Shown here piece after piece: positions 1 to 64,000 of a stretch of 64,000 bases of DNA (positions are counted from its first letter, which is position 1; the number at the start of each line of letters is the position of its first letter). The DNA comes from Pseudomonas sp. MYb327 (GTDB taxonomy: Bacteria > Pseudomonadota > Gammaproteobacteria > Pseudomonadales > Pseudomonadaceae). The stretch is from contig NZ_CP159258.1 of NCBI RefSeq assembly GCF_040438925.1, positions 5,293,001-5,357,000 on the forward strand, read 5' to 3'. A program made the translations under genes and the position numbers. The notes below the pieces were generated by a model. The model did no database searches and was not told where the DNA came from. It saw only the letters and a program-made list of their open reading frames with translations.

Positions 1-1240
1 GCAGGCGCACGGACAGGCACACCAGGTTCGGGTATTCGGCGTAGGCGCCGTCGTAGCTTGGGTCGTGCTGGAAGCGCAGCGCGGTGGACAGTTCTTCGGG
101 CATGTCCCAGTAGCGCATCAGCCATGCGCCGATCTGTTCGCGGCTGATGCCCAGCAGGTGTTGCTCGATGTAGCTGTGGCACAGGTGCGGGTTGACCTCC
201 AGGTGGCGGCAGATCAGCGAGAAGTGTGGCGGGAACACGTGGGCCAGCAGCAGGTAACCGAAGTTGTGCAGCAGGCCGGCCAGGTAGGTCAGTCCGGCTT
301 CCGGACGCTGGGCGCGCGGCATGGCGCGGGTCAGGCCTTCGATGACGGCGGCGGTGTAGATCGATTGCTGCCAGTACGGCGTGGCGTGTTGCGGGTGGTC
401 CTTGGGCAGGCTCAGGGTTTTGCCCAGGGCCAGGCCGAGTGCCAGGTTGATCACCAGGTCGAAACCCAGCACGCGCACGATGGCGTCTTCCACTGAACGA
501 ATCTTGCCCGGCGAGGCGTAGTACGGCGACGCCGCCCAGCTCACCACTTGCGCGGCCAGTGCCGGGTCGGTTTCGACCACGCTGGTGATGTCGTCGATGG
601 TGGCGTTGGGGTCGACGCGCAGTTTGATGATCTTCTGCGCGGTTTCGGCCAGCGGTGGAATTTCGATGGTCGCTTCCAGGCGTTGCTGGATGCGTCGCGC
701 GGTGAACGCTTGAACGGCCTGAGTGATTTCCTCGCGGTCATCGTCGGGGCGGTCGAGGTTCGGGCGGATGCTGGTCAGCGCTTCGCCGAAGTTGGCGGCA
801 CTGGCTTTGTTCAGCATGGATTTGAAGGCTTCGCTGGTGATTTCCAGCAGCACGCCCGGCTCGCCCGAGTTGACCAGCACCATCGGTTCACGCAGCAGGC
901 TTTCTTCGTACAGGCACGGTGAGCTGGTGAGTGACGGCAGGCCGGGCAACAGGCTCAGGTTGTGCTTGCCGAGCATCTTTTCCAGGCGTTCAGTCGGCAC
1001 GGCAGTGAGTCGGCGCCCGGTGAGTTCGGTGAGGCGATTGAGGTCCAGCAATTGGCTCTGCGGGAACAGCACCATCAGCGCGCCGACGGCGTCATCGAGC
1101 AGTACGGCCTGGACCTTGCGCGCCGGGTTCAAGCCGTGATGGTCGAGAACCTCTTCGTAGGCGATGCCCATTTTGTTCAGTAACAGCCGAATGACCGACG
1201 GCGCGTGCGGGGTAGCGGGTGCGAGGGCAACTTCGGTCAT
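1..1240 (-). CDS. YbaK-like / HDOD two-domain protein (3' end beyond window)
   Basis: The reading frame opens at the ATG at 1240 and continues off the left edge, so about 413 codons are seen and the C-terminus is missing. Residues 1-150 resemble the YbaK/ProX aminoacyl-tRNA deacylase fold. From about residue 210 the chain is an HDOD domain, with the phrases ETAQKIIKLRVDP and LAGLLHNFGYLL. The second residue of the HD pair is Asn, which is normal for HDOD proteins and argues against phosphohydrolase activity. Such fusions are common in pseudomonads as signalling proteins of poorly known role. It sits directly upstream of recG on the same strand, 78 bp away. Confidence 0.8.
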   Translation of the reverse strand, partial: MTEVALAPATPHAPSVIRLLLNKMGIAYEEVLDHHGLNPARKVQAVLLDDAVGALMVLFPQSQLLDLNRLTELTGRRLTAVPTERLEKMLGKHNLSLLPGLPSLTSSPCLYEESLLREPMVLVNSGEPGVLLEITSEAFKSMLNKASAANFGEALTSIRPNLDRPDDDREEITQAVQAFTARRIQQRLEATIEIPPLAETAQKIIKLRVDPNATIDDITSVVETDPALAAQVVSWAASPYYASPGKIRSVEDAIVRVLGFDLVINLALGLALGKTLSLPKDHPQHATPYWQQSIYTAAVIEGLTRAMPRAQRPEAGLTYLAGLLHNFGYLLLAHVFPPHFSLICRHLEVNPHLCHSYIEQHLLGISREQIGAWLMRYWDMPEELSTALRFQHDPSYDGAYAEYPNLVCLSVRL

Positions 1241-1318
1241 GGTCTGTATCCGTTCTAAAACAATTGCAGGAGTATAACCAGCTTGCTTAAACCCATCGCT
1301 CACAAACTGCGACGGTGC

Positions 1319-3394
1319 TCACACTTGGCCGTATTGCTGCCCATGGCGTAACCAACGATCCAGCAGGGGGCTGACATGGTCGGGCCAGCGCTCTAGCAAT
1401 GCTTGCGCGGCGTCTCGCACGGCGGGTAGCAGGTCGGCGTCGCGCATCAGGTCCGCGACTTTGAATTGAAGCAGACCAGTCTGCCGCGTGCCGAGCATTT
1501 CACCGGGGCCGCGCAGTTCGAGGTCTTTTTCGGCGATGACAAAACCGTCGTTTGTTTCGCGCATGATACCCAGGCGCTGACGACCGATTTGCGACAGCGG
1601 CGGGTGGTAGAGCAGCACGCAATGGCTGGCGGCGCTGCCCCGCCCCACACGACCGCGCAACTGGTGCAGTTGGGCGAGGCCAAGGCGTTCGGGGTTTTCG
1701 ATGATCATCAGGCTGGCGTTGGGCACGTCCACACCGACTTCGATCACGGTGGTGGCGACCAGCAGCTGCAAGTTGCCCGCCTTGAATTCGGCCATCACTG
1801 CGGCTTTCTCGACGGGTTTCATGCGTCCGTGGATCAGCCCGACCTTCAACTCGCCGAGGGCGGCGGTGAGGTCTTCGTAAGTGGTTTCGGCAGCCTGGCA
1901 GGTCAGCTCTTCCGACTCTTCGATCAGCGTGCACACCCAATAAGCCTGACGCCCTTCGGCACAGGCGCCGCGCACCCGTTCGATGACTTCGACGCGCCGG
2001 GTGTCGGTGATCAGCACGGTGTTCACCGGGGTTCGGCCGGGCGGCAATTCGTCGAGGATCGAGGTGTCGAGGTCGGCGTAGGCGCTCATGGCCAGCGTGC
2101 GCGGGATCGGTGTGGCGGTCATGATCAGCTGATGCGGGCACATCCGTCCGCCGACGCCTTTCTGCCGCAACGCCAGCCGCTGTTGCACACCGAAGCGGTG
2201 CTGTTCGTCGATGATCACCAGCGCCAGGTTCTTGAATTGCACTTCGTCCTGGAACAGCGCGTGGGTGCCGACCACCATCGGCGTGCCGCCGGCGATTTGT
2301 TCCAGCGCCGCCACGCGGTTCTTGCCTTTTAGCTTGCCAGCCAGCCATGCGACCTCGATGCCCAGCGGTTCGAGCCAGCGCTTGAAGGTGATGAAGTGTT
2401 GTTCGGCGAGAATCTCGGTGGGCGCCATCAGCGCCACTTGGTACCCGGCCTCCAGCGCTTGCAACGCGGCGAGGGCGGCCACCACGGTTTTACCCGCGCC
2501 AACGTCGCCCTGGATCAGCCGCAGCATCGGTTCGTGCTGACTCAGGTCGTAGGCGATTTCATTGCCGACCCGTTGCTGCGCGCCGGTCGGCGAGAAGCCG
2601 AGGTTGGCCAGGTATTTGGCCGGCAGCTTCGTGGCTTTCGGCATCGCCGGTGCGCGTAGCGAGCGCATGCTTTCGCGCAGGCGTTGCTGGGACAGTTGAT
2701 GAGTCAGCAGTTCTTCGAAAGCCAGACGATGCTGCGCCCAGTGATGACCCAAGGCGAGTTCGTCGACATCGGCATCGGCGGGTGGGTTGTGCAAGTAGCG
2801 GATCGCATCGGCCAGTGGCGCCAGTTGATAGTCCCGGGCCAGTTCATTCGGTAGCCAGTCGGGCAGGCTGCTCGGGCCGAGCAAAGTCAGGGTTTGCATG
2901 CACAGTTGGCGCAAGCGCTGCTGCGTCAGGCCCTCGGTGAGCGGGTACACCGGCGTCAGGGTTTCATCCACCGGCGGTGGTTCGTCACCGGTGATGGCGC
3001 GGTATTCCGGGTGGTAGATTTCCAGTCCCGAGGCGCCGGGCCGCGCTTCGCCGTAGCAACGAATCCGCGTGCCACGCTTGAGGCCTTCTTTCTGTGCGTT
3101 GCTGAAATGGTAGAAGCGCAGACTGAGCCCGCCGGTGCCGTCTTGCAGGCGCACCACCAGGCTGCGGCGTCGGCCCATGACCACATCGGCGCCGCTGACG
3201 GTGCCTTCGATCACCGCGTCCTGGCCTGGGCGCAGCGCGCCGATCGGAACTACCCGAGTGCGGTCCTGATAACGCAGCGGCAGGTGAAACAGCACATCCT
3301 GAAGATTTTCCAGGCCGACCTTGGCCAGTTTTTCGGCCATTGCTTCGCCGACACCCTTGAGTGCCGTCACCGACACGTGCGACAACTCAGTCAT
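1319..3394 (-). CDS. recG: ATP-dependent DNA helicase RecG
   Basis: A 691-residue protein of normal family length. The N-terminal wedge/OB domain (about 1-180) is followed by a superfamily-2 helicase core: Walker A GDVGAGKT near residue 295, DEQH box IIDEQHRFG near 395, and TATPIPRTL. The C-terminal helicase domain holds the QLRGRVGRG motif. RecG is a cytoplasmic branch-migrating helicase that remodels stalled forks and Holliday junctions. It starts 9 bp after the oxyR stop, and the oxyR-recG pair is a known pseudomonad operon. The peroxide regulator may therefore be co-transcribed with this repair enzyme. Confidence 0.97.
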   Translation of the reverse strand: MTELSHVSVTALKGVGEAMAEKLAKVGLENLQDVLFHLPLRYQDRTRVVPIGALRPGQDAVIEGTVSGADVVMGRRRSLVVRLQDGTGGLSLRFYHFSNAQKEGLKRGTRIRCYGEARPGASGLEIYHPEYRAITGDEPPPVDETLTPVYPLTEGLTQQRLRQLCMQTLTLLGPSSLPDWLPNELARDYQLAPLADAIRYLHNPPADADVDELALGHHWAQHRLAFEELLTHQLSQQRLRESMRSLRAPAMPKATKLPAKYLANLGFSPTGAQQRVGNEIAYDLSQHEPMLRLIQGDVGAGKTVVAALAALQALEAGYQVALMAPTEILAEQHFITFKRWLEPLGIEVAWLAGKLKGKNRVAALEQIAGGTPMVVGTHALFQDEVQFKNLALVIIDEQHRFGVQQRLALRQKGVGGRMCPHQLIMTATPIPRTLAMSAYADLDTSILDELPPGRTPVNTVLITDTRRVEVIERVRGACAEGRQAYWVCTLIEESEELTCQAAETTYEDLTAALGELKVGLIHGRMKPVEKAAVMAEFKAGNLQLLVATTVIEVGVDVPNASLMIIENPERLGLAQLHQLRGRVGRGSAASHCVLLYHPPLSQIGRQRLGIMRETNDGFVIAEKDLELRGPGEMLGTRQTGLLQFKVADLMRDADLLPAVRDAAQALLERWPDHVSPLLDRWLRHGQQYGQV

Positions 3395-3403
3395 GACGCT
3401 TGC

Positions 3404-4333
3404 TTAGCCCGCCACCACCGGCGCCGATGGTTTGGCCACCGAGCACAGGCGAATGGAGTCAGCGAGGATTTCAATGGCTTTCGGACGCGGGAAGCTTGCA
3501 CGCCAGGCGATGGCCACGGTGCGAAACGGCACAGGCGCCGACAGCGGTCGAACTTCAATCACGCCGGGAGCGTAGTGATGGCTGTCCACCGCTGACAGCG
3601 GCAGGATCGAGATGCCGAGACCGGACGCAACCATGTGGCGAATGGTTTCCAGGGAGCTCGATTCCACGGTGGTGTGCTTGGCGCCGTCGTTGCCTTTGGT
3701 CAAGGTCGGGCAGGCTTCCAGCACTTGATCGCGGAAGCAGTGGCCTTCGCCGAGCAGCAACAGGCTCTTGTCGTTGAGCAGGCCGGCATCAATGGTTTCT
3801 TTTTGCGTCCACGGGTGCTGTGCCGGCATCAAGACGTAGAACGGTTCGTCGTAGAGTTGCAGGGTCAGCACATCCGCTTCATTGAACGGCAGCGCGATGA
3901 TGATCGCGTCGAGTTCGCCGTTGCGCAGCTTGTCACGCAGGATGTGGGTGAAGTTTTCTTCGATGTACAACGGCATCTGCGGGGCGACCCGGTGCAGTTG
4001 CGGAATCAGGTGCGGGAACAGATACGGGCCAACGGTGTAGATCGCGCCGACTTTCAGCGGAGCGGTCAGTTGGTTCTTGCCTGCTTGCGCCAGTTCGCGA
4101 ATGCCTTGGGCCTGTTCCAGGACTTTCTGCGCCTGGGCCACAATGCCTTCGCCGACCGGAGTCAGGCGGACGGCGCTTTTGCTGCGCTCGAAAATCAGCA
4201 CACCGAGTTCGTCTTCAAGCTTTTTCACGCCCACCGACAGGGTCGGCTGGCTGACGTGGCAACGCTCAGCCGCGTGGCCGAAGTGCTGCTCTTGGGCGAG
4301 GGTAACGATGTAGCGTAATTCTGTGAGAGTCAT
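3404..4333 (-). CDS. oxyR: LysR-type hydrogen peroxide sensor OxyR
   Basis: A 309-residue LysR-type regulator. The winged helix-turn-helix is at residues 1-60 (HVSQPTLSVGVKKLE) and the substrate/redox domain spans about 90-300. The two redox cysteines are in place: C199 in GEGHCFRDQ and C208 in LEACP, the same numbering as in E. coli OxyR. Peroxide oxidises C199, a C199-C208 disulfide forms, and antioxidant genes are activated. The ATG at 4333 gives the standard N-terminus MTLTELRYIV. It is followed closely by recG. Confidence 0.96.
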   Translation of the reverse strand: MTLTELRYIVTLAQEQHFGHAAERCHVSQPTLSVGVKKLEDELGVLIFERSKSAVRLTPVGEGIVAQAQKVLEQAQGIRELAQAGKNQLTAPLKVGAIYTVGPYLFPHLIPQLHRVAPQMPLYIEENFTHILRDKLRNGELDAIIIALPFNEADVLTLQLYDEPFYVLMPAQHPWTQKETIDAGLLNDKSLLLLGEGHCFRDQVLEACPTLTKGNDGAKHTTVESSSLETIRHMVASGLGISILPLSAVDSHHYAPGVIEVRPLSAPVPFRTVAIAWRASFPRPKAIEILADSIRLCSVAKPSAPVVAG

Positions 4334-4451
4334 AGCAAGCGTCCATGAAGTTGCGGGCCAAGCATACCGCCTGCAATCGATAGACGCACGTTATCAGACA
4401 GTATGTGTTGAGTGACACCGGGCAATGCGTGTTTGCCGATTCCAGATATGC

Positions 4452-4473
4452 AAAAGGCACCTTTCGGTGCCTT
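4452..4473 (-). terminator. Rho-independent terminator of exbB-exbD-tonB
   Basis: Perfect 8-bp stem (AAGGCACC at 4454-4461, GGTGCCTT at 4466-4473) with a 4-nt loop. Read on the minus strand it runs into a short T tract. It lies about 120 bp beyond the tonB stop and before the oxyR start, so it should insulate the two units. Confidence 0.75.
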
Positions 4474-4491
4474 GAGCAAATCGATCATCCC

Positions 4492-4584
4492 CTGTAGGAG
4501 CTGGCTTGTCGGCGATGACGTCATAACATCCAGCATCGTCGCGGGCTGATACATCAGCTATCGCTGGCAAGCCAGCTCCTACAG
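4492..4584. repeat. REPIN (paired inverted REP, CTGTAGGAGC type)
   Basis: Two inverted REP copies (CTGTAGGAGCTGGCTTG at 4492 and CAAGCCAGCTCCTACAG ending at 4584) flank a short non-conserved spacer. It lies between the tonB stop and the tonB terminator. Confidence 0.9.
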
Positions 4585-4593
4585 GGGCGGTTA

Positions 4594-5343
4594 CTAGCGC
4601 CGGCGTTTTTCCAGCGAATACACAAACGGTGCAACAATTTCGATCGAGCCGTTGGTCAGCATGTCCGACGGTGGCTTGGGCAGTGGTTGGGCGCGGCGGA
4701 TCATGTCCAGGGTCGCCCGATCCAGATCGGCAGTTCCGGAGGGGCTCACCAATTCGAACGACAACACATTGCCTTCAGCGTCCACGACAAAGCGCAGTCG
4801 GTTCAAACCTTCCTTGCCCCGCGACTGGGCACTGGCCGGGTACTTTTTGTACTTGGCCAAATGCGCGAGCAACGTGCCCTCCCAACTGGCTTTGGCAGCT
4901 ACTTGAGCAGCTGATGGGCCTGGGGCTGGCTGAGCGGATTTCTCCGTTGGCGCCGGCGTTGGTGGTGCTTCGCTCGGTTTCGCCTCGGACGGCTTTTCCT
5001 TCGGCGGCTCGGGCTTTTTCTCCACAGGCTTGGGCGGTTGAGGCTTGGGCTTGGGTTTGACCGGTTTCGGTACTGCGATCTCGGCCTTTGGCGCTTCAGC
5101 GAGCTTCGGAATCGGCAATTCTTCAACCGGAGCCGGTGGCTGCGGTGGTGTGACGACCTTCGGCGGTGCGGGCGGTGGCGGGGCAGGAATCGGTGCCAGC
5201 TCGACCATCATTGCCTGAGGCGGCAATTCGATAGGCGGGCGAGCCGTCCAGTTCACAGCCAGCGCGATGGCCAGCGCGTGAACACCCAGCACCACGGCCA
5301 GGCTACCGCTGTAACGCGTCAGCTTATGGCGCGTGTTGATCAT
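4594..5343 (-). CDS. tonB: Energy transducer TonB
   Basis: A 249-residue TonB. One N-terminal signal-anchor helix spans about 12-32. A long Pro/Lys/Glu-rich periplasmic spacer spans about 45-150 with many PKP and PEP repeats, and a C-terminal TonB domain spans about 155-249 (YPASAQSRGKEG, then LRFVVDAEGNV). It transmits proton-motive force from ExbB/ExbD to outer-membrane receptors for siderophores and other ligands. Its start overlaps the exbD stop by 4 bp, indicating translational coupling. Iron control is likely from family knowledge, but no convincing Fur box was found. Confidence 0.95.
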   Translation of the reverse strand: MINTRHKLTRYSGSLAVVLGVHALAIALAVNWTARPPIELPPQAMMVELAPIPAPPPPAPPKVVTPPQPPAPVEELPIPKLAEAPKAEIAVPKPVKPKPKPQPPKPVEKKPEPPKEKPSEAKPSEAPPTPAPTEKSAQPAPGPSAAQVAAKASWEGTLLAHLAKYKKYPASAQSRGKEGLNRLRFVVDAEGNVLSFELVSPSGTADLDRATLDMIRRAQPLPKPPSDMLTNGSIEIVAPFVYSLEKRRR

Positions 5344-5768
5344 TTCTTGACTGCCGTCTCGAGGCCGACCAGACCAACCTTCAGGTAGCCAGCGGAGCGC
5401 AGGTTGTCCATCACGCTCATCAGGTCGCCGTAGTCCACGCCTTTGTCGGCCTGGAAGAAGATCGTCGTGTCTTTCTTGCCCTGGGTCTTGGCGTCGAGTG
5501 TGGCGCCGAGTGCTTCGGCCTTCACTTCGTCTTCACCGAGGAACAGGCGTTGGTCAGCCTTGACGCTGAGGAACACTGGTTTTTCTGGCCGCGGCGCCGG
5601 TTTGGCGGTGGAGGCGGGCAGGTCGACCTTGATGTCCACGGTGGCCAATGGAGCGGCCACCATGAAGATGATCAACAACACCAGCATCACGTCGATGAAC
5701 GGCGTGACGTTGATTTCGTGATTCTCGGCCAGATCGTCGTCTGCGCCTTCTTTCAAATGCAGGCCCAT
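5340..5768 (-). CDS. exbD: TonB-system biopolymer transport protein ExbD
   Basis: A 142-residue protein with a short cytoplasmic N-terminus, one transmembrane helix (about 23-43) and a periplasmic domain. The essential membrane aspartate is visible as D26 in NVTPFIDVMLV and corresponds to E. coli ExbD D25. With ExbB it forms the proton channel that powers TonB. It starts 6 bp after the exbB stop and overlaps tonB by 4 bp. Confidence 0.96.
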   Translation of the reverse strand: MGLHLKEGADDDLAENHEINVTPFIDVMLVLLIIFMVAAPLATVDIKVDLPASTAKPAPRPEKPVFLSVKADQRLFLGEDEVKAEALGATLDAKTQGKKDTTIFFQADKGVDYGDLMSVMDNLRSAGYLKVGLVGLETAVKK

Positions 5769-5774
5769 GGCCGA

Positions 5775-6749
5775 TTACCCCACTTTCACCATGTGCGGTT
5801 GCGAGCTGCGCTCAGGCTGGTGGTCGAGGTCGCGGCTGACCAGCAGCAGGACTTCTGCCGACGCGTCGGACACCTGCGCCTTGTACCCGGCGATGGAGCG
5901 GGCAAATACGTTGTAGATCACCACCGCAGGAATCGCCGCGACCAGACCCAGCGCGGTCGCCAGCAAGGCTTCGGCGATGCCTGGAGCGACGACGGCGAGG
6001 TTGGTGGTCTGTGTTTTGGCGATGCCGATGAAGCTGTTCATGATGCCCCACACGGTGCCAAACAGGCCCACGAACGGTGCAGTGGAACCGATGGTGGCGA
6101 GGACGCCGGTGCCGCTGCTCATGTTGCGACCGCAGGCAGCCACCAGGCGCTCAAGGCGGAAGCTGACGCGTTCCTTGATGCCTTCTTTCTCGCGGCTGCT
6201 GGCCGACAGGTGCATTTCTTCCAGGGCATCATGGACCAGCAGGTTGGCAAGGGTGCCTGGTCTGGTCGCAGTAGCGCTGGCTTCTTTCAGCGTGGTGGCT
6301 TTTTTCAGGTGGACGATCTCGTTGCGCAGACGACGCTTGGCGCCCATCAGCTCAAAGCCTTTGGCGATCCAGATGGTCCAGGTGATGATCGATGCGATGG
6401 CCAGGCCGATCATCACGATTTTCACAATGATGTCGGCGTTCTGGTACATGCCCCATGGCGACAAGTCGTGTGCCATGCCGAGCGTGTTGTTGGCTTCGAG
6501 GACTTCAGGAACGTCTTCGCCGAGGGCTTCTGAAGCCGGTGTTGCCTGGGCCGGGTCAGTCGCGGCAGGCGCTGCAGCCGGGGTAGCATGGTCGGCCGGT
6601 GCGGATGTTGCAGCGGCCGGGGTGGCTGGCGCTTGTGCGTCAGCGAATGCGGCGGTTGGGGCCAGCATCAGGCTGAGCAGCAGGGCGGCCACCGCGCTCC
6701 AGGCGCGAGGTCGTTTGGTTGGCGAAGCGGAGAGTTGATTGCGTGTCAT
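5775..6749 (-). CDS. exbB: TonB-system biopolymer transport protein ExbB
   Basis: A 324-residue ExbB of the long pseudomonad type. A signal peptide (about 1-36, ending AFADA) precedes an Ala/Pro/Thr-rich periplasmic extension (about 37-90). A MotA/TolQ/ExbB membrane core follows, with helices near 108-132, 225-250 and 270-295 (STAPFVGLFGTVWGIM). The frame stays open upstream to 7028. The ATG at 6749 is chosen because it gives the signal peptide and because 6939 onward is another gene on the opposite strand. First gene of exbB-exbD-tonB. Confidence 0.94.
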   Translation of the reverse strand: MTRNQLSASPTKRPRAWSAVAALLLSLMLAPTAAFADAQAPATPAAATSAPADHATPAAAPAATDPAQATPASEALGEDVPEVLEANNTLGMAHDLSPWGMYQNADIIVKIVMIGLAIASIITWTIWIAKGFELMGAKRRLRNEIVHLKKATTLKEASATATRPGTLANLLVHDALEEMHLSASSREKEGIKERVSFRLERLVAACGRNMSSGTGVLATIGSTAPFVGLFGTVWGIMNSFIGIAKTQTTNLAVVAPGIAEALLATALGLVAAIPAVVIYNVFARSIAGYKAQVSDASAEVLLLVSRDLDHQPERSSQPHMVKVG

Positions 6750-6824
6750 GCTGGCCGGACCTGAGAGAAAAAAACGGGTTATGTTCTTCCAGGCCTCGAA
6801 GGGCCGAGAACAAAAGTGGCGCGT

Positions 6825-6843
6825 ATTATTGCAAGTAATTCTT
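6825..6843 (-). promoter_or_regulatory. Weak Fur-box-like element upstream of exbB
   Basis: This AT-rich stretch, about 80 bp before exbB, matches the 19-bp Fur consensus at roughly half its positions and contains an imperfect CAAG-N5-CTTG inverted repeat. It is proposed mainly because TonB systems are usually iron-regulated. The match itself is weak. Confidence 0.28.
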
Positions 6844-6938
6844 GTTAACAGAAGTAATAGAGTCTCTTTTTTTCCTGCATTGCTAGCCGCTCGTCCATTG
6901 CCGGCGCTAGTCTGTCCGTTTCCAAGGGGAGTTTTCTG

Positions 6939-7796
6939 ATGTCCGCGCCTTCTGTTTTGATCGCCGGTTGCGGTGATGTCGGTAGTCGTCTGGCGACGCA
7001 ATTGGTGGCTTCCGGGTGGGAAGTTCATGGCCTGCGACGTGACGTTTCACGCCTGCCCGAGGGTGTGATTGGCGTTGCCGGCGATTTATTTAATAAAGAC
7101 TGTCCGGCGACCTGGCCAATTGGCGCCGTGGATTACCTGGTGTATTGCGCCGCCGCCACCGATCACGATGAGGCCGGTTACCGCGCGGCTTACGTGGAAG
7201 GTTTGCAACATGTGCTGGAGTGGCTGAACGACTATGGGCAAGTGCCCAATCGCATTTTGTTCGTTTCCAGTAGCAGCGTTTACGGTCAGCAGGAAGGCGA
7301 GTGGGTCGACGAGACGTCACCCGCCATAGCGGCAGGATATTCAGGGCGAGTGATGCTCGAAGCCGAACAAATTGCGCTCAACAGCGGCATCCCGGCCAGT
7401 ATCGTGCGCTTGACCGGTATCTACGGCCCGGGCCGTGAGTGGTTGCTGACTCAGGTCCGCCGGGGTTACCGCGTGGTGGTGGATCCACCGTTGTATGCCA
7501 ACCGGATTCATGCCGATGACGCCGCGGGGCTGATGGCCTGCCTGCTTGGGGCTGACCGGCGTGGGGTGAAGCTGGATGATATCTACATCGGCGTCGATGA
7601 CGCGCCAGCCGCTTTGGCCGATGTGGTGGGCTGGTTGCGTGAGTATCTGGGCGTGACGGACTGGGCTGAGGATGCCAGCGTGCGACGTACCGGGAGCAAG
7701 CGTTGCAGCAATGCTCGGGCGAAAGCGTTGGGCTGGACTCCAGCGTATCCGAGCTTTCGCGAAGGTTATGCGGCGATTCTTGAAGGGCGCTGCTGA
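6939..7796 (+). CDS. NAD-dependent epimerase/dehydratase (atypical extended SDR)
   Basis: A 285-residue Rossmann protein. The nucleotide-binding glycines are G10, G12 and G15 in IAGCGDVG. Later motifs include VSSSSVYG, at the position of the SDR serine/tyrosine region, and LTGIYGPGR. The substrate is unknown. These YeeZ-like proteins are usually annotated as NAD(P)-dependent oxidoreductases or sugar-nucleotide epimerases. It is divergent from exbB across a 189-bp gap, with an AAGGGGAG ribosome site before the ATG. Confidence 0.85.
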   Translation: MSAPSVLIAGCGDVGSRLATQLVASGWEVHGLRRDVSRLPEGVIGVAGDLFNKDCPATWPIGAVDYLVYCAAATDHDEAGYRAAYVEGLQHVLEWLNDYGQVPNRILFVSSSSVYGQQEGEWVDETSPAIAAGYSGRVMLEAEQIALNSGIPASIVRLTGIYGPGREWLLTQVRRGYRVVVDPPLYANRIHADDAAGLMACLLGADRRGVKLDDIYIGVDDAPAALADVVGWLREYLGVTDWAEDASVRRTGSKRCSNARAKALGWTPAYPSFREGYAAILEGRC

Positions 7797-7806
7797 CACC
7801 CGCATC

Positions 7807-7896
7807 CTGTAGGAGCCGGCTTGCTGGCGAAAGGTCGTTACATTCAACATCAATGTTGGTTGTTACGCCGCTTTCGCCAGCAAGCTGGCTCCTACA
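7807..7896. repeat. REPIN (CTGTAGGAGC type)
   Basis: CTGTAGGAGCCGGCTTGCTGGCGA at the left is matched by an inverted copy ending CTCCTACAG at 7896, with an AT-richer middle. It lies between two convergent genes and may act as their terminator. Confidence 0.9.
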
Positions 7897-7916
7897 GAGT
7901 TCAGTTCAAGTTCGGG

Positions 7917-8657
7917 TTACTGTTTTTCCAGCAACCACTTGCGGTCACCCGGCGTGAACGAAGGCATTTCGTCCGCCTGGGCGGTGTTCACGGTCTGGAA
8001 AATCTCCAGTTCCTTGCCTTTGCGCGCAAAGATCCAGGCATTTCCTTGCCCGTTGAGTTGCAGCCACATGTTGTCGTTGCCGCCGCTCATCGATGCGCAA
8101 TCACCTGCCAGGCACAGGGCATAGCGATCGCTGCCCGGCAAGCCAGTCACCTGGCCATCGGCCTGGAACTGCACGGTATTGCCTTCGCCGGGGCCGCTGA
8201 CGACTTTCCAGCTGCCGCCCATGTAGGCTGAATACAGTGCGCGTTCGAAGCTGGCGCCGAGTGGCGCGCCATCCGGCACTGGAACCGATGCGCGGTCGAA
8301 GACCTGGGCGGGTTCGTTATCGGTCGCGGCCTGGCTCAGTTGCTTGCCGTCGCGTTTCAGCTCGCTGCCGGAGCTGCCATAAAAGTCGATTTTCCAGGCG
8401 CCGGACTCTTCACCCAACAGCTTGCCGTCGACATTCTCAAAACCATTGGTGTAGCGGGCCTGGCCGGCCTTGGTGTTGACGTCCCATTCCAGGTTCGGAC
8501 CATAGGCCTGGAGCGCTTCACGCAGGGGGGCGCCTTTGGATGCAGCATCAATCGCCGCCTGATTGATCCAGGTGCCGCTGATGTCACGGCTGGCAGGGTC
8601 GCTGGCACATCCGCCCAAAATCAGGGCGAGCAGCGAGAGAGCAAGCGCTTTGCGCAT
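7917..8657 (-). CDS. Predicted lipoprotein with two similar beta-rich halves
   Basis: A 246-residue protein with a lipoprotein signal peptide; the lipobox LGGC puts the lipidated Cys at residue 17. Two halves appear related. One starts at GTWIN near residue 28 and the other at GSWKV near 148. Each begins with a Gly-x-Trp strand and later carries a Trp/Asn-rich strand, resembling small lipocalin-like barrels. I do not recognise a characterised function. It is probably a periplasm-facing lipoprotein of pseudomonads, and it stands alone. Confidence 0.75.
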   Translation of the reverse strand: MRKALALSLLALILGGCASDPASRDISGTWINQAAIDAASKGAPLREALQAYGPNLEWDVNTKAGQARYTNGFENVDGKLLGEESGAWKIDFYGSSGSELKRDGKQLSQAATDNEPAQVFDRASVPVPDGAPLGASFERALYSAYMGGSWKVVSGPGEGNTVQFQADGQVTGLPGSDRYALCLAGDCASMSGGNDNMWLQLNGQGNAWIFARKGKELEIFQTVNTAQADEMPSFTPGDRKWLLEKQ

Positions 8658-8724
8658 GGTGGAATCCTTTCAAGCTTTCTTTACAGCAGAGCAGTCGGCG
8701 CAGCCTGAGGCCGCGCCGTACGCA

Positions 8725-9105
8725 TTACTCGATGACCAGGATGGCATCCATTTCAACCTGCGAACCCTTAGGCAGGGCGGCAACACCGATGGCGGCGCGC
8801 GCTGGGTAAGGCTGGTCGAAGTATTTGCCCATGATCTCGTTGACCTTGGCGAAGTGGCTCAGGTCGGTGAGGAAGATGTTCAGCTTGACGATGTCCTTGA
8901 ACGAACCACCGGCAGCTTCAGCCACGGCCTTGAGGTTCTCGAACACCTGGACGGTCTGGGCTTCGAAGCCTTCAACCAGTTCCATGGTTTTTGGGTCCAG
9001 AGGAATTTGACCCGACATGTAAACGGTGTTGCCAGCCTTGATCGCCTGGGAGTAAGTACCGATGGCGGCCGGGGCCTTGTCGCTGGTGATAACAGTCTTG
9101 GTCAT
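8725..9105 (-). CDS. ridA: RidA family 2-iminobutanoate/2-iminopropanoate deaminase
   Basis: A 126-residue RidA/YjgF protein of standard length. The family signature is clear: GQIPLDP near residue 35, and the active-site Arg in [12 protein letters not shown] followed by VEMDAI. RidA hydrolyses reactive enamine/imine intermediates released by PLP enzymes. It lies 24 bp downstream of spoT on the same strand, a conserved arrangement in pseudomonads, so the two are probably co-transcribed. Confidence 0.94.
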
Positions 9106-9129
9106 GGATGACTCCTTGTAGGGGTGGGA

Positions 9130-11235
9130 TTAGGCGCGCATGCGGGTGATGCGGATCACCCCGGTCAGTGCGCGCAGTTTCTTGATCACGCGGGCCAGGT
9201 GCACGCGGTCGTGCACGCTGACCACCAGTTGGACCACGCTGATGCGACCATCGCGTTCGTCCATGCTGATTTTCTCGATATTGCCGTCGGCTGCGTTGAC
9301 GCTGCTGGCCAACAAGGCGATCAGGCCACGTTGGTGCTCCAGCTCGACGCGCAGCTCGACATTGAATTCGCCGGTGACATCCTTGGCCCACGATAGCTGG
9401 ATGCATTTTTCCGGGTTGTGGCGGATTTCGCTGATGTTGCGGCAGTTGTCCAGGTGCACGACCATGCCTTTGCCCGCGGACAAGTGACCGACGATCGGGT
9501 CGCCCGGGATCGGCGTGCAGCACTTGGCGTAGCTGAGCACCAGGCCTTCGGTGCCGCGAATCGCCAGCGGACCCTCCGGGCTCGGCAATTGTTCGCCTTC
9601 GCCGAGCAGGCGGCGTGCGACGACGTAGGCCATGCGGTTGCCCAGGCCGATGTCTTCCAGCAAGTCTTCGATCAGTTCGAGACGGTACTCGGTGAGCATT
9701 GCCTTGACGCGCTCTTGCGGGATCTTTTCCAGCGAGCTGTCGAAGCCGTTGAGGACCTTGTTCAGCAGGCGCTCGCCGAGGCTGATGGATTCGGAACGGC
9801 GTTGCAGTTTCAGTGCATGGCGGATGTGCGTGCGGGCCTTGCCGGTGACTACAAAGTTGAGCCATGCCGGGTTTGGCCGTGCGCCCGGAGCGCTGACGAT
9901 CTCGACCGTGGAGCCGCTTTGCAACGGTTCGGACAGCGGCGCGAGACGACGGTTGATCCGGCAAGCAATGCAGCTGTTGCCGACGTCGGTGTGCACCGCG
10001 TAAGCGAAGTCGACCGCCGTGGAGCCCTTGGGCAGCTCCATGATCCGGCCTTTGGGCGTGAACACGTAGACCTCGTCCGGGAACAGGTCGATCTTCACGC
10101 TTTCGATGAATTCCAGCGAATTGCCGGCGCGTTGCTGCATTTCCAGCACGCCTTTGACCCACTGACGGGCACGGGCGTGAGTGCCTTTTGGCTGCTCGTC
10201 GCCGCTGGATTTGTACAGCCAATGGGCGGCGATGCCATTGTTGGCCATCTCTTCCATTTCGCGGGTGCGGATCTGGATCTCGATCGGAACGCCGTGCATG
10301 CCGAACAGCGTGGTGTGCAGCGACTGATAGCCGTTGGCCTTGGGGATCGCGATGTAGTCCTTGAAGCGCCCCGGCAACGGTTTGTACAAATTATGTACTG
10401 CACCGAGTACGCGATAGCAGGTATCGACTTTGTCGACGATGATCCGGAACGCGTACACGTCCATGATCTCGTTGAAGGCCCGACGCTTGCCGCGCATTTT
10501 CTTGTAGATGCCGTAGAGGTGTTTCTGGCGACCGCTGACCTCACCCTGAATGCCGTCGACGGCCAGGCAATGGCTGAGGGACTCTTCGATCTTGTTGACG
10601 ATTTCCTTGCGGTTGCCCCGGGCGCGTTTGACCGCCTGGTAGATCCGCGCGGAACGCATCGGGTGCATGGCCTTGAAGCCGAGGTCTTCGAATTCTATGC
10701 GGATGGCGTGCATGCCCAGCCGGTTGGCAATGGGCGCATAGATTTCCAGGGTTTCCTTGGCGATGCGCCGGCGTTTTTCGCCGGACAGCACTTCCAGCGT
10801 GCGCATGTTGTGCAGGCGGTCGGCCAGCTTGACCAGGATCACGCGAATGTCGCGGGCCATGGCCATGGCCATTTTCTGGAAGTTTTCGGCCTGGGCTTCG
10901 GCCTTGGTCTCGAAGTTCATCTGGGTCAGTTTGCTGACCCCGTCGACCAGTTCGGCCACGGTTTCGCCGAACTGCGCTTGCAGCGCTTCCTTGGCAATCC
11001 CGGTGTCTTCGATCACGTCATGCAGCATGGCCGCCATCAAGCTCTGATGGTCCATATGCATGTCGGCAAGAATATTCGCAACCGCGAGTGGGTGCGTGAC
11101 GTACGCCTCACCGCTACGGCGGCGTTGGCCGTCGTGGGCTTGTTCGGCGTAGAAATACGCTCGGCGGACCAGGTTGACCTGGTCTTTGCCGAGGTAGGTC
11201 GATAAGCGATCGGCGAGGGCGTCTATGCTCGGCAT
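9130..11235 (-). CDS. spoT: Bifunctional (p)ppGpp synthase/hydrolase SpoT
   Basis: A 701-residue protein with the full long-RSH architecture: the HD hydrolase domain (H72-D73-V-I-E-D motif), a synthetase domain about 240-350, a TGS domain about 385-450 (VFTPKGRIMELPKG) and a C-terminal ACT domain. The intact HD motif and linkage to rpoZ identify SpoT rather than RelA. It controls alarmone levels during carbon, fatty-acid and phosphate stress. The order rpoZ-spoT-ridA is the usual one. Confidence 0.97.
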   Translation of the reverse strand: MPSIDALADRLSTYLGKDQVNLVRRAYFYAEQAHDGQRRRSGEAYVTHPLAVANILADMHMDHQSLMAAMLHDVIEDTGIAKEALQAQFGETVAELVDGVSKLTQMNFETKAEAQAENFQKMAMAMARDIRVILVKLADRLHNMRTLEVLSGEKRRRIAKETLEIYAPIANRLGMHAIRIEFEDLGFKAMHPMRSARIYQAVKRARGNRKEIVNKIEESLSHCLAVDGIQGEVSGRQKHLYGIYKKMRGKRRAFNEIMDVYAFRIIVDKVDTCYRVLGAVHNLYKPLPGRFKDYIAIPKANGYQSLHTTLFGMHGVPIEIQIRTREMEEMANNGIAAHWLYKSSGDEQPKGTHARARQWVKGVLEMQQRAGNSLEFIESVKIDLFPDEVYVFTPKGRIMELPKGSTAVDFAYAVHTDVGNSCIACRINRRLAPLSEPLQSGSTVEIVSAPGARPNPAWLNFVVTGKARTHIRHALKLQRRSESISLGERLLNKVLNGFDSSLEKIPQERVKAMLTEYRLELIEDLLEDIGLGNRMAYVVARRLLGEGEQLPSPEGPLAIRGTEGLVLSYAKCCTPIPGDPIVGHLSAGKGMVVHLDNCRNISEIRHNPEKCIQLSWAKDVTGEFNVELRVELEHQRGLIALLASSVNAADGNIEKISMDERDGRISVVQLVVSVHDRVHLARVIKKLRALTGVIRITRMRA

Positions 11236-11292
11236 GATGACTCCTGCCGTAAGCTTTTATCCCGCGCCGTGCTACGTCGACCAGGCATAGGC

Positions 11293-11556
11293 TTAGACGG
11301 CCTCGTTGGACTCGTCCTCGAATGCAGCAAAAAGCGGTTCATCTTCAACGATTTCGGCTTCTGCGATAGCTGCGTAGTCGATCAGGCCTTCAGCGATTTC
11401 ACGCAGGGCAACAACGGTAGGCTTGTCGTTTTCCCATGCTACTTTCGGCTCTTTGCCGCCGGTGGCCAATTGACGGGCACGCTTGGTAGAGAGCATGACC
11501 AGCTCAAAGCGGTTATCCACGTGTTCTAGGCAGTCTTCAACGGTTACGCGGGCCAT
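11293..11556 (-). CDS. rpoZ: DNA-directed RNA polymerase subunit omega
   Basis: An 87-residue omega subunit. [20 protein letters not shown] and the following RARQLATGG are diagnostic. The frame extends upstream to 11613, but the ATG at 11556 gives the universal N-terminus. Omega assists assembly of RNA polymerase and carries one ppGpp site, which makes its position beside spoT functionally neat. The gap to spoT is 57 bp. Confidence 0.97.
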
Positions 11557-11619
11557 GGTCTTCCTCGTAGCAAATGCAATATGCGCGCTGCCCGGATGGG
11601 CGAGCGGACTCAACAGTTT

Positions 11620-11656
11620 AAAAAATCACCAGCGATTAGGGAAGCGCTGATTTTTT
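11620..11656 (-). terminator. Probable terminator between gmk and rpoZ
   Basis: On the minus strand an imperfect stem (AATCAGCG against CGCTGGTGATT) is followed by a run of six T. It lies 68 bp after the gmk stop. It may attenuate rather than fully end transcription into rpoZ. Confidence 0.5.
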
Positions 11657-11723
11657 GATCAAGCCCTTCAACGCGCTGCAAGCACCAATGTAAAGCCCTT
11701 ACAGCGGTTTTGGGAAGTGCAAA

Positions 11724-12356
<633 letters not shown>

Positions 12357-13220
12357 TTACTCAATATTCTGCACTTGTTCGCGCATCTGCTCGATCAACA
12401 CCTTGAGGTTGACCGCAGCCTGGGTGCTGCGCGGGTCGAAGGCTTTGGAGCCCAGTGTGTTGGCTTCGCGGTTGAGTTCCTGCATCAGGAAGTCCAGGCG
12501 TCGCCCGGCTGCGCCACCGGACTTGAGCACCCGGCGAACTTCAATGATGTGAGTGCTCAGGCGATCCAGTTCTTCGGCGACGTCGCTTTTCTGAGCGAGC
12601 ATGACCATTTCCTGTTCCAGGCGCTGCGGATCCATTTCGGCCTTCATATCGGCAAATCGATCGAGAACCTTCTGGCGCTGGGTGCCGAGCATTTGCGGAA
12701 CGAGTTCGCGCAGGGTGACCACGTCTTCTTCAATCGACGTCAAGCGATCGTTGATCAGGCGAGCCAGCTCCGCGCCTTCTCGCTCACGGCCGGCCTTGAG
12801 TTCTTTCAAACCCTGGTTGAACAGTGCCAGCGCTTCGGCATTCAAGGCTTGCGGATCGGTTGCGTCACCCACCAGCACGCCGGGCCAGGCCAGGACTTCG
12901 AGGGGATTCAGTGCAGCCGGATTCTTGATCAGGCTGGCGATCGTCTCGGCGGCCGCGACCAATTGTGCAGCACGCGCCTGATCCACTTGCAGCGCTTTGC
13001 CTGTGTTTTCTTCGGTGAAGCGCAGCGTGCATTCGAGCTTGCCCCGGGACACGCCCTGACGCAGCGCTTCGCGGACGGCGCCTTCGAGGTCACGAAAGGA
13101 CTCAGGCAGACGCAAGTGGGGTTCCAGGTAGCGGCTGTTGACCGAACGCAGCTCCCAGCTCAGGGTGCCCTGAACGCCGGCTTTTTCGACGCGGGCAAAG
13201 GCGGTCATGCTGTGCACCAT
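12357..13220 (-). CDS. yicC: YicC family endoribonuclease-like protein
   Basis: A 287-residue YicC protein, with MVHSMTAFARVE at the N-terminus and ELNREANTLGSKA near the C-terminus. The family has been linked to RNA turnover in enterobacteria; its role here is not proven. The open frame begins at 13235, but the ATG at 13220 gives the family N-terminus. It is divergent from rph. Confidence 0.93.
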   Translation of the reverse strand: MVHSMTAFARVEKAGVQGTLSWELRSVNSRYLEPHLRLPESFRDLEGAVREALRQGVSRGKLECTLRFTEENTGKALQVDQARAAQLVAAAETIASLIKNPAALNPLEVLAWPGVLVGDATDPQALNAEALALFNQGLKELKAGREREGAELARLINDRLTSIEEDVVTLRELVPQMLGTQRQKVLDRFADMKAEMDPQRLEQEMVMLAQKSDVAEELDRLSTHIIEVRRVLKSGGAAGRRLDFLMQELNREANTLGSKAFDPRSTQAAVNLKVLIEQMREQVQNIE

Positions 13221-13422
13221 GGCGGTACCTCGCAATGCAGATCGGCCCGGAATTAAGGTTCCGGCATTCCGATATCAATGAATTAAAGCCGATAGGCAGC
13301 AAAGGCGCAGGATTGTAGCGCAGTGGCGCGGATGCGCCCAAACACACGGTGTGACAAACGGCTGCAGGTCGTCGACGACGGGCTGTTCAGAGCCTTCGGT
13401 CGTCGGAGGATTTTTTTAGAAG

Positions 13423-13451
13423 TGCCCAGCCGTGGCTGGCGGCTCTATAAT
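13423..13451 (+). promoter_or_regulatory. Sigma-70-like promoter of rph
   Basis: A perfect -10 hexamer TATAAT lies at 13446-13451, 36 bp before the rph ATG. The -35 region 17 bp upstream (TGCCCA at 13423) is poor, so the -10 assignment is firmer than the -35. Confidence 0.5.
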
Positions 13452-13487
13452 GCTCCGCAGTTTTCCGTCCCCGTACAGGTATCCCTT

Positions 13488-14210
13488 ATGAAACGTCCAA
13501 GTGGTCGCGCTGCCGATCAGCTCCGCTCGATCCGCATTACCCGCAACTACACCAAACACGCCGAGGGATCTGTACTGGTCGAGTTCGGTGACACCAAAGT
13601 CATCTGCACCGTCAGCGTCGAAAACGGTGTGCCGCGCTTTCTCAAAGGCCAGGGCCAAGGCTGGTTGACCGCCGAATACGGCATGCTGCCGCGCGCCACT
13701 GGCGAGCGCAACCAGCGTGAAGCGAGTCGCGGCAAGCAAGGCGGCCGCACCCTGGAAATCCAGCGTCTGATCGGTCGTTCGCTGCGTGCATCCCTCGACA
13801 TGTCGAAGCTCGGCGACGTCACCCTGTACGTCGATTGCGACGTGATCCAGGCTGACGGCGGCACCCGCACCGCATCGATTACCGGCGCTATGGTTGCGCT
13901 GGTCGATGCCTTGAAAGTGATCAAGAAGCGCGGCGGCCTGAAAGGCGGCGACCCGCTCAAGCAGATGATCGCTGCCGTTTCGGTGGGCATGTATCAAGGT
14001 GAGCCGGTGCTCGACCTCGACTACCTGGAAGACTCGGCTGCCGAGACCGACCTGAACGTTGTGATGACCAGCACTGGTGGCTTCATCGAAGTCCAAGGCA
14101 CTGCCGAAGGCGCGCCGTTCCAGCCGGAAGAGCTGAACGCCATGCTTGAGCTGGCGAAAAAAGGCATGAACGAAATCTTCGATCTGCAGAAAGCCGCACT
14201 GGCTGACTGA
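13488..14210 (+). CDS. rph: Ribonuclease PH
   Basis: A 240-residue phosphorolytic 3'-5' exoribonuclease that trims tRNA 3' ends. [15 protein letters not shown] is the standard N-terminus and sets the start at 13488, although the frame is open from 13323. RNase PH signatures include [25 protein letters not shown] and [13 protein letters not shown] near the C-terminus. Complete, with no sign of the E. coli K-12 rph frameshift. The order rph-crc-pyrE is conserved in Pseudomonas. Confidence 0.97.
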
Positions 14211-14239
14211 TTGATTCGACGTCTGGCAAGGAGAGCGCC

Positions 14240-14608
14240 ATGAGTGATGAGCAACAACTGCTGCCCACCCCGAGCCCCGAGGCTCGACAGTGGGCGATGT
14301 TTTGCCACCTCTCGGCGTTTCTCGGCGTCTGGTTGCCCTTCGGTCACCTGATCGGGCCGCTGATACTCTGGCAGTGGAAGCGTGAAACCGACCCGTTCAT
14401 CGATGCCCAAGGCAGGGAAGCGCTGAACTTTCAAATCACCGTGGCCCTGGTCTCGGGCATTTGTTACTTGCTGATGCTGGTTCTGATCGGTTTTGCGCTG
14501 TTGCCGTTGGTGCTGATCGGGGCGATGGTGCTGTCCATCATTGCCGGGCTAAAGGCCAATGACGGGTTGCCGTACCGTTATCCGTTCACCTGGCGGTTGA
14601 TCAAATAG
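14240..14608 (+). CDS. DUF4870 small membrane protein
   Basis: A 122-residue protein. A soluble N-terminus is followed by three or four hydrophobic segments (about 19-45, 70-90 and 92-108) and the family phrase FQITVALVSGICY. The function of DUF4870 proteins is not established. It lies 29 bp downstream of rph on the same strand with a good AAGGAGAG ribosome site, so it is probably co-transcribed. Confidence 0.85.
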   Translation: MSDEQQLLPTPSPEARQWAMFCHLSAFLGVWLPFGHLIGPLILWQWKRETDPFIDAQGREALNFQITVALVSGICYLLMLVLIGFALLPLVLIGAMVLSIIAGLKANDGLPYRYPFTWRLIK

Positions 14609-14622
14609 CGATCAATCTACTC

Positions 14623-14649
14623 GTAGGAGCCAGCAAGCCGCTCCTACAG
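14623..14649. repeat. Single short REP hairpin
   Basis: GTAGGAGC at 14623-14630 pairs with GCTCCTAC at 14640-14647 around a 9-nt loop. It looks like a collapsed copy of the CTGTAGGAGC repeat seen elsewhere in the window. Confidence 0.7.
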
Positions 14650-14669
14650 AAAGCTGATCACTACGCACG

Positions 14670-14698
14670 AAAAAGCCGACCCTGAAGTCGGCTTTTTC
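14670..14698. terminator. Bidirectional terminator between DUF4870 gene and crc
   Basis: AAAAAGCCGAC and GTCGGCTTTTT form a strong stem, flanked by A and T runs on both sides. It serves the rph unit on the plus strand and crc on the minus strand. Confidence 0.9.
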
Positions 14699-14716
14699 GT
14701 ATCTGCGAAACGACGC

Positions 14717-15496
14717 TTAGATTGTCAGCGTCCAGTCGTAGTCCACGATCAACGGCGCATGCTGCGAGAACCGTGGCTGACGTGGCAGGCGTGCGCTCCG
14801 TACAAAACGGCGCAACCCTGGCGTCAGAATCTGGTAATCGAAGCGCCAGCCGAGATTGAGCATCTCGGCCTGCTCGTTATCCGGCCACCAGCTGTACTGA
14901 TCGCCTTCGCGACTGACTTCGCGCAGGGCATCGACATAACCCATATTGCCGACAATCTCGTCCATCCAGGTACGTTCAGGTGCCAGGAAGCCCGGGGATT
15001 GCTGGCTGTCGCGCCAGTTCTTGATATCCAGCTTCTGTTGCGCGACGTACAGCGAGCCACAATAAATGTACTCGCGACGTTTGCGCCGCTGTTTATCCAG
15101 ATAACGGGCGAAGTCGTCCATTAGCTTGAACTTCTGGTTCAAGTCTTCATCGCCGTTCTGCCCCGAAGGGAGCAGCAAGGTCGCGATGCTGACCTTGTCG
15201 AAATCGGCTTGCAGGTAGCGCCCGTAGCGGTCGGCCGTCTCGAAACCGAGACCGCTGATGACAGCCTTCGGTTGCAGCCGCGAATACAAAGCCACGCCAC
15301 CTTGGGCGGGAACTTCGGCATCGCAGGCATAAAGGAAGTATCCATCCAGTTGGAAGGCTGGATCGTCCAGTTCAAAGGCGGAGGCGCGGGTGTCCTGCAG
15401 GCAGATGACGTCGGCATTCTGTGCTTGCAGCCAACTGAGCAAACCACGCTCGACTGCAGCCTGAATACCATTGACGTTCACACTGATGATCCGCAT
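14717..15496 (-). CDS. crc: Catabolite repression control protein Crc
   Basis: A 259-residue member of the endonuclease/exonuclease/phosphatase fold, starting MRIISVNVNGIQAA. In pseudomonads this exonuclease III-like protein works with Hfq to repress translation of catabolic mRNAs when preferred carbon sources are present, and it lacks DNA-repair activity. Where active nucleases carry key acidic or His residues the sequence reads YIYCGSLYVAQ and FSQHAPLIVDYDW, in line with catalytic decay. The start at 15496 is chosen over 15532 by the conserved N-terminus. Divergent from pyrE. Confidence 0.95.
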   Translation of the reverse strand: MRIISVNVNGIQAAVERGLLSWLQAQNADVICLQDTRASAFELDDPAFQLDGYFLYACDAEVPAQGGVALYSRLQPKAVISGLGFETADRYGRYLQADFDKVSIATLLLPSGQNGDEDLNQKFKLMDDFARYLDKQRRKRREYIYCGSLYVAQQKLDIKNWRDSQQSPGFLAPERTWMDEIVGNMGYVDALREVSREGDQYSWWPDNEQAEMLNLGWRFDYQILTPGLRRFVRSARLPRQPRFSQHAPLIVDYDWTLTI

Positions 15497-15578
15497 AAAT
15501 GGCCCCAAAAATCGCGTGCGTGTATGATACACGGCGTCAAGCTAATTAGCTAAATCCGTGGTATTTGGGGTTTTTTTC

Positions 15579-16223
15579 ATGCAAGCGTATCAGCGCGATT
15601 TCATTCGTTTTGCCATCGATCGCGGCGTTTTGCGCTTCGGTGAGTTCACCCTGAAGTCCGGGCGCACCAGTCCATACTTCTTCAACGCCGGCCTGTTCAA
15701 CTCGGGTTCCGCCCTGGCGCAGCTGGGGCGTTTCTACGCCGCAGCCATTGCCGAGAGCGGCATTTCGTTCGATGTGCTGTTCGGTCCGGCCTACAAGGGC
15801 ATCCCTTTGGCGGCCACTACCGCCGTAGCGTTGGCCGAACATCACAACCGTGACCTGCCATGGTGCTTCAACCGCAAGGAAGCCAAGGCCCACGGCGAAG
15901 GCGGCAGCCTGGTAGGCGCTCCGTTGACCGGTGAAGTGTTGATCATCGACGACGTGATCACGGCGGGCACCGCCATTCGCGAAGTGATGCAGATCATCGC
16001 TTCCCAGGACGGCGCCAAGGCTGCAGGCGTGCTGATCGCCCTGAACCGCCAAGAGCGCGGCAATGGCGAATTGTCGGCGATCCAGGAAGTGGAACGCGAC
16101 TTCGGCATTCCGGTGATCAGCATCGTTTCGCTGAACCAGGTGCTGGAATTCCTCGCAGACGATCCGCAGCTCAAGCAACATCTGCCGGCGGTTGAAGCCT
16201 ACCGCGCCCAATTCGGCGTTTAA
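15579..16223 (+). CDS. pyrE: Orotate phosphoribosyltransferase
   Basis: A 214-residue enzyme that converts orotate and PRPP to OMP in pyrimidine synthesis. The PRPP-binding loop reads [24 protein letters not shown] and the catalytic-loop [11 protein letters not shown] are present. The start at 15579 matches the family N-terminus MQAYQRDFI. Intact and at its usual site beside crc. Confidence 0.97.
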
Positions 16224-16248
16224 CCTCTATTTCCTGTGGGGAGCTTGT

Positions 16249-16277
16249 GTGGTGAGGGAGCAAGCTCCCTCGCCACA
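16249..16277. repeat. Single REP element (GAGGGAGCAAGCTCCCTC type)
   Basis: A near-perfect palindrome, GTGGTGAGGGAGC / GCTCCCTCGCCAC. It belongs to a different REP class from the CTGTAGGAGC repeats and matches the larger copy at 18844. Confidence 0.75.
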
Positions 16278-16308
16278 AAAAAGCAGCTCTCCTTAGGGAG
16301 AACGGTGC

Positions 16309-16348
16309 AAAAAAAGACCCCGCTCAGCCAGGCTGAGCGGGGTCTTTT
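16309..16348. terminator. Bidirectional terminator between pyrE and argB
   Basis: A long GC-rich stem (AAAGACCCCGCTCAGCC and its complement GGCTGAGCGGGGTCTTT) is flanked by A and T runs. It serves both converging genes. Confidence 0.93.
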
Positions 16349-16363
16349 AGTACGCGCTATCGC

Positions 16364-17269
<906 letters not shown>

Positions 17270-17286
17270 TCAGGGCTCCGGGTGAA

Positions 17287-18684
17287 TCAGAACGGTAGTT
17301 GGAGATCAGGTGCAACACGCTTCAACTGGACGCTGAAAACGTCCTTGATGCGCTGCAGTTCAGCCTCGTCATCGGCCTCGAAACGCAACACCAGCACCGG
17401 TGTGGTGTTGGAGGCGCGAACCAGGCCCCAGCCTTTGGCATAGTCGACTCGCACGCCGTCAATGGTGGTCAGGTCGGCGCCTTCGCCCCACTTCGCATCG
17501 TGCAGTGCATCAATGATGCTGAATTTGCTCTCTTCGGTCACATGGATATTGATTTCTGGCGTAGAAATATCGTTTGGGAAGGTCGCAAACAGCTCTTCCG
17601 CCGAAGATTTTTCCTTGCTGAGGATTTCCAGCAACCGCGCGGCGCTGTAGATGCCGTCGTCGAAACCGAACCAGCGCTCCTTGAAGAAGATGTGGCCGCT
17701 CATTTCGCCGGCCAACAGGGCGCCGGATTGTTTCATCTTCTTTTTGATCAACGAATGACCAGTCTTCCACATTAGCGGACGACCACCGTATTCCTTGATC
17801 AGCGGGATCAGGCGACGGGTGCATTTGACGTCGAAGATGATTTCCGCGTCCGGATTACGCGCCACCACGTCGCGGGCGAACAGCATCAGCAGGCGATCCG
17901 GGAAGACGATGCTGCCGGTGTTGGTCACCACGCCGACACGGTCGCCGTCGCCGTCGAAGGCCAGACCGATATCAGCGTTGGTTTCCTTGACCTTGGCGAT
18001 CAGGTCGATGAGGTTTTCAGGCTTGCCCGGATCCGGGTGGTGGTTCGGGAAGTTGCCGTCGACTTCGCAGAACAGCGGGATGACTTCGCAGTTCAGCGCT
18101 TCGATCAGTTGCGGGGCGATCACGCCGGCGGCGCCATTACCGCAGTCCACGACAACTTTGAGGCGACGGGCCAGTTTGATGTCCTGGACGATTTCGGAGG
18201 TATAGCGGTCGAGGATTTCTACTTTGGTAATGCTGCCCTTGCCGCTGCTCAGGTTGTTGGTCTTGAGTCGGTCATGCAGGGCCTGAATCTGTTCGTTGGC
18301 CAAGGTGTCGCCAGCGATGACGATCTTGAAGCCGTTGTAGTTCGACGGGTTGTGGCTGCCGGTCAGCATCACGCCGGATTTGCCGGCCAGGATGTTGGCG
18401 GCGTAATACAGCGCCGGAGTCGGTACCAGGCCTACGTCGCTGACGTGGCAGCCGCTATCGGCCAGGCCTTGAATCAGTTGTTCCACCAACTCCGGGCCGG
18501 ACAGGCGACCGTCACGGCCAACGGATACGTTTGGTTCATCCTGAGCCAGACTTTGGGCACCAATGGCGCGACCGAGCCAGTAAGCCGTTTCTGCGTTCAG
18601 AAATTCCGGGACGGTGCCGCGAATGTCGTAGGCGCGGAAAATGCTGTCAGGGAACTTGGGGGCAATTTTGCTCGGGGTGTTCAT
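17287..18684 (-). CDS. algC: Phosphomannomutase/phosphoglucomutase AlgC
   Basis: A 465-residue alpha-D-phosphohexomutase. The phosphoserine loop TGSHNPSNYNG places the catalytic Ser at residue 110, and the metal loop FDGDGDRVG is intact. AlgC interconverts mannose- and glucose-6-phosphate with their 1-phosphates, supplying alginate, LPS and exopolysaccharide precursors. It is the short form, without the N-terminal membrane extension some pseudomonads carry. Its products could also feed any glycan modified by the island at 49-55 kb. Confidence 0.95.
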   Translation of the reverse strand: MNTPSKIAPKFPDSIFRAYDIRGTVPEFLNAETAYWLGRAIGAQSLAQDEPNVSVGRDGRLSGPELVEQLIQGLADSGCHVSDVGLVPTPALYYAANILAGKSGVMLTGSHNPSNYNGFKIVIAGDTLANEQIQALHDRLKTNNLSSGKGSITKVEILDRYTSEIVQDIKLARRLKVVVDCGNGAAGVIAPQLIEALNCEVIPLFCEVDGNFPNHHPDPGKPENLIDLIAKVKETNADIGLAFDGDGDRVGVVTNTGSIVFPDRLLMLFARDVVARNPDAEIIFDVKCTRRLIPLIKEYGGRPLMWKTGHSLIKKKMKQSGALLAGEMSGHIFFKERWFGFDDGIYSAARLLEILSKEKSSAEELFATFPNDISTPEINIHVTEESKFSIIDALHDAKWGEGADLTTIDGVRVDYAKGWGLVRASNTTPVLVLRFEADDEAELQRIKDVFSVQLKRVAPDLQLPF

Positions 18685-18843
18685 CGGGGGGAATACTCCA
18701 TCTCGAAAGTGGCTGGACCTGTCTGCGATTTGCCCGGCAGGCTCAAACTGAAGGGTATGACGGCGTTTTCAACAGAGAGTTCGTGGTGCGAAAAGGCCAC
18801 CCCAGCAATGTCAGCAGTTTTTTGACCGGTCAATACCTCGATT

Positions 18844-18940
18844 TTGTGGCGAGAGAGCTTGCCCCTGCTTGAGTGCGAAGCGCTCACAAAATTAGTGGGG
18901 CCGCTGCGCAGCCCAGCGGGAGCAAGCTCCCTCGCCACAA
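18844..18940. repeat. REPIN (TTGTGGCGAGNGAGCTTGC type)
   Basis: TTGTGGCGAGAGAGCTTGC at the left pairs with GCAAGCTCCCTCGCCACAA ending at 18940. It occupies the gap between dut and algC, both on the minus strand. Confidence 0.88.
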
Positions 18941-18955
18941 TGAATCTCTATCGAA

Positions 18956-19411
18956 TCAACGGGTGCCGGTATGGCCGAAACCGCCAGTGCCGCGCTCGGT
19001 TTCGACAAATTCTTCAACCATTTCGAAGTGAGCCTGCACGACGGGCACCAGCACCAGCTGCGCCAGGCGCTCACCAACCGGCATGGTGAATTCGGTCTGG
19101 CCACGGTTCCAGCAGGAAACCATCAACGGGCCCTGATAATCCGAGTCGATCAAGCCGACCAGGTTACCCAGCACGATGCCGTGCTTATGACCCATGCCGG
19201 AGCGCGGCAGAATCAGCGCCGCCAGGTTCGGATCGCCGATGTAAACAGACAGGCCGGTCGGGATCAGTACGGTTTCGCCCGGCTTAATGACGGTGTCCTT
19301 TTCCAGCATGGCGCGCAGATCGAGGCCGGCGGAGCCAGGCGTGGCGTACTGCGGCAGCGGAAATTCGGTACCGATGCGGGGGTCGAGGATCTTGGCTTGC
19401 AAAGCGTGCAT
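18956..19411 (-). CDS. dut: dUTP diphosphatase
   Basis: A 151-residue trimeric dUTPase. The conserved motifs appear in order: [28 protein letters not shown] and the C-terminal GTGGFGHTG. It hydrolyses dUTP to dUMP and pyrophosphate, preventing uracil incorporation and supplying dTMP synthesis. It starts 5 bp after the coaBC stop and is therefore co-transcribed with it. Confidence 0.97.
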
Positions 19412-19416
19412 GTAAA

Positions 19417-20625
19417 TTAAACCTGGTTCAGACGTTCGGCGATAAAAGTGATCAGCTGGCGAGCAATCTTGCTCTTGCTGGTCTGGGCGAAAAGTGTGGC
19501 GTGAAGCTCGCGGTCGATCACGCTGCAGGCGTTCTCTTCGCTGTTGAAGCCAATGCTCGGGTTGGCGACGTCGTTGGCGACGATCAAATCGAGATTCTTG
19601 TCTTTCAACTTGCGGGCGGCGTAATCGAGCAGGTGTTCGGTTTCGGCGGCGAAACCAACACTGAACGGACGGTCGGGACGGGTGGCGATGCTGGCCAGGA
19701 TATCCGGGTTGCGCACCATTTGTAGTAACAAGCCGTCACCGTTTGTAGGGTCTTTCTTGAGTTTCTGTGGTGCGACGACTTCCGGGCGGTAATCCGCAAC
19801 CGCAGCCGAGGCGATGAACAGGTCGCACGGGATTGCGGACTCACACGCGGCGAGCATGTCGCGGGCGCTGACCACGTCGATGCGCGTGACACGATCCGGG
19901 GTTGGCAGGTGTACCGGGCCGCTGATCAGCGTGACGCGGGCGCCAGCCTCTATTGCGGCTTCGGCCAGGGCGAAGCCCATTTTGCCGGAGCTGTGGTTGG
20001 TGATGTAGCGCACCGGATCGATGTTTTCCTGGGTCGGGCCAGCGGTGATAACCACGTGCTTGCCGGTCAGGGCCTGACGCTTGAAACAATCGGCGGCGAG
20101 CTGTGCGAGGTCGGTGGCTTCGAGCATGCGCCCAAGACCTACATCGCCGCAGGCCTGGCTGCCGGAGGCTGGGCCGAAAACTTTCAGGTCACGGTTTTCG
20201 AGTGTTTGCAGGTTGGCCTGGGTGGCCGGGTCGCGCCACATCGCCTGGTTCATGGCCGGGGCAACGGCAACAACAGCGTCGGTGGCCAGTACCAGAGTGG
20301 TCAGCAAGTCATCGGCGATGCCTTGGGCCAGACGCGCGATCAGGTCCGCAGTGGCCGGGGCGATGAGTACCAGATCGGCCCATTTGGCCAATTCGATGTG
20401 CCCCATGGCGGCTTCGGCCGCAGGATCCAGCAAATCCAGGTGCACAGGGTGCCCGGACAGGGCTTGCATGGTCAGCGGGGTGATGAACTCGGCACCGCCA
20501 CGGGTCATGACCACTCGCACTTCGGCGCCCTGGTCCATCAGCCGGCGGACCAGGTCGGCGCTCTTGTAGGCAGCGATGCCGCCGCCGACGCCCAGAACAA
20601 TGCGTTTCCGATACAGCCGCTGCAT
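19417..20625 (-). CDS. coaBC: Phosphopantothenoylcysteine synthase/decarboxylase
   Basis: A 402-residue bifunctional enzyme of coenzyme A synthesis. The N-terminal flavin-dependent decarboxylase (CoaC) carries [20 protein letters not shown] and the catalytic Cys in SQACGDVG. The C-terminal CTP-dependent synthase (CoaB) follows from about residue 190, with [21 protein letters not shown]. The frame is open to 20694, but the ATG at 20625 gives the standard [12 protein letters not shown] start. Divergent from radC. Confidence 0.96.
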
Positions 20626-20760
20626 AGGCCTGCCTTTCATTTCGTTGATGACTGCGTGGCGAAACCCCCTCCCCAGGAGTGAATTCGCCCGCAAAAAAGA
20701 TGGGCTACGATATCACAGCGACCGCTACGGAACAGCGGCGCCCACAGACAGGGAGGTGCT

Positions 20761-21435
20761 ATGAGTATTCGTGATTGGCCGGCGGCGGAGCGGCCGCGGG
20801 AGAAGTTGCTTGAAATGGGTTCGGCGAGTCTTTCCGATGCCGAATTGCTGGCGATTTTTCTACGAACCGGTGTGTCCGGCAAAAGTGCGGTGGACCTGGC
20901 ACGGCATCTTCTGAACCAATTTGGCAGCCTGCGCTCGCTGCTGGAGGCAGATCAGTTGACGTTCAGCAGGCATTTGGGGCTGGGACCAGCGAAGTTCGCT
21001 CAATTGCAGGCTGTACTGGAGATGGGGCGGCGGCATCTGGCTGAACGCTTGCGCCACAAATCGGTGCTGGAAAACCCGCACGCGGTTCGTGAATACCTGA
21101 AGTCGATGCTGCGTCACGAGCCTCATGAGGTGTTCGGCTGTCTGTTTCTGGATTCCAGGCATCAGGTGCTGACGTTTGAGGCGCTGTTCCGCGGCTCCAT
21201 TGATAACACGAGCGTGCATCCGCGCGAGGTGGTCAAGCGTGCGCTGGCGCATAACGCAGCGGCGTTGATCCTTTGTCACAACCACCCATCGGGCAATACC
21301 GATCCCAGTCAAGCCGACAGGGTGCTGACCAAGCGTCTGCAAAAGGCGCTTGAGCTGATCGATGTGCGGGTACTCGACCATTTCATCATCGGGGATGGCG
21401 ATCCGTTGTCGATGGCGGAGTATGGGTGGATGTGA
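20761..21435 (+). CDS. radC: RadC family protein (JAB/MPN domain)
   Basis: A 224-residue protein. A helix-hairpin-helix-like N-terminus is followed by a JAMM metalloprotease-like domain with [15 protein letters not shown]. Despite the name, a DNA-repair role is doubtful and the biochemical activity is unknown. The ATG is preceded by GGGAGG. The gene sits next to coaBC, as in other pseudomonads. Confidence 0.93.
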
Positions 21436-21454
21436 TGCGGCTAACGCGAACGCC

Positions 21455-21544
21455 TTAGGAGCCGGCTTGCTGGCGATGGCGGCGTTTCAGTCAACTTATT
21501 CGGTGACTGGGCGGACGCTATCGCCAGCAAGCCGGCTCCTACGG
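21455..21544. repeat. REPIN (TAGGAGCCGGCTTGCTGGCGA type)
   Basis: An inverted pair of REP copies between two convergent genes. The right copy ends GCCGGCTCCTACGGG. It may serve as the terminator for radC and the binding-protein gene. Confidence 0.9.
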
Positions 21545-21562
21545 GGGTTGTGTCGCGGCGGA

Positions 21563-23149
21563 TTACTTGATGTTGACCTTCGAGTAATCCTGCCGGCCAA
21601 ACGGGCTGACCGAATAACCCTCGACATCCTTGCGTGTCAGGGCGAACGCGGTCGGGTGGGCCAGTGGCAGCCATAGCGCTTGCTGCTGGATCTGCGCCTG
21701 AGCCTGCTCGTAGAGCTTGGTGCGCACACCTTGCTCGCCCGTGGTTTTGCCGGCGCTGATCAGCTTGTCCAGGTCCTGGTTGCAGTAGCGGGCGAAGTTG
21801 GTGCCGGATTTGACCGCGGCGCAGGAAAACTGCGGCGTGAGGAAGTTGTCCGGGTCACCGTTGTCACCGGCCCAGCCCATGAACAGCAGGTCGTGTTCGC
21901 CAGCTTTGGCACGACGGATCAGCTCGCCCCATTCAATGACGCGAATCTCGGCCTGAATGCCGATTTCAGCGAGGTCGGACTGAAGCAGTTGAGCGCCGAG
22001 ACTCGGGTTCGGGTTCAGCAAGCTGCCTGACGGACGAGTCCATATCGTCGTCTGGAAACCGTCCTTGAGCCCGGCTTTAGCCATTAAAGCTTTGGCTTTC
22101 TCGACATCATGGGGATAGCCCGGCAGGTTTTTCGCGTAGCTCCAGGTGTTGGGTGGGTAAGGGCCGTTCGCCGCTTCGGCGGTGTCCTCGAACACGGCTT
22201 TGACGTAGTTGGCCTTGTCGAAGGCGAGGTTGATCGCCTGGCGGACTTCCGGTTTATCCAGCGGCGGATGCTGACTGTTGATGCCGACGAATGCGGTCAT
22301 GAAGGCGTCAGTCTTTTCCACTTTCAGGGTCGGTTCTTTCAGCGCAGCTTGTACGTCCAGAGGCTTGGGCGACAGGGCGATCTGGCATTCGTTGCGGCGC
22401 AGCTTCTGCAAGCGCACGTTGGCGTCCGGGGTGATGGCGAAGATCAGCGGGTCCACTGACGGCTTGCCGCCGAAGTAGTCCGGGTTGGCTTTGTAACGGA
22501 CCGAGGCGTCTTTCTGGAATCGGGTGAAGACGAACGGGCCAGTGCCGATGGGTTGGTTGTTAAGCTTCTCCGGGGTGCCAGCCTTGAGCAGTTTGTCGGC
22601 GTATTCAGCCGAGTAGATCGAGGCGAAACCCATGCTCAGGGTCGCGAGGAAGGTCGAGTCCGGATGATCTAATGTGAAGCGTATGGTCAGCGGGTCGAGA
22701 GCGTCGATCTTCTTTATCAGCGCCGGCAATTGCATCGATTGCGCATGCGGGAAACCGCTCTGGGCGACTTTGTGCCACGGGTTGGCCGGGTCGAGCATGC
22801 GGTCGAAGCTGAATTTGACGTCTTCGGCGGTCAACTCGCGGGTGGGAGTGAAATAGTCGGTGCGGTGAAATTTCACCTGCGGATGCAGCTTGAACACGTA
22901 GATCAACCCGTCGGGGCTGACTTCCCAACTGTCCGCGAGGCTGGCGACCACTTTGCCGCTGGCGGTATCGAAATCCACCAGGCGATTCATCAGCACATCG
23001 GCCGAGGCGTTGGTAGTGGTCAGCGAGTTGTATTGCACCACGTCGAACCCTTCCGGGCTGGCCTCGGTGCAGACGCTCAGGGCAGCGGCGAAGGCCTGTG
23101 GGCTCAGCAGAAGCGGGGCGAGCAACAGCGGTAGGGCAGCGAGGCGCAT
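21563..23149 (-). CDS. Peptide/nickel-type ABC transporter substrate-binding protein
   Basis: A 528-residue family-5 solute-binding protein (DppA/OppA type). A signal peptide spans about 1-22 (cleavage after AFA). Family phrases include LADSWEVSPDGL, TAEDVKFSFDRM, PIGTGPF and DLLFMGWAGDNGDPDNF. The ligand is probably a dipeptide or similar small peptide, which is an inference from the family. No permease or ATPase genes lie beside it, so it must share a transporter encoded elsewhere. Confidence 0.93.
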   Translation of the reverse strand: MRLAALPLLLAPLLLSPQAFAAALSVCTEASPEGFDVVQYNSLTTTNASADVLMNRLVDFDTASGKVVASLADSWEVSPDGLIYVFKLHPQVKFHRTDYFTPTRELTAEDVKFSFDRMLDPANPWHKVAQSGFPHAQSMQLPALIKKIDALDPLTIRFTLDHPDSTFLATLSMGFASIYSAEYADKLLKAGTPEKLNNQPIGTGPFVFTRFQKDASVRYKANPDYFGGKPSVDPLIFAITPDANVRLQKLRRNECQIALSPKPLDVQAALKEPTLKVEKTDAFMTAFVGINSQHPPLDKPEVRQAINLAFDKANYVKAVFEDTAEAANGPYPPNTWSYAKNLPGYPHDVEKAKALMAKAGLKDGFQTTIWTRPSGSLLNPNPSLGAQLLQSDLAEIGIQAEIRVIEWGELIRRAKAGEHDLLFMGWAGDNGDPDNFLTPQFSCAAVKSGTNFARYCNQDLDKLISAGKTTGEQGVRTKLYEQAQAQIQQQALWLPLAHPTAFALTRKDVEGYSVSPFGRQDYSKVNIK

Positions 23150-23418
23150 GGTCGGATTCCTTTACAGATCGAAGGCCCATCTGCAAGTGCAGTCTGGAAA
23201 AGGCTTACCCTAGTGGGCTCGATTGCAAATGACTATCCCCTTTTTCATTTTGAGGGGAGTATAGGCCACTGATTTGAGTGAGCCTTGATTGAGAAAACCC
23301 TGGGATCGGCGTGTTGAGCGTTTCTCTGCGACGAGTGGTCGAAATCGATGACAGCCTTTATCTAAAGCGCTTGGCGCCGGAAAAGTGGGGTTTTTATCCA
23401 TTCAAGGCACAGCGAATG

Positions 23419-23447
23419 TTGTTGCTCTCCAGTCTTTCTGGTATAAA
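23419..23447 (+). promoter_or_regulatory. Probable sigma-70 promoter of rpmB-rpmG
   Basis: TTGTTG at 23419-23424 and TATAAA at 23442-23447 are separated by 17 bp. Transcription from here would give an rpmB leader of about 140 nt. Confidence 0.55.
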
Positions 23448-23551
23448 GCAGCGCTCTTTTCTAGGGGCCCGGTTCCTTCACTGTAGGTGTAGCCGGTAAG
23501 ACCTCTAAAGAAACGCGGCGCCTGGCGCCAAATGACTGAGAGATTAAGCGG

Positions 23552-23570
23552 CCAACCCATGCCGGGTTGG
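23552..23570 (+). promoter_or_regulatory. Hairpin in the rpmB 5' leader
   Basis: CCAACCC (23552-23558) and GGGTTGG (23564-23570) form a perfect 7-bp stem with a 5-nt loop, 25 nt before the rpmB start codon. It could control translation or mRNA stability of the ribosomal-protein operon. This is inferred from position only. Confidence 0.5.
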
Positions 23571-23595
23571 GCATGTGGTTTTAGAGGGCTGAGGC

Positions 23596-23829
23596 ATGTC
23601 TAGAGTATGTCAAGTTACCGGTAAGGGTCCGGTAACTGGGAATAACATTTCCCACGCAAACAACAAAACCCGTCGTCGTTTCCTGCCGAACCTGCAGCAT
23701 CACCGCTTCTGGGTTGAAGAAGAGAAACGTTTCGTGCGTCTGCGCGTATCTGCCAAAGGCATGCGTATTATCGACAAGCGCGGCATCACTGCCGTTCTGG
23801 CCGAAATCCGCAAAGCCGGCAAGATCTAA
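23596..23829 (+). CDS. rpmB: 50S ribosomal protein L28
   Basis: A 77-residue L28 with [17 protein letters not shown] at the N-terminus and the basic stretch [16 protein letters not shown]. Component of the large ribosomal subunit. First gene of rpmB-rpmG, with 11 bp to rpmG. Confidence 0.98.
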
Positions 23830-23840
23830 GGGAGCTAATC

Positions 23841-23996
23841 ATGCGTGAATTGATTCGTTTGATTTCGAGCGCCGGTACTGGTCACTTCTACACTACCGAC
23901 AAGAACAAGCGTACTACCCCGGACAAAATCGAGATCAAGAAATTTGATCCGGTTGTTCGCAAGCACGTGATCTACAAAGAAGGCAAAATCAAGTAA
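23841..23996 (+). CDS. rpmG: 50S ribosomal protein L33
   Basis: A 51-residue L33 ([19 protein letters not shown], ending YKEGKIK). It lacks the two Cys-x-x-Cys pairs, so it is the zinc-independent form. GGGAGC lies before the ATG, and a strong terminator follows. Confidence 0.98.
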
Positions 23997-24015
23997 TTGA
24001 TTTTTCCCTCTTACG

Positions 24016-24050
24016 AAAAAGGCCCGTATCGCGAGATACGGGCCTTTTTT
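24016..24050 (+). terminator. Terminator of rpmB-rpmG
   Basis: GGCCCGTATC and GATACGGGCC form a 10-bp stem with a short loop, with A residues before it and six T residues after it. Confidence 0.95.
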
Positions 24051-24108
24051 GTTGCCTGGATTTTGTGGTGTCTGTCAGTACTTTTTCGAGAGCAAACCAA
24101 CAGATCTC

Positions 24109-24140
24109 TGTAGACGCAATCTTGCTCGCGATGAGGCCAG
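24109..24140. repeat. Degenerate single REP copy
   Basis: CTGTAGACGCAATCTTGCTCGCGATGAGGCC resembles half of a CTGT(A/G)GGAGC-type REPIN, but the partner copy is missing. Confidence 0.4.
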
Positions 24141-24158
24141 TCCAGACAACCTAAAACC

Positions 24159-24521
24159 TCAGGCCTTCTGCTCAAACGCCACATAGATCTTGCGGCAAGG
24201 TTCCAGCACTTCCCAGGTGCCCCGGAACCCGGCGGGAATCACAAAGCGATCGCCCGCCCGCACGGTTTTGCTATTGCCGTCGTTGTCACGGAGCACGGAT
24301 ACACCCTGAACAATTTCGCAGTATTCATGTTCGGTGAAATTCACCAGCCATTGGCCGACAGCACCTTCCCAGACGCCAGCATTCAATTGACCGCAAGGGC
24401 TGTTGAAGTGGTTGTACACCACTTGTTCGGGATCACCCTTGAGGACTTTGGCCGGGTCTGGACGGTAGCGCTCGGCCTCGGTGGTGGCCTGGCTGAAGTC
24501 GACGATGTTTTGGATGCTCAT
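24159..24521 (-). CDS. Cupin domain-containing protein
   Basis: A 120-residue single-domain cupin. The barrel motifs are visible as FTEHEYCEIVQGVSVL and AGDRFVIPAGFRGTWEV. The start at 24521 is preferred over 24593 because it yields MSIQNIVDF and leaves room for a divergent promoter. Its substrate is unknown. A cupin gene occurs at this place in P. aeruginosa near kauB, so a link to amine catabolism is possible. Confidence 0.85.
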   Translation of the reverse strand: MSIQNIVDFSQATTEAERYRPDPAKVLKGDPEQVVYNHFNSPCGQLNAGVWEGAVGQWLVNFTEHEYCEIVQGVSVLRDNDGNSKTVRAGDRFVIPAGFRGTWEVLEPCRKIYVAFEQKA

Positions 24522-24756
24522 TGTTGTAAATCCCCCGTGATTGCGACGCGAGTGGTTGAAAGTCCCAAAGTCTATGTTTATTAAAATGAACATCGCAAGG
24601 CCGTTTGCCGGCGTTATGTCAAATATATTGAAACTTCATGTGCGGCTGGTTTAGGGTGGCGGATGCCTTGGGCCGAAAAGCAGGCTGGCAGGGCAGAATT
24701 CCTGACAGCGCCCGCGAAGATCGCGGGTGTCGTATCAATAAGAGGAGGACACTCGC

Positions 24757-26250
24757 ATGACCACCCTGACCCGTGCCGACTGGGAACAACGCGCCAAAGA
24801 CCTGAAAATCGAAGGCCGCGCCTACATCAATGGCGAATACACCGACGCCGTCTCCGCCGAGACCTTCGAGTGCATCAGCCCTGTCGATGGTCGCCTGCTG
24901 GGCAAGATCGCCAGCTGTGATGCCGCCGATGCCCAGCGCGCTGTTGAAAACGCCCGCGCCACCTTCAATTCCGGCGTGTGGTCGCGCCTGGCGCCGACCA
25001 AACGCAAAGCCACCATGATTCGTTTTGCCGGCCTGCTGAAGCAGCACGCCGAAGAGCTGGCGCTGCTTGAAACCCTGGACATGGGCAAGCCGATCAGCGA
25101 CTCCCTGTACATCGACGTTCCCGGCGCGGCGCAAGCCCTGAGCTGGAGCGGCGAAGCCATCGACAAGATCTACGACGAAGTGGCGGCTACCCCGCACGAT
25201 CAACTGGGTCTCGTCACTCGCGAGCCGGTCGGCGTGGTTGGCGCCATCGTGCCGTGGAACTTCCCGCTGATGATGGCTTGCTGGAAACTCGGCCCGGCGC
25301 TGTCCACCGGTAACTCGGTGATCCTCAAGCCGTCGGAAAAATCGCCACTGACCGCCATCCGCATCGCGGCGCTAGCCGTCGAAGCCGGCATCCCGAAAGG
25401 CGTGCTCAACGTGCTGCCGGGTTACGGTCACACCGTCGGCAAGGCCCTGGCTCTGCATAACGATGTCGACACCCTGGTGTTCACCGGATCGACCAAGATC
25501 GCCAAGCAACTGCTGATTTACTCCGGCGAATCGAACATGAAGCGCGTCTGGCTCGAAGCCGGCGGTAAGAGCCCGAACATCGTGTTCGCCGATGCGCCGA
25601 ACCTGCAAGAAGCTGCCGAGGCCGCTGCCGGTGCTATCGCCTTCAACCAGGGTGAGGTCTGCACCGCCGGTTCTCGCCTGTTGGTGGAGCGTTCGATCAA
25701 GGACAAATTCCTGCCATTGGTGATCGAGGCGCTGAAAGCCTGGAAGCCAGGCAACCCGCTGGATCCGGCGACCAACGTCGGTGCGCTGGTGGACACTCAG
25801 CAGATGAACACCGTGCTGTCCTACATCGAATCGGGTCACAACGACGGCGCCAAACTGGTCGCGGGCGGCAAGCGTATCCTTCAGGAAACCGGCGGCACGT
25901 ATGTGGAACCGACAATTTTCGACGGTGTGAGCAATGCGATGAAAATCGCCCAGGAAGAAATCTTCGGCCCAGTGTTGTCGGTGATCACTTTCGACAGCGC
26001 TGAAGAAGCCGTCGCAATTGCCAACGACACACCGTACGGCCTTGCCGCTGCGGTGTGGACTTCGGACATCTCCAAAGCTCATCTGACTGCCCGTGCACTG
26101 CGTGCCGGTAGCGTGTGGGTCAACCAGTACGACGGCGGCGACATGACGGCACCGTTCGGTGGCTTCAAGCAGTCCGGCAACGGTCGCGACAAGTCGCTGC
26201 ACGCGTTCGACAAGTACACCGAGCTGAAGGCGACCTGGATCAAGCTGTAA
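24757..26250 (+). CDS. kauB: Aldehyde dehydrogenase KauB/PauC
   Basis: A 497-residue NAD(P)-dependent aldehyde dehydrogenase. Catalytic residues are N169 (PWNFP), E267 (LEAGGKSPN) and C302 (GEVCTAGSR), and the chain is full length. By synteny and sequence it is the polyamine/agmatine pathway enzyme that oxidises 4-guanidinobutyraldehyde and gamma-glutamyl-aminobutyraldehyde. It is preceded by GAGGAGG. The aminotransferase gene I recall beside it in P. aeruginosa (gabT2) is not present here. Confidence 0.92.
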   Translation: MTTLTRADWEQRAKDLKIEGRAYINGEYTDAVSAETFECISPVDGRLLGKIASCDAADAQRAVENARATFNSGVWSRLAPTKRKATMIRFAGLLKQHAEELALLETLDMGKPISDSLYIDVPGAAQALSWSGEAIDKIYDEVAATPHDQLGLVTREPVGVVGAIVPWNFPLMMACWKLGPALSTGNSVILKPSEKSPLTAIRIAALAVEAGIPKGVLNVLPGYGHTVGKALALHNDVDTLVFTGSTKIAKQLLIYSGESNMKRVWLEAGGKSPNIVFADAPNLQEAAEAAAGAIAFNQGEVCTAGSRLLVERSIKDKFLPLVIEALKAWKPGNPLDPATNVGALVDTQQMNTVLSYIESGHNDGAKLVAGGKRILQETGGTYVEPTIFDGVSNAMKIAQEEIFGPVLSVITFDSAEEAVAIANDTPYGLAAAVWTSDISKAHLTARALRAGSVWVNQYDGGDMTAPFGGFKQSGNGRDKSLHAFDKYTELKATWIKL

Positions 26251-26302
26251 GTCAGTAAAGGGGGCCTGATTTAGGTCAGGTCTCCCGAACGACACAAATC
26301 CC

Positions 26303-26394
26303 CTGTGGGAGCGAGCCTGCTCGCGATTGCGGTATGACAGTCGACGTCATTGTTGAATGTTGCTCCGTCATCGCGAGCAGGCTCGCTCCCACAG
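26303..26394. repeat. REPIN (CTGTGGGAGCGAGCCTGCTCGCGAT type)
   Basis: A perfect inverted pair with sequence CTGTGGGAGCGAGCCTGC, a third REP class in this window. It lies between kauB and the MFS gene. Confidence 0.92.
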
Positions 26395-26436
26395 TGTTTT
26401 GTGCAGTCCATAAAAATATCCACAGGAGCGTGGAAC

Positions 26437-27579
26437 ATGCGTTGGGCGACGTATTTTGCCGTGTTGGCGTCTGTCTTGAGTGTTGGCTTGGCCCTGGGTG
26501 TCAGCATGCCGCTGGTGTCGTTTCGGCTGGAGAGTTGGGGCTATGGCTCGTTTGCCATCGGTGTAATGGCGGCAATGCCGGCAATTGGTGTCCTGTTGGG
26601 GGCGAAAATTTCCAGCCATCTGGCGGCGCGTCTCGGCACGGCCAATCTGATGCGCCTGTGCCTGTGGGCCGGGGCGGTGTCCATCGGGTTGTTGGCGCTG
26701 TTGCCAAGTTATCCGATCTGGCTGGTTCTGCGGCTGATGATCGGGGTGATCCTGACCCTCGTCTTCATCATCGGTGAAAGCTGGATCAACCAATTGGTGG
26801 TCGAGGAGTGGCGCGGGCGGCTGGTGGCGCTGTATGGCAGCAGTTATGCGCTGAGTCAGTTGGCCGGGCCGGTGTTGCTGGGCTTCATTGGCACCGAACA
26901 CGATTACGGCTTTTGGGTCGGCGTTGGCTTGCTGATGGCTGCACCGTTTCTGTTGCTGGGCCGCAGCGGTGCGCCGAGCAGCGAGGCCAGCAGCGTGACC
27001 TTCAGGGATTTGCTCGGGTTCTGCCGTGGCCTGCCGGCGATTGCCTGGGCGGTGTCGTTGTTTGCCGCGTTCGAAGCGATGATCCTGACGCTGTTGCCGG
27101 TTTACTGCCTGCGCCAGGGTTTCACCACGGAAATCGCCCTGGCAATGGTCAGTACGGTGGTGGTCGGTGATGCGGTGCTCCAATTGCCGATCGGTGCGCT
27201 GGCGGATCGCGTGTCGCGGCGTACGTTGTTCACGGGTTGCGCGGTGGTGCTGCTGGTGTCGAGCCTGGCGATCCCGATGCTGATCGACACACTGTTGATC
27301 TGGCCGTTGTGGGTATTGTTCGGCGCCAGTGCCGGCGGATTGTTTACCTTGTCGCTGATTCTGATCGGCGAGCGCTATCGCGATGACGCGCTGGTCCGGG
27401 CCAATGCGCATATCGCGCAATTGTGGGGGATTGGTTGTTTGCTTGGGCCGTTGCTGGCAGGTGCAGGCAGTCAGTGGGTCAGCGGGCATGCGTTGCCGTG
27501 GCTGATGGCGGTGGGAGCGTTGGGTGTGCTGATCGTGGTTTCGCGTCAGGGGGCGTTTGGCAGCGTGCAGCCGGCATAG
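26437..27579 (+). CDS. MFS transporter (YcaD-like)
   Basis: A 380-residue protein with about 12 hydrophobic segments and an MFS-type layout. The first helix starts at WATYFAVLASVL and the loop-2 region reads SSHLAARLG. The start at 26437 has a CAGGAG site; the frame is open back to 26350, but that part lies in the REPIN. The substrate cannot be predicted from sequence. Confidence 0.88.
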   Translation: MRWATYFAVLASVLSVGLALGVSMPLVSFRLESWGYGSFAIGVMAAMPAIGVLLGAKISSHLAARLGTANLMRLCLWAGAVSIGLLALLPSYPIWLVLRLMIGVILTLVFIIGESWINQLVVEEWRGRLVALYGSSYALSQLAGPVLLGFIGTEHDYGFWVGVGLLMAAPFLLLGRSGAPSSEASSVTFRDLLGFCRGLPAIAWAVSLFAAFEAMILTLLPVYCLRQGFTTEIALAMVSTVVVGDAVLQLPIGALADRVSRRTLFTGCAVVLLVSSLAIPMLIDTLLIWPLWVLFGASAGGLFTLSLILIGERYRDDALVRANAHIAQLWGIGCLLGPLLAGAGSQWVSGHALPWLMAVGALGVLIVVSRQGAFGSVQPA

Positions 27580-27597
27580 AGCGTCCAAAGATCAGAT

Positions 27598-27653
27598 GAT
27601 CGCAGTCTTCGGCAGCTCCTGCAGGGAGCGCGTTTCAACTGTAGGCTGCGATC
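27598..27653. repeat. Hairpin repeat GATCGCAG...CTGCGATC
   Basis: GATCGCAG at 27598-27605 pairs with CTGCGATC at 27646-27653, followed by TTTT. This palindrome family (core TTCGGCAGCTCCTGC) is widespread in fluorescent pseudomonads. Here it probably terminates the MFS gene. Confidence 0.75.
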
Positions 27654-27655
27654 TT

Positions 27656-29224
27656 TTACAGCATCCGTTCCAATCCCACCGTGTTGCTCAGCCACGCATT
27701 GAAGCGCCGCCACCAACTGCCAGGCTCCTTGGTCAGGGTGTGTATTTTGCCGTCATCTTCGGTGACCCAGACGACCTGCTCATTTTCCAGTTTTACCTGA
27801 TAACTCAGGGGCGGGGCCATGCCCTGCAGCGCCAGTTCGCGGACGCGGGCTGCGAGTTCCGGGCTGTCAACCAGCACCCCGACTTCGGTGTTCCACAGCA
27901 CCGAGCGCGGGTCGAAGTTGAATGAGCCGATGAAGGCTTTCTGTTGGTCGAAGACGATGGCCTTGCTGTGCAGGCTGGAGTCGGAATCGCCGTATGACTT
28001 GCTGGAAAACAGGCGGGGTCCGCTACCACTGCTGTCGCCGGGCTGGCGACGCAGCTCGAAGAGTTGCACGCCATGCTCCAGCAGCGCCTTGCGATACGGT
28101 GCGTAGCCGCCATGCACCGCCGGTACATCTGTGGCTTCCAGGGCATTGGTCAGCAACCGTACCGACACACCGGCGTCGGCGCGCCCGGTCAGGTAGACCA
28201 GTCCCGGAGGGCCGGGAACAAAATAAGCCGAGATCATCACCAGCTCTTTGTTGACGCCATTGAGTGCGGGCGCCAACTGAGTGGTCAGCAGCAACTGGGG
28301 GTCTGGCTCGCCATCGGCCAGCACCTTGCTCGGCGCATCCCACAGCGCCTGATTCCAGGCCCAGATCAGCTCCTTGCGCCAAATATCCAGGCGCGGCTGC
28401 GTGGCGAAAGTCATCAGTTGCTGATAAAGCGCGTGGTTCTGTTTGCGGGATTCTTCCAGGGATTGTTCCAGCCGGGTCCGGGTGTTTTGCAGATCCTCTG
28501 CAGTCGGTTTGCTGGAGACGAATTCATCGATCGGCTTGCTCAGGGCGCTGTTCCAGTATTGATCGAAACTGTGGCCCAACTGCTCGGCGACCGGCCCGAC
28601 GCCCAGCATGTCGATGTCAGTGAAATTCAGCTTGGGTTCGGCATCGAAATATTCGTCCCCCAGATTGCGCCCACCGACAATCGCCATGCTGCTGTCGGCC
28701 AGCCACAACTTGTTGTGCATGCGCCGATGTTGCTGCGACAGGTTGAACAAGCGACCCATAGTGCGCGTCAAGCCAGTGCTGCGGCCCAGGTTCAACGGGT
28801 TGAATAAGCGAATCTGGATTTGCGGATGCGCTGCCAGGGTGGCGATGGTTTGGTCCAGGCCATCACTGGTGGTGTCATCGAGCAGAATGCGGATGCGCAC
28901 GCCACGGTCGGCGGCCTTGAGCAACTCATCCACCAGCATCCGCGTACTGATACCGTCGTGCACGATGTAGTACTGCAAGTCGAGGCTGCTCTGGGCGTTG
29001 CGGATCAGCTCGGCGCGGGCGGTGAACGCCTCGGTGCTGTCGGACAGCAGGCGAAAGCCGGATTGCCCCTGGTGCGGTGCCGCCTGGGCTTGCACCGAGC
29101 GGCCGAATGCGGAGTCACTCGCCGGCAACGCCTGGCTCGATCCGCGCTGCAAATCGAAATTGGCGCAGCCGTTCAGAAACGAGGCAAATATCACAAGAGC
29201 AAGCAGGGGCAGTCTGACTCTCAC
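27656..29224 (-). CDS. Phospholipase D family lipoprotein (cardiolipin synthase-like)
   Basis: A 522-residue protein with two HKD motifs, HNKLWLADSSMAIVGG and HSKAIVFDQQKAFIGS, the hallmark of the PLD superfamily. The N-terminus is a lipoprotein signal with lipobox LNGC (Cys about 20), so it is membrane-anchored and periplasm-facing. It may act as a transphosphatidylase on phospholipids, but the true substrate is unknown. It uses a GTG start at 29224, preceded by GGAAC. Confidence 0.88.
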   Translation of the reverse strand: MRVRLPLLALVIFASFLNGCANFDLQRGSSQALPASDSAFGRSVQAQAAPHQGQSGFRLLSDSTEAFTARAELIRNAQSSLDLQYYIVHDGISTRMLVDELLKAADRGVRIRILLDDTTSDGLDQTIATLAAHPQIQIRLFNPLNLGRSTGLTRTMGRLFNLSQQHRRMHNKLWLADSSMAIVGGRNLGDEYFDAEPKLNFTDIDMLGVGPVAEQLGHSFDQYWNSALSKPIDEFVSSKPTAEDLQNTRTRLEQSLEESRKQNHALYQQLMTFATQPRLDIWRKELIWAWNQALWDAPSKVLADGEPDPQLLLTTQLAPALNGVNKELVMISAYFVPGPPGLVYLTGRADAGVSVRLLTNALEATDVPAVHGGYAPYRKALLEHGVQLFELRRQPGDSSGSGPRLFSSKSYGDSDSSLHSKAIVFDQQKAFIGSFNFDPRSVLWNTEVGVLVDSPELAARVRELALQGMAPPLSYQVKLENEQVVWVTEDDGKIHTLTKEPGSWWRRFNAWLSNTVGLERML

Positions 29225-29284
29225 GTAGGATCGTTCCGATTGGCGGCAGGAGATGGCATATGGACGCTGGTATCCCGAGAAAGA

Positions 29285-30718
29285 TCAGTCGCGGAGTTGA
29301 TCGTTTTCCGCCAACAGTCTGATGGCTTCGGCACCGACCTTGCGCACAGCTTCTTCGATCTGCGCTGTCGGTTTGGCAGCGTAGTTCATGCGCAGGCAAT
29401 TGCGGTATTTGCCCGAGGGGGAAAAGATACTGCCCACGGCAATCTGTACGCCCTGATCGTGCAAGGCACGATTCAGTTTCAAGGTGTCGAAGCTTTCCGG
29501 CAGTTCGACCCACAGCATAAAGCTGCCTTGTGGGCGGCTGGCGCGGGTGCCGGCCGGAAAGTAGCGGCTGACCCAATCGATCATCAGGTCGCGATTGCGC
29601 TGGTATTGCGTGCGCATCCGCCGTAAATGAGGCTCGAAGTGCCCGCCCTTGAGAAATTCCGCGATAGCGATCTGCGGTTGTGGTGCGGTAGAGCCGGTGC
29701 TGATGTATTTCATGTGCAGCACGCGCTCCAGATAGCGACCCGGCGCGACCCAGCCAATGCGCAGGCCGGGGGCCAGGGTTTTGGAGAACGAACTGCAGAG
29801 CAGGACGCGGCCGTCTTCGTCGAAGGATTTGATCGTGCGCGGACGTGGGTAGCTATAAGACAGTTCGCCATACACATCGTCCTCAATGATCGCCACGTCG
29901 AAGCGCTGTGCGAGCGTCAATAACGCGCGTTTGCGTGACTCCGGCATGATGTAGCCCAGCGGGTTGTTGCAGTTGGGCGTCAACTGTATGGCCTTGATCG
30001 GCCACTGTTCCAAAGCCATTTCCAGCGCATCCAGACTGATCCCGGTGAGCGGGTCGGTGGGAATCTCCAGGGCTTTCATGCCCAGGCCCTTGAGCGTCTG
30101 CATGGCGCCGTGAAAGCTTGGCGAATCAACCGCGACGATGTCTCCCGGCTCGCAAATCGAGCGGATGCTGGTGGACAGCGCTTCATGGCAACCGGTCGTC
30201 ACCACCAGATCACCGGGGCTTAGCTGGCAGCCGGAATCGAGCATGAGCCGGGCGATTTGTTCGCGCAGTTCGAGGTTGCCGTGGATGTTGTCGTAATACA
30301 GGCCGGGCATGTCTTGCCGCCGACTGAGTTGCGCCAGGCCGCGCAGCAGCGGTTTGAGGGTTGGCGTGGTGATGTCCGGCATGCCACGACCCAGTTGCAC
30401 GACATCCTTGCGTGGCACGGCTCGGATTAGCTCCAGCACTTGCTCCCATTGCGAAATCTCCACCGGACGCTGGGCCGGGCGACTGATGGCCGGTAAATCG
30501 GGCAGGTCGCGACTGGCCGGCACGAAATACCCGGACTTGGGTTTCGGCGTGGCCAGCCCATTGTCTTCAAGCAAGCGGTAAGCCTGCTGCACTGTGCTCA
30601 GGCTCACGCCGTGTTCAATGCTGAGCGCCCGCACCGACGGCAGCCGATCACCCGGGCGATAGAAGCCCTGTTCGATACGCGTGCCGAGCAATTCGGCGAG
30701 GTTCACATAAAGGGTCAT
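29285..30718 (-). CDS. MocR-type regulator (GntR winged helix plus aminotransferase domain)
   Basis: A 477-residue MocR/GabR-family protein. A GntR winged helix (about 1-68; RPGDRLPSVRAL, SLSTVQQAYRLLE) is linked to a class-I aminotransferase fold (about 110-470). The PLP lysine is in SSFSKTLAPGLR and NNPLGYIMPESR matches the PLP site. Such proteins sense PLP-amino adducts and control nearby genes. The neighbour across the divergent gap is a DUF1127 gene, and that gap holds a perfect palindrome. Confidence 0.93.
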   Translation of the reverse strand: MTLYVNLAELLGTRIEQGFYRPGDRLPSVRALSIEHGVSLSTVQQAYRLLEDNGLATPKPKSGYFVPASRDLPDLPAISRPAQRPVEISQWEQVLELIRAVPRKDVVQLGRGMPDITTPTLKPLLRGLAQLSRRQDMPGLYYDNIHGNLELREQIARLMLDSGCQLSPGDLVVTTGCHEALSTSIRSICEPGDIVAVDSPSFHGAMQTLKGLGMKALEIPTDPLTGISLDALEMALEQWPIKAIQLTPNCNNPLGYIMPESRKRALLTLAQRFDVAIIEDDVYGELSYSYPRPRTIKSFDEDGRVLLCSSFSKTLAPGLRIGWVAPGRYLERVLHMKYISTGSTAPQPQIAIAEFLKGGHFEPHLRRMRTQYQRNRDLMIDWVSRYFPAGTRASRPQGSFMLWVELPESFDTLKLNRALHDQGVQIAVGSIFSPSGKYRNCLRMNYAAKPTAQIEEAVRKVGAEAIRLLAENDQLRD

Positions 30719-30799
30719 GGCACTGCCTCGGCGCGGGTGATTCGGTTAACCAGTACAGATATGACAAAAAATGACAATTCAGAGTCTCGAACGGCAATT

Positions 30800-30818
30800 C
30801 TGTATTGAAATAATACAG
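30800..30818. promoter_or_regulatory. Palindrome CTGTATT-N5-AATACAG between mocR and DUF1127 genes
   Basis: A perfect 7-bp inverted repeat (30800-30806 and 30812-30818). Related half-sites lie nearby: CAGTACAGAT near 30750 and ATCTGTAAT near 30828. This is a good candidate operator for the adjacent MocR regulator. Confidence 0.6.
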
Positions 30819-30897
30819 TGGCGTTGAATCTGTAATGCTTTTGCTCGCCAACGCATCATGGAATCTCTGGCTACCCAAGTAAACAGGAGCATTAAAA

Positions 30898-31143
30898 ATG
30901 AACGGCTTGAGCGATGTGCGGCTGACGTTACACAGTCAGGAACTGGCGGCAGGGCAAAATTACGGCGCACGCGAGGCGCATATGCGCAAAGCACCGTCCA
31001 GCCTGAATCGCTGGGATCTGTTCTGGCGTCGTCTGCACACACGCAAGGCGTTGCTGGAGTTGACACCGGAACAGCTCAAGGACATAGGGCTGACGCGTGA
31101 ACAGGCGCGGGAGGAGGGGCTCAAGCCTTTCTGGCGGGTCTGA
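30898..31143 (+). CDS. DUF1127 small basic protein
   Basis: An 81-residue protein with the DUF1127 C-terminal motif (LHTRKALLELTPEQLKDIGLT). DUF1127 proteins are small, Arg-rich and implicated in RNA metabolism or stress responses in some bacteria; the exact role here is unknown. AGGAG lies upstream of the ATG. Pairing with a divergent MocR gene suggests direct regulation. Confidence 0.87.
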   Translation: MNGLSDVRLTLHSQELAAGQNYGAREAHMRKAPSSLNRWDLFWRRLHTRKALLELTPEQLKDIGLTREQAREEGLKPFWRV

Positions 31144-31166
31144 TTTTTGTGGCGTTTGTTCGGTCC

Positions 31167-31232
31167 AATCGCTGGCAGGCCAGCTCCTACAGAATTCGCA
31201 TACTCTTGTAGGCGCTGGCTTTGCCAGTGATG
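31167..31232. repeat. Outward-facing pair of REP halves
   Basis: ATCGCTGGC...CTCCTACAG at 31167-31192 is followed by TTGTAGGCGCTGGC...GTGATGG at 31204-31232. The order of the halves is the reverse of the normal REPIN arrangement, so this is probably two adjacent single REPs. Confidence 0.7.
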
Positions 31233-31244
31233 GCAACAACGTGG

Positions 31245-32558
31245 TCAAACCAACTCTTTAAGCCGATGCCACAACATCCCCAATGCCAACAACGGCGAGC
31301 GCAAGTGCTTGCCGCCGGGGAAGGTGATATGTGGCACCTGGGCGAACAGATCGAAGCCACCACTGTGCTGTCCGCTGATTGCTTCGGCCAGCAGCTTGCC
31401 CGCCAGATGCGTAGCATTCACCCCGTGACCGGAATAAGCCTGGGCGTAATACACGTTCGGCTGGTCCTTGAGCCGGCCGATCTGCGGCAAGCGATTGGCG
31501 CCGATGCCGATCATGCCGCCCCACTGATAATCGATCTTTACGCTGGCCAGTTGCGGGAATACGTCCAGCATCTTCGGTCGCATGTAGGCCGCGATGTCTT
31601 TCGGGTCGCGCCCCGAGTAATGGCAGGCGCCGCCGAACAGCAGACGCCGATCCGCCGAGAGCCGATAGTAATCCAGCGCGACCCGTTGATCGCAGACCGC
31701 CATGTTCTGCGGCAGCAGTGCGTGGGCCAGCTCTTCGCTCAAAGGCTCAGTGGCGATGATGTAGCTGCCGGCGGGCAGTACTTTGCCGCTGAGTTCGGGG
31801 TTGAGTTCGTTGAGATAGGCGTTACAGCCCAGCACAAGTGTCTTGGCACGGACCGAGCCTTGAGCGGTATGCACCTTGATCTCAGGACCGTAGGCGATGC
31901 GCGTAACGACCGACTTTTCGTACAGCTTCACGCCCAATTGCTGTGCGGCGGCGGCTTCGCCCAGCGCCAGGTTCAGCGGGTGCAGATGCCCGGAGCCCAT
32001 GTCGATCAGGCCGCCGACATAGCGGTCGGAGCCGACCACGGTGCGCATTTCATCGGGTTGCAGCAGTCGGGTTTCGTAGCGGTAGCCGAGGTTGCGCAGT
32101 TCTTCGGCGTCTTCGGCGAAACCTTCAAGATCGCGAGGTTTGTTGGCCAGGTCGCAGTAACCCCAGGTCAGGTCGCAGGGGATCTGAAAACGTTCGACGC
32201 GCTGTCGGACGATTTCCACTGCTTCCAGACCCATAAGTTTCATCTGACGCACGCCGTCGACACCGATGACGTTGGCGAACTGATCGAGGCCGTGACCGAC
32301 CCCGCGAATCAACTGCCCACCGTTGCGGCCGCTGGCGCCCCAACCGATCTTGTGGGCTTCGAGCAGCACCACGCTCAAACCACGTTCGGCCAGTTCAAGC
32401 GCGGTGTTCAACCCCGAAAACCCGCCTCCGACCACGCACACGTCGGCCAGCACTTCGCCTTGCATTGCAGGGTATTCCGGTTGCGGCAGGCTGCTGGCCG
32501 CGTAGTAAGAAGCAGTGTGCTGATGGCTCGGGACAGGCTGTTGGGCACGAACATTCAT
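31245..32558 (-). CDS. FAD-dependent oxidoreductase (PuuB/PauB-like gamma-glutamylpolyamine oxidase)
   Basis: A 437-residue DAO-family flavoenzyme. The FAD-binding GGGFSG lies at residues 44-49, followed by LLEAHKIGWGASGRNGG. The family oxidises gamma-glutamylated polyamines or amino acids, releasing an aldehyde, ammonia and peroxide. Its position near kauB and pauR supports a PauB role in putrescine or spermidine use. The start at 32558 is chosen over 32630 by family N-terminus and spacing. Confidence 0.85.
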   Translation of the reverse strand: MNVRAQQPVPSHQHTASYYAASSLPQPEYPAMQGEVLADVCVVGGGFSGLNTALELAERGLSVVLLEAHKIGWGASGRNGGQLIRGVGHGLDQFANVIGVDGVRQMKLMGLEAVEIVRQRVERFQIPCDLTWGYCDLANKPRDLEGFAEDAEELRNLGYRYETRLLQPDEMRTVVGSDRYVGGLIDMGSGHLHPLNLALGEAAAAQQLGVKLYEKSVVTRIAYGPEIKVHTAQGSVRAKTLVLGCNAYLNELNPELSGKVLPAGSYIIATEPLSEELAHALLPQNMAVCDQRVALDYYRLSADRRLLFGGACHYSGRDPKDIAAYMRPKMLDVFPQLASVKIDYQWGGMIGIGANRLPQIGRLKDQPNVYYAQAYSGHGVNATHLAGKLLAEAISGQHSGGFDLFAQVPHITFPGGKHLRSPLLALGMLWHRLKELV

Positions 32559-32705
32559 GCGCGAGATCCTGATTCTTGCGTTTAGAAAATTTGACGGAGC
32601 ATAAGCCGGACTTTCCCGGGCGGGCAACATTGGTCGGTTGTTGCTGTCTGGATCCGGGATTTTGCGTCAGAATCCCGCTCTATTTCGTTATTGGCCACCG
32701 CTTCG

Positions 32706-33059
32706 ATGAGTTGCAACAGTCAGAAAATTCGCACGCTGCGCCAGCAGATTCCCTCGTTCGAGTGCGTGCCCGGCTGCCATGACTGCTGTGGTCCGGTAAC
32801 CACCTCGCCGGAAGAAATGGCCCGCCTGCCGCGCAAGACCCGCGCCGAGCAGGAGGCGGCCATGGATGAACTCAACTGTGTGCACCTGGGGCCGAATGGC
32901 TGCACGGTGTATGACGAGCGGCCATTGATCTGTCGACTGTTCGGCACCACCAAAACCCTGCCGTGCCCCAATGGGCGGGGGCCGGTGGAGCTGATCCATC
33001 CTAGCGTCGAGAAGCAAGTGTTTGAGTACATGGCTTCGAATCGGCAAGTGCTGGTTTAA
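32706..33059 (+). CDS. YkgJ family cysteine cluster protein
   Basis: A 117-residue protein with the YkgJ pattern of conserved cysteines, CVPGCHDCC near residue 20, then CVHLGPNGCTVYDERPLICRLF, which probably binds a zinc ion or Fe-S cluster. The function is unknown. The ATG at 32706 is preferred; a TTG 15 bp upstream is in frame. Confidence 0.83.
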   Translation: MSCNSQKIRTLRQQIPSFECVPGCHDCCGPVTTSPEEMARLPRKTRAEQEAAMDELNCVHLGPNGCTVYDERPLICRLFGTTKTLPCPNGRGPVELIHPSVEKQVFEYMASNRQVLV

Positions 33060-33064
33060 GCGTT

Positions 33065-33553
33065 TCAATCCGGAATCGGCAAATTCAAACTCTCCTTCAC
33101 CTCTTCCATCACGATATAGCTCTTGGATTCCCGGACATGTGGCAGCTTGAGCAGGATGTCGCCCAGCAGCTTGCGGTACGAGGCCATCTCGGAAATCCGC
33201 GCCTTCACCAGATAGTCGAAATCCCCTGACACCAAATGGCACTCCAGCACGTGAGGCAGCTTCAGGACTGCGCGTCGGAACTCCTCGAAAGTGTCGCCGG
33301 ATTTGTAATCCAGGCTGATCTCGACGAACACCAGCAGACTACCCTTGAGGTGCTGCGGATTAAGCCGCGCGTAATAGCCCATGATGATCCCTTCGCGCTC
33401 AAGGCGCCGGACCCGCTCCGTACAAGGCGTGGTCGAGAGCCCGACCTTTTCCCCCAGCTCGGTGAAGGAAATTCGCCCGTCCGCTTGCAGGATCCGCAGG
33501 ATGTTGCGGTCGATCTTGTCCAGCTCACGTTTGGTTTGAGTGTTGGTACGCAT
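33065..33553 (-). CDS. dadR: Lrp/AsnC regulator DadR
   Basis: A 162-residue Lrp-family protein. The N-terminal helix-turn-helix reads FTELGEKVGLSTTPCTERVRRLE, and a C-terminal RAM (ACT-like) ligand domain includes FDYLVKARISEM. In pseudomonads this gene divergent from dadA encodes the alanine-responsive activator of dadA-dadX. The start at 33553 leaves a 157-bp AT-rich divergent control region. Confidence 0.92.
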   Translation of the reverse strand: MRTNTQTKRELDKIDRNILRILQADGRISFTELGEKVGLSTTPCTERVRRLEREGIIMGYYARLNPQHLKGSLLVFVEISLDYKSGDTFEEFRRAVLKLPHVLECHLVSGDFDYLVKARISEMASYRKLLGDILLKLPHVRESKSYIVMEEVKESLNLPIPD

Positions 33554-33710
33554 AGGGGATGCGCCTCCGTGAAAAGGGTTTTTGCCGAGAATTGTCGCCA
33601 AATATAGGCGCTTATATAGTGAAAATCACTGGCTATTCTTTTTTACACTGCGCACATCTAAAGCTCTGAACAACAAACGTCAGCGGTCAGCCGCGATGAG
33701 GGATATGAAA

Positions 33711-35015
33711 ATGCGCGTTATGGTCTTGGGTAGCGGCGTCATCGGTACCACCAGTGCTTATTATCTGGCGCGTGCCGGGTTTGAAGTAGTGGTCGTGGAC
33801 CGGCAGCCGGCTGCCGCCATGGAGACCAGTTTCGCCAACGCCGGCCAGGTTTCGCCGGGTTATGCTTCGCCGTGGGCCGCGCCGGGCGTGCCGCTCAAAG
33901 CCATCAAGTGGTTGCTGCAACGCCACGCACCGCTGGCGATCAAAGCCACTGGCGATATCGACCAATACCTGTGGATGGCGCAGATGCTGCGCAATTGCAC
34001 CGCCAGCCGTTACGCGGTGAACAAAGAGCGCATGGTCCGTCTGTCCGAGTACAGCCGTGACTGCCTCGACGAACTGCGCGCTGAAACCGGCATTGCCTAC
34101 GAAGGCCGCAGCCTCGGGACTACACAACTGTTCCGCACCCAGGCTCAGCTCGATGGCGCCGCGAAAGACATCGCCGTATTGAAAGAGTCCGGCGTACCGT
34201 TCGAACTGCTCGATCGCGAAGGCATCGCCCGCGTTGAGCCGGCACTGGCCAGCGTCACTGACATCCTCGCTGGTGCCCTGCGCCTGCCGAACGACCAGAC
34301 GGGCGATTGCCAGATGTTCACCACCAAACTTGCAGAAATGGCCGCGAACCTCGGTGTGCAATTCCGTTTCGGTCAGGATATTCAGCGCCTCGACTTCGCC
34401 GGTGACCGCATCAATGGCGTATGGATCGATGGCAAGCTGGAAACCGCGGACCGCTACGTGCTGGCACTCGGCAGCTACTCGCCGCAATTGCTCAAGCCGC
34501 TGGGCATCAAGGCCCCGGTGTATCCGCTCAAGGGTTACTCGCTGACCGTGCCGATCACCAATCCGGCAATGGCCCCGACTTCGACCATTCTTGATGAGAC
34601 TTACAAGGTCGCGATCACCCGTTTCGACAACCGCATCCGCGTCGGCGGCATGGCGGAGATTGCCGGTTTTGACCTGTCTCTGAACCCGCGCCGGCGTGAA
34701 ACCCTGGAGATGATCGTCAACGACCTTTATCCTCAGGGCGGCAATCTGGCCGAGGCCAGCTTCTGGACGGGCCTGCGTCCGACCACGCCGGACGGCACGC
34801 CAATTGTTGGCGCGACCCCGTTCAAGAACCTGTTCCTGAACACCGGTCACGGCACTCTCGGCTGGACCATGGCCTGCGGCTCCGGTCGCTTGCTGGCGGA
34901 CCTGATGGCCAAGAGAAAGCCGCAGATCAGCGCCGAAGGCCTCGATATTTCCCGTTATGGCAGCAAAACCCAGGAGTCTGCGAAGCATGTCAGTCCAGCG
35001 CCAGCTCACCAATGA
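33711..35015 (+). CDS. dadA: D-amino acid dehydrogenase small subunit DadA
   Basis: A 434-residue membrane-associated flavoprotein. FAD-binding glycines are in [12 protein letters not shown]. Other family phrases are [22 protein letters not shown] and [12 protein letters not shown]. It oxidises D-alanine and other D-amino acids to oxo-acids, passing electrons to the respiratory chain. The frame extends back to 33582. The ATG at 33711 follows GAGGGA and gives the standard MRVMVLGSG start. Confidence 0.97.
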
Positions 35016-35340
35016 GCGCATGAGTCAGATCGTCATCCACAACGGCACGGTGTACCTGGCCGGACAGGTTGGCGACGACATGAACGCCGGGATTGAACAG
35101 CAGACCCGTGAAACCCTGGCCAACATCGAGCGTTTGCTGGATCTGGCCGGGACTGACAAAAGCCGTCTGCTGTCGGTGACGATTTACCTGAAAGACATTG
35201 ATGCTCACTTCAAAGGCATGAATTCGGTGTGGGACCAGTGGCTGCCGAAAGGCGTTGCACCGGCCCGGGCCACCGTTGAAGCGAAGTTGTGCGAACCAGA
35301 AATCCTGGTCGAGCTGTCGGTTGTGGCCGCTCTTCCATAA
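34987..35340 (+). CDS. RidA family protein in the dad operon
   Basis: A 117-residue RidA homologue distinct from the one beside spoT. GQVGDDM is in the GQ loop, and the Arg in [10 protein letters not shown] matches the active-site arginine. The ATG at 34987 lies inside the dadA 3' end (29-bp overlap), so translation is coupled. Next to DadA and DadX it plausibly clears iminopropionate formed from alanine. Confidence 0.88.
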
Positions 35341-35437
35341 GCAACACTGCGAGATCCCTCACCCGGCGCTACTGGCGGTTCATGCCGACAGCCAGTGCCG
35401 GTTTTTCTCCCCAACGACCGACTAGAAGTCTGCCGCC

Positions 35438-36511
35438 ATGCGTCCTGCCCGTGCCCTGATCGACCTTCAAGCCCTGCGTCACAACTACCAAATCGCCCGT
35501 GAAGTCACAGGGGCCAAAGCTCTCGCGGTGATCAAAGCCGATGCCTATGGCCATGGCGCGGTGCGTTGCGCGCAGGCGCTGGAAGCCGAGGCGGACGGGT
35601 TTGCCGTCGCTTGCATCGAAGAGGCCCTGGAGCTGCGAGCGGCGGGCATTCGTGCGCCGGTGTTGCTGCTGGAAGGTTTTTTTGAAGCCGATGAGCTGTC
35701 GCTGATCGTCGAGCATGATTTCTGGTGCGTGGTGCATTCGCTGTGGCAACTCGAAGCGATCGAGAAAGCCGCATTGAGCAAACCGATTGTGGTCTGGCTC
35801 AAGCTGGACTCGGGCATGCACCGGGTCGGTCTGCATCCCAAGGATTATCAGGCGGGCTATCAGCGATTGCTGGCCAGCGGCAACGTGGCGAAGATTGTGC
35901 TGATGAGCCACTTCGCCCGCGCCGATGAGCTGCACAGTCAAGCCAGCGCCGAGCAGGTCGCGGTGTTTGAAGCAGCGCGCCTAGGCTTGTCGGCCGAGGT
36001 CAGCCTGCGCAACTCGCCGGCGGTGCTCGGTTGGCCACAGGTGCCGAGTGATTGGGTGCGACCGGGCATCATGCTCTACGGCGCCACGCCTTTTGAAGAA
36101 GCCAACGCCGTGGCCTCGCGCCTGCAACCGGTGATGACCCTCGAATCAAAAGTGATCAGCGTGCGCGAACTGCCGGCCGGCGAGCCGATCGGTTACGGCG
36201 CTAAATTCATCACCCAGAAACCGATGCGCGTTGGCGTTGTGGCAATGGGTTACGCCGACGGCTATCCGCGATTGGCGCCAACCGGCACGCCGGTGCTGGT
36301 CGCCGGGCAGCGCAGTCAGTTGATCGGCCGGGTGTCGATGGACATGCTTTGCATCGACCTGACCGATGTGCCGCAAGCCGGCCTGGGCTCGACCGTCGAG
36401 TTGTGGGGCAAAAACATCCTCGCCAGCAACGTGGCCATCGCGGCGGGCACGATTCCTTACCAGATCTTCTGCAACCTGCGCCGGGTGCCACTGCTCTATT
36501 CCGGGAGCTAA
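35438..36511 (+). CDS. dadX: Catabolic alanine racemase DadX
   Basis: A 357-residue fold-III PLP racemase. The PLP lysine is K33 ([10 protein letters not shown]). The second catalytic base lies in the C-terminal domain (GYGAKF region), and [12 protein letters not shown] is also present. It interconverts L- and D-alanine, letting L-alanine enter DadA. The third gene of the dad operon, 97 bp after the RidA gene. Confidence 0.94.
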
Positions 36512-36639
36512 GGCCAAACCGCCCGCACCGGAAGTCGCTTCACCGAACGGGATTCAGGTCAAAGTGTTGTAAATACTGAACGCTGTCGCCATGATATCGC
36601 TCAATATTCCAACAACCTGAATCCCTGGAGGCTCCTGCA

Positions 36640-37188
36640 TTGGACGTCGGTGAACGACTGCAATCGATCCGCAAGCTCAAAGGTCTTTCCCAGCGTGAAC
36701 TCGCCAAACGCGCGGGCGTCACCAACAGCACGATTTCGATGATCGAGAAAAACAGCGTCAGCCCCTCGATCAGTTCGCTGAGGAAAGTGTTGGGCGGGAT
36801 TCCCATGTCCATGGTCGAGTTCTTTTCCGAAGAAATCCTGCAGGAAAAACCGACTCAGATCGTCTACAAGGCTAACGAGCTGATCGATATTTCCGATGGT
36901 GCAGTGACCATGAAACTGGTCGGCCGGGCGCACCCGAGCCGGGCTATCGCATTCCTCAATGAAATCTACCCGCCAGGCGCCGACACCGGTGACGAGATGC
37001 TCACCCATGAGGGCGAGGAAACCGGGATTTTGGTGGAAGGGCGGCTGGAACTGGTGGTCGGGCTCGAAACATTTGTGCTCGAAGCCGGCGATAGCTACTA
37101 CTTTGAAAGTACCAAGCCGCATCGTTTCCGTAATCCGTTCGACGCGCCGGCGCGACTAATCAGCGCAGCGACACCGGCAAACTTTTAA
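36640..37188 (+). CDS. pauR: Polyamine-catabolism repressor PauR (TTG start)
   Basis: A 182-residue regulator. A Xre-type helix-turn-helix (residues 5-60, LSQRELAKRAGVTNSTIS) is fused to a C-terminal cupin (about 110-180, LTHEGEETGILVEG). This is the PuuR/PauR architecture, which senses polyamines and represses pau genes. The start codon is TTG: no in-frame ATG precedes it, GGAG sits 9 bp upstream, and MDVGERL is the family N-terminus. It lies downstream of dadX on the same strand. Confidence 0.9.
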   Translation: MDVGERLQSIRKLKGLSQRELAKRAGVTNSTISMIEKNSVSPSISSLRKVLGGIPMSMVEFFSEEILQEKPTQIVYKANELIDISDGAVTMKLVGRAHPSRAIAFLNEIYPPGADTGDEMLTHEGEETGILVEGRLELVVGLETFVLEAGDSYYFESTKPHRFRNPFDAPARLISAATPANF

Positions 37189-37359
37189 CAAAAGAGGCGC
37201 CCTGCCAGCCGTGGCCGAGGCACCCGAGCTGTTTTACCGTTGCGCAACAAGACCCCTTCGACTTTGGGGTTGTTTCAGTGTCGCGGGCTAACCGCTATAC
37301 TTGCGCCCGCCTGCGAACCGTGGCCGTAGGCGTGACTAGCCACCATTGAGGGTGAACGC

Positions 37360-37785
37360 GTGAACCTAATTATGAAAATGCTGGCCGTACCAGCAACCGT
37401 ATTGGCCCTCTGGGCTGTCAGCGCTCAAGCTGCGACGAACGATGAGATTGCCAAGCGACTGGAGCCCGTTGGCCAGGTCTGTGTAACAGGTCAAGAGTGC
37501 AAGGGCATGGAAGTCGCCGCTGCCGCTGGCGGTGGTGGCGGTGCCAAGGCGCCTAAAGATGTTATTGCAAAACATTGCAATGCTTGCCACGGCACCGGCC
37601 TGCTGGGCGCACCGAAAATCGGTGACAAGGCGGCCTGGAAAGAACGTGCCGATCACCAGGGCGGCCTCGACGGCATCCTGGCCAAAGCCATTACCGGCAT
37701 CAACTCCATGCCGCCTAAAGGCACCTGCGCCGACTGCTCCGATGACGAGCTGAAGGGCGCCATCAAAGAGATGTCCGGCCTGTAA
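37360..37785 (+). CDS. cycB: Cytochrome c5-type c-type cytochrome
   Basis: A 141-residue secreted cytochrome. The signal peptide ends near AQAA (residue 25), followed by a Gly/Ala linker. One heme site CNACH binds heme, with an axial Met probable in INSMPPKG. A second Cys pair (CADC) near the C-terminus is the usual cytochrome c5 disulfide. It carries electrons in the periplasm. The start is GTG at 37360, with GAGGGTG just upstream; an ATG at 37372 is the alternative. Confidence 0.9.
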   Translation: MNLIMKMLAVPATVLALWAVSAQAATNDEIAKRLEPVGQVCVTGQECKGMEVAAAAGGGGGAKAPKDVIAKHCNACHGTGLLGAPKIGDKAAWKERADHQGGLDGILAKAITGINSMPPKGTCADCSDDELKGAIKEMSGL

Positions 37786-37803
37786 CACGCCCGTCTCTTT
37801 CGC

Positions 37804-37834
37804 GAAAAAAGCCGCTTGCGAGCGGCTTTTTTGT
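37804..37834 (+). terminator. Terminator of cycB
   Basis: AAAAAAGCCGCT and AGCGGCTTTTTT form a strong stem around TGCG, with a T run after it. Confidence 0.93.
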
Positions 37835-37925
37835 GCCCGCTATTTGCCATTCGATACTGGTCATTGCAGCAAAGACCCGGCAAGCTCGGTCCAACCCCAC
37901 GTCATGGAATGGAAGGGAGGTTCGG

Positions 37926-39848
<1,923 letters not shown>

Positions 39849-39864
39849 CCAGGAACGACGATCC

Positions 39865-39957
39865 CCTGTAGGAGCTGGCTTGCCAGCGATGAGGCCATAA
39901 CATTCAACATGTATGTTGGCAGTTACACCGTCATCGCTGGCAAGCCAGCTCCTACAG
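39865..39957. repeat. REPIN (CTGTAGGAGCTGGCTTGCCAGCGATG type)
   Basis: The most perfect copy in the window. The left and right arms are complementary over more than 20 bp. It separates convergent genes. Confidence 0.93.
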
Positions 39958-39968
39958 GGATCACAGCG

Positions 39969-40571
<603 letters not shown>

Positions 40572-40626
40572 CTAGCTTGTCAAAGGTTGTTAGTTTGAAA
40601 ATGCTTTGATTAAAAAGTGCTCAATT

Positions 40627-42636
40627 CTAGCGCTTTAACATCGCGCGTATATCGGCCAATGCACTATTGCCGCGAACGGCTTTGACTTCGGTCGGGGTGT
40701 CGTCGTTGCCTTCCCAGGCCAGGTCGTCCGGCGGCAGTTCATCGAGGAAGCGGCTCGGTGCGCAGTCGATGATCTCGCCGTACTGCTTGCGCTTGGCGGC
40801 GAAGGTGAAGGCCAGGGTCTGGCGCGCGCGGGTAATGCCCACGTAGGCCAGGCGGCGTTCTTCTTCGATGGTGTCGGCTTCGATGCTGGAGCGGTGCGGC
40901 AGGATTTCCTCTTCCATGCCCATGATGAACACGTAGGGGAATTCCAGGCCCTTGGACGCGTGCAAGGTCATCATCTGCACGCCTTCGGCGCCGTCTTCCT
41001 CTTCTTGCTGGCGCTCGAGCATGTCGCGCAGGACGAGTTTGCCGATGGCGTCTTCGACGGTCATCTCGCCTTCTTCGTCCTTCTCCAGGGTGTTTTTCAA
41101 CGCCTCGATCAGGAACCAGACGTTGCCCATGCGGTAGTCGGCAGCCTTGTCGCTGGAGCTGTTGGTGCGCAGCCAGTTTTCGTAGTCGATGTCCATGACC
41201 ATGCTGCGCAGCGCCGAAATCGGGTCTTCACCGGCGCACTGCTCGCGGACCTTGTCCATGAAGCGCTTGAAGCGCGACAGGCGATCGGTGAAGCGCGAGT
41301 CCAGGTGCTCGCCCAGCCCGATTTCGTCGGTGGCGGCGTACATCGAGATCTTGCGCTCGGTGGCGTAGTTGCCGAGTTTTTCCAGCGTCGTCGAACCGAT
41401 TTCCCGGCGCGGGACGTTAATCACCCGCAGGAAGGCGTTGTCGTCATCCGGGTTCACGATCAGGCGGAAGTAGGCCATCAGGTCTTTCACTTCCTGGCGG
41501 CCGAAGAAGCTGTTGCCGCCAGACAAACGATACGGCACCTGGTGATGTTGCAATTTCAGCTCGATCAACTTGGCCTGGTAGTTGCCGCGATAGAGGATCG
41601 CAAAATCGCTGTAGGGCCGGTCTGTGCGCAAGTGCAGGCTGAGGATTTCCACGGCGACGCGCTCGGCTTCGGCGTCTTCGTTGCGGCAGCGGATCACGCG
41701 GATCTCATCGCCGTGGCCCATTTCACTCCACAGCTGCTTTTCGAATTCGTGGGGGTTGTTCGAGATCAGCACGTTGGCGCAGCGCAAGATGCGGCTGGTG
41801 GAGCGATAGTTCTGCTCCAGCATCACCACTTTCAAGGACGGGTAGTCGTCCTTGAGCAGCATCAGGTTTTCCGGGCGTGCGCCGCGCCAGGCGTAGATCG
41901 ACTGGTCGTCGTCGCCCACCACGGTGAACTGGTTTCGCTTGCCGATGAGCATTTTCACCAGCAGGTACTGGCTGGCGTTGGTGTCCTGGTATTCGTCGAC
42001 CAGCAGGTAACGCACCTTGTTCTGCCACTTTTCCAGAATGTCGGCGTGTTCTTCGAACAGTTTTACCGGCAGCAGGATCAAGTCGTCGAAGTCCACCGCG
42101 TTGAACGCCTTGAGCGTGCGCTGATAGTGGGTGTAGACGATGGCAGCGGTCTGCTCCTTGGGGTTGCGCGCATTTTCCAGGGCCTGGGCTGGCAGGATCA
42201 GGTCGTTTTTCCAGGCCCCGATCATGTTCTTGATCTCGTCGACGCCGTCGTCGCCCGAGTATTCCTTCTGCATGATGTCGGTCATCAGGGCCTTGACGTC
42301 GGTCTCGTCGAAAATCGAGAAACCGGGTTTGTAGCCCAGCCGCACGTGCTCCTTGCGGATGATGTTCAGGCCCAGGTTGTGGAAGGTGCAGACCGTCAGC
42401 CCGCGGCCTTCACCGGCGCGCAGCAGGGTGCCGACCCGCTCCTTCATCTCCCGCGCAGCTTTGTTGGTGAAGGTCATGGCGACGATGTACTGGGCGCGGA
42501 TGCCGCAGTTCTGGATCAGGTGGGCAATCTTGCGCGTGATCACGCTGGTCTTGCCGGAGCCTGCACCGGCGAGCACCAAAAGAGGGCCGCCGACGTAGCT
42601 CACGGCTTCTTGCTGCCGGGGATTGAGTCGGGACAT
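40627..42636 (-). CDS. rep: ATP-dependent DNA helicase Rep
   Basis: A 669-residue superfamily-1A helicase. Walker A AGAGSGKT is at residues 20-27, TFTNKAAREMK at 55-65, the DEYQDTN box near 225, GDDDQSIYAWRGA near 250, and VMLEQNYRS follows. It unwinds DNA 3'-5' and helps forks past proteins. All motifs are intact and the length is normal. Confidence 0.97.
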   Translation of the reverse strand: MSRLNPRQQEAVSYVGGPLLVLAGAGSGKTSVITRKIAHLIQNCGIRAQYIVAMTFTNKAAREMKERVGTLLRAGEGRGLTVCTFHNLGLNIIRKEHVRLGYKPGFSIFDETDVKALMTDIMQKEYSGDDGVDEIKNMIGAWKNDLILPAQALENARNPKEQTAAIVYTHYQRTLKAFNAVDFDDLILLPVKLFEEHADILEKWQNKVRYLLVDEYQDTNASQYLLVKMLIGKRNQFTVVGDDDQSIYAWRGARPENLMLLKDDYPSLKVVMLEQNYRSTSRILRCANVLISNNPHEFEKQLWSEMGHGDEIRVIRCRNEDAEAERVAVEILSLHLRTDRPYSDFAILYRGNYQAKLIELKLQHHQVPYRLSGGNSFFGRQEVKDLMAYFRLIVNPDDDNAFLRVINVPRREIGSTTLEKLGNYATERKISMYAATDEIGLGEHLDSRFTDRLSRFKRFMDKVREQCAGEDPISALRSMVMDIDYENWLRTNSSSDKAADYRMGNVWFLIEALKNTLEKDEEGEMTVEDAIGKLVLRDMLERQQEEEDGAEGVQMMTLHASKGLEFPYVFIMGMEEEILPHRSSIEADTIEEERRLAYVGITRARQTLAFTFAAKRKQYGEIIDCAPSRFLDELPPDDLAWEGNDDTPTEVKAVRGNSALADIRAMLKR

Positions 42637-42818
42637 AGGTAAATTCAGGAGTCAGTCACGAAATGGGCCGGCATTTTAACAGGCTCAGCGAATTGTGCTG
42701 CTCTGTCCGACTTGTGACGCACAACGCTATCTATATTTGCCGGTTTTGATACTTTCACGCAGGATGCGCAATGAATTTACGGCAAATGTTCGTAATTCCG
42801 GATACAAAGGTCTCGTTT

Positions 42819-42847
42819 GATAACTGATGTCATTGTCATTAGTTATC
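42819..42847. promoter_or_regulatory. Near-perfect inverted repeat overlapping the proE promoter
   Basis: GATAACTGATG (42819-42829) and CATTAGTTATC (42837-42847) match at 10 of 11 positions, with a 7-bp spacer. The right arm overlaps the -35 region and spacer. The position is suited to a repressor or activator site. Confidence 0.6.
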
Positions 42848-42860
42848 GGCACGGCATAAT
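42833..42860 (+). promoter_or_regulatory. Sigma-70 promoter of proE
   Basis: TTGTCA at 42833-42838 and CATAAT at 42855-42860, spaced 16 bp. Each hexamer matches the consensus at 5 of 6 positions. The TTG start codon lies 40 bp downstream. Confidence 0.65.
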
Positions 42861-42899
42861 GCCGGTCGCCTACATCTTTGCAGAGTCTAGGGAGCTAGC

Positions 42900-44573
42900 T
42901 TGTCTACGCCTGTCGAACCCTTGCGTTTGCTGCTACTGGCCGAAGAGCCAGCGTGGGCAGCGTTGTTGCGCGAGTGTCTGGCTCCGATGGGGAGCTCGGC
43001 CGTGCTCATCAGCGCGCCGAGTTGGGAGTCGGTCAGCAGTCTGTTTGATGACAACCGCAGCGCGGTGTTGTTGACGATCCCGGCCCTTCAGCCGGCGCCG
43101 GGCCGTTGCTGCCTGCCAACGGTGTTGTTGCTCGAGCATGAGCCGCAGTTCCCGCCTGACGGTGTGAGCGACTGGCTGGTTCGCGACCACCTCGACCCGG
43201 GCATGCTTCGCCGGTGCCTGCGGCATGTGCGTGAGCGCGGCGTGCTGGAAACCACTCTGCAACGCCTGGCCGAGCAAGACCCGCTGACCGGCATCGCCAA
43301 CCGTCAGGGTTTCCAGACCTTGCTGACCGCGCGGCTGGCAGAAAACGAGGGGCGCGGCCTGGCGCTGGGCCACCTCGATCTCGACAACTTCCGTCACGCC
43401 AACGATGCCCTCGGCCACCAGGCCGGTGACCGCTTGATCCTGCAAGTGGTCGCGCGGCTCAAAAGCCAGCTGGAGGCCGGCGATCAACTGGCACGACTGG
43501 GCAGCGATGAATTCGCCTTGCTGATCGACACCCGCCGAGCCCCGCAGCGCGCCGAGTGGATGGCCGAACGCATTACCGAAGCGCTGGCCGAGCCTTATTG
43601 GGTCGATGGGGAAAGTCTGTTGATCGGCTCCAGCCTCGGCATTGCCCACGCCCGTGCCCAGGCTGGCGCCGATCCGTTGATGTGGCACGCGCACATCGCC
43701 ATGCAGCAAGCCAAGAGCACCCAGGGTTGCACCTTTCACATCTTCAACGAACGCATCAACCGCAATGCCCGTAGCATCGCCGATCTTGAAACCGAGCTGC
43801 GCCGGGCGTTACGCCGCGATGAGCTGGAGCTGCATTACCAGCCACGCCTGAACCTTGAGGACGGGCAAATCGTCGGCCTCGAAGCCTTGGTGCGCTGGCG
43901 TCACAGCGAGCGCGGCTTGCTGCCGCCAAGCGAATTCGTGCCGCTGGCCGAACAAAGCGGCTTGATCGTGCCGCTCGGCTACTGGGTGATTTCCCGAGCC
44001 TTGCGCGACATGCAGGCGCTGCGCGAACGCGGTCTGCCGCCGTTGCACATGGCGATCAACCTGTCGTTCCGGCAGTTTCAGGACAGCCAGTTGCTCTCGA
44101 CCCTGAGCCGGCTGATTGCCGAACGGGGCGTGGAAGCGCAGTGGCTGGAATTCGAACTGACCGAAACCGCGGTCATGCGCCGCAGTGATCTGGTCAAGCA
44201 GACCATGGACGCCCTCGGGCGCCTGGGCGTGCGCTTCTCTCTCGATGACTTCGGTACCGGGTTCTCATCGTTCGTGCACCTCAACAGCCTGCCGATCACC
44301 TTGCTGAAGATCGACAAAAGCTTTGTCGGCGGCATGGAGCAACGCGAAGAGAATCGCAAGCTGGTCCACGCGATGATCAACCTGGCGCACAACCTCAATC
44401 TTGAAGTTGTCGCCGAAGGGGTGGAAACACCGGAGCAGTTGGATCTGCTGCGCGGGTTTGACTGCGATCAGGTGCAGGGTTACCTGATCAGCAAACCGTT
44501 GCCGTTGGCGGAATTGGTGGAATACCTGACGTTTGGCAGCAGTCAGCAGCCAGCGCTGGAAATCGTCGGCTAA
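42900..44573 (+). CDS. proE: GGDEF-EAL cyclic-di-GMP phosphodiesterase (ProE-like, TTG start)
   Basis: A 557-residue cytoplasmic protein. A receiver-like N-terminus (about 1-115) precedes a GGDEF domain with degenerate active site GSDEF (201-205), then an EAL domain (about 295-545) with EALVRW (328-333) and DDFGTGFSSF intact. The predicted net activity is c-di-GMP hydrolysis. It matches P. aeruginosa PA5295/ProE in length, domain order and position next to rep. It starts with TTG after CTAGGGAG. Confidence 0.9.
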   Translation: MSTPVEPLRLLLLAEEPAWAALLRECLAPMGSSAVLISAPSWESVSSLFDDNRSAVLLTIPALQPAPGRCCLPTVLLLEHEPQFPPDGVSDWLVRDHLDPGMLRRCLRHVRERGVLETTLQRLAEQDPLTGIANRQGFQTLLTARLAENEGRGLALGHLDLDNFRHANDALGHQAGDRLILQVVARLKSQLEAGDQLARLGSDEFALLIDTRRAPQRAEWMAERITEALAEPYWVDGESLLIGSSLGIAHARAQAGADPLMWHAHIAMQQAKSTQGCTFHIFNERINRNARSIADLETELRRALRRDELELHYQPRLNLEDGQIVGLEALVRWRHSERGLLPPSEFVPLAEQSGLIVPLGYWVISRALRDMQALRERGLPPLHMAINLSFRQFQDSQLLSTLSRLIAERGVEAQWLEFELTETAVMRRSDLVKQTMDALGRLGVRFSLDDFGTGFSSFVHLNSLPITLLKIDKSFVGGMEQREENRKLVHAMINLAHNLNLEVVAEGVETPEQLDLLRGFDCDQVQGYLISKPLPLAELVEYLTFGSSQQPALEIVG

Positions 44574-44587
44574 GCCCCGCAAACCAC

Positions 44588-44678
44588 CTGTAGGAGCCGG
44601 CTTGCTGGCGATGATGGCCTGACAGCCAGCAATGATGTGACGGTCAGGTCGCTATCGCTGGCAAGCCAGCTCCTACAA
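44588..44678. repeat. REPIN (CTGTAGGAGCCGGCTTGCTGGCGAT type)
   Basis: An inverted REP pair between the convergent proE and MATE genes. Confidence 0.9.
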
Positions 44679-44683
44679 GGACT

Positions 44684-46084
44684 TCATTGAGGCCGAATGG
44701 CTTCGAATCGGCCTGACGCCGGCTCTCGCCGAATCATCCGCTTCATCTTCCATTCAAACGCCAACGTCAGGCTCACCGCCGCGAAGGCCAACCCCAGTGC
44801 CAAACCCCACCAGACGCCTGTCGGCCCCCAGTTCAAATGGAACGCCATCCACCACGCCGCTGGCGCGCCAATCAGCCAATAGCAACCCAGACCAACCAGG
44901 AACGTGGTCTTGGCGTCCTTGAGTCCGCGAATGCAGCCCATGGCGATGGTTTGCGTGCCGTCGAACAGCTCGAACCATGCCGCCACCGCCAGCAGGCTCA
45001 CCGCCAGGTTGATGACCTCGCGAAACGCCGGATCATCGTGATCGAGGAACAAGCCGATCAACTGATTGGGCAGCAGCCAGAACACCATGGCAAAGCACAG
45101 CATCGCGGCCGCGCCGAAGGCGATGCCGACACGTCCGGCCAGCCGCGCGTCCAGCAGTTGCCCGGCGCCGTAGTGCTGGCCGATGCGCATGGTGATCGCG
45201 TAGGAAATGCCCGCCGGGACCATGAACGCCACTGAGACGATTTGCAGGGCGATCTGATGTGCCGCCAGTTGCGTACTGCCCATGGTGCCCATGCACAGCG
45301 CCGCGAACGCAAACAGCCCGACCTCCACCGCGTAAGTGCCGCCGATCGGCAAGCCCAGGCGCCACAACTCCTTCAGGTATTGCCGGTTAGGTCGCGACAG
45401 GCCCTTACGCAGCGGATAGGCGTCATAGGCGGGATGCCGACGAATGTGCCACGCCAGCGCCAGTGCCATGAGATTGGCCACGATCGCCGTGACCAGGCCG
45501 ATGCCCATCAAACCGAGCTTAGGCAGGCCGAACATGCCGGTGATCAACGCATAGTTGAGCAGGAAATTGGCCACCGTACCGCCCAGGCTGATGACCATCA
45601 CCGGTGTCGCGCGACCGATGGCGCTGGTGAAACCACGCAAGGCCATGAAGCTCAGGTAGCCGGGCAGGGCGAACGGCAGGAAGATCAGGAACTGTCCGGC
45701 CGATTGCACGTTGCTCTCGGTCTGGCCGAACAGCAGCAACACCGGTTTCAGATTCCACAACAGCAAACCGGCCACCAGCGCCATTAACCACGCCAGCCAC
45801 AGTCCGGCCTGGGTTAACCGGGTCGCGCCGACAATGTCGCCCGCGCCCTGACGGATCGCCACCAATGTGCCGACCGCAGCAATCACGCCGATGCAGAAAA
45901 TCGACACGAACGAATACGTCGCCGCGCCGAGTCCACCGCCAGCCAAGGCTTCGGGACTCAGGCGCGCCATCATCAAAGTGTCGGTGAGGACCATCAACAT
46001 GTGCGCCAACTGCGAGGCAATCAACGGCCCCGCCAGCCGCAGGATGGCCCAGAGTTCAATACGCGCTGGATGCTGCATGATCAT
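44684..46084 (-). CDS. MATE family multidrug/Na+ efflux protein
   Basis: About 466 residues with some twelve transmembrane helices, NorM type. Family phrases are LADTLMMARLSPEALAGG-like (here VLTDTLMMARLSP), LRGFTSAIGRATP and YAVEVGLFAFAALCMG. It exports cationic compounds against a Na+ or H+ gradient. GTG 46087, ATG 46084 and ATG 46078 are alternative starts. ATG 46084 is chosen without a strong ribosome site. Divergent from the LysR gene. Confidence 0.88.
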   Translation of the reverse strand: MIMQHPARIELWAILRLAGPLIASQLAHMLMVLTDTLMMARLSPEALAGGGLGAATYSFVSIFCIGVIAAVGTLVAIRQGAGDIVGATRLTQAGLWLAWLMALVAGLLLWNLKPVLLLFGQTESNVQSAGQFLIFLPFALPGYLSFMALRGFTSAIGRATPVMVISLGGTVANFLLNYALITGMFGLPKLGLMGIGLVTAIVANLMALALAWHIRRHPAYDAYPLRKGLSRPNRQYLKELWRLGLPIGGTYAVEVGLFAFAALCMGTMGSTQLAAHQIALQIVSVAFMVPAGISYAITMRIGQHYGAGQLLDARLAGRVGIAFGAAAMLCFAMVFWLLPNQLIGLFLDHDDPAFREVINLAVSLLAVAAWFELFDGTQTIAMGCIRGLKDAKTTFLVGLGCYWLIGAPAAWWMAFHLNWGPTGVWWGLALGLAFAAVSLTLAFEWKMKRMIRREPASGRFEAIRPQ

Positions 46085-46168
46085 CACGCTCGAATGTCAG
46101 AGAGAACAGGAAAGCGTCGATTCTCGGCGCTCTGCGGGGTTTGCACAAAGGGATAAAAAGGATAGGTG

Positions 46169-46187
46169 GCATGAGTCAAACTCATGC
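46169..46187. promoter_or_regulatory. LysR-type operator palindrome GCATGAG-N5-CTCATGC
   Basis: A perfect 7-bp inverted repeat (46169-46175 and 46181-46187). It contains the LysR T-N11-A signature (T46172, A46184). It lies 50 bp before the lysR start and 85 bp from the MATE start. Confidence 0.7.
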
Positions 46188-46236
46188 TGGCGAGATTCTG
46201 CTAGGGTGACGCCATTGCGCTATAGGAACTTTCCCA

Positions 46237-47157
46237 ATGTCACGTCGGCTTCCTCCCTTATATGCCCTTCGCGCATTCGAAGCGGCGGCGCGGCACAGTT
46301 CATTCACGCGCGCCGCCGAAGAGCTGTCGATCACGCAAAGTGCGGTCAGTCGACATATTCGTACACTCGAAGAGCATTTTGCCTGCCGCTTGTTTCATCG
46401 CAGTGGCCGCAATCTGCAACTGACCGAGTCGGCCCGGATGTTGTTGCCGGGCATTCGTGAGGGCTTCACCGCGCTGGAGCGGGCTTGTAATACCTTGCGC
46501 GCCGAAGACGACATCCTGCGCATGAAAGCCCCGTCGACCCTGACCATGCGCTGGCTGCTTGCGCGCCTCAGTCGCTTCCGTCATTTGCAGCCGGGCAATG
46601 AAGTGCAATTGACCAGCGCCTGGATGGATGTCGATTCGGTGGATTTCAATGATGAGCCGTTCGACTGCGCGGTGTTGTTGAGCAACGGACATTTCCCGCC
46701 CGACTGGGAGGCGAGTTACCTGTTCCCCGAGGAGTTGATCCCGGTGGGTGCGCCCAATCTGCTGAACGATCAGCCTTGGGACGTGGCGCGTCTGGTGAAC
46801 ACCGAACTGCTGCACCCGACTCCGGACCGCCGTGACTGGCGCAACTGGCTGGAGCGCATGGGGCTGGCCGAGCAGGTGTCGCTCAAGGGTGGGCAGGTGT
46901 TCGACACGCTTGAATTGGGGATGATCGCCGCGGCCCGAGGCTACGGCGTGTCCATGGGGGATTTGCTGATGGTGGCGGAGGATGTGGCACAGGGGCGTCT
47001 GAGTTTGCCGTGGCCGACCGCCGTTGCCAGCGGTGAGAAATATTACCTGGTCTGGCCGAAAACCCGTCCTGGCGGTGAGCGGATGCGCCGCCTTAGCGAC
47101 TTCCTGCAAAACGAAGTGAGGGCCATGGAATTGCCCGATGTCGAGCGCTTGAGCTGA
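46237..47157 (+). CDS. LysR-type transcriptional regulator (GcvA-like)
   Basis: A 306-residue regulator. The N-terminal winged helix (residues 1-65; ALRAFEAAARHSSFTRAAEEL, ITQSAVSRHIRTLE) and the effector domain resemble the GcvA subgroup. It probably autoregulates and controls the divergent MATE exporter through the palindrome between them. The effector is unknown. Confidence 0.9.
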   Translation: MSRRLPPLYALRAFEAAARHSSFTRAAEELSITQSAVSRHIRTLEEHFACRLFHRSGRNLQLTESARMLLPGIREGFTALERACNTLRAEDDILRMKAPSTLTMRWLLARLSRFRHLQPGNEVQLTSAWMDVDSVDFNDEPFDCAVLLSNGHFPPDWEASYLFPEELIPVGAPNLLNDQPWDVARLVNTELLHPTPDRRDWRNWLERMGLAEQVSLKGGQVFDTLELGMIAAARGYGVSMGDLLMVAEDVAQGRLSLPWPTAVASGEKYYLVWPKTRPGGERMRRLSDFLQNEVRAMELPDVERLS

Positions 47158-47343
47158 AACGATGAACCCGCCGCAGTAGCGGCCTTGAGCCATATCCCGG
47201 TTAAATGCTCAAGTATTCCCGCCAGCCGCCGAATATCTGCACATGGAACCTTCGTGCAGGTTCGACGTTTTCCCATTATTAGAAAATTAATGCTGAGTGT
47301 GCGCTGAGATCAGGATGATCCGGTTGCTCGGCCAGGAGCTGTC

Positions 47344-49320
47344 ATGTCTCAACCTCGTGCCCGGATCGCTTCACAGCTAGGTCTTGCGCTTGCCGTGATA
47401 CTGGCGATCGTCATCAGCGGCAGTACCTTGTTCGCCCTGCGCTCGCTGGACACGGCCAATCTGGCCACTCGCGAAGAGCATCTGGCCAGTGAGGCCCGGT
47501 TGTTGGCCGATCAATTGAGCACCTTTCACGGCACCCTGCGTGAAAGCACCCAGCGCCTGGCCGGGCTGTTTGAAAAGCGCTTCAGTGCCGGTTTGAGTGT
47601 GCACCCGGAAGAGCCGGTGGCTGTCGCGGGTACGCAGACCCCGGGTCTGCACCTGGGCAGCGAAGTGCTGAACAACAATTTCAACGAAGTGGACCAGTTC
47701 AAGCAGATGACCGCCGGTGTGGCCACGGTGTTCGTGCGCAGCGGTGAGGATTTCATCCGGGTCAGCACCAACGTCACCAAGCAAGACGGCAGTCGTGCCA
47801 TCGGCACTGTGCTCGATCATGCGAATCCGGCCTACGCCCGATTGATGGCGGGGCAGAGTTACGTGGGTCGGTCCCTGTTGTTCGAACGCTTCTACATGTC
47901 GCAGTACACCCCGGTGCGTGACAGCAGCGGCAAAGTCTTTGCGGTGCTGTACGTAGGTTTCGATTACACCGACGCGCAGAATGCCCAGTTCGAAAACCTC
48001 AAGCGCTTCCGCATCGGCCAGACCGGCTCTCTGGCGTTGCTGGATGAGCAAAATAAATGGCTGGTCCCGATTGCTGGTGTGCAGGCGCTGGATCAAGCGG
48101 TCCCGGCCGTTGTGGCGCTTGCGAAGACCCCGGGCAAGGGCAGTTTCTGGAGCGACACGTCGCAAGACTTCTACAGCATTGCCGTGCCGTTCGAAGGCGG
48201 GCCGTGGTCGGTGGTGGCAAGCATGCCGAAGACCGAAATCAGCGCTGTGACCTGGAGCGTCGGCATTCAGCTGGCCATCGGCAGTCTGTTGGCGATGTTG
48301 ATCGCGGTCGGTTCTGCGGTCTGGCTGCTGCGCAGCAAATTGGCACCGCTGGGTGATCTGGTGCGTCAGGCCGAAGCCTTGGGCGCCGGTGATTTGAGCG
48401 TACGCCTGAGCGTGTCGAGCAATGATGAAATCGGCCAGTTGGCCCGAGCCTTCAACCAGATGAGCCAGGCGTTGTCGACCATGGTCGAGCACATCCGTAC
48501 CGCTTCGATGGAGGTCAATAGCCGCGCCCAGGCCTTGTCCGGTTTGTCAGGCGGCGCTTATGAAGGGATGGAGCAGCAATCCGGCGAAATCACCAGCATG
48601 GCGGGCGCTGTGGAAGAGTTCAGCGCGACTTCCCTGAACATCGCCGACAACATGGGCAGCACCCAGCGTCTGGCCCAGGAAAACGCCCAACAAACCCAGA
48701 TCGGTCGTACCTCTATGGACGAAGCATCTTCGTCGCTGGAGCAAATTGCCGGGGCGTTGAACAGCACGGCGACGGTGATCAACACCTTGGGGCAGCGCTC
48801 CCAGGAAATCGGCGGCATCGTCGGCGTGATCACCTCGATTGCCGAACAGACCAATCTGCTGGCGTTGAACGCTGCGATTGAAGCGGCCCGCGCGGGTGAA
48901 CAGGGGCGCGGTTTCGCCGTGGTGGCTGATGAAGTACGCAACCTGGCGTCCCGCACTCGTCAGGCGACTGATGAAATTTCCGGCATGATCCAAAGCATCC
49001 AGCAGGAAACCGGCAACGCCATCAGCACCATGGAGCAGGGCAACGTGCTGATGCAGGAAGGTCTGTCACGCAACGCCAACGTAGCTTCGGCACTGGCGCG
49101 GATCGATGAGCAAAGCCGTTCGGCCGGTCAGCAATTTGCGGCGATCACCACCGCGACCCAAGAGCAAAGCAGCACCGCGACGTTGCTCAGCAGCAACCTG
49201 CAGAGCATTGCCCTGGCCAACAGCGAGCAGCGTGAGGTGGTTTCCAACCTGGCCGTCACCGCCAAGGAACTGGAAAAGCTGGCTGCGGATTTGCGTTCTG
49301 AGGTTGACCGGTTTCGTTGA
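47344..49320 (+). CDS. Methyl-accepting chemotaxis protein (Cache_3-Cache_2 sensor)
   Basis: A 658-residue transmembrane receptor. An N-terminal helix (about 10-32), a long periplasmic Cache-type ligand domain (about 35-300; [25 protein letters not shown]), a second helix (about 302-325), HAMP (about 325-380) and a signalling domain with the hairpin [19 protein letters not shown]. The ligand is unknown. It lies next to the phosphoramidate-like island and ends only 11 bp from its last gene, which converges on it. Confidence 0.92.
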
Positions 49321-49331
49321 AATGTTGTGGA

Positions 49332-50045
49332 TTATTGATACACGCAGAGGTCTTCACTGGAGTCGATCTCTCCCCATTCTCCTGTGTAAGAAAGAGCCTC
49401 AATCGGCACTCGGCCCGCATTGATGACACGCTGCAAGGTGTTGGTCATGTGCATGCTGTCACGCTGCTGCTGGGTCAAGCCTGCGCGCAGGCGAACGACT
49501 TCAGCCCACCCTTCAGGAGTGAATCGTAACAGCCCCATGTATTGGCCTTGGACTTCGTCCACCGAGTGTGGCTTGTTGCCAATTTCAGCCAGTGTGTTGG
49601 CAGCGGTGAGGCGGAATGTTTCGGCATCCAGCAATGGATCGCCGAAACGCTCCGTCCATAACTGCAGCCAGTTGGGATCGTAAGTGACGGCCAGCGATGC
49701 CGTGCTCGCCATCAACGACTGGACGGCCACCGGGCTGTAGAAAATATCCGAGTAACTGACGATGCATGGCTGGCCCTCAAGCCAGGACTCGGCACAGGCT
49801 AGCGACGACACCATATTGGTGTCTGCCCAGCGTGAATTATGAAACTCGCCCAGGCCGCGGTCTGCCAGCAGTTCACGTTTATAGCCTGTCACCACGGCGA
49901 TGTCACTGATGCCCGCCGCACGCAGCGATTCTAACTGCCACTCCAGCAAGGGTTTGCCGCGCAATTGCACAAGACACTTGGGGCGCTCGTCCGTGAGGCT
50001 TTTCATGCGACTGCCACGCCCGGCAGCCAGAATAATGGCTTTCAC
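49332..50045 (-). CDS. LicC-like cytidylyltransferase (Cj1416-like, candidate CTP:phosphoglutamine enzyme)
   Basis: A 237-residue nucleotidyltransferase. LAAGRGSRM (6-14), the catalytic Lys in RPKCL (K23) and SYSDIFYSP (metal Asp about 100) are all present, and TNMVSSL is typical of the LicC/phosphocholine-cytidylyltransferase branch. In C. jejuni Cj1416 joins CTP to N-phosphoglutamine to give CDP-glutamine. That activity is inferred here from the neighbours. The GTG start at 50045 follows AGGA, 7 bp after the previous stop. Last gene of the island operon. Confidence 0.82.
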   Translation of the reverse strand: MKAIILAAGRGSRMKSLTDERPKCLVQLRGKPLLEWQLESLRAAGISDIAVVTGYKRELLADRGLGEFHNSRWADTNMVSSLACAESWLEGQPCIVSYSDIFYSPVAVQSLMASTASLAVTYDPNWLQLWTERFGDPLLDAETFRLTAANTLAEIGNKPHSVDEVQGQYMGLLRFTPEGWAEVVRLRAGLTQQQRDSMHMTNTLQRVINAGRVPIEALSYTGEWGEIDSSEDLCVYQ

Positions 50046-50052
50046 AACAATT

Positions 50053-50679
50053 CTATCCTGTGAGTTCTTGAGTGGAATTGGTGATGTTGAACAACTGCTG
50101 GATACGCTCAATATCGTGCGCGGCAAAAGCGGTTTCGCGCTCTGGGTGCCACATCCAGCCTTGCCAAGGCAGGTGAAGGTGTCTGATCGCTTCGATCTCG
50201 CCGTCTTCGCTTCGTGCCATCACTTCAAAACCTTGCGGACAATTCTCAAGGGCGAAACCGTGATAGCTATTGACCTCGGACACGATCAACCCTGATAACC
50301 GGTGCCGGGTGCGCACATGCCCTGTCACCGGTTTCAACCCGCTACCTGACCAGTGGGCCAGCATCTGCATGCCCCGGCAGATCCCCAAAACTGGCAGATT
50401 GCGTGTACGCGCGTGGTCGAGCATCCTGCTTTCAGTCTGGTCGCGGGCCGGGTATTGACCGATGTCATTGCCCCCTGAAAGAACAACTGCTTGCGGCGAT
50501 ACTGCTGCCAGCCAGTGATCCAGCTCATCCGGCGATTGCCGGCTTAAGCCGTTGGGTACCGGCACGGGGATGAGGCCTGCCGCCAGCAAAAAACCGCTCA
50601 GGCGCTGGTCCAGTGCATCACGGGTTTCACCGCGCTCCGGGTGAGTGTCCACGCGTTGGCTGACAGCGACTATTTTCAC
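50053..50679 (-). CDS. Class-I amidotransferase-fold hydrolase (Cj1417-like)
   Basis: A 208-residue protein of the gamma-glutamyl-GABA-hydrolase/glutaminase family. The Cys-His-Glu triad is visible: C101 in LGICRGMQM, and H178 and E180 in MWHPE; VLSGGNDI is the oxyanion region. In C. jejuni Cj1417 releases glutamate from CDP-glutamine to leave cytidine diphosphoramidate. The GTG at 50679 overlaps the stop of the upstream kinase by 4 bp (GTGA). There is no synthase partner subunit, in agreement with a free-standing hydrolase. Confidence 0.85.
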   Translation of the reverse strand: MKIVAVSQRVDTHPERGETRDALDQRLSGFLLAAGLIPVPVPNGLSRQSPDELDHWLAAVSPQAVVLSGGNDIGQYPARDQTESRMLDHARTRNLPVLGICRGMQMLAHWSGSGLKPVTGHVRTRHRLSGLIVSEVNSYHGFALENCPQGFEVMARSEDGEIEAIRHLHLPWQGWMWHPERETAFAAHDIERIQQLFNITNSTQELTG

Positions 50680-52991
50680 GACATCATCTCCACCCTGCGG
50701 CCCGGGCAGTCCAGGTGCAGGAAGTCCGCCGTCGACCAGCGACGGTAGAGTACCTCGCCTGCACCAATGACCGCTGGCAGTCCAAGTTCGCCAGCACGTA
50801 TTGCCATGTGCGAATTGGCCCCACCCCACGCGGTGATCAGTCCGGCAATCGGGTACGCAAACAACCAGTCGAAGCCTGGGTCCGCATTGGGGATGCAGAC
50901 AATCGCCCCGGCGAGTTTTTGCCGGTCATCGCACTGCACCACGGGCGCGGTCACCCTCTTTTGAGTGATGAAATTGGGTGCCGTTTCTGGCCACTCGAAA
51001 CTCCAGACATCCTCGGGGCAGGTAATGACCGGCGGCAAAGAGACTTTGAGTGTCTCTGCGTAACGAGCCTTGCCTTGCTCGATGCTGCGCAACAGCACTT
51101 CTTTCGGATCCGCTGCCGCAACGTGCAACTCCTTGAAGGCGCTGATATCGCAATAGGCCAGGTCTTCTCGGTCAATCCCATGTTGAGCACCCACCTGAGC
51201 AATCAGCGCCAGCGCGTCCGAGAGATTGCGCGTGAAGTGAAATTTGGCCAGCTCGCGCAGTTCGATGCCGTTTTGCAGGAAGTCCAGCAGACCCACCGGA
51301 TCAGGCTGCAGGCCATGGACCTCAAGCAACTGCACGATCTCGCGCATCTGTGGCAGCGTCAGAGAAAAGGGTCGAACGGGTTCTGGTGCAGCTGGGCTTT
51401 GAGTCCAGTCGAAATAGAGCTCGGGAGCCTCATCGTAGCGAGGCGAGAGGATGTCGTAGGTGCCCGGTCGCAAATGCCCGTAGCGCGCCAGGAATGTTGT
51501 CTTGTCGAGGGTGGCGCGGTCACGTGCCAGCTGACCGCTGACGGTGGAAACACCCGCCATGAACGCATCGTAATCAGCTTGCGAGAATACGCCGACGCTG
51601 ACCAGCGATCTGAGCATCTGTACCGCCACGAAGCCTGCACGTGCCAGGCCAGCAAAGGGCAGGGTGCCGTAACGTTTGGCATCTTCCAGTAGCCAATAAA
51701 TGCGCTCCAGCGGATCAGCGTTGGACGCCAACAGTGCCTCGCGGCGGGCGTTGAGTACGTCAAGCTTGTTCGCGTCGCTGCGCCACAGACCATCCTTGGG
51801 ATGAACGATCCGATTGGTCAACTTGCGCAAACTGGTGCTGATGGCTTCCAGTTCGTGATCGAGAAAACCTGCACTGCGCAAACGTTCCAATTGCTGCGAC
51901 AAGTCCAGGGTGTAGCAGGAGTAAACAATCTCGAACTCCACCTTGTCGTGTAATGTCGGTTCAGCCAGCAACCGATCAATGTAGTAATCGACCAGGCGTC
52001 CGGCCAATCCTTCATCGAGGTCCGCCGGAATGAAGGAGTTGAACGACAGGCGCACATCGATATAAGGCAGGCCGAAAAAATGCGGCATCAGTGGAAAGCT
52101 GCGCAAGTTACGGTAGCCATAGTTGTGACGCTGGTAGGCCCAGATCGAGTCTGTGACCAGATCCCGATATAGCGAAAGCGCCAACGGTTTTGGGCGGATA
52201 CCGATAATTTCTGCCGGGTTCCAGTCGGGCATCACGCCATACACTGTGCGCTGGCCGATCAGGAAAGGATGTGGCCGCATGCCGCGTTCCACTTTGCTCT
52301 GAATACTCTCGAGCCGGGCAAACTGCGTTGTTGCAGACTCAGGCCGCGAGGGCAGGATCAGGGGGCGTGCCTGGAGCAGCCACAGTGTCTCGCCTTCGGT
52401 TTCGGTTGTGACCGCGAATTCGCAATCAACGGGCTCGTCTCCGAACAGGTCCAGCAGCTCTTCGAGCAAGGCAACTACGGGGGCGAGGGACGCTGGTGGT
52501 GAAACCCTGCTGTGCGCCGCCTGCTGCCAGAGCCGCCCACCCATACCGCCAGTGACCGCTGCCGTGTCGCTGCCTTCCGACCAGTTCACTATCCGATACG
52601 GAGCGCAGGTGTTGGGGTCATGGGAAAAGGCAACACCTGAACGCGCTACGTTGCCTAACATCGGCTGAATCAGGATCTCGTCTGTAAGGTGCACATCTCC
52701 ATAACTGGCGATGACCTGTTCGATCGCGGATATCAAGCCCGCCTCATCGACGTTCGGCACCGATAGGAAAGCACCGGCGAAGGACGCCTGGGCGCTGTCC
52801 TCGCGCCCGCAACTGGAGCGTACGATCCAGGGGGCGACAGGCAGTTGTCTCTGAATATCCCCCACACAGGCGCGCTGATCCATTCGCCAATCCGCCACAG
52901 TGAACGACAGCAGTGGAGCAATGCGCGCCGACGCAAGCCGCCCTTGAAGGCTGGACAGGGTGCCGGCCTTCGTTGAGAAATGCAGGGCCAT
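50676..52991 (-). CDS. PEP-synthase/PPDK-like kinase (Cj1418-like, candidate L-glutamine kinase)
   Basis: A 771-residue protein. The N-terminal ATP-grasp domain (about 1-215) has VRSSCGREDSAQASFAG (R58, E64) as in PEP synthase. The middle domain (about 230-690) has no resemblance to the PEP/pyruvate barrel that I can see. The C-terminal swivelling phosphohistidine domain carries GGANSHMAIRA with catalytic H728. This is the layout of C. jejuni Cj1418, which phosphorylates the amide nitrogen of L-glutamine. Alternatives are another PPDK-like kinase such as PhtL of the phaseolotoxin cluster. ATG start, 6 bp after the methyltransferase. Confidence 0.85.
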   Translation of the reverse strand: MALHFSTKAGTLSSLQGRLASARIAPLLSFTVADWRMDQRACVGDIQRQLPVAPWIVRSSCGREDSAQASFAGAFLSVPNVDEAGLISAIEQVIASYGDVHLTDEILIQPMLGNVARSGVAFSHDPNTCAPYRIVNWSEGSDTAAVTGGMGGRLWQQAAHSRVSPPASLAPVVALLEELLDLFGDEPVDCEFAVTTETEGETLWLLQARPLILPSRPESATTQFARLESIQSKVERGMRPHPFLIGQRTVYGVMPDWNPAEIIGIRPKPLALSLYRDLVTDSIWAYQRHNYGYRNLRSFPLMPHFFGLPYIDVRLSFNSFIPADLDEGLAGRLVDYYIDRLLAEPTLHDKVEFEIVYSCYTLDLSQQLERLRSAGFLDHELEAISTSLRKLTNRIVHPKDGLWRSDANKLDVLNARREALLASNADPLERIYWLLEDAKRYGTLPFAGLARAGFVAVQMLRSLVSVGVFSQADYDAFMAGVSTVSGQLARDRATLDKTTFLARYGHLRPGTYDILSPRYDEAPELYFDWTQSPAAPEPVRPFSLTLPQMREIVQLLEVHGLQPDPVGLLDFLQNGIELRELAKFHFTRNLSDALALIAQVGAQHGIDREDLAYCDISAFKELHVAAADPKEVLLRSIEQGKARYAETLKVSLPPVITCPEDVWSFEWPETAPNFITQKRVTAPVVQCDDRQKLAGAIVCIPNADPGFDWLFAYPIAGLITAWGGANSHMAIRAGELGLPAVIGAGEVLYRRWSTADFLHLDCPGRRVEMMS

Positions 52992-52997
52992 TAGGCG

Positions 52998-53747
52998 TTA
53001 TCTCAGTTGAGCGACCCAGATGTTTGTCGAGTACGGAATCTGGATTGATGGCGTCTGAAGGCTTTGCAAGTAGTCGTCAATCGCGTCAATCACTTCGTGG
53101 AAACGCGCGCCGGCCTGACGTTCCAGCGTGGCGTGAGACCGCCAGGCTTCAAGGCACTCTGCAATGGATTGCTCGTGAATGACTCGCGCATCCAGGTGAA
53201 CAACCGGACCGAACAGTTCGCTGGCATCGATCACGGCAGTCTGATCTTCACGACGAGTACCGTAGCCATAACCGGCTACTCGCTCTTTGATGATGGCCTC
53301 GATACGGGCCTGGATCGGGTCGTCGAGGTGACGATGGTTCCACATGCAGGCGAACCAGCCACGTGGCTTGAGAATACGTGATGTTTCCTTGAGGGCCTGT
53401 TGGCGGTCGCAGACATTGAAGGAACTGCCGAACGTGACCATGTCAAACGCTTGAGACGATTGCCCAGTGACCTCACCGGTACCTTCATGCCACTTCACGT
53501 TGCTCAACTCGGCGGTGCGCTTGATGCCATTGGTGCGCATCGCGTCGTTCGGTTCCACCGCGATGACATCCAGGCCGCGAGCGGCCAACATCAGCGTCAA
53601 GTGCGCAACACCGGCACCGACATCGCAGAACTTGTCGCCTTTTTGGGCACCTGCGATCGACAACATGGCGTCAATGGCGGCATCGGCGTAGTCAGGGCGC
53701 TTGAGGTAAGCATCGGCCAGCGTGGTGTAGTCCCATTCGGTTTTCAT
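52998..53747 (-). CDS. Class I SAM-dependent methyltransferase (Cj1419/Cj1420-like)
   Basis: A 249-residue methyltransferase with a Rossmann core. Motif I is DVGAG (42-46), the acidic residue after strand 2 is E65 in IAVEPNDAM, and FDMVTFGSSFNVCD follows. In the island context it is the candidate O-methyltransferase that would methylate the phosphoramidate or its precursor. Its ATG overlaps the kinase stop by 4 bp. Without biochemical data it could also act on another small molecule. Confidence 0.85.
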   Translation of the reverse strand: MKTEWDYTTLADAYLKRPDYADAAIDAMLSIAGAQKGDKFCDVGAGVAHLTLMLAARGLDVIAVEPNDAMRTNGIKRTAELSNVKWHEGTGEVTGQSSQAFDMVTFGSSFNVCDRQQALKETSRILKPRGWFACMWNHRHLDDPIQARIEAIIKERVAGYGYGTRREDQTAVIDASELFGPVVHLDARVIHEQSIAECLEAWRSHATLERQAGARFHEVIDAIDDYLQSLQTPSIQIPYSTNIWVAQLR

Positions 53748-54361
53748 ACAATGTTCCTTCTATGAATTTGTTTGACTAAATAATCCGCCAGGCTCTGGCT
53801 GGAGCGTTCTGGATCGAACTCAACCAGGCAGTCTGCTTCTAGCGGTTCATCAATGACCAGATCAAGTCCGGCAACGTTGTGTAGTTCACCTGCATCGAAC
53901 CGACGGTAGATTCCCTTGGGATCGCGCCGACGCAACTCCTCTACGGGTACCTTCAGATAGACCTCGAAGTAACCTGGCAGGTGGGCGCGGTTCCACTCGT
54001 GAACCTCACGAAACAGCGAAATTGTGCCAATGACCACGGTCTGCCCCTGCGCAGCGAGCATTCTGCATAGCCGGGCATACTGCATCGCAAGGGCCAGGCG
54101 ACCTTCACGGCCGTGGTTTTGTGAGTTATTGGCGGCTGCACCAAATACCTCGCGCAGCTCGTCTCCATCCAGCAAGACCACTGATTGGCCGATGCCACGT
54201 AGCTTGGCAACGAGCTCCTCGGCCAGAGTCGACTTGCCCGCACCCGAAAGGCCTGTAATCCAGACTACCTGTCCACCCGACTCGCGTTTCATATCGTTCT
54301 GACTTGTGTTCGATGTGAGTATGTCGGCAGGCTGAACCATTGCATGAGGTTCAGCGTGCAC
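53744..54361 (-). CDS. APS-kinase-like nucleotide kinase (Cj1415-like, candidate cytidine diphosphoramidate kinase)
   Basis: About 205 residues with a CysC-like fold. The P-loop GLSGAGKST is at 37-45, LLDGDELREVFG follows, and RRDPKGIYRRFDAGE is recognisable from APS kinases. The canonical CysC loop GIDSPYE is replaced by GLDLVIDEPLEAD, so it is divergent from true APS kinase. No cysD/cysN lies nearby. C. jejuni Cj1415, of the same fold, adds a 3'-phosphate to cytidine diphosphoramidate. Starts GTG 54361, ATG 54340 and ATG 54292 are all possible; the first is 3 bp after the upstream stop. Confidence 0.8.
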   Translation of the reverse strand: MHAEPHAMVQPADILTSNTSQNDMKRESGGQVVWITGLSGAGKSTLAEELVAKLRGIGQSVVLLDGDELREVFGAAANNSQNHGREGRLALAMQYARLCRMLAAQGQTVVIGTISLFREVHEWNRAHLPGYFEVYLKVPVEELRRRDPKGIYRRFDAGELHNVAGLDLVIDEPLEADCLVEFDPERSSQSLADYLVKQIHRRNIV

Positions 54362-54364
54362 TAT

Positions 54365-55537
54365 TTACTGTTGATCTCGATCAACGGTATGGCCAAAAGA
54401 GTTGATCATGGAACCGTAGAATTTCGACGCGTGCCGATATTCAACCAAATCTCTTAACATCTCTTTAGGGCATGGCAGGTCGCTGAATTGCGATTGGTAG
54501 AACTTCTTGTAAATAGAGTGGCTGTCCTCGGCACTCAGCAGGCTGAGCCCAAGGGCTAGATCTTTGAGTTCTTCGCTGTTTTTTGCGATGGGCAACAAGT
54601 TGTCCAGTTCCTTTAGCCAGACGTCAACTATGGGGTTGTTTTCGTCCGTAGGTGGAACGTAATAAATAGGTAGTTTGCCCGAGCTGAGCATGAATGAAAC
54701 ACCGCCAGTCGAGGCATCCGTGATGATGGTGTCGCATTTCTGGTAAAAGTCTTTACTGCTCGTTCCTGGTTCATCGATAGTGACCCATTCACAAGTGGAA
54801 AGCTGGTCGCATAAACTTTTTACAACCGGGTGTTCAATGTCAGTCATGTACGGACGCAAAATGAATCTGGCATGAGGGAGTTGCGACTTGACGGTATTCA
54901 GAACGGTTTGCAGGTTTTCATACAGGGTTGCATTCGTGGGGCAAATGCCAAGTTGAGTTGGCAGCAGTCCTATAACATGTTCATTGGTGGTTTTCTTGAC
55001 CGATGGGAAAACATCGATGAACTCAGCGATTTTTATCGGGCGCGTCGGGATCGGGCTTGTTGTGCGCAGGTCCGAGCGTAATCCTATTCCGTCAGGTATC
55101 GAAGCTTTCAGTGATTTCCTGGCGCGTCTGTAAAGCTGCAGCCCTGTACTGGTCAAATGACAGGCCGATCTGGACGGCGAAACAATAGCGTCCCAATAGG
55201 CAGTCAGTTCAGCATAATAGTAGGGGTCTTTTGCCGGCATTCCGACATTGCCATGACTGATGAAAACACCAAAGTTTGAATCGTCAAGAAAGCGTCCGAT
55301 CCAGGCATCGTTCGATATGACGACTTGTGATTCCAGGCTTGCAATGAATTCTACATCAACTTCGGTGACAGGAAAGTTGAGAAAGTCTTCTGCTTCTTGT
55401 TTGCTTAGTCCGGTTCTATTCGTTTGAAGTACGATGCAGTTAAAGTCATTGCGAAGAGCATCGAGTGCGGGAATAAGATACTCGAGATAGGTCTTTCCGC
55501 CACTAATGACGTTGCTGATTAGATAAATATTGTTCAT
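54365..55537 (-). CDS. CDP-glycerol glycerophosphotransferase-like / GT-B transferase (candidate phosphoramidate transferase)
   Basis: A 390-residue protein with a GT-B-like layout. HGN around H95, ILRPY (226-230) and DASTGGVSFML (274-284) resemble TagF/TagB-type poly-glycerophosphate transferases. I cannot assign it firmly. As first gene of the operon it may transfer the activated phosphoramidate, or a glycerophosphate, to a surface glycan. Its base composition is visibly AT-richer than that of most of the window, and codons such as AAA, AAT and ATA are more frequent, suggesting recent acquisition. No clear ribosome site precedes the ATG at 55537. Confidence 0.6.
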   Translation of the reverse strand: MNNIYLISNVISGGKTYLEYLIPALDALRNDFNCIVLQTNRTGLSKQEAEDFLNFPVTEVDVEFIASLESQVVISNDAWIGRFLDDSNFGVFISHGNVGMPAKDPYYYAELTAYWDAIVSPSRSACHLTSTGLQLYRRARKSLKASIPDGIGLRSDLRTTSPIPTRPIKIAEFIDVFPSVKKTTNEHVIGLLPTQLGICPTNATLYENLQTVLNTVKSQLPHARFILRPYMTDIEHPVVKSLCDQLSTCEWVTIDEPGTSSKDFYQKCDTIITDASTGGVSFMLSSGKLPIYYVPPTDENNPIVDVWLKELDNLLPIAKNSEELKDLALGLSLLSAEDSHSIYKKFYQSQFSDLPCPKEMLRDLVEYRHASKFYGSMINSFGHTVDRDQQ

Positions 55538-55864
55538 GAGGAAGGCGTTCTTATTGAAATTTGCCTGGGCAAATCCGGTATAAAGTTAACAAGTGCGTGA
55601 AGAAAAAATCACATGATATCCTGTTGCACTTATCATAGTTAAGTCCGTCGTAGTCGCTGGATAATCTGCTACGTACGGTGGGTAAAAGAAATTTTATTCA
55701 TTGTAAGTTAGCCCTTCCTATATACGTGTTGGTAAGTTCTGTGTCTTGGATAAACAGTATTCAGTCTTGATGACAAACGTCACCGTTATATCACAGTTTG
55801 GCCAATGGCTATTAGCGGCTGGGGGGGTATTTCTGTGGGTGCGGGTGTCGTACGGTGAGCCTCG
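55538..55864. other. AT-rich 327-bp region between the island and comM
   Basis: No supported gene. It should hold the promoter of the six-gene operon, but I found no convincing -10/-35 pair. A palindrome ATTTGCC-TG-GGCAAAT occupies 55559-55574, 22 bp before the first start codon. A seven-G run occurs near 55822. No terminator for comM is evident. Confidence 0.6.
55559..55574. promoter_or_regulatory. Palindrome ATTTGCC-TG-GGCAAAT in the 5' region of the island operon
   Basis: A perfect 7-bp inverted repeat with a 2-bp centre, immediately upstream of the first island gene. It could be an operator, or an RNA hairpin affecting translation of that gene. Confidence 0.45.
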
Positions 55865-57358
55865 TCATTGTGTCCCCGGACGATATTGCAGTGCCTCAGC
55901 CAGGTGGTCACGAGTGATTGCATCACGCTGCTCAAGGTCGGCCAGTGTCCGCGCAACTTTGAGCAGTCGATGAGCCGAGCGCAGTGACAAGGTCAACCGC
56001 TCACACGCCGATTCCAGCCATTTCTCGTCGGCTGTGGATAACTTGCAGTGCCGACGCAGCCCTGGTAAATCCAGGAAGGCATTCGCGCAACCCTGACGTC
56101 TCTGCTGGCGTTCCCGGGCATTGGCAATCAGCGCCGTAGCACTGGCGCTGTCATCGCCGGGTGTCGAAACAGGGTTCAGCGCCGTGGGCTCTCGAGCGAC
56201 GGTCAGGTGCAGGTCGATACGGTCCAGCAGCGGGCCCGATAGTTTGTTGCGATACCGCTGCACCTTGTCCGGTGTACATGAGCACTTGCCGCTCGGTTCT
56301 CCAAGATAGCCGCAGGGGCATGGGTTCATTGCCGCCACCAACTGAAAGCGCGCTGGAAACCGTACACGGTCTTTAGCCCTTGAGATTACGATATGCCCCG
56401 ATTCCATCGGTTCCCTGAGTACCTCAAGTACCTTTCGATCAAACTCCGGCAACTCATCGAGAAACAGCACGCCGTGGTGGGCGAGAGTGATTTCCCCGGG
56501 TTGCGGTTTCGAGCTGCCGCCAACCAGCGCAGGACCAGATGCCGAGTGGTGCGGTTGCCGAAAGGGACGCTGCGGCCAATGGCTCAACGGCGCACAGCTG
56601 GTGACCGATTGAATTGCCGCCACTTCCAGAGCTTCGCTTTCGCTCAGCGGTGGCAGCAATCCTGGAAGGCGACTCGCCAGAAGCGTCTTGCCCGTTCCGG
56701 GAGGTCCGCAGAACAACAAGTTGTGCGCCCCCGCAGCAGCAATCAGCAACGCCCGTTTGGCGGCTTGCTGGCCTTGTACTTCATTCAGGTCGGGATAGGG
56801 CTTGCTGGCGAGTATCAATCCATCAGAAATGTAGGGCTCGACCGGAGTGTGCCCATTGAAATGGGCCACAGCTTCCAACAGATGATCCACCGCAATCACC
56901 TTCAACCCCGATGCCAGGCACGCCTCCTCGGCATTCGCCCGCGGCACCATCAACGAACGCCCGGCCTTGCGCGCCGCCAACGCCGCCGGCAACACACCAC
57001 GCACGGCCCGCACAGCACCTGACAGCGCCAACTCACCCAAACATTCCACATCATCGAGCGTCAGCGTCGGCACCTGCACACTGGCGGAAAGAATCCCCAA
57101 CGCAATCGCCAGATCGAACCGCCCACCGTCCTTGGGCAGATCTGCCGGTGCCAGATTCAACGTGATCCGCCGCGCCGGAAATTGCAGCCCCGAATTGATG
57201 ATCGCACTGCGCACCCGATCCTTGCTCTCCTTCACCGCCGCTTCGGGCAGACCGACCATGGTCAGCGATGGCAAGCCGTTGGCCAGATGCACTTCAACCG
57301 TAACGGCGGGCGCTTCCACGCCGACCTGGGCGCGGCTGTGGACGATGGAGAGGGACAT
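55865..57358 (-). CDS. comM: ComM/YifB family AAA ATPase
   Basis: A 497-residue Mg-chelatase-like protein. A LonC-like N-terminal domain (1-170) is followed by an AAA core with GPPGTGKTLLASRLP and a C-terminal domain with a Cys-containing loop (NPCPCGYLGEPSGKCSC). ComM promotes branch migration in natural transformation in other gammaproteobacteria. The start at 57358 is chosen by the conserved MSLSIVHSRA. A conserved neighbour of ubiK-glnK. Confidence 0.95.
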   Translation of the reverse strand: MSLSIVHSRAQVGVEAPAVTVEVHLANGLPSLTMVGLPEAAVKESKDRVRSAIINSGLQFPARRITLNLAPADLPKDGGRFDLAIALGILSASVQVPTLTLDDVECLGELALSGAVRAVRGVLPAALAARKAGRSLMVPRANAEEACLASGLKVIAVDHLLEAVAHFNGHTPVEPYISDGLILASKPYPDLNEVQGQQAAKRALLIAAAGAHNLLFCGPPGTGKTLLASRLPGLLPPLSESEALEVAAIQSVTSCAPLSHWPQRPFRQPHHSASGPALVGGSSKPQPGEITLAHHGVLFLDELPEFDRKVLEVLREPMESGHIVISRAKDRVRFPARFQLVAAMNPCPCGYLGEPSGKCSCTPDKVQRYRNKLSGPLLDRIDLHLTVAREPTALNPVSTPGDDSASATALIANARERQQRRQGCANAFLDLPGLRRHCKLSTADEKWLESACERLTLSLRSAHRLLKVARTLADLEQRDAITRDHLAEALQYRPGTQ

Positions 57359-57482
57359 GGTCGTTCCTTGAGATGACGTGGGGACCGCTTCCTGCGGGTT
57401 TTTCAAGGGTAGTCGGGGGAGGAGATTTTGGCGGGGTGGTGGAGGCGGCAAACCTTCACTGGATGTTGCAGTTACTAAACGC

Positions 57483-57572
57483 GCAGGAGCCGGCTTGCTG
57501 GCGATGGCGACAGAACAGTCAACATCGTTGTTGAATGATCAAGCGCGATCGCCAGCAAGCCGGCCCCTACAG
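57483..57572. repeat. REPIN (GCAGGAGCCGGCTTGCTGGCGAT type)
   Basis: An inverted REP pair located between ubiK and comM on the minus strand, with slight mismatches at both tips. Confidence 0.88.
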
Positions 57573-57839
57573 TTATACGGTTTCTGCTGGTGGATTCAGC
57601 TTCGCTTCCAGCTCCGCCACTTTCGCCTCAAGACTTTCCAATCGCGCCCGAGTACGCGCCAATACAACCATCTGACTATCGAACTCTTCCCGACTCACCA
57701 GATCCAGTTTGCTAAAGCCGCTCTGCAGCAACATTTTGAACTGGCTTTCAATTTCTGCTTTCGGCAGTGGAGTGTCGCCGCTGAAGAGGCGGGAGGCGGT
57801 GCCGGTCAGGGCGTCGAGGAAGTCTTTAGGCGCGAGCAT
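57573..57839 (-). CDS. ubiK: Ubiquinone biosynthesis accessory factor UbiK
   Basis: An 88-residue protein of the YqiC/BMFP family. An amphipathic N-terminus is followed by a coiled coil (about 55-80, RTRARLESLEAKVAELEAKL). UbiK assists the late steps of ubiquinone synthesis. The stop lies next to the REPIN, and the start is set by the family N-terminus MLAPKDFLDALT. Divergent from glnK. Confidence 0.92.
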   Translation of the reverse strand: MLAPKDFLDALTGTASRLFSGDTPLPKAEIESQFKMLLQSGFSKLDLVSREEFDSQMVVLARTRARLESLEAKVAELEAKLNPPAETV

Positions 57840-58076
57840 GAGGGAATGTCCTGGTAGCAATGGCGGGCAGTGTATCACGCAGTGTCTATAGTCATTTTCG
57901 CAGGCAAGGGATGCACGCTTTTCGCGCATGTGGACGGACGGCGTCGCACCGTTGTTGTGCGTATCGTGTCGAGTGTTGTTGCGAAGACGTGGGCATTAGC
58001 GGGCAAGGGGTTGAAATCAGTGAAAATTCTGGAGATGGCAAGCTTTCTGCTTAGACCCTCATGACCCATGCACTGA

Positions 58077-58598
<522 letters not shown>

Positions 58599-58633
58599 GC
58601 CGCCACAAACCCAACGCCCCAGGAGAAAACAAT

Positions 58634-59971
58634 ATGACTCTGCGTAAATCCGCAGGGCTAGGAGCCCTGTTGTCCATCGTAATGCCCAGCCTTGCTTTGG
58701 CGGCAGACGAAGTGGCGGCCCCAGTCCTCAACTCCGGCGACACCGCCTGGATGTTGACCTCGACAGCCCTCGTGCTGTTTATGACCATTCCAGGCCTCGC
58801 GCTGTTCTACGGCGGCATGGTTCGGTCGAAAAACATTCTTTCCGTGATGATGCAGTGCTTCGCCATTACCGGTCTGATCAGCATCCTGTGGGTCATTTAT
58901 GGCTACAGCATCGCGTTCGACACCACGGGCATGGAGCAGGGCGTCGTCAACTTCAACTCGTTCTTCGGCGGCATGGGCAAGGCGTTCCTCGCCGGTGTCA
59001 CGCCAGCCAGCCTGACCGGTCCTGCGGCGCTGTTCCCTGAGGCGGTGTTCATCACCTTCCAGATGACGTTCGCCATCATCACTCCAGCGCTGATCGTTGG
59101 TGCCTTTGCCGAGCGGATGAAATTCTCCGCGATGCTGATTTTCATGGGCATCTGGTTCACCCTGGTGTATGCGCCGATCGCGCACATGGTCTGGTCCGGC
59201 AACGGCGGCCTGATGTGGGACTGGGGCGTGCTGGACTTTGCCGGCGGCACCGTGGTGCACATCAACGCTGGTGTGGCCGGTCTGATCGCCTGCCTGGTAC
59301 TGGGCAAACGCAAAGGCTTTCCGACCACCCCGATGGCCCCACACAACCTCGGTTACACCCTGATGGGTGCTGCGATGCTGTGGGTTGGCTGGTTCGGTTT
59401 CAACGCCGGTTCCGCTGCCGCAGCCAACGGCACTGCCGGCATGGCGATGCTGGTCACCCAGATCGCTACCGCCGCTGCTGCATTGGGCTGGATGTTCGCC
59501 GAGTGGGTCACCCACGGCAAGCCAAGCGCACTGGGTATCGCTTCGGGCGTGGTTGCAGGCCTGGTCGCAATTACTCCGGCTGCCGGTACTGTAGGTCCGA
59601 TGGGCGCTCTGGTAATCGGTCTTGCCGCTGGCGTGGTGTGCTTCTTCTGCGCGACCACCCTGAAGCGCAAACTCGGCTATGACGATTCCCTGGATGCCTT
59701 CGGCGTACACGGTATCGGCGGTATCCTCGGCGCGATCCTGACCGGTGTGTTCGCTGCACCGTCTCTGGGTGGCTTCGGCACCGTGACCGACATCGCCGCA
59801 CAAGTCTGGATTCAGTGCAAAGGCGTGGGCTTCACGGTGATCTACACCGCGATCGTCACTTACATCATCCTCAAGGTCCTCGACGCTGTGATGGGCCTGC
59901 GTATCACCGAAGAAGAAGAGGCTGTCGGTATCGATCTGGCGCTTCACAACGAACGCGGCTACAACTTGTAA
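58634..59971 (+). CDS. amtB: Ammonium transporter AmtB
   Basis: A 445-residue membrane protein. The signal peptide ends near ALA, and about 11 helices follow. The Amt signature DFAGGTVVHINAG and the second pore histidine in DAFGVHGIGG are intact. It carries ammonium into the cell under limitation. The gene is preceded by AGGAGA. Confidence 0.97.
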   Translation: MTLRKSAGLGALLSIVMPSLALAADEVAAPVLNSGDTAWMLTSTALVLFMTIPGLALFYGGMVRSKNILSVMMQCFAITGLISILWVIYGYSIAFDTTGMEQGVVNFNSFFGGMGKAFLAGVTPASLTGPAALFPEAVFITFQMTFAIITPALIVGAFAERMKFSAMLIFMGIWFTLVYAPIAHMVWSGNGGLMWDWGVLDFAGGTVVHINAGVAGLIACLVLGKRKGFPTTPMAPHNLGYTLMGAAMLWVGWFGFNAGSAAAANGTAGMAMLVTQIATAAAALGWMFAEWVTHGKPSALGIASGVVAGLVAITPAAGTVGPMGALVIGLAAGVVCFFCATTLKRKLGYDDSLDAFGVHGIGGILGAILTGVFAAPSLGGFGTVTDIAAQVWIQCKGVGFTVIYTAIVTYIILKVLDAVMGLRITEEEEAVGIDLALHNERGYNL

Positions 59972-59983
59972 GTACGCGCATAA

Positions 59984-60014
59984 AAAACTTGCCCGGCTTG
60001 CCGGGCATTTTTTT
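59984..60014 (+). terminator. Terminator of glnK-amtB
   Basis: GCCCGG and CCGGGC form a compact stem with a 4-nt loop, preceded by A residues and followed by a run of seven T residues. Confidence 0.93.
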
Positions 60015-60185
60015 GTCTGGAATTTGTCATCAAAGGAAGCGCTGAAAGGTTTTTTCTTACAGCTTTTACGACGTTAGCGACGAGTGTTTTTGTGCCGCCA
60101 ATGGCTTACAGGATAGAAGGAATATTAGGGCCTTTGTTTTTTTCCTGAGCGCGCTAGAATGCGCCCCGAACGTGCGGAGAACTGT

Positions 60186-60611
60186 ATGTGGCAACAGACT
60201 CTGATTACCCTGCGGGCGAGGCCCCGGGGCTTTCATCTGGTAACGGACGAGTTACTCGCCGGCCTGCCTGAACTCAAGGCGTGTCGGGTCGGTCTGTTGC
60301 ATTTGTGGCTGCAGCATACCTCGGCGTCGTTGACCATCAACGAGAACGCCGATCCGGCGGTACGTCGCGACTTCGAACGGTTTTTCAATCGTCTGGTCCC
60401 ACAAGGAACAGACGGCTATGAGCATAACGACGAAGGCCTGGACGACCTCCCGGCGCACTTCAAGGCCAGCGTACTTGGCTGTCAGCTCAGTTTGCCGATT
60501 TCGGCGGGCCGACTGGCGTTAGGCACCTGGCAAGGCGTTTATCTGGGCGAGCACCGTGATCATGGCGGTGCTCGTAAAGTCCTCGCCACCGTGTACGGTG
60601 AAGGGGCGTAA
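60186..60611 (+). CDS. YjbQ family (secondary thiamine-phosphate synthase-like) protein
   Basis: A 141-residue protein of the UPF0047/YjbQ family, with [19 protein letters not shown] in the putative active site and [16 protein letters not shown] at the C-terminus. Some members show weak thiamine-phosphate synthase activity, but the physiological role is uncertain. The start at 60186 is chosen by MWQQTLITL. Confidence 0.9.
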
Positions 60612-60712
60612 CCGCTGGTCAGCAGCGGTTGTTGATTTTTTTCCGGCAGCCTTCGACAGAGGGCAAAGCTGGGCTATAACTAATCTGCTTTTCGCAAGTC
60701 ATGAGGTAGAAC

Positions 60713-61036
60713 ATGAGCGACGATGATCTGGAAAACGACGACCTCGAAGTAGGCGACGACGACGAAACCGAAGAAGGTCTGGAAGCAGCGGCGGAAGACG
60801 TCGCTGAAGACGACGGCGGTGAAGCGCCCGTTCCGACCGCCAAAGGCAAAGCCAAGGCTGCGGTATCGGTCGATGAGCTACCGAGTGTCGAAGCCAAGAA
60901 CAAGGAACGCGACGCCCTGGCCAAGGCCATGGAAGAGTTCCTGGCTCGTGGTGGCAAGGTGCAGGAAGTGGAGGCCAACGTGGTCGCCGATCCGCCCAAG
61001 AAGCCGGATAACAAGTACGGTAGCCGGCCTATCTAA
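60713..61036 (+). CDS. sutA: Transcriptional regulator SutA
   Basis: A 107-residue protein. A very acidic, probably disordered N-terminus (residues 1-45) is followed by a central helix (SVEAKNKERDALAKAMEEF) and a conserved C-tail ending KYGSRPI. It matches P. aeruginosa SutA, which binds RNA polymerase and aids expression of rRNA and other genes in slow-growing cells. Recognition is by these conserved segments and by position beside yjbQ and amtB. Confidence 0.85.
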   Translation: MSDDDLENDDLEVGDDDETEEGLEAAAEDVAEDDGGEAPVPTAKGKAKAAVSVDELPSVEAKNKERDALAKAMEEFLARGGKVQEVEANVVADPPKKPDNKYGSRPI

Positions 61037-61053
61037 GCCCGCTGCCTGCCTGC

Positions 61054-61086
61054 TGAAAAAGCCCGCCGTCGCTGCGGGCTTTTTCA
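61054..61086 (+). terminator. Terminator of sutA
   Basis: AAAAAGCCCGC and GCGGGCTTTTT enclose a 7-nt loop, with a T run on the plus strand. Confidence 0.92.
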
Positions 61087-61121
61087 TGCCTGGAGCAATG
61101 TTCCAGGGCGATGTGCAATCC

Positions 61122-61208
61122 ACTGTAGGAGCCGGCTTGCCGGCGAAGGGGCCCTTGAGCCTTGTGCGGTACTTGCGGCCGCTATCGCTGGCAAGCCAGC
61201 TCCTACAG
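61122..61208. repeat. REPIN (CTGTAGGAGCCGGCTTGCCGGCGA type)
   Basis: An inverted pair with arms CTGTAGGAGC and GCTCCTACAG. It lies between the convergent sutA and HAD genes. Confidence 0.9.
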
Positions 61209-61235
61209 GGGTTGTGGTGATTTTTTGGTTTTGGG

Positions 61236-61943
61236 TCAAGCCGCGCCCGCGTTCCACCGTGCCAGCAACGCCGGCAATTCGGTCAGGCTGCGAATCTGCG
61301 CATCCGGCAAGCGCTCCGCTTCCCAGGTCTTGCCCGCCGGATTGAACCAGATCGCGCGCAGCCCTGCCTGCTGGGCGCCGGCAATGTCATCACCCGGATG
61401 ATCGCCGATATGCACCGCCGTTCCGGCCGTCGCGCCACCACGCTGCAACGCCTCATGAAACAGGCGCGCATCCGGCTTGCCGACGCCGATGTCTTCGGCG
61501 CACAACGCAAACTTGAAGTAGTCCGCGAGCCCCAGCCGTCGCACATCGGCATTGCCGTTGGTGACTACGCCGAGGGTGTAGTGGTTGGCCAGTGTTTCCA
61601 GGGTCGGTTGCACCTCCGGAAAGATTTCCAGTTGATGCCGGGCGTGTAGAAAGACTTCGAAACTCCGCTCAGCCAGGTCCGACGCTTCGGCGTGGGCGTA
61701 TCCGGCTTCTTCCAGTGCCTGGAACAACACGCGGCGTCGCAGTGCGCTGATACGGTGCTTGAGGTTGGGCTCGATACTCAGGATGCGTTCACGGATGGCC
61801 CACAGGTGCTCGACCGGCACCGCGCCCAAATTGGGGGCATGTTCAGTCAGCCATTCACGCAATACGGCTTCGGCGCTGACGATCACCGGGGCGGTGTCCC
61901 ACAGGGTGTCATCGAGGTCGAAGGTGATCAGTTGGAGAGTCAT
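61236..61943 (-). CDS. HAD family hydrolase
   Basis: A 235-residue haloacid-dehalogenase-like phosphatase. Motif [10 protein letters not shown] is at residues 8-16, motif II VVTNGN is near 130, and motif [14 protein letters not shown] is near 185. The cap is small and helical (type I). Probable substrate is a phosphorylated metabolite. Its ATG overlaps the xerC stop by 4 bp, so it is in the xerC operon. Confidence 0.92.
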
Positions 61944-62839
61944 GAATCATCGCCTTTAATGCGTTTGGCCCGTGGGTGGGCGCTGTCGTAGACGCTTGCC
62001 AGATGCTGGAAGTCCAAGTGGGTGTAGATCTGGGTGGTCTTGATGTCCGAGTGGCCGAGCAATTCCTGCACCGCGCGCAGGTCCTGCGAGGACTCCAGCA
62101 AGTGGCTGGCGAAGGAATGCCGCAACATGTGCGGGTGCAGGTTTTGTCCCAGTTCGCGTGCGCCCGCAGCTTTAACCCGCAGTTGGATTGCCCGTGGCCC
62201 TAGACGTCGGCCTTGCTGACTGACAAACACCGCGTCGTCTGCGGGGTTGGCCATGGCGCGCAAGGGCAGCCACAGTTCCAGCGCCTCGCGGGCTTTTTTG
62301 CCCACTGGCAACAGGCGGGTCTTGCTGCCCTTGCCGAGCACCTGGACCATGCCGTCCGCCAAATCAAGCTGATCGAGATTGAGCCCGGTCAGTTCCGACA
62401 GGCGCAGCCCGGAGGAGTAGAACAGTTCGAGGATCGCCTGATCCCGGCGCGCGAGAAAGTCATCCTCCACGCCACCTTCAAGCAATTGCAGCGCACGGTC
62501 GGTGTCGAGGGTTTTCGGCAGGCGGCGTTCGCCCTTGGGCGGTGCCAGGCCGTTGGCCGGATCGTGATCGCACAGGCCTTCGCGGTTCAAATAGTGATAG
62601 AGCCCACGCACCGCCGACAGCAGCCGCGCCAGGCTGCGCGACGATTGGCCCTGTGAATGCAGGCGGGCGATCAGGCTGCGCAAGCGCTGGATGTCCAGGG
62701 CGGCCCAACTGCCGATGTTCTGTTTGACGCACCAGCCCAATACTTTGTCGAGGTCGCGGCGGTAAGCCGAAAGCGTGTGCGGCGACACCTGCCGCTCACT
62801 GCGCAGGTGTTCGCAGTAAGCGTCCAGTTGCCGTTCCAT
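61940..62839 (-). CDS. xerC: Tyrosine recombinase XerC
   Basis: A 299-residue tyrosine recombinase. The N-terminal SAM-like domain is at 1-90 and the catalytic domain at 105-290, with Arg in [29 protein letters not shown], and the nucleophile Tyr in QIYTH. It resolves chromosome dimers at dif with XerD. Upstream, 2 bp away, is the DUF484 gene; dapF-DUF484-xerC-HAD is the standard pseudomonad order. Confidence 0.96.
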
Positions 62840-62841
62840 GA

Positions 62842-63567
62842 TCAGCGTACCGAGCGCAGGGAGCTATTGACCCGTGGCAACACGCGGCCCATGACTTCGG
62901 CGATGTAGCTGAGGAACAACGTACCCACCGAACTCTTGTATTGCTGCGGGTCACGGCTGGCGATAGCGAGGATGCCGTGAATGCCCTGATGGCTGATGGC
63001 GACGACAGCGGTGGAGCCGATTTGCTTGCGCTGTTCTTCGCCGAACAGGAAGTCCAGTTCGTGCTCGCGCAAGCTGCCGCTGACACTTTTGTCCTCCAGC
63101 AACAGGCCGCCGATGGCTACCTGCGCGTCGGCGTGGGTTACCCAGCGGCCGACCGGCATGGCGTTGTCGCCAAGCAGGATGAGGCTGACGAAGGGCACCT
63201 GGAAGTCTTGGCGCAAACTGTCTTCGACGCACATCACTACGTCTTCCAGGGTGGCGGCGTCCATCAGCGCGAGTATCAGGCGGCGGGTCTTTTCGAACAG
63301 GCGGTCGTTGTCGCGGGCCACGTCCATCAAGTGCGAGAGGCGATGACGAAGCTCGATGTTGCGGTCGCGCAGGATGGTCATCTGCCGCTCCACCAGCGAC
63401 ACGGTGTCGCCGCGTCGGTGGGGAATGCGCAGGGCCGGAAGCAGTTCTTCGTGCTCGACGAAGAAATCCGGATGAGCCTCCAGGTACGCGGCAATCGCCG
63501 CCGCCTCCAGGCTCTCGGACGGCGATTCGTCGGACTGTCGGGCGGGTACCTGAGGCTTATCGGTCAT
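62842..63567 (-). CDS. DUF484 family protein (GAF-like)
   Basis: A 241-residue protein. The N-terminus contains [15 protein letters not shown], then a coiled coil and a GAF-like domain (about 90-230). Almost always found between dapF and xerC in gammaproteobacteria; its function is unknown. The start at 63567 is 13 bp after the dapF stop. Confidence 0.92.
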
Positions 63568-63580
63568 GGTTTTGGCTCAC

Positions 63581-64000
63581 TCAAAGACGTACTTGTCCTT
63601 CATATACACGGACCGCCGGGCCGGTCATCAACACCGGTTGGCCTGGGCCTGCCCATTCAATGGACAGACGCCCGCCAGGCAGGTCGATCAACAGTGGCGA
63701 ATCCATCCACCCCTGGCTGATCGCAGCGACTGCCGCGGCGCAGGCGCCGGTGCCGCAGGCCTGGGTTTCCCCGGCCCCGCGTTCCCAGACGCGCAACTGC
63801 GCACGGCCCCGATCGATGACCTGGAGAAAACCGACATTGACCCGCGCCGGGAAGCGCGGGTGATGTTCGATTTTCGGCCCCAGCTCATGCACCGGTGCGT
63901 TGTTGATATCGCTGACCCGCAGTACCGCATGGGGGTTGCCCATGGACACAGCGGCCAGTTCGACCGGCGCGCCGTCGACGTCGATCTGATAATTCAACGC
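63581..64000 (-). CDS. dapF: Diaminopimelate epimerase (C-terminal half; 5' end beyond window)
   Basis: About 140 C-terminal residues of DapF. The second catalytic cysteine lies in ACGTGACAAA, and [10 protein letters not shown] and NVGFLQV are family hallmarks. It converts LL- to meso-diaminopimelate for lysine and peptidoglycan synthesis. The N-terminal half with the first cysteine lies beyond the right edge. Confidence 0.95.

Follow-up and report, generated by a model that had tools for sequence, protein, structure and literature searches.

We found that positions 49332–55537, on the minus strand of the window (the whole 64,000-nucleotide stretch of Pseudomonas sp. MYb327 DNA that was analysed), hold a tight operon of six genes in the order GTB, APSK, MT, GLNK, HYD and NT. 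Its sequence suggests, with a probability that we put at roughly 80%, that it forms a phosphoramidate cassette, complete in itself and moving horizontally, with the pathway proposed below, the activities being predicted. In Campylobacter jejuni, Cj1418 phosphorylates the amide nitrogen of glutamine, Cj1416 couples the product to CTP, Cj1417 removes glutamate to give cytidine diphosphoramidate and Cj1415 phosphorylates this at the 3' position. The genes and their flanks are as follows.

47344..49320, plus strand: methyl-accepting chemotaxis protein (MCP), convergent with the operon and one edge of the insertion site; Pfam Cache, HAMP and MCPsignal
49332..50045, minus strand: NT, 237 aa, GTG start; MobA/LicC-like, predicted phosphoglutamine cytidylyltransferase (Cj1416 role)
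50053..50679, minus strand: HYD, 208 aa, GTG start; predicted gamma-glutamyl-CDP-amidate hydrolase (Cj1417 role)
50676..52991, minus strand: GLNK, 771 aa; dikinase resembling PEP synthase, with L-glutamine kinase as predicted function (Cj1418 role), H728 conserved
52998..53747, minus strand: MT, 249 aa; SAM methyltransferase (Methyltransf_11), predicted substrate phosphoramidate
53744..54361, minus strand: APSK, 205 aa, GTG start; predicted CDP-phosphoramidate 3'-kinase (Cj1415 role)
54365..55537, minus strand: GTB, 390 aa; putative transferase for the phosphoramidate, distantly related to the CDP-glycerol glycerophosphotransferases (PF04464)
55538..55864, minus strand: AT-rich region (GC 0.434) separating comM from the operon, with one promoter-like match at 55642–55613
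55865..57358, minus strand: comM-like gene (Mg-chelatase ChlI, by Pfam), the other edge of the insertion site

The six minus-strand genes are spaced as the original prediction had described, with gaps of 3 bp (GTB–APSK), 6 bp (MT–GLNK) and 7 bp (HYD–NT) and 4-bp overlaps between APSK and MT and between GLNK and HYD; an alternative ATG for APSK at 54292 would shorten it to 182 aa and widen the first gap to 72 bp. NT is the last gene of a conserved kinase–hydrolase–NT triad. Of 111 examined loci with the complete triad, 110 have it in one order and on one strand, which argues that the grouping is not a matter of chance.

GLNK matched the NCBIfam model NF004508/PRK05849 with 1014 bits, against a cut-off of 501, and we take Cj1418 to be a member of the same family. 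With PEP synthase-type and rifampin-phosphotransferase-type dikinases it shares an N-terminal ATP-binding PPDK_N domain and a C-terminal mobile (PEP-utilizers) domain, both recovered by Pfam, and a PDB profile search with the A1 profile matched 5fbs, 5hv2 and PEP synthases. It differs from these dikinases in a distinct central region, where a DWNPAE motif is almost invariant, and the C-terminal PEP/pyruvate-binding domain PEP_C was absent from it in the Pfam scan. A PEP synthase or pyruvate phosphate dikinase was rejected on the lack of PEP_C and the PRK05849 match above cut-off. Residues K8, R58, D189, E191, Q207, R209, DWNPAE (256–261) and H728 were 98–100% conserved among 116 sequences; H728, singled out in the original prediction, was kept in all 12 sequences of a smaller comparison and in 99% of the 116 in the larger alignment.

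HYD is a Peptidase_C26/GATase protein by Pfam whose best NCBIfam model was NF045546, gamma-glutamyl-CDP-amidate hydrolase, at 99.9 bits and 45 bits clear of the next family (54.6). This lies below the equivalog cut-off of 250 bits, which none of the six cluster hydrolases scanned (HYD and five others, one a truncated reading) reached. We also rejected the reading of HYD as an ordinary class I amidotransferase. The proposed Cys-His-Glu hydrolase was borne out by C102, H179 and E181 (numbering of a 209-residue reading), present in all 113 sequences. NT falls into NTP_transf_3 and is MobA/LicC-like; its first PDB sequence match was the CTP:phosphocholine cytidylyltransferase 1jyk, and no phosphoglutamine-cytidylyltransferase-specific model occurred among the best 25 of its 43 NCBIfam matches. 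APSK matched NF004041/PRK05541 with 216.5 bits (cut-off 127) and stayed below the cut-off of TIGR00455 apsK (104.9 versus 138.7 bits). Another APS_kinase match lies elsewhere in the genome (169 bits, within a 635-aa frame), and on these two grounds APSK was rejected as the APS kinase of sulfate assimilation. Set against true APS kinases, PEP synthases and phosphocholine cytidylyltransferases, the families named as competitors at the outset, GLNK and APSK group elsewhere, HYD has NF045546 as its best curated family, though below cut-off, and NT has a phosphocholine cytidylyltransferase as its first PDB match.

The earlier reading of this gene combination as one for P–N group synthesis thus gains support from a PRK05849 kinase without PEP_C, from NF045546 as the best family for the hydrolase and from linkage that persists over several phyla. 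In the proposed pathway, GLNK would phosphorylate glutamine on its side-chain amide at the expense of ATP, via H728, NT would couple the phosphoglutamine to CTP, and the Cys-His-Glu triad of HYD would cut off glutamate to leave cytidine diphosphoramidate. APSK would then phosphorylate the ribose 3'-OH, giving 3'-phospho-CDP-phosphoramidate as a PAPS-like donor; MT would methylate the phosphoramidate, either ahead of its transfer or afterwards; and GTB would attach the phosphoramidate, with or without the methyl, to an acceptor hydroxyl in the cytoplasm, releasing a cytidine nucleotide. This scheme joins what we observed here (gene content, order, conservation, families, varying sites and the occurrence of GTB solely with the rest of the cassette) to chemistry carried over, for the first four steps, from work on C. 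jejuni. That these proteins perform C. jejuni-type steps is our inference, and so are methylation, transfer and the nature of the acceptor. That the operon makes CDP-phosphoramidate is very probable; as a first guess, the acceptor would be a sugar in LPS or in some other surface glycan built inside the cell.

By family, the operon resembles the genes for O-methyl phosphoramidate (MeOPN) on the C. jejuni capsule (Cj1415–Cj1422) in its glutamine-kinase-, cytidylyltransferase-, gamma-glutamyl-CDP-amidate-hydrolase- and APS-kinase-like enzymes, its methyltransferase and its separate transferase candidate. The MT–kinase–hydrolase–NT run corresponds by locus-tag numbers to Cj1419-1418-1417-1416, where we presume both the strand of that run and the assignment of Cj1419 and Cj1420 as methyltransferases. 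It differs in being a stand-alone cassette of six genes at varying sites without a capsule locus, in having one methyltransferase rather than the two presumed for C. jejuni, and in a hydrolase that scores under the NF045546 cut-off.

The family labels of the original prediction held for five proteins by Pfam, NCBIfam or PDB matches; the 'CDP-glycerol-type' label of GTB found support in profile comparison and not in Pfam or NCBIfam. GTB had no Pfam, NCBIfam or PDB sequence match, did not reach the Pfam gathering score of PF04464, and its family profile returned a single match (E 1.2). When aligned by hhalign with the PF04464-type proteins of other clusters, it gave a probability of 90.9% (E 1.1e-6) over about 100 C-terminal columns, which include RPY/RPH and TDxS stretches. 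A profile re-selected without GTB recovered all 23 GTB rows, and one built from L047-type rows alone missed GTB. The likeness to PF04464, the TagF-like CDP-glycerol:poly(glycerophosphate) glycerophosphotransferases, thus consists of remote profile similarity, and PF04464 members occupy the same slot in sister clusters; GTB differs in having no Pfam match and in its proposed donor, CDP-phosphoramidate. GTB was found in 16 of 398 Pseudomonas genomes, all among the 36 with the kinase. We favour the view that GTB is the phosphoramidate transferase, somewhat less firmly than the methyl step discussed below.

One PF04464-like or GTB gene was present in 32 of the 36 Pseudomonas clusters, and the other four had a CDP-alcohol phosphotransferase (by Pfam in L064 and L067; the genes of L065 and L066 fall into the same sequence cluster). 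Enzymes of either class use CDP-linked donors. Clusters from other phyla often have a sulfotransferase relative in this slot: of 33 candidates scanned, 26 matched PF13469, 32 have R170 and 31 have S178. The 35 candidates come from profile runs started at L109 and L100 plus L072, which has a Pfam sulfotransferase match, and the Pfam scan covered all except L091 and L097; since the two runs gained members over rounds, the 35 may include false candidates. We excluded from the counts a run from L128, which drifted and took in a methyltransferase-looking gene, and a genome-wide PF13469 search over 40 genomes/handles, in which most loci were not placeable by contig. PDB searches with the A3 and A4 profiles gave nothing useful. 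APSK was present in all 35 sulfotransferase-slot loci. CysQ-like genes occurred in ten loci, four with a sulfotransferase slot, four with a PF04464-like gene and two with neither, and thus show no fixed association with a sulfotransferase slot. The sulfotransferase slot, the constant APSK and the CysQ-like genes together suit a 3'-phosphonucleotide donor. PAPS-dependent sulfation is similar in its APS-kinase-like enzyme, present in this operon, and in the sulfotransferase-fold and CysQ-like genes found elsewhere within the same clusters; here the predicted nucleotide is instead 3'-phospho-CDP-phosphoramidate, and sulfotransferase-like and CysQ-like genes are both absent from this operon.

MYb327 is not alone in having the gene set: the kinase was found in 36 of 398 Pseudomonas genomes, and in 15 of 398 genomes across the phylum. 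Relatives occur in records labelled Bacillota, Cyanobacteriota, Verrucomicrobiota and Acidobacteriota, many of them metagenome bins. The cassette described here, type A, was found in 16 of the 398 Pseudomonas genomes, at several unrelated sites; it brings its own transferase, and no capsule locus accompanies it. The other cluster types in Pseudomonas have as neighbours either flagellin-family genes or an ATP-grasp ligase together with an MFS permease; the latter, type F (L064–L067), has the triad, the ligase, the permease and a CDP-alcohol phosphotransferase, and lacks APSK and MT. Neighbours of types F and B were taken from sequence clusters of longest-ORF gene calls. In the relatives L160 and L170, the MCP match ends 43 bp and 17 bp from the comM match. 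Type D clusters, once placed at this MCP–comM site, proved on closer inspection to lie across comM, on its other side. No capsule gene was found among nine flanking window genes (MatE, LysR, MCP, comM, BMFP, P-II, ammonium transporter, UPF0047 and SutA) or among the scanned flanking genes of L042–L046 and L049. Promoter-like matches in the region (5, versus a mean of 3.6 and s.d. of 2.0 in shuffles) were not above chance, a terminator scan did not exceed shuffles, and Rfam gave no match at the gathering threshold over 49000–56200.

Ordinary metabolism would account for the operon if a PEP synthase or dikinase, an APS kinase, a class I amidotransferase and a sugar or choline nucleotidyltransferase adjoined one another by accident, and all four proteins do have distant relatives in those families; the kinase family match without PEP_C, the second APS kinase in the genome and the constant linkage in distant bacteria make this very improbable. 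A more serious possibility, still unlikely, is that CDP-phosphoramidate is made and the group is transferred unmethylated, with MT acting on another substrate such as the acceptor sugar. According to a 2025 paper, knock-outs of Cj1419 and Cj1420 left the C. jejuni capsule unchanged and neither gene is assigned a function (PMC11800397), so the original statement that they methylate is not established, and the methyl step proposed here rests on context. The phosphoramidate of C. jejuni also occurs without a methyl group, according to a 2022 review (PMC9561416). Nineteen of the 35 other Pseudomonas clusters lack this MT and nine lack APSK, which indicates that neither step is obligatory, and type B clusters have a different methyltransferase of 401 aa (assigned by Pfam in L047 and by reading in L048). 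A methyltransferase match lay no more than 8 kb from the kinase in 66 of the 80 named loci and in 16 of the 35 loci from Pseudomonas. Where the MT match exceeds 200 aa (80 loci), MT immediately precedes the kinase in 58. Identity was at least 50% in 43 of the 66 matching named loci, whose other neighbours differ, and 29–49% in the remaining 23, which may be other methyltransferases. Conservation amid differing neighbours is easier to reconcile with one constant substrate in the common pathway than with acceptors that vary, and MT probably methylates the phosphoramidate in this pathway.

The cassette could alternatively make a small diffusible P–N compound, an antimetabolite or signal, with GTB acting on a small molecule and no glycan being decorated. 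The several unrelated sites of type A, the lack of any glycan gene in the operon or the scanned flanking genes, and the sister type F, whose ligase, phosphotransferase and permease look like those for a secreted product, all suit this idea. We nevertheless consider it improbable, as type A includes no gene for an exporter or a ligase and its kinase groups not with type F but with clusters from other bacteria, several of them surrounded by sugar or flagellin-family genes.

If the phosphoramidate reading is right, a Campylobacter capsule oddity becomes a general biochemical module. On a broader view, to which we give about even odds, phosphoramidation would be a widespread modular modification with a fixed CDP-phosphoramidate core and interchangeable transferases: CDP-glycerol-phosphotransferase relatives including the new GTB family; sulfotransferase relatives using 3'-phospho-CDP-phosphoramidate as a PAPS mimic, with CysQ-like by-product clearance in some clusters; and CDP-alcohol phosphotransferases beside an ATP-grasp ligase and transporter, yielding secreted P–N natural products. 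The cassette here would be the stand-alone module for an acceptor common to many pseudomonads. Earlier reviews describe the modification as identified only in Campylobacter (2019; PMC6429109) and the glutamine kinase as specific to C. jejuni (2022; PMC9561416), and a 2025 paper states that how the group is attached is still to be elucidated (PMC12409886); we found no report of such systems in Pseudomonas among the open-licence papers listed. Being small and apart from a capsule locus, the Pseudomonas cassette is a convenient system that opens group attachment, the methylating enzyme and the reason for the donor 3'-phosphate to testing.

Phages of C. jejuni recognise the phosphoramidate group, according to the same 2022 review (PMC9561416), so by analogy a role in phage exposure is plausible for Pseudomonas. 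A phage origin of the cassette was rejected; none of 13 pattern stretches in viral_contigs was a relative. Distant blastn gave no match in E. coli genomes. Among 50,697 phage records, one matched, at 33% identity (9.5 kb long and without annotation), and 14 of 72,556 plasmid records matched, all below 60% identity.

Six minus-strand genes had been proposed to form a phosphoramidate biosynthesis operon, and this observation of an operon proved right: the genes fill 49332-55537, and the intergenic spacings agree with those in the original prediction. The host genome is a single contig of 6.15 Mb, in which the operon lies between two genes identified with Pfam:

47344-49320, plus strand: chemotaxis receptor gene, flanking the operon
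49332-55537, minus strand: six-gene operon, between the chemotaxis receptor gene and comM
55865-57358, minus strand: comM, the operon's other flank

The genes are GTB (54365-55537), the APS-kinase-like gene APSK (53744-54361), the methyltransferase gene MT (52998-53747), the kinase gene (50676-52991), the hydrolase gene (50053-50679) and the nucleotidyltransferase gene NT (49332-50045). The GC content of the island is 0.559 versus 0.595 for the window, and that of GTB, its first gene, is 0.468. Beyond comM, near the island, are P-II regulator and ammonium transporter genes of the glnK-amtB type (58260-59971). Because similar genes, by reading, also lie near comM in two other loci of the genus (L054 and L055), this proximity is probably just the usual comM neighbourhood.

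The 771-residue kinase matched NF004508/PRK05849 with 1014 bits (cut-off 501); a Pfam scan found PPDK_N and PEP-utilizers domains, and no PEP_C domain, in this protein. A profile of its relatives matched PEP synthases as well as 5fbs and 5hv2, both labelled 'Phosphoenolpyruvate synthase', which we take to be rifampin phosphotransferases. H728 is conserved in 99% of 116 kinases, and the DWNPAE stretch in 99-100%. For the hydrolase, the top NCBIfam model was gamma-glutamyl-CDP-amidate hydrolase, at 99.9 bits (below the cut-off of 250), with the runner-up at 54.6. The same model ranked first for five hydrolases from other clusters (one a truncated reading), none of which reached its cut-off, and the hydrolase triad residues are conserved in 113 of 113 sequences. 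The APS-kinase-like protein corresponds to PRK05541 (216.5 bits; cut-off 127) and falls below the TIGR00455 cut-off. Elsewhere in the genome, a second APS kinase match (169 bits) sits in a 635-aa frame, a length that would suit a CysNC fusion, and a third is short (23.3 bits). NT is MobA/LicC-like, and MT has a generic family match in Pfam.

Of 398 genomes of the genus, 36 encode the kinase family, with every match above the cut-off. At the phylum level the count was 15 out of 398, and the 14 control genomes had no match. We then counted cassette genes within 8 kb of the kinase in 80 named loci (L068-L147), which are the best 80 of at least 539 kinase relatives from a genome contig scan and are biased to near relatives. 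The hydrolase was present in 77, NT in 77, APSK in 74 and MT in 66, and the misses are partly due to truncation, as some stretches are short contigs. In 35 further Pseudomonas loci the corresponding numbers were 35, 35, 26 and 16. Of the 66 MT matches, 43 have at least 50% identity; the remaining 23, at 29-49%, may be other methyltransferases. Among the 111 loci that hold kinase, hydrolase and NT, 110 have them in a single order and on one strand (the exception is L118), and MT immediately precedes the kinase in 58 of 80 loci with an MT match longer than 200 aa. Going by locus-tag numbers, this MT-kinase-hydrolase-NT run is the Cj1419-1418-1417-1416 run of C. jejuni, where the strand of Cj1419-1416 and the nature of Cj1419 are our assumptions. 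The phosphoramidate interpretation is well supported by comparative genomics, from which we predict that the cassette operates as the pathway of C. jejuni does. We nevertheless set it outside strict membership of that pathway, because its hydrolase is below the equivalog cut-off and, unlike in C. jejuni, there is no capsule locus. A 2022 review describes the glutamine kinase as C. jejuni-specific (PMC9561416). Going by titles, the literature on 'cytidine diphosphoramidate' mostly concerns Campylobacter, and that on Pseudomonas, flagellin or the P-N bond includes, among the matches listed, phaseolotoxin, Campylobacter and unrelated work.

GTB, the sixth gene, had no match in Pfam, NCBIfam or PDB sequences. 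Four other Pseudomonas cluster types, B, C, D and E, contain PF04464 proteins (Pfam matches in L047, L053, L055 and L058), and further matches were found in L087, L107 and a Vibrio plasmid (L182). The GTB family aligned with the PF04464-type cluster proteins in hhalign with 90.9% probability and an E value of 1.1e-6 over 100 columns. A profile of non-GTB rows recovered 23 of 23 GTB rows among 8,734 ORFs, with E values of 8e-13 to 8e-7 in round 1, for which the rows were gathered while the profile contained GTB, and of 2e-8 to 3e-4 in round 3, for which they were re-selected without it. Round 1 also gave three further new rows (L135 at 9e-7 and two near 1e-2), and none of the reversed set matched. 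The A3 profile matched the window's GTB at 1.4e-5 before any iteration, and a profile of L047-type rows alone recovered no GTB. GTB is encoded by 16 of the 398 genomes from the genus, each of them one of the 36 kinase-bearing genomes. We take GTB to be the transferase of the cassette, with a putative reaction, and a candidate for a new transferase family.

Among the other TRANSFERASES, the 55 named loci that span 18 kb or more comprise 20 with PF04464-like or GTB genes only, 27 with sulfotransferase-like genes only, two with both and six with neither (Fisher p 7e-8, which is not a clean probability since the loci are related). Sulfotransferase-fold genes lie near the core in 35 of the 80 named loci and are almost mutually exclusive with PF04464-like genes. 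The 35 come from profile runs started at L109 and L100, plus L072; 33 were Pfam-scanned, and the calls in L097 and L125 are weak profile matches:

Sulfotransferase-fold loci, part 1: L072, L076, L081, L084, L089, L091, L092, L095-L098, L100, L109, L111, L114, L115, L118
Sulfotransferase-fold loci, part 2: L121-L129, L132, L134, L138, L141-L143, L145-L147

PF13469 was matched in 26 of 33 candidates and PF00685 in 13 (E up to 0.01). R170 is conserved in 32 of the 33 and S178 in 31, at the spacing known from the 3'-phosphate motif in PAPS sulfotransferases. All 35 named loci that have a sulfotransferase-like gene also have APSK; with a PF04464-like gene, it is present in 26 of 26 named loci and 26 of 31 Pseudomonas loci. 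The predicted 3'-phosphate is not confined to clusters of the sulfotransferase type. Ten loci have CysQ-like genes (L072, at 12920-13702, L074, L076, L079, L083, L084, L102, L105, L110 and L141), in several cases between the hydrolase and nucleotidyltransferase genes; four of the ten also have a sulfotransferase-like gene, four a PF04464-like gene and two neither. Two that we checked are Inositol_P proteins in Pfam, and one of these two matches CysQ in NCBIfam at 217 bits, under the cut-off of 228.8. Such a 3'(2'),5'-bisphosphate nucleotidase would remove cytidine 3',5'-bisphosphate once transfer is done. The pattern of sulfotransferase-like, APSK and CysQ-like genes is consistent with a 3'-phospho-CDP donor that would mimic PAPS.

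Flagellin-family or hook genes adjoin the clusters at L047 (type B), L053 (type C), L075, L091 and L102, as identified with Pfam, and those at L048 and L050-L052, by homology of neighbours. This setting is like that of flagellin glycosylation islands. Because of these neighbours and the DegT-type aminotransferases with L053 and L075, flagellin glycans are the likely acceptors at L047, L053, L075, L091 and L102. Scanning genes around the window-like cassettes with GTB (type A) gave no flagellin-family or hook neighbour, and these cassettes have no exporter; we therefore infer that their acceptor should be a common structure built in the cytoplasm, with LPS sugars as a first guess. Type F clusters (L064-L067) have a CDP-alcohol phosphotransferase, an ATP-grasp ligase and an MFS permease beside the kinase-hydrolase-NT triad, with no APSK or MT; these identities come from Pfam in L064, in part in L065 and L067, and from sequence clusters for the remainder. 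On an Agrobacterium vitis plasmid (L183), the triad is accompanied by LysE and a CDP-alcohol phosphotransferase. Judged by gene content, L064-L067 and L183 look like clusters for a secreted P-N small molecule.

Both the chemotaxis receptor gene and comM have matches in the flanks of 10 of 16 type A cassettes (the window and L033-L041), and neither occurs in the flanks of the other six. Genes beside these six include those for YchF (L043), enoyl-CoA hydratase (L044 and L049), queuosine synthesis (L045), and an SNF2 helicase and AMP-binding enzyme (L046); L042 has a phage HP1-type baseplate gene about 4.6 kb from the cassette. We compared the site with 29 comM loci of other relatives, in 22 of which no receptor gene was seen within the short flank. 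In five, the ends of the receptor and comM matches are 17 (L170), 43 (L160), 109 (L164), 272 (L166) and 1136 bp (L161) apart with no island match between them. In L157, hydrolase and NT matches alone are left between comM and the receptor gene, a remnant in a genome (G019) with no kinase match at E 1e-20; in L154 the GTB of the island is present. The cassettes of type D (L054-L056) are on the opposite side of comM, in L055 between comM and a BMFP gene. In a kinase tree from a quick search with SH-aLRT support only, types A, B+C, D, E and F are each coherent and placed apart. Type A (23 rows) adjoins rows from Castellaniella, Zoogloea, Dechloromonas and Rhodocyclales, together with one Verrucomicrobiales and one Kapaibacterium bin. 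For some genomes of the genus the kinase is the same as in a named Pseudomonas record, for example in the pairs L036/L094 and L049/L070. Types D and E are long branches that are mutually unresolved, and we therefore count at least four separate gains of the gene set within the genus.

Types B and D are without MT, and type B has a different methyltransferase of 401 aa. Both types carry a family of about 190 aa (L047:4823-5395, L055:7781-8350 and relatives) with no Pfam match, alongside a formyltransferase-domain protein and APSK; this family is perhaps another tailoring of the phosphoramidate. Type E, which had no APSK or MT match, has kinase frames (L058:7927-10971; L059, L061-L063) that lie near PF04464-like genes and can have a long extension at the N terminus (1015 aa in L058, 1036 in L059); L058 also has YidC-like (60KD_IMP), sulfatase-family and formyltransferase-domain proteins. 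On a Cupriavidus taiwanensis conjugative plasmid from Mimosa nodules (L184), a kinase relative with 35% identity lies about 8 kb from nifK, with no hydrolase or NT among the genes listed for the stretch. A Vibrio alfacsensis plasmid (L182) has the triad and a CDP-glycerol phosphotransferase family gene beside cysN and cysD.
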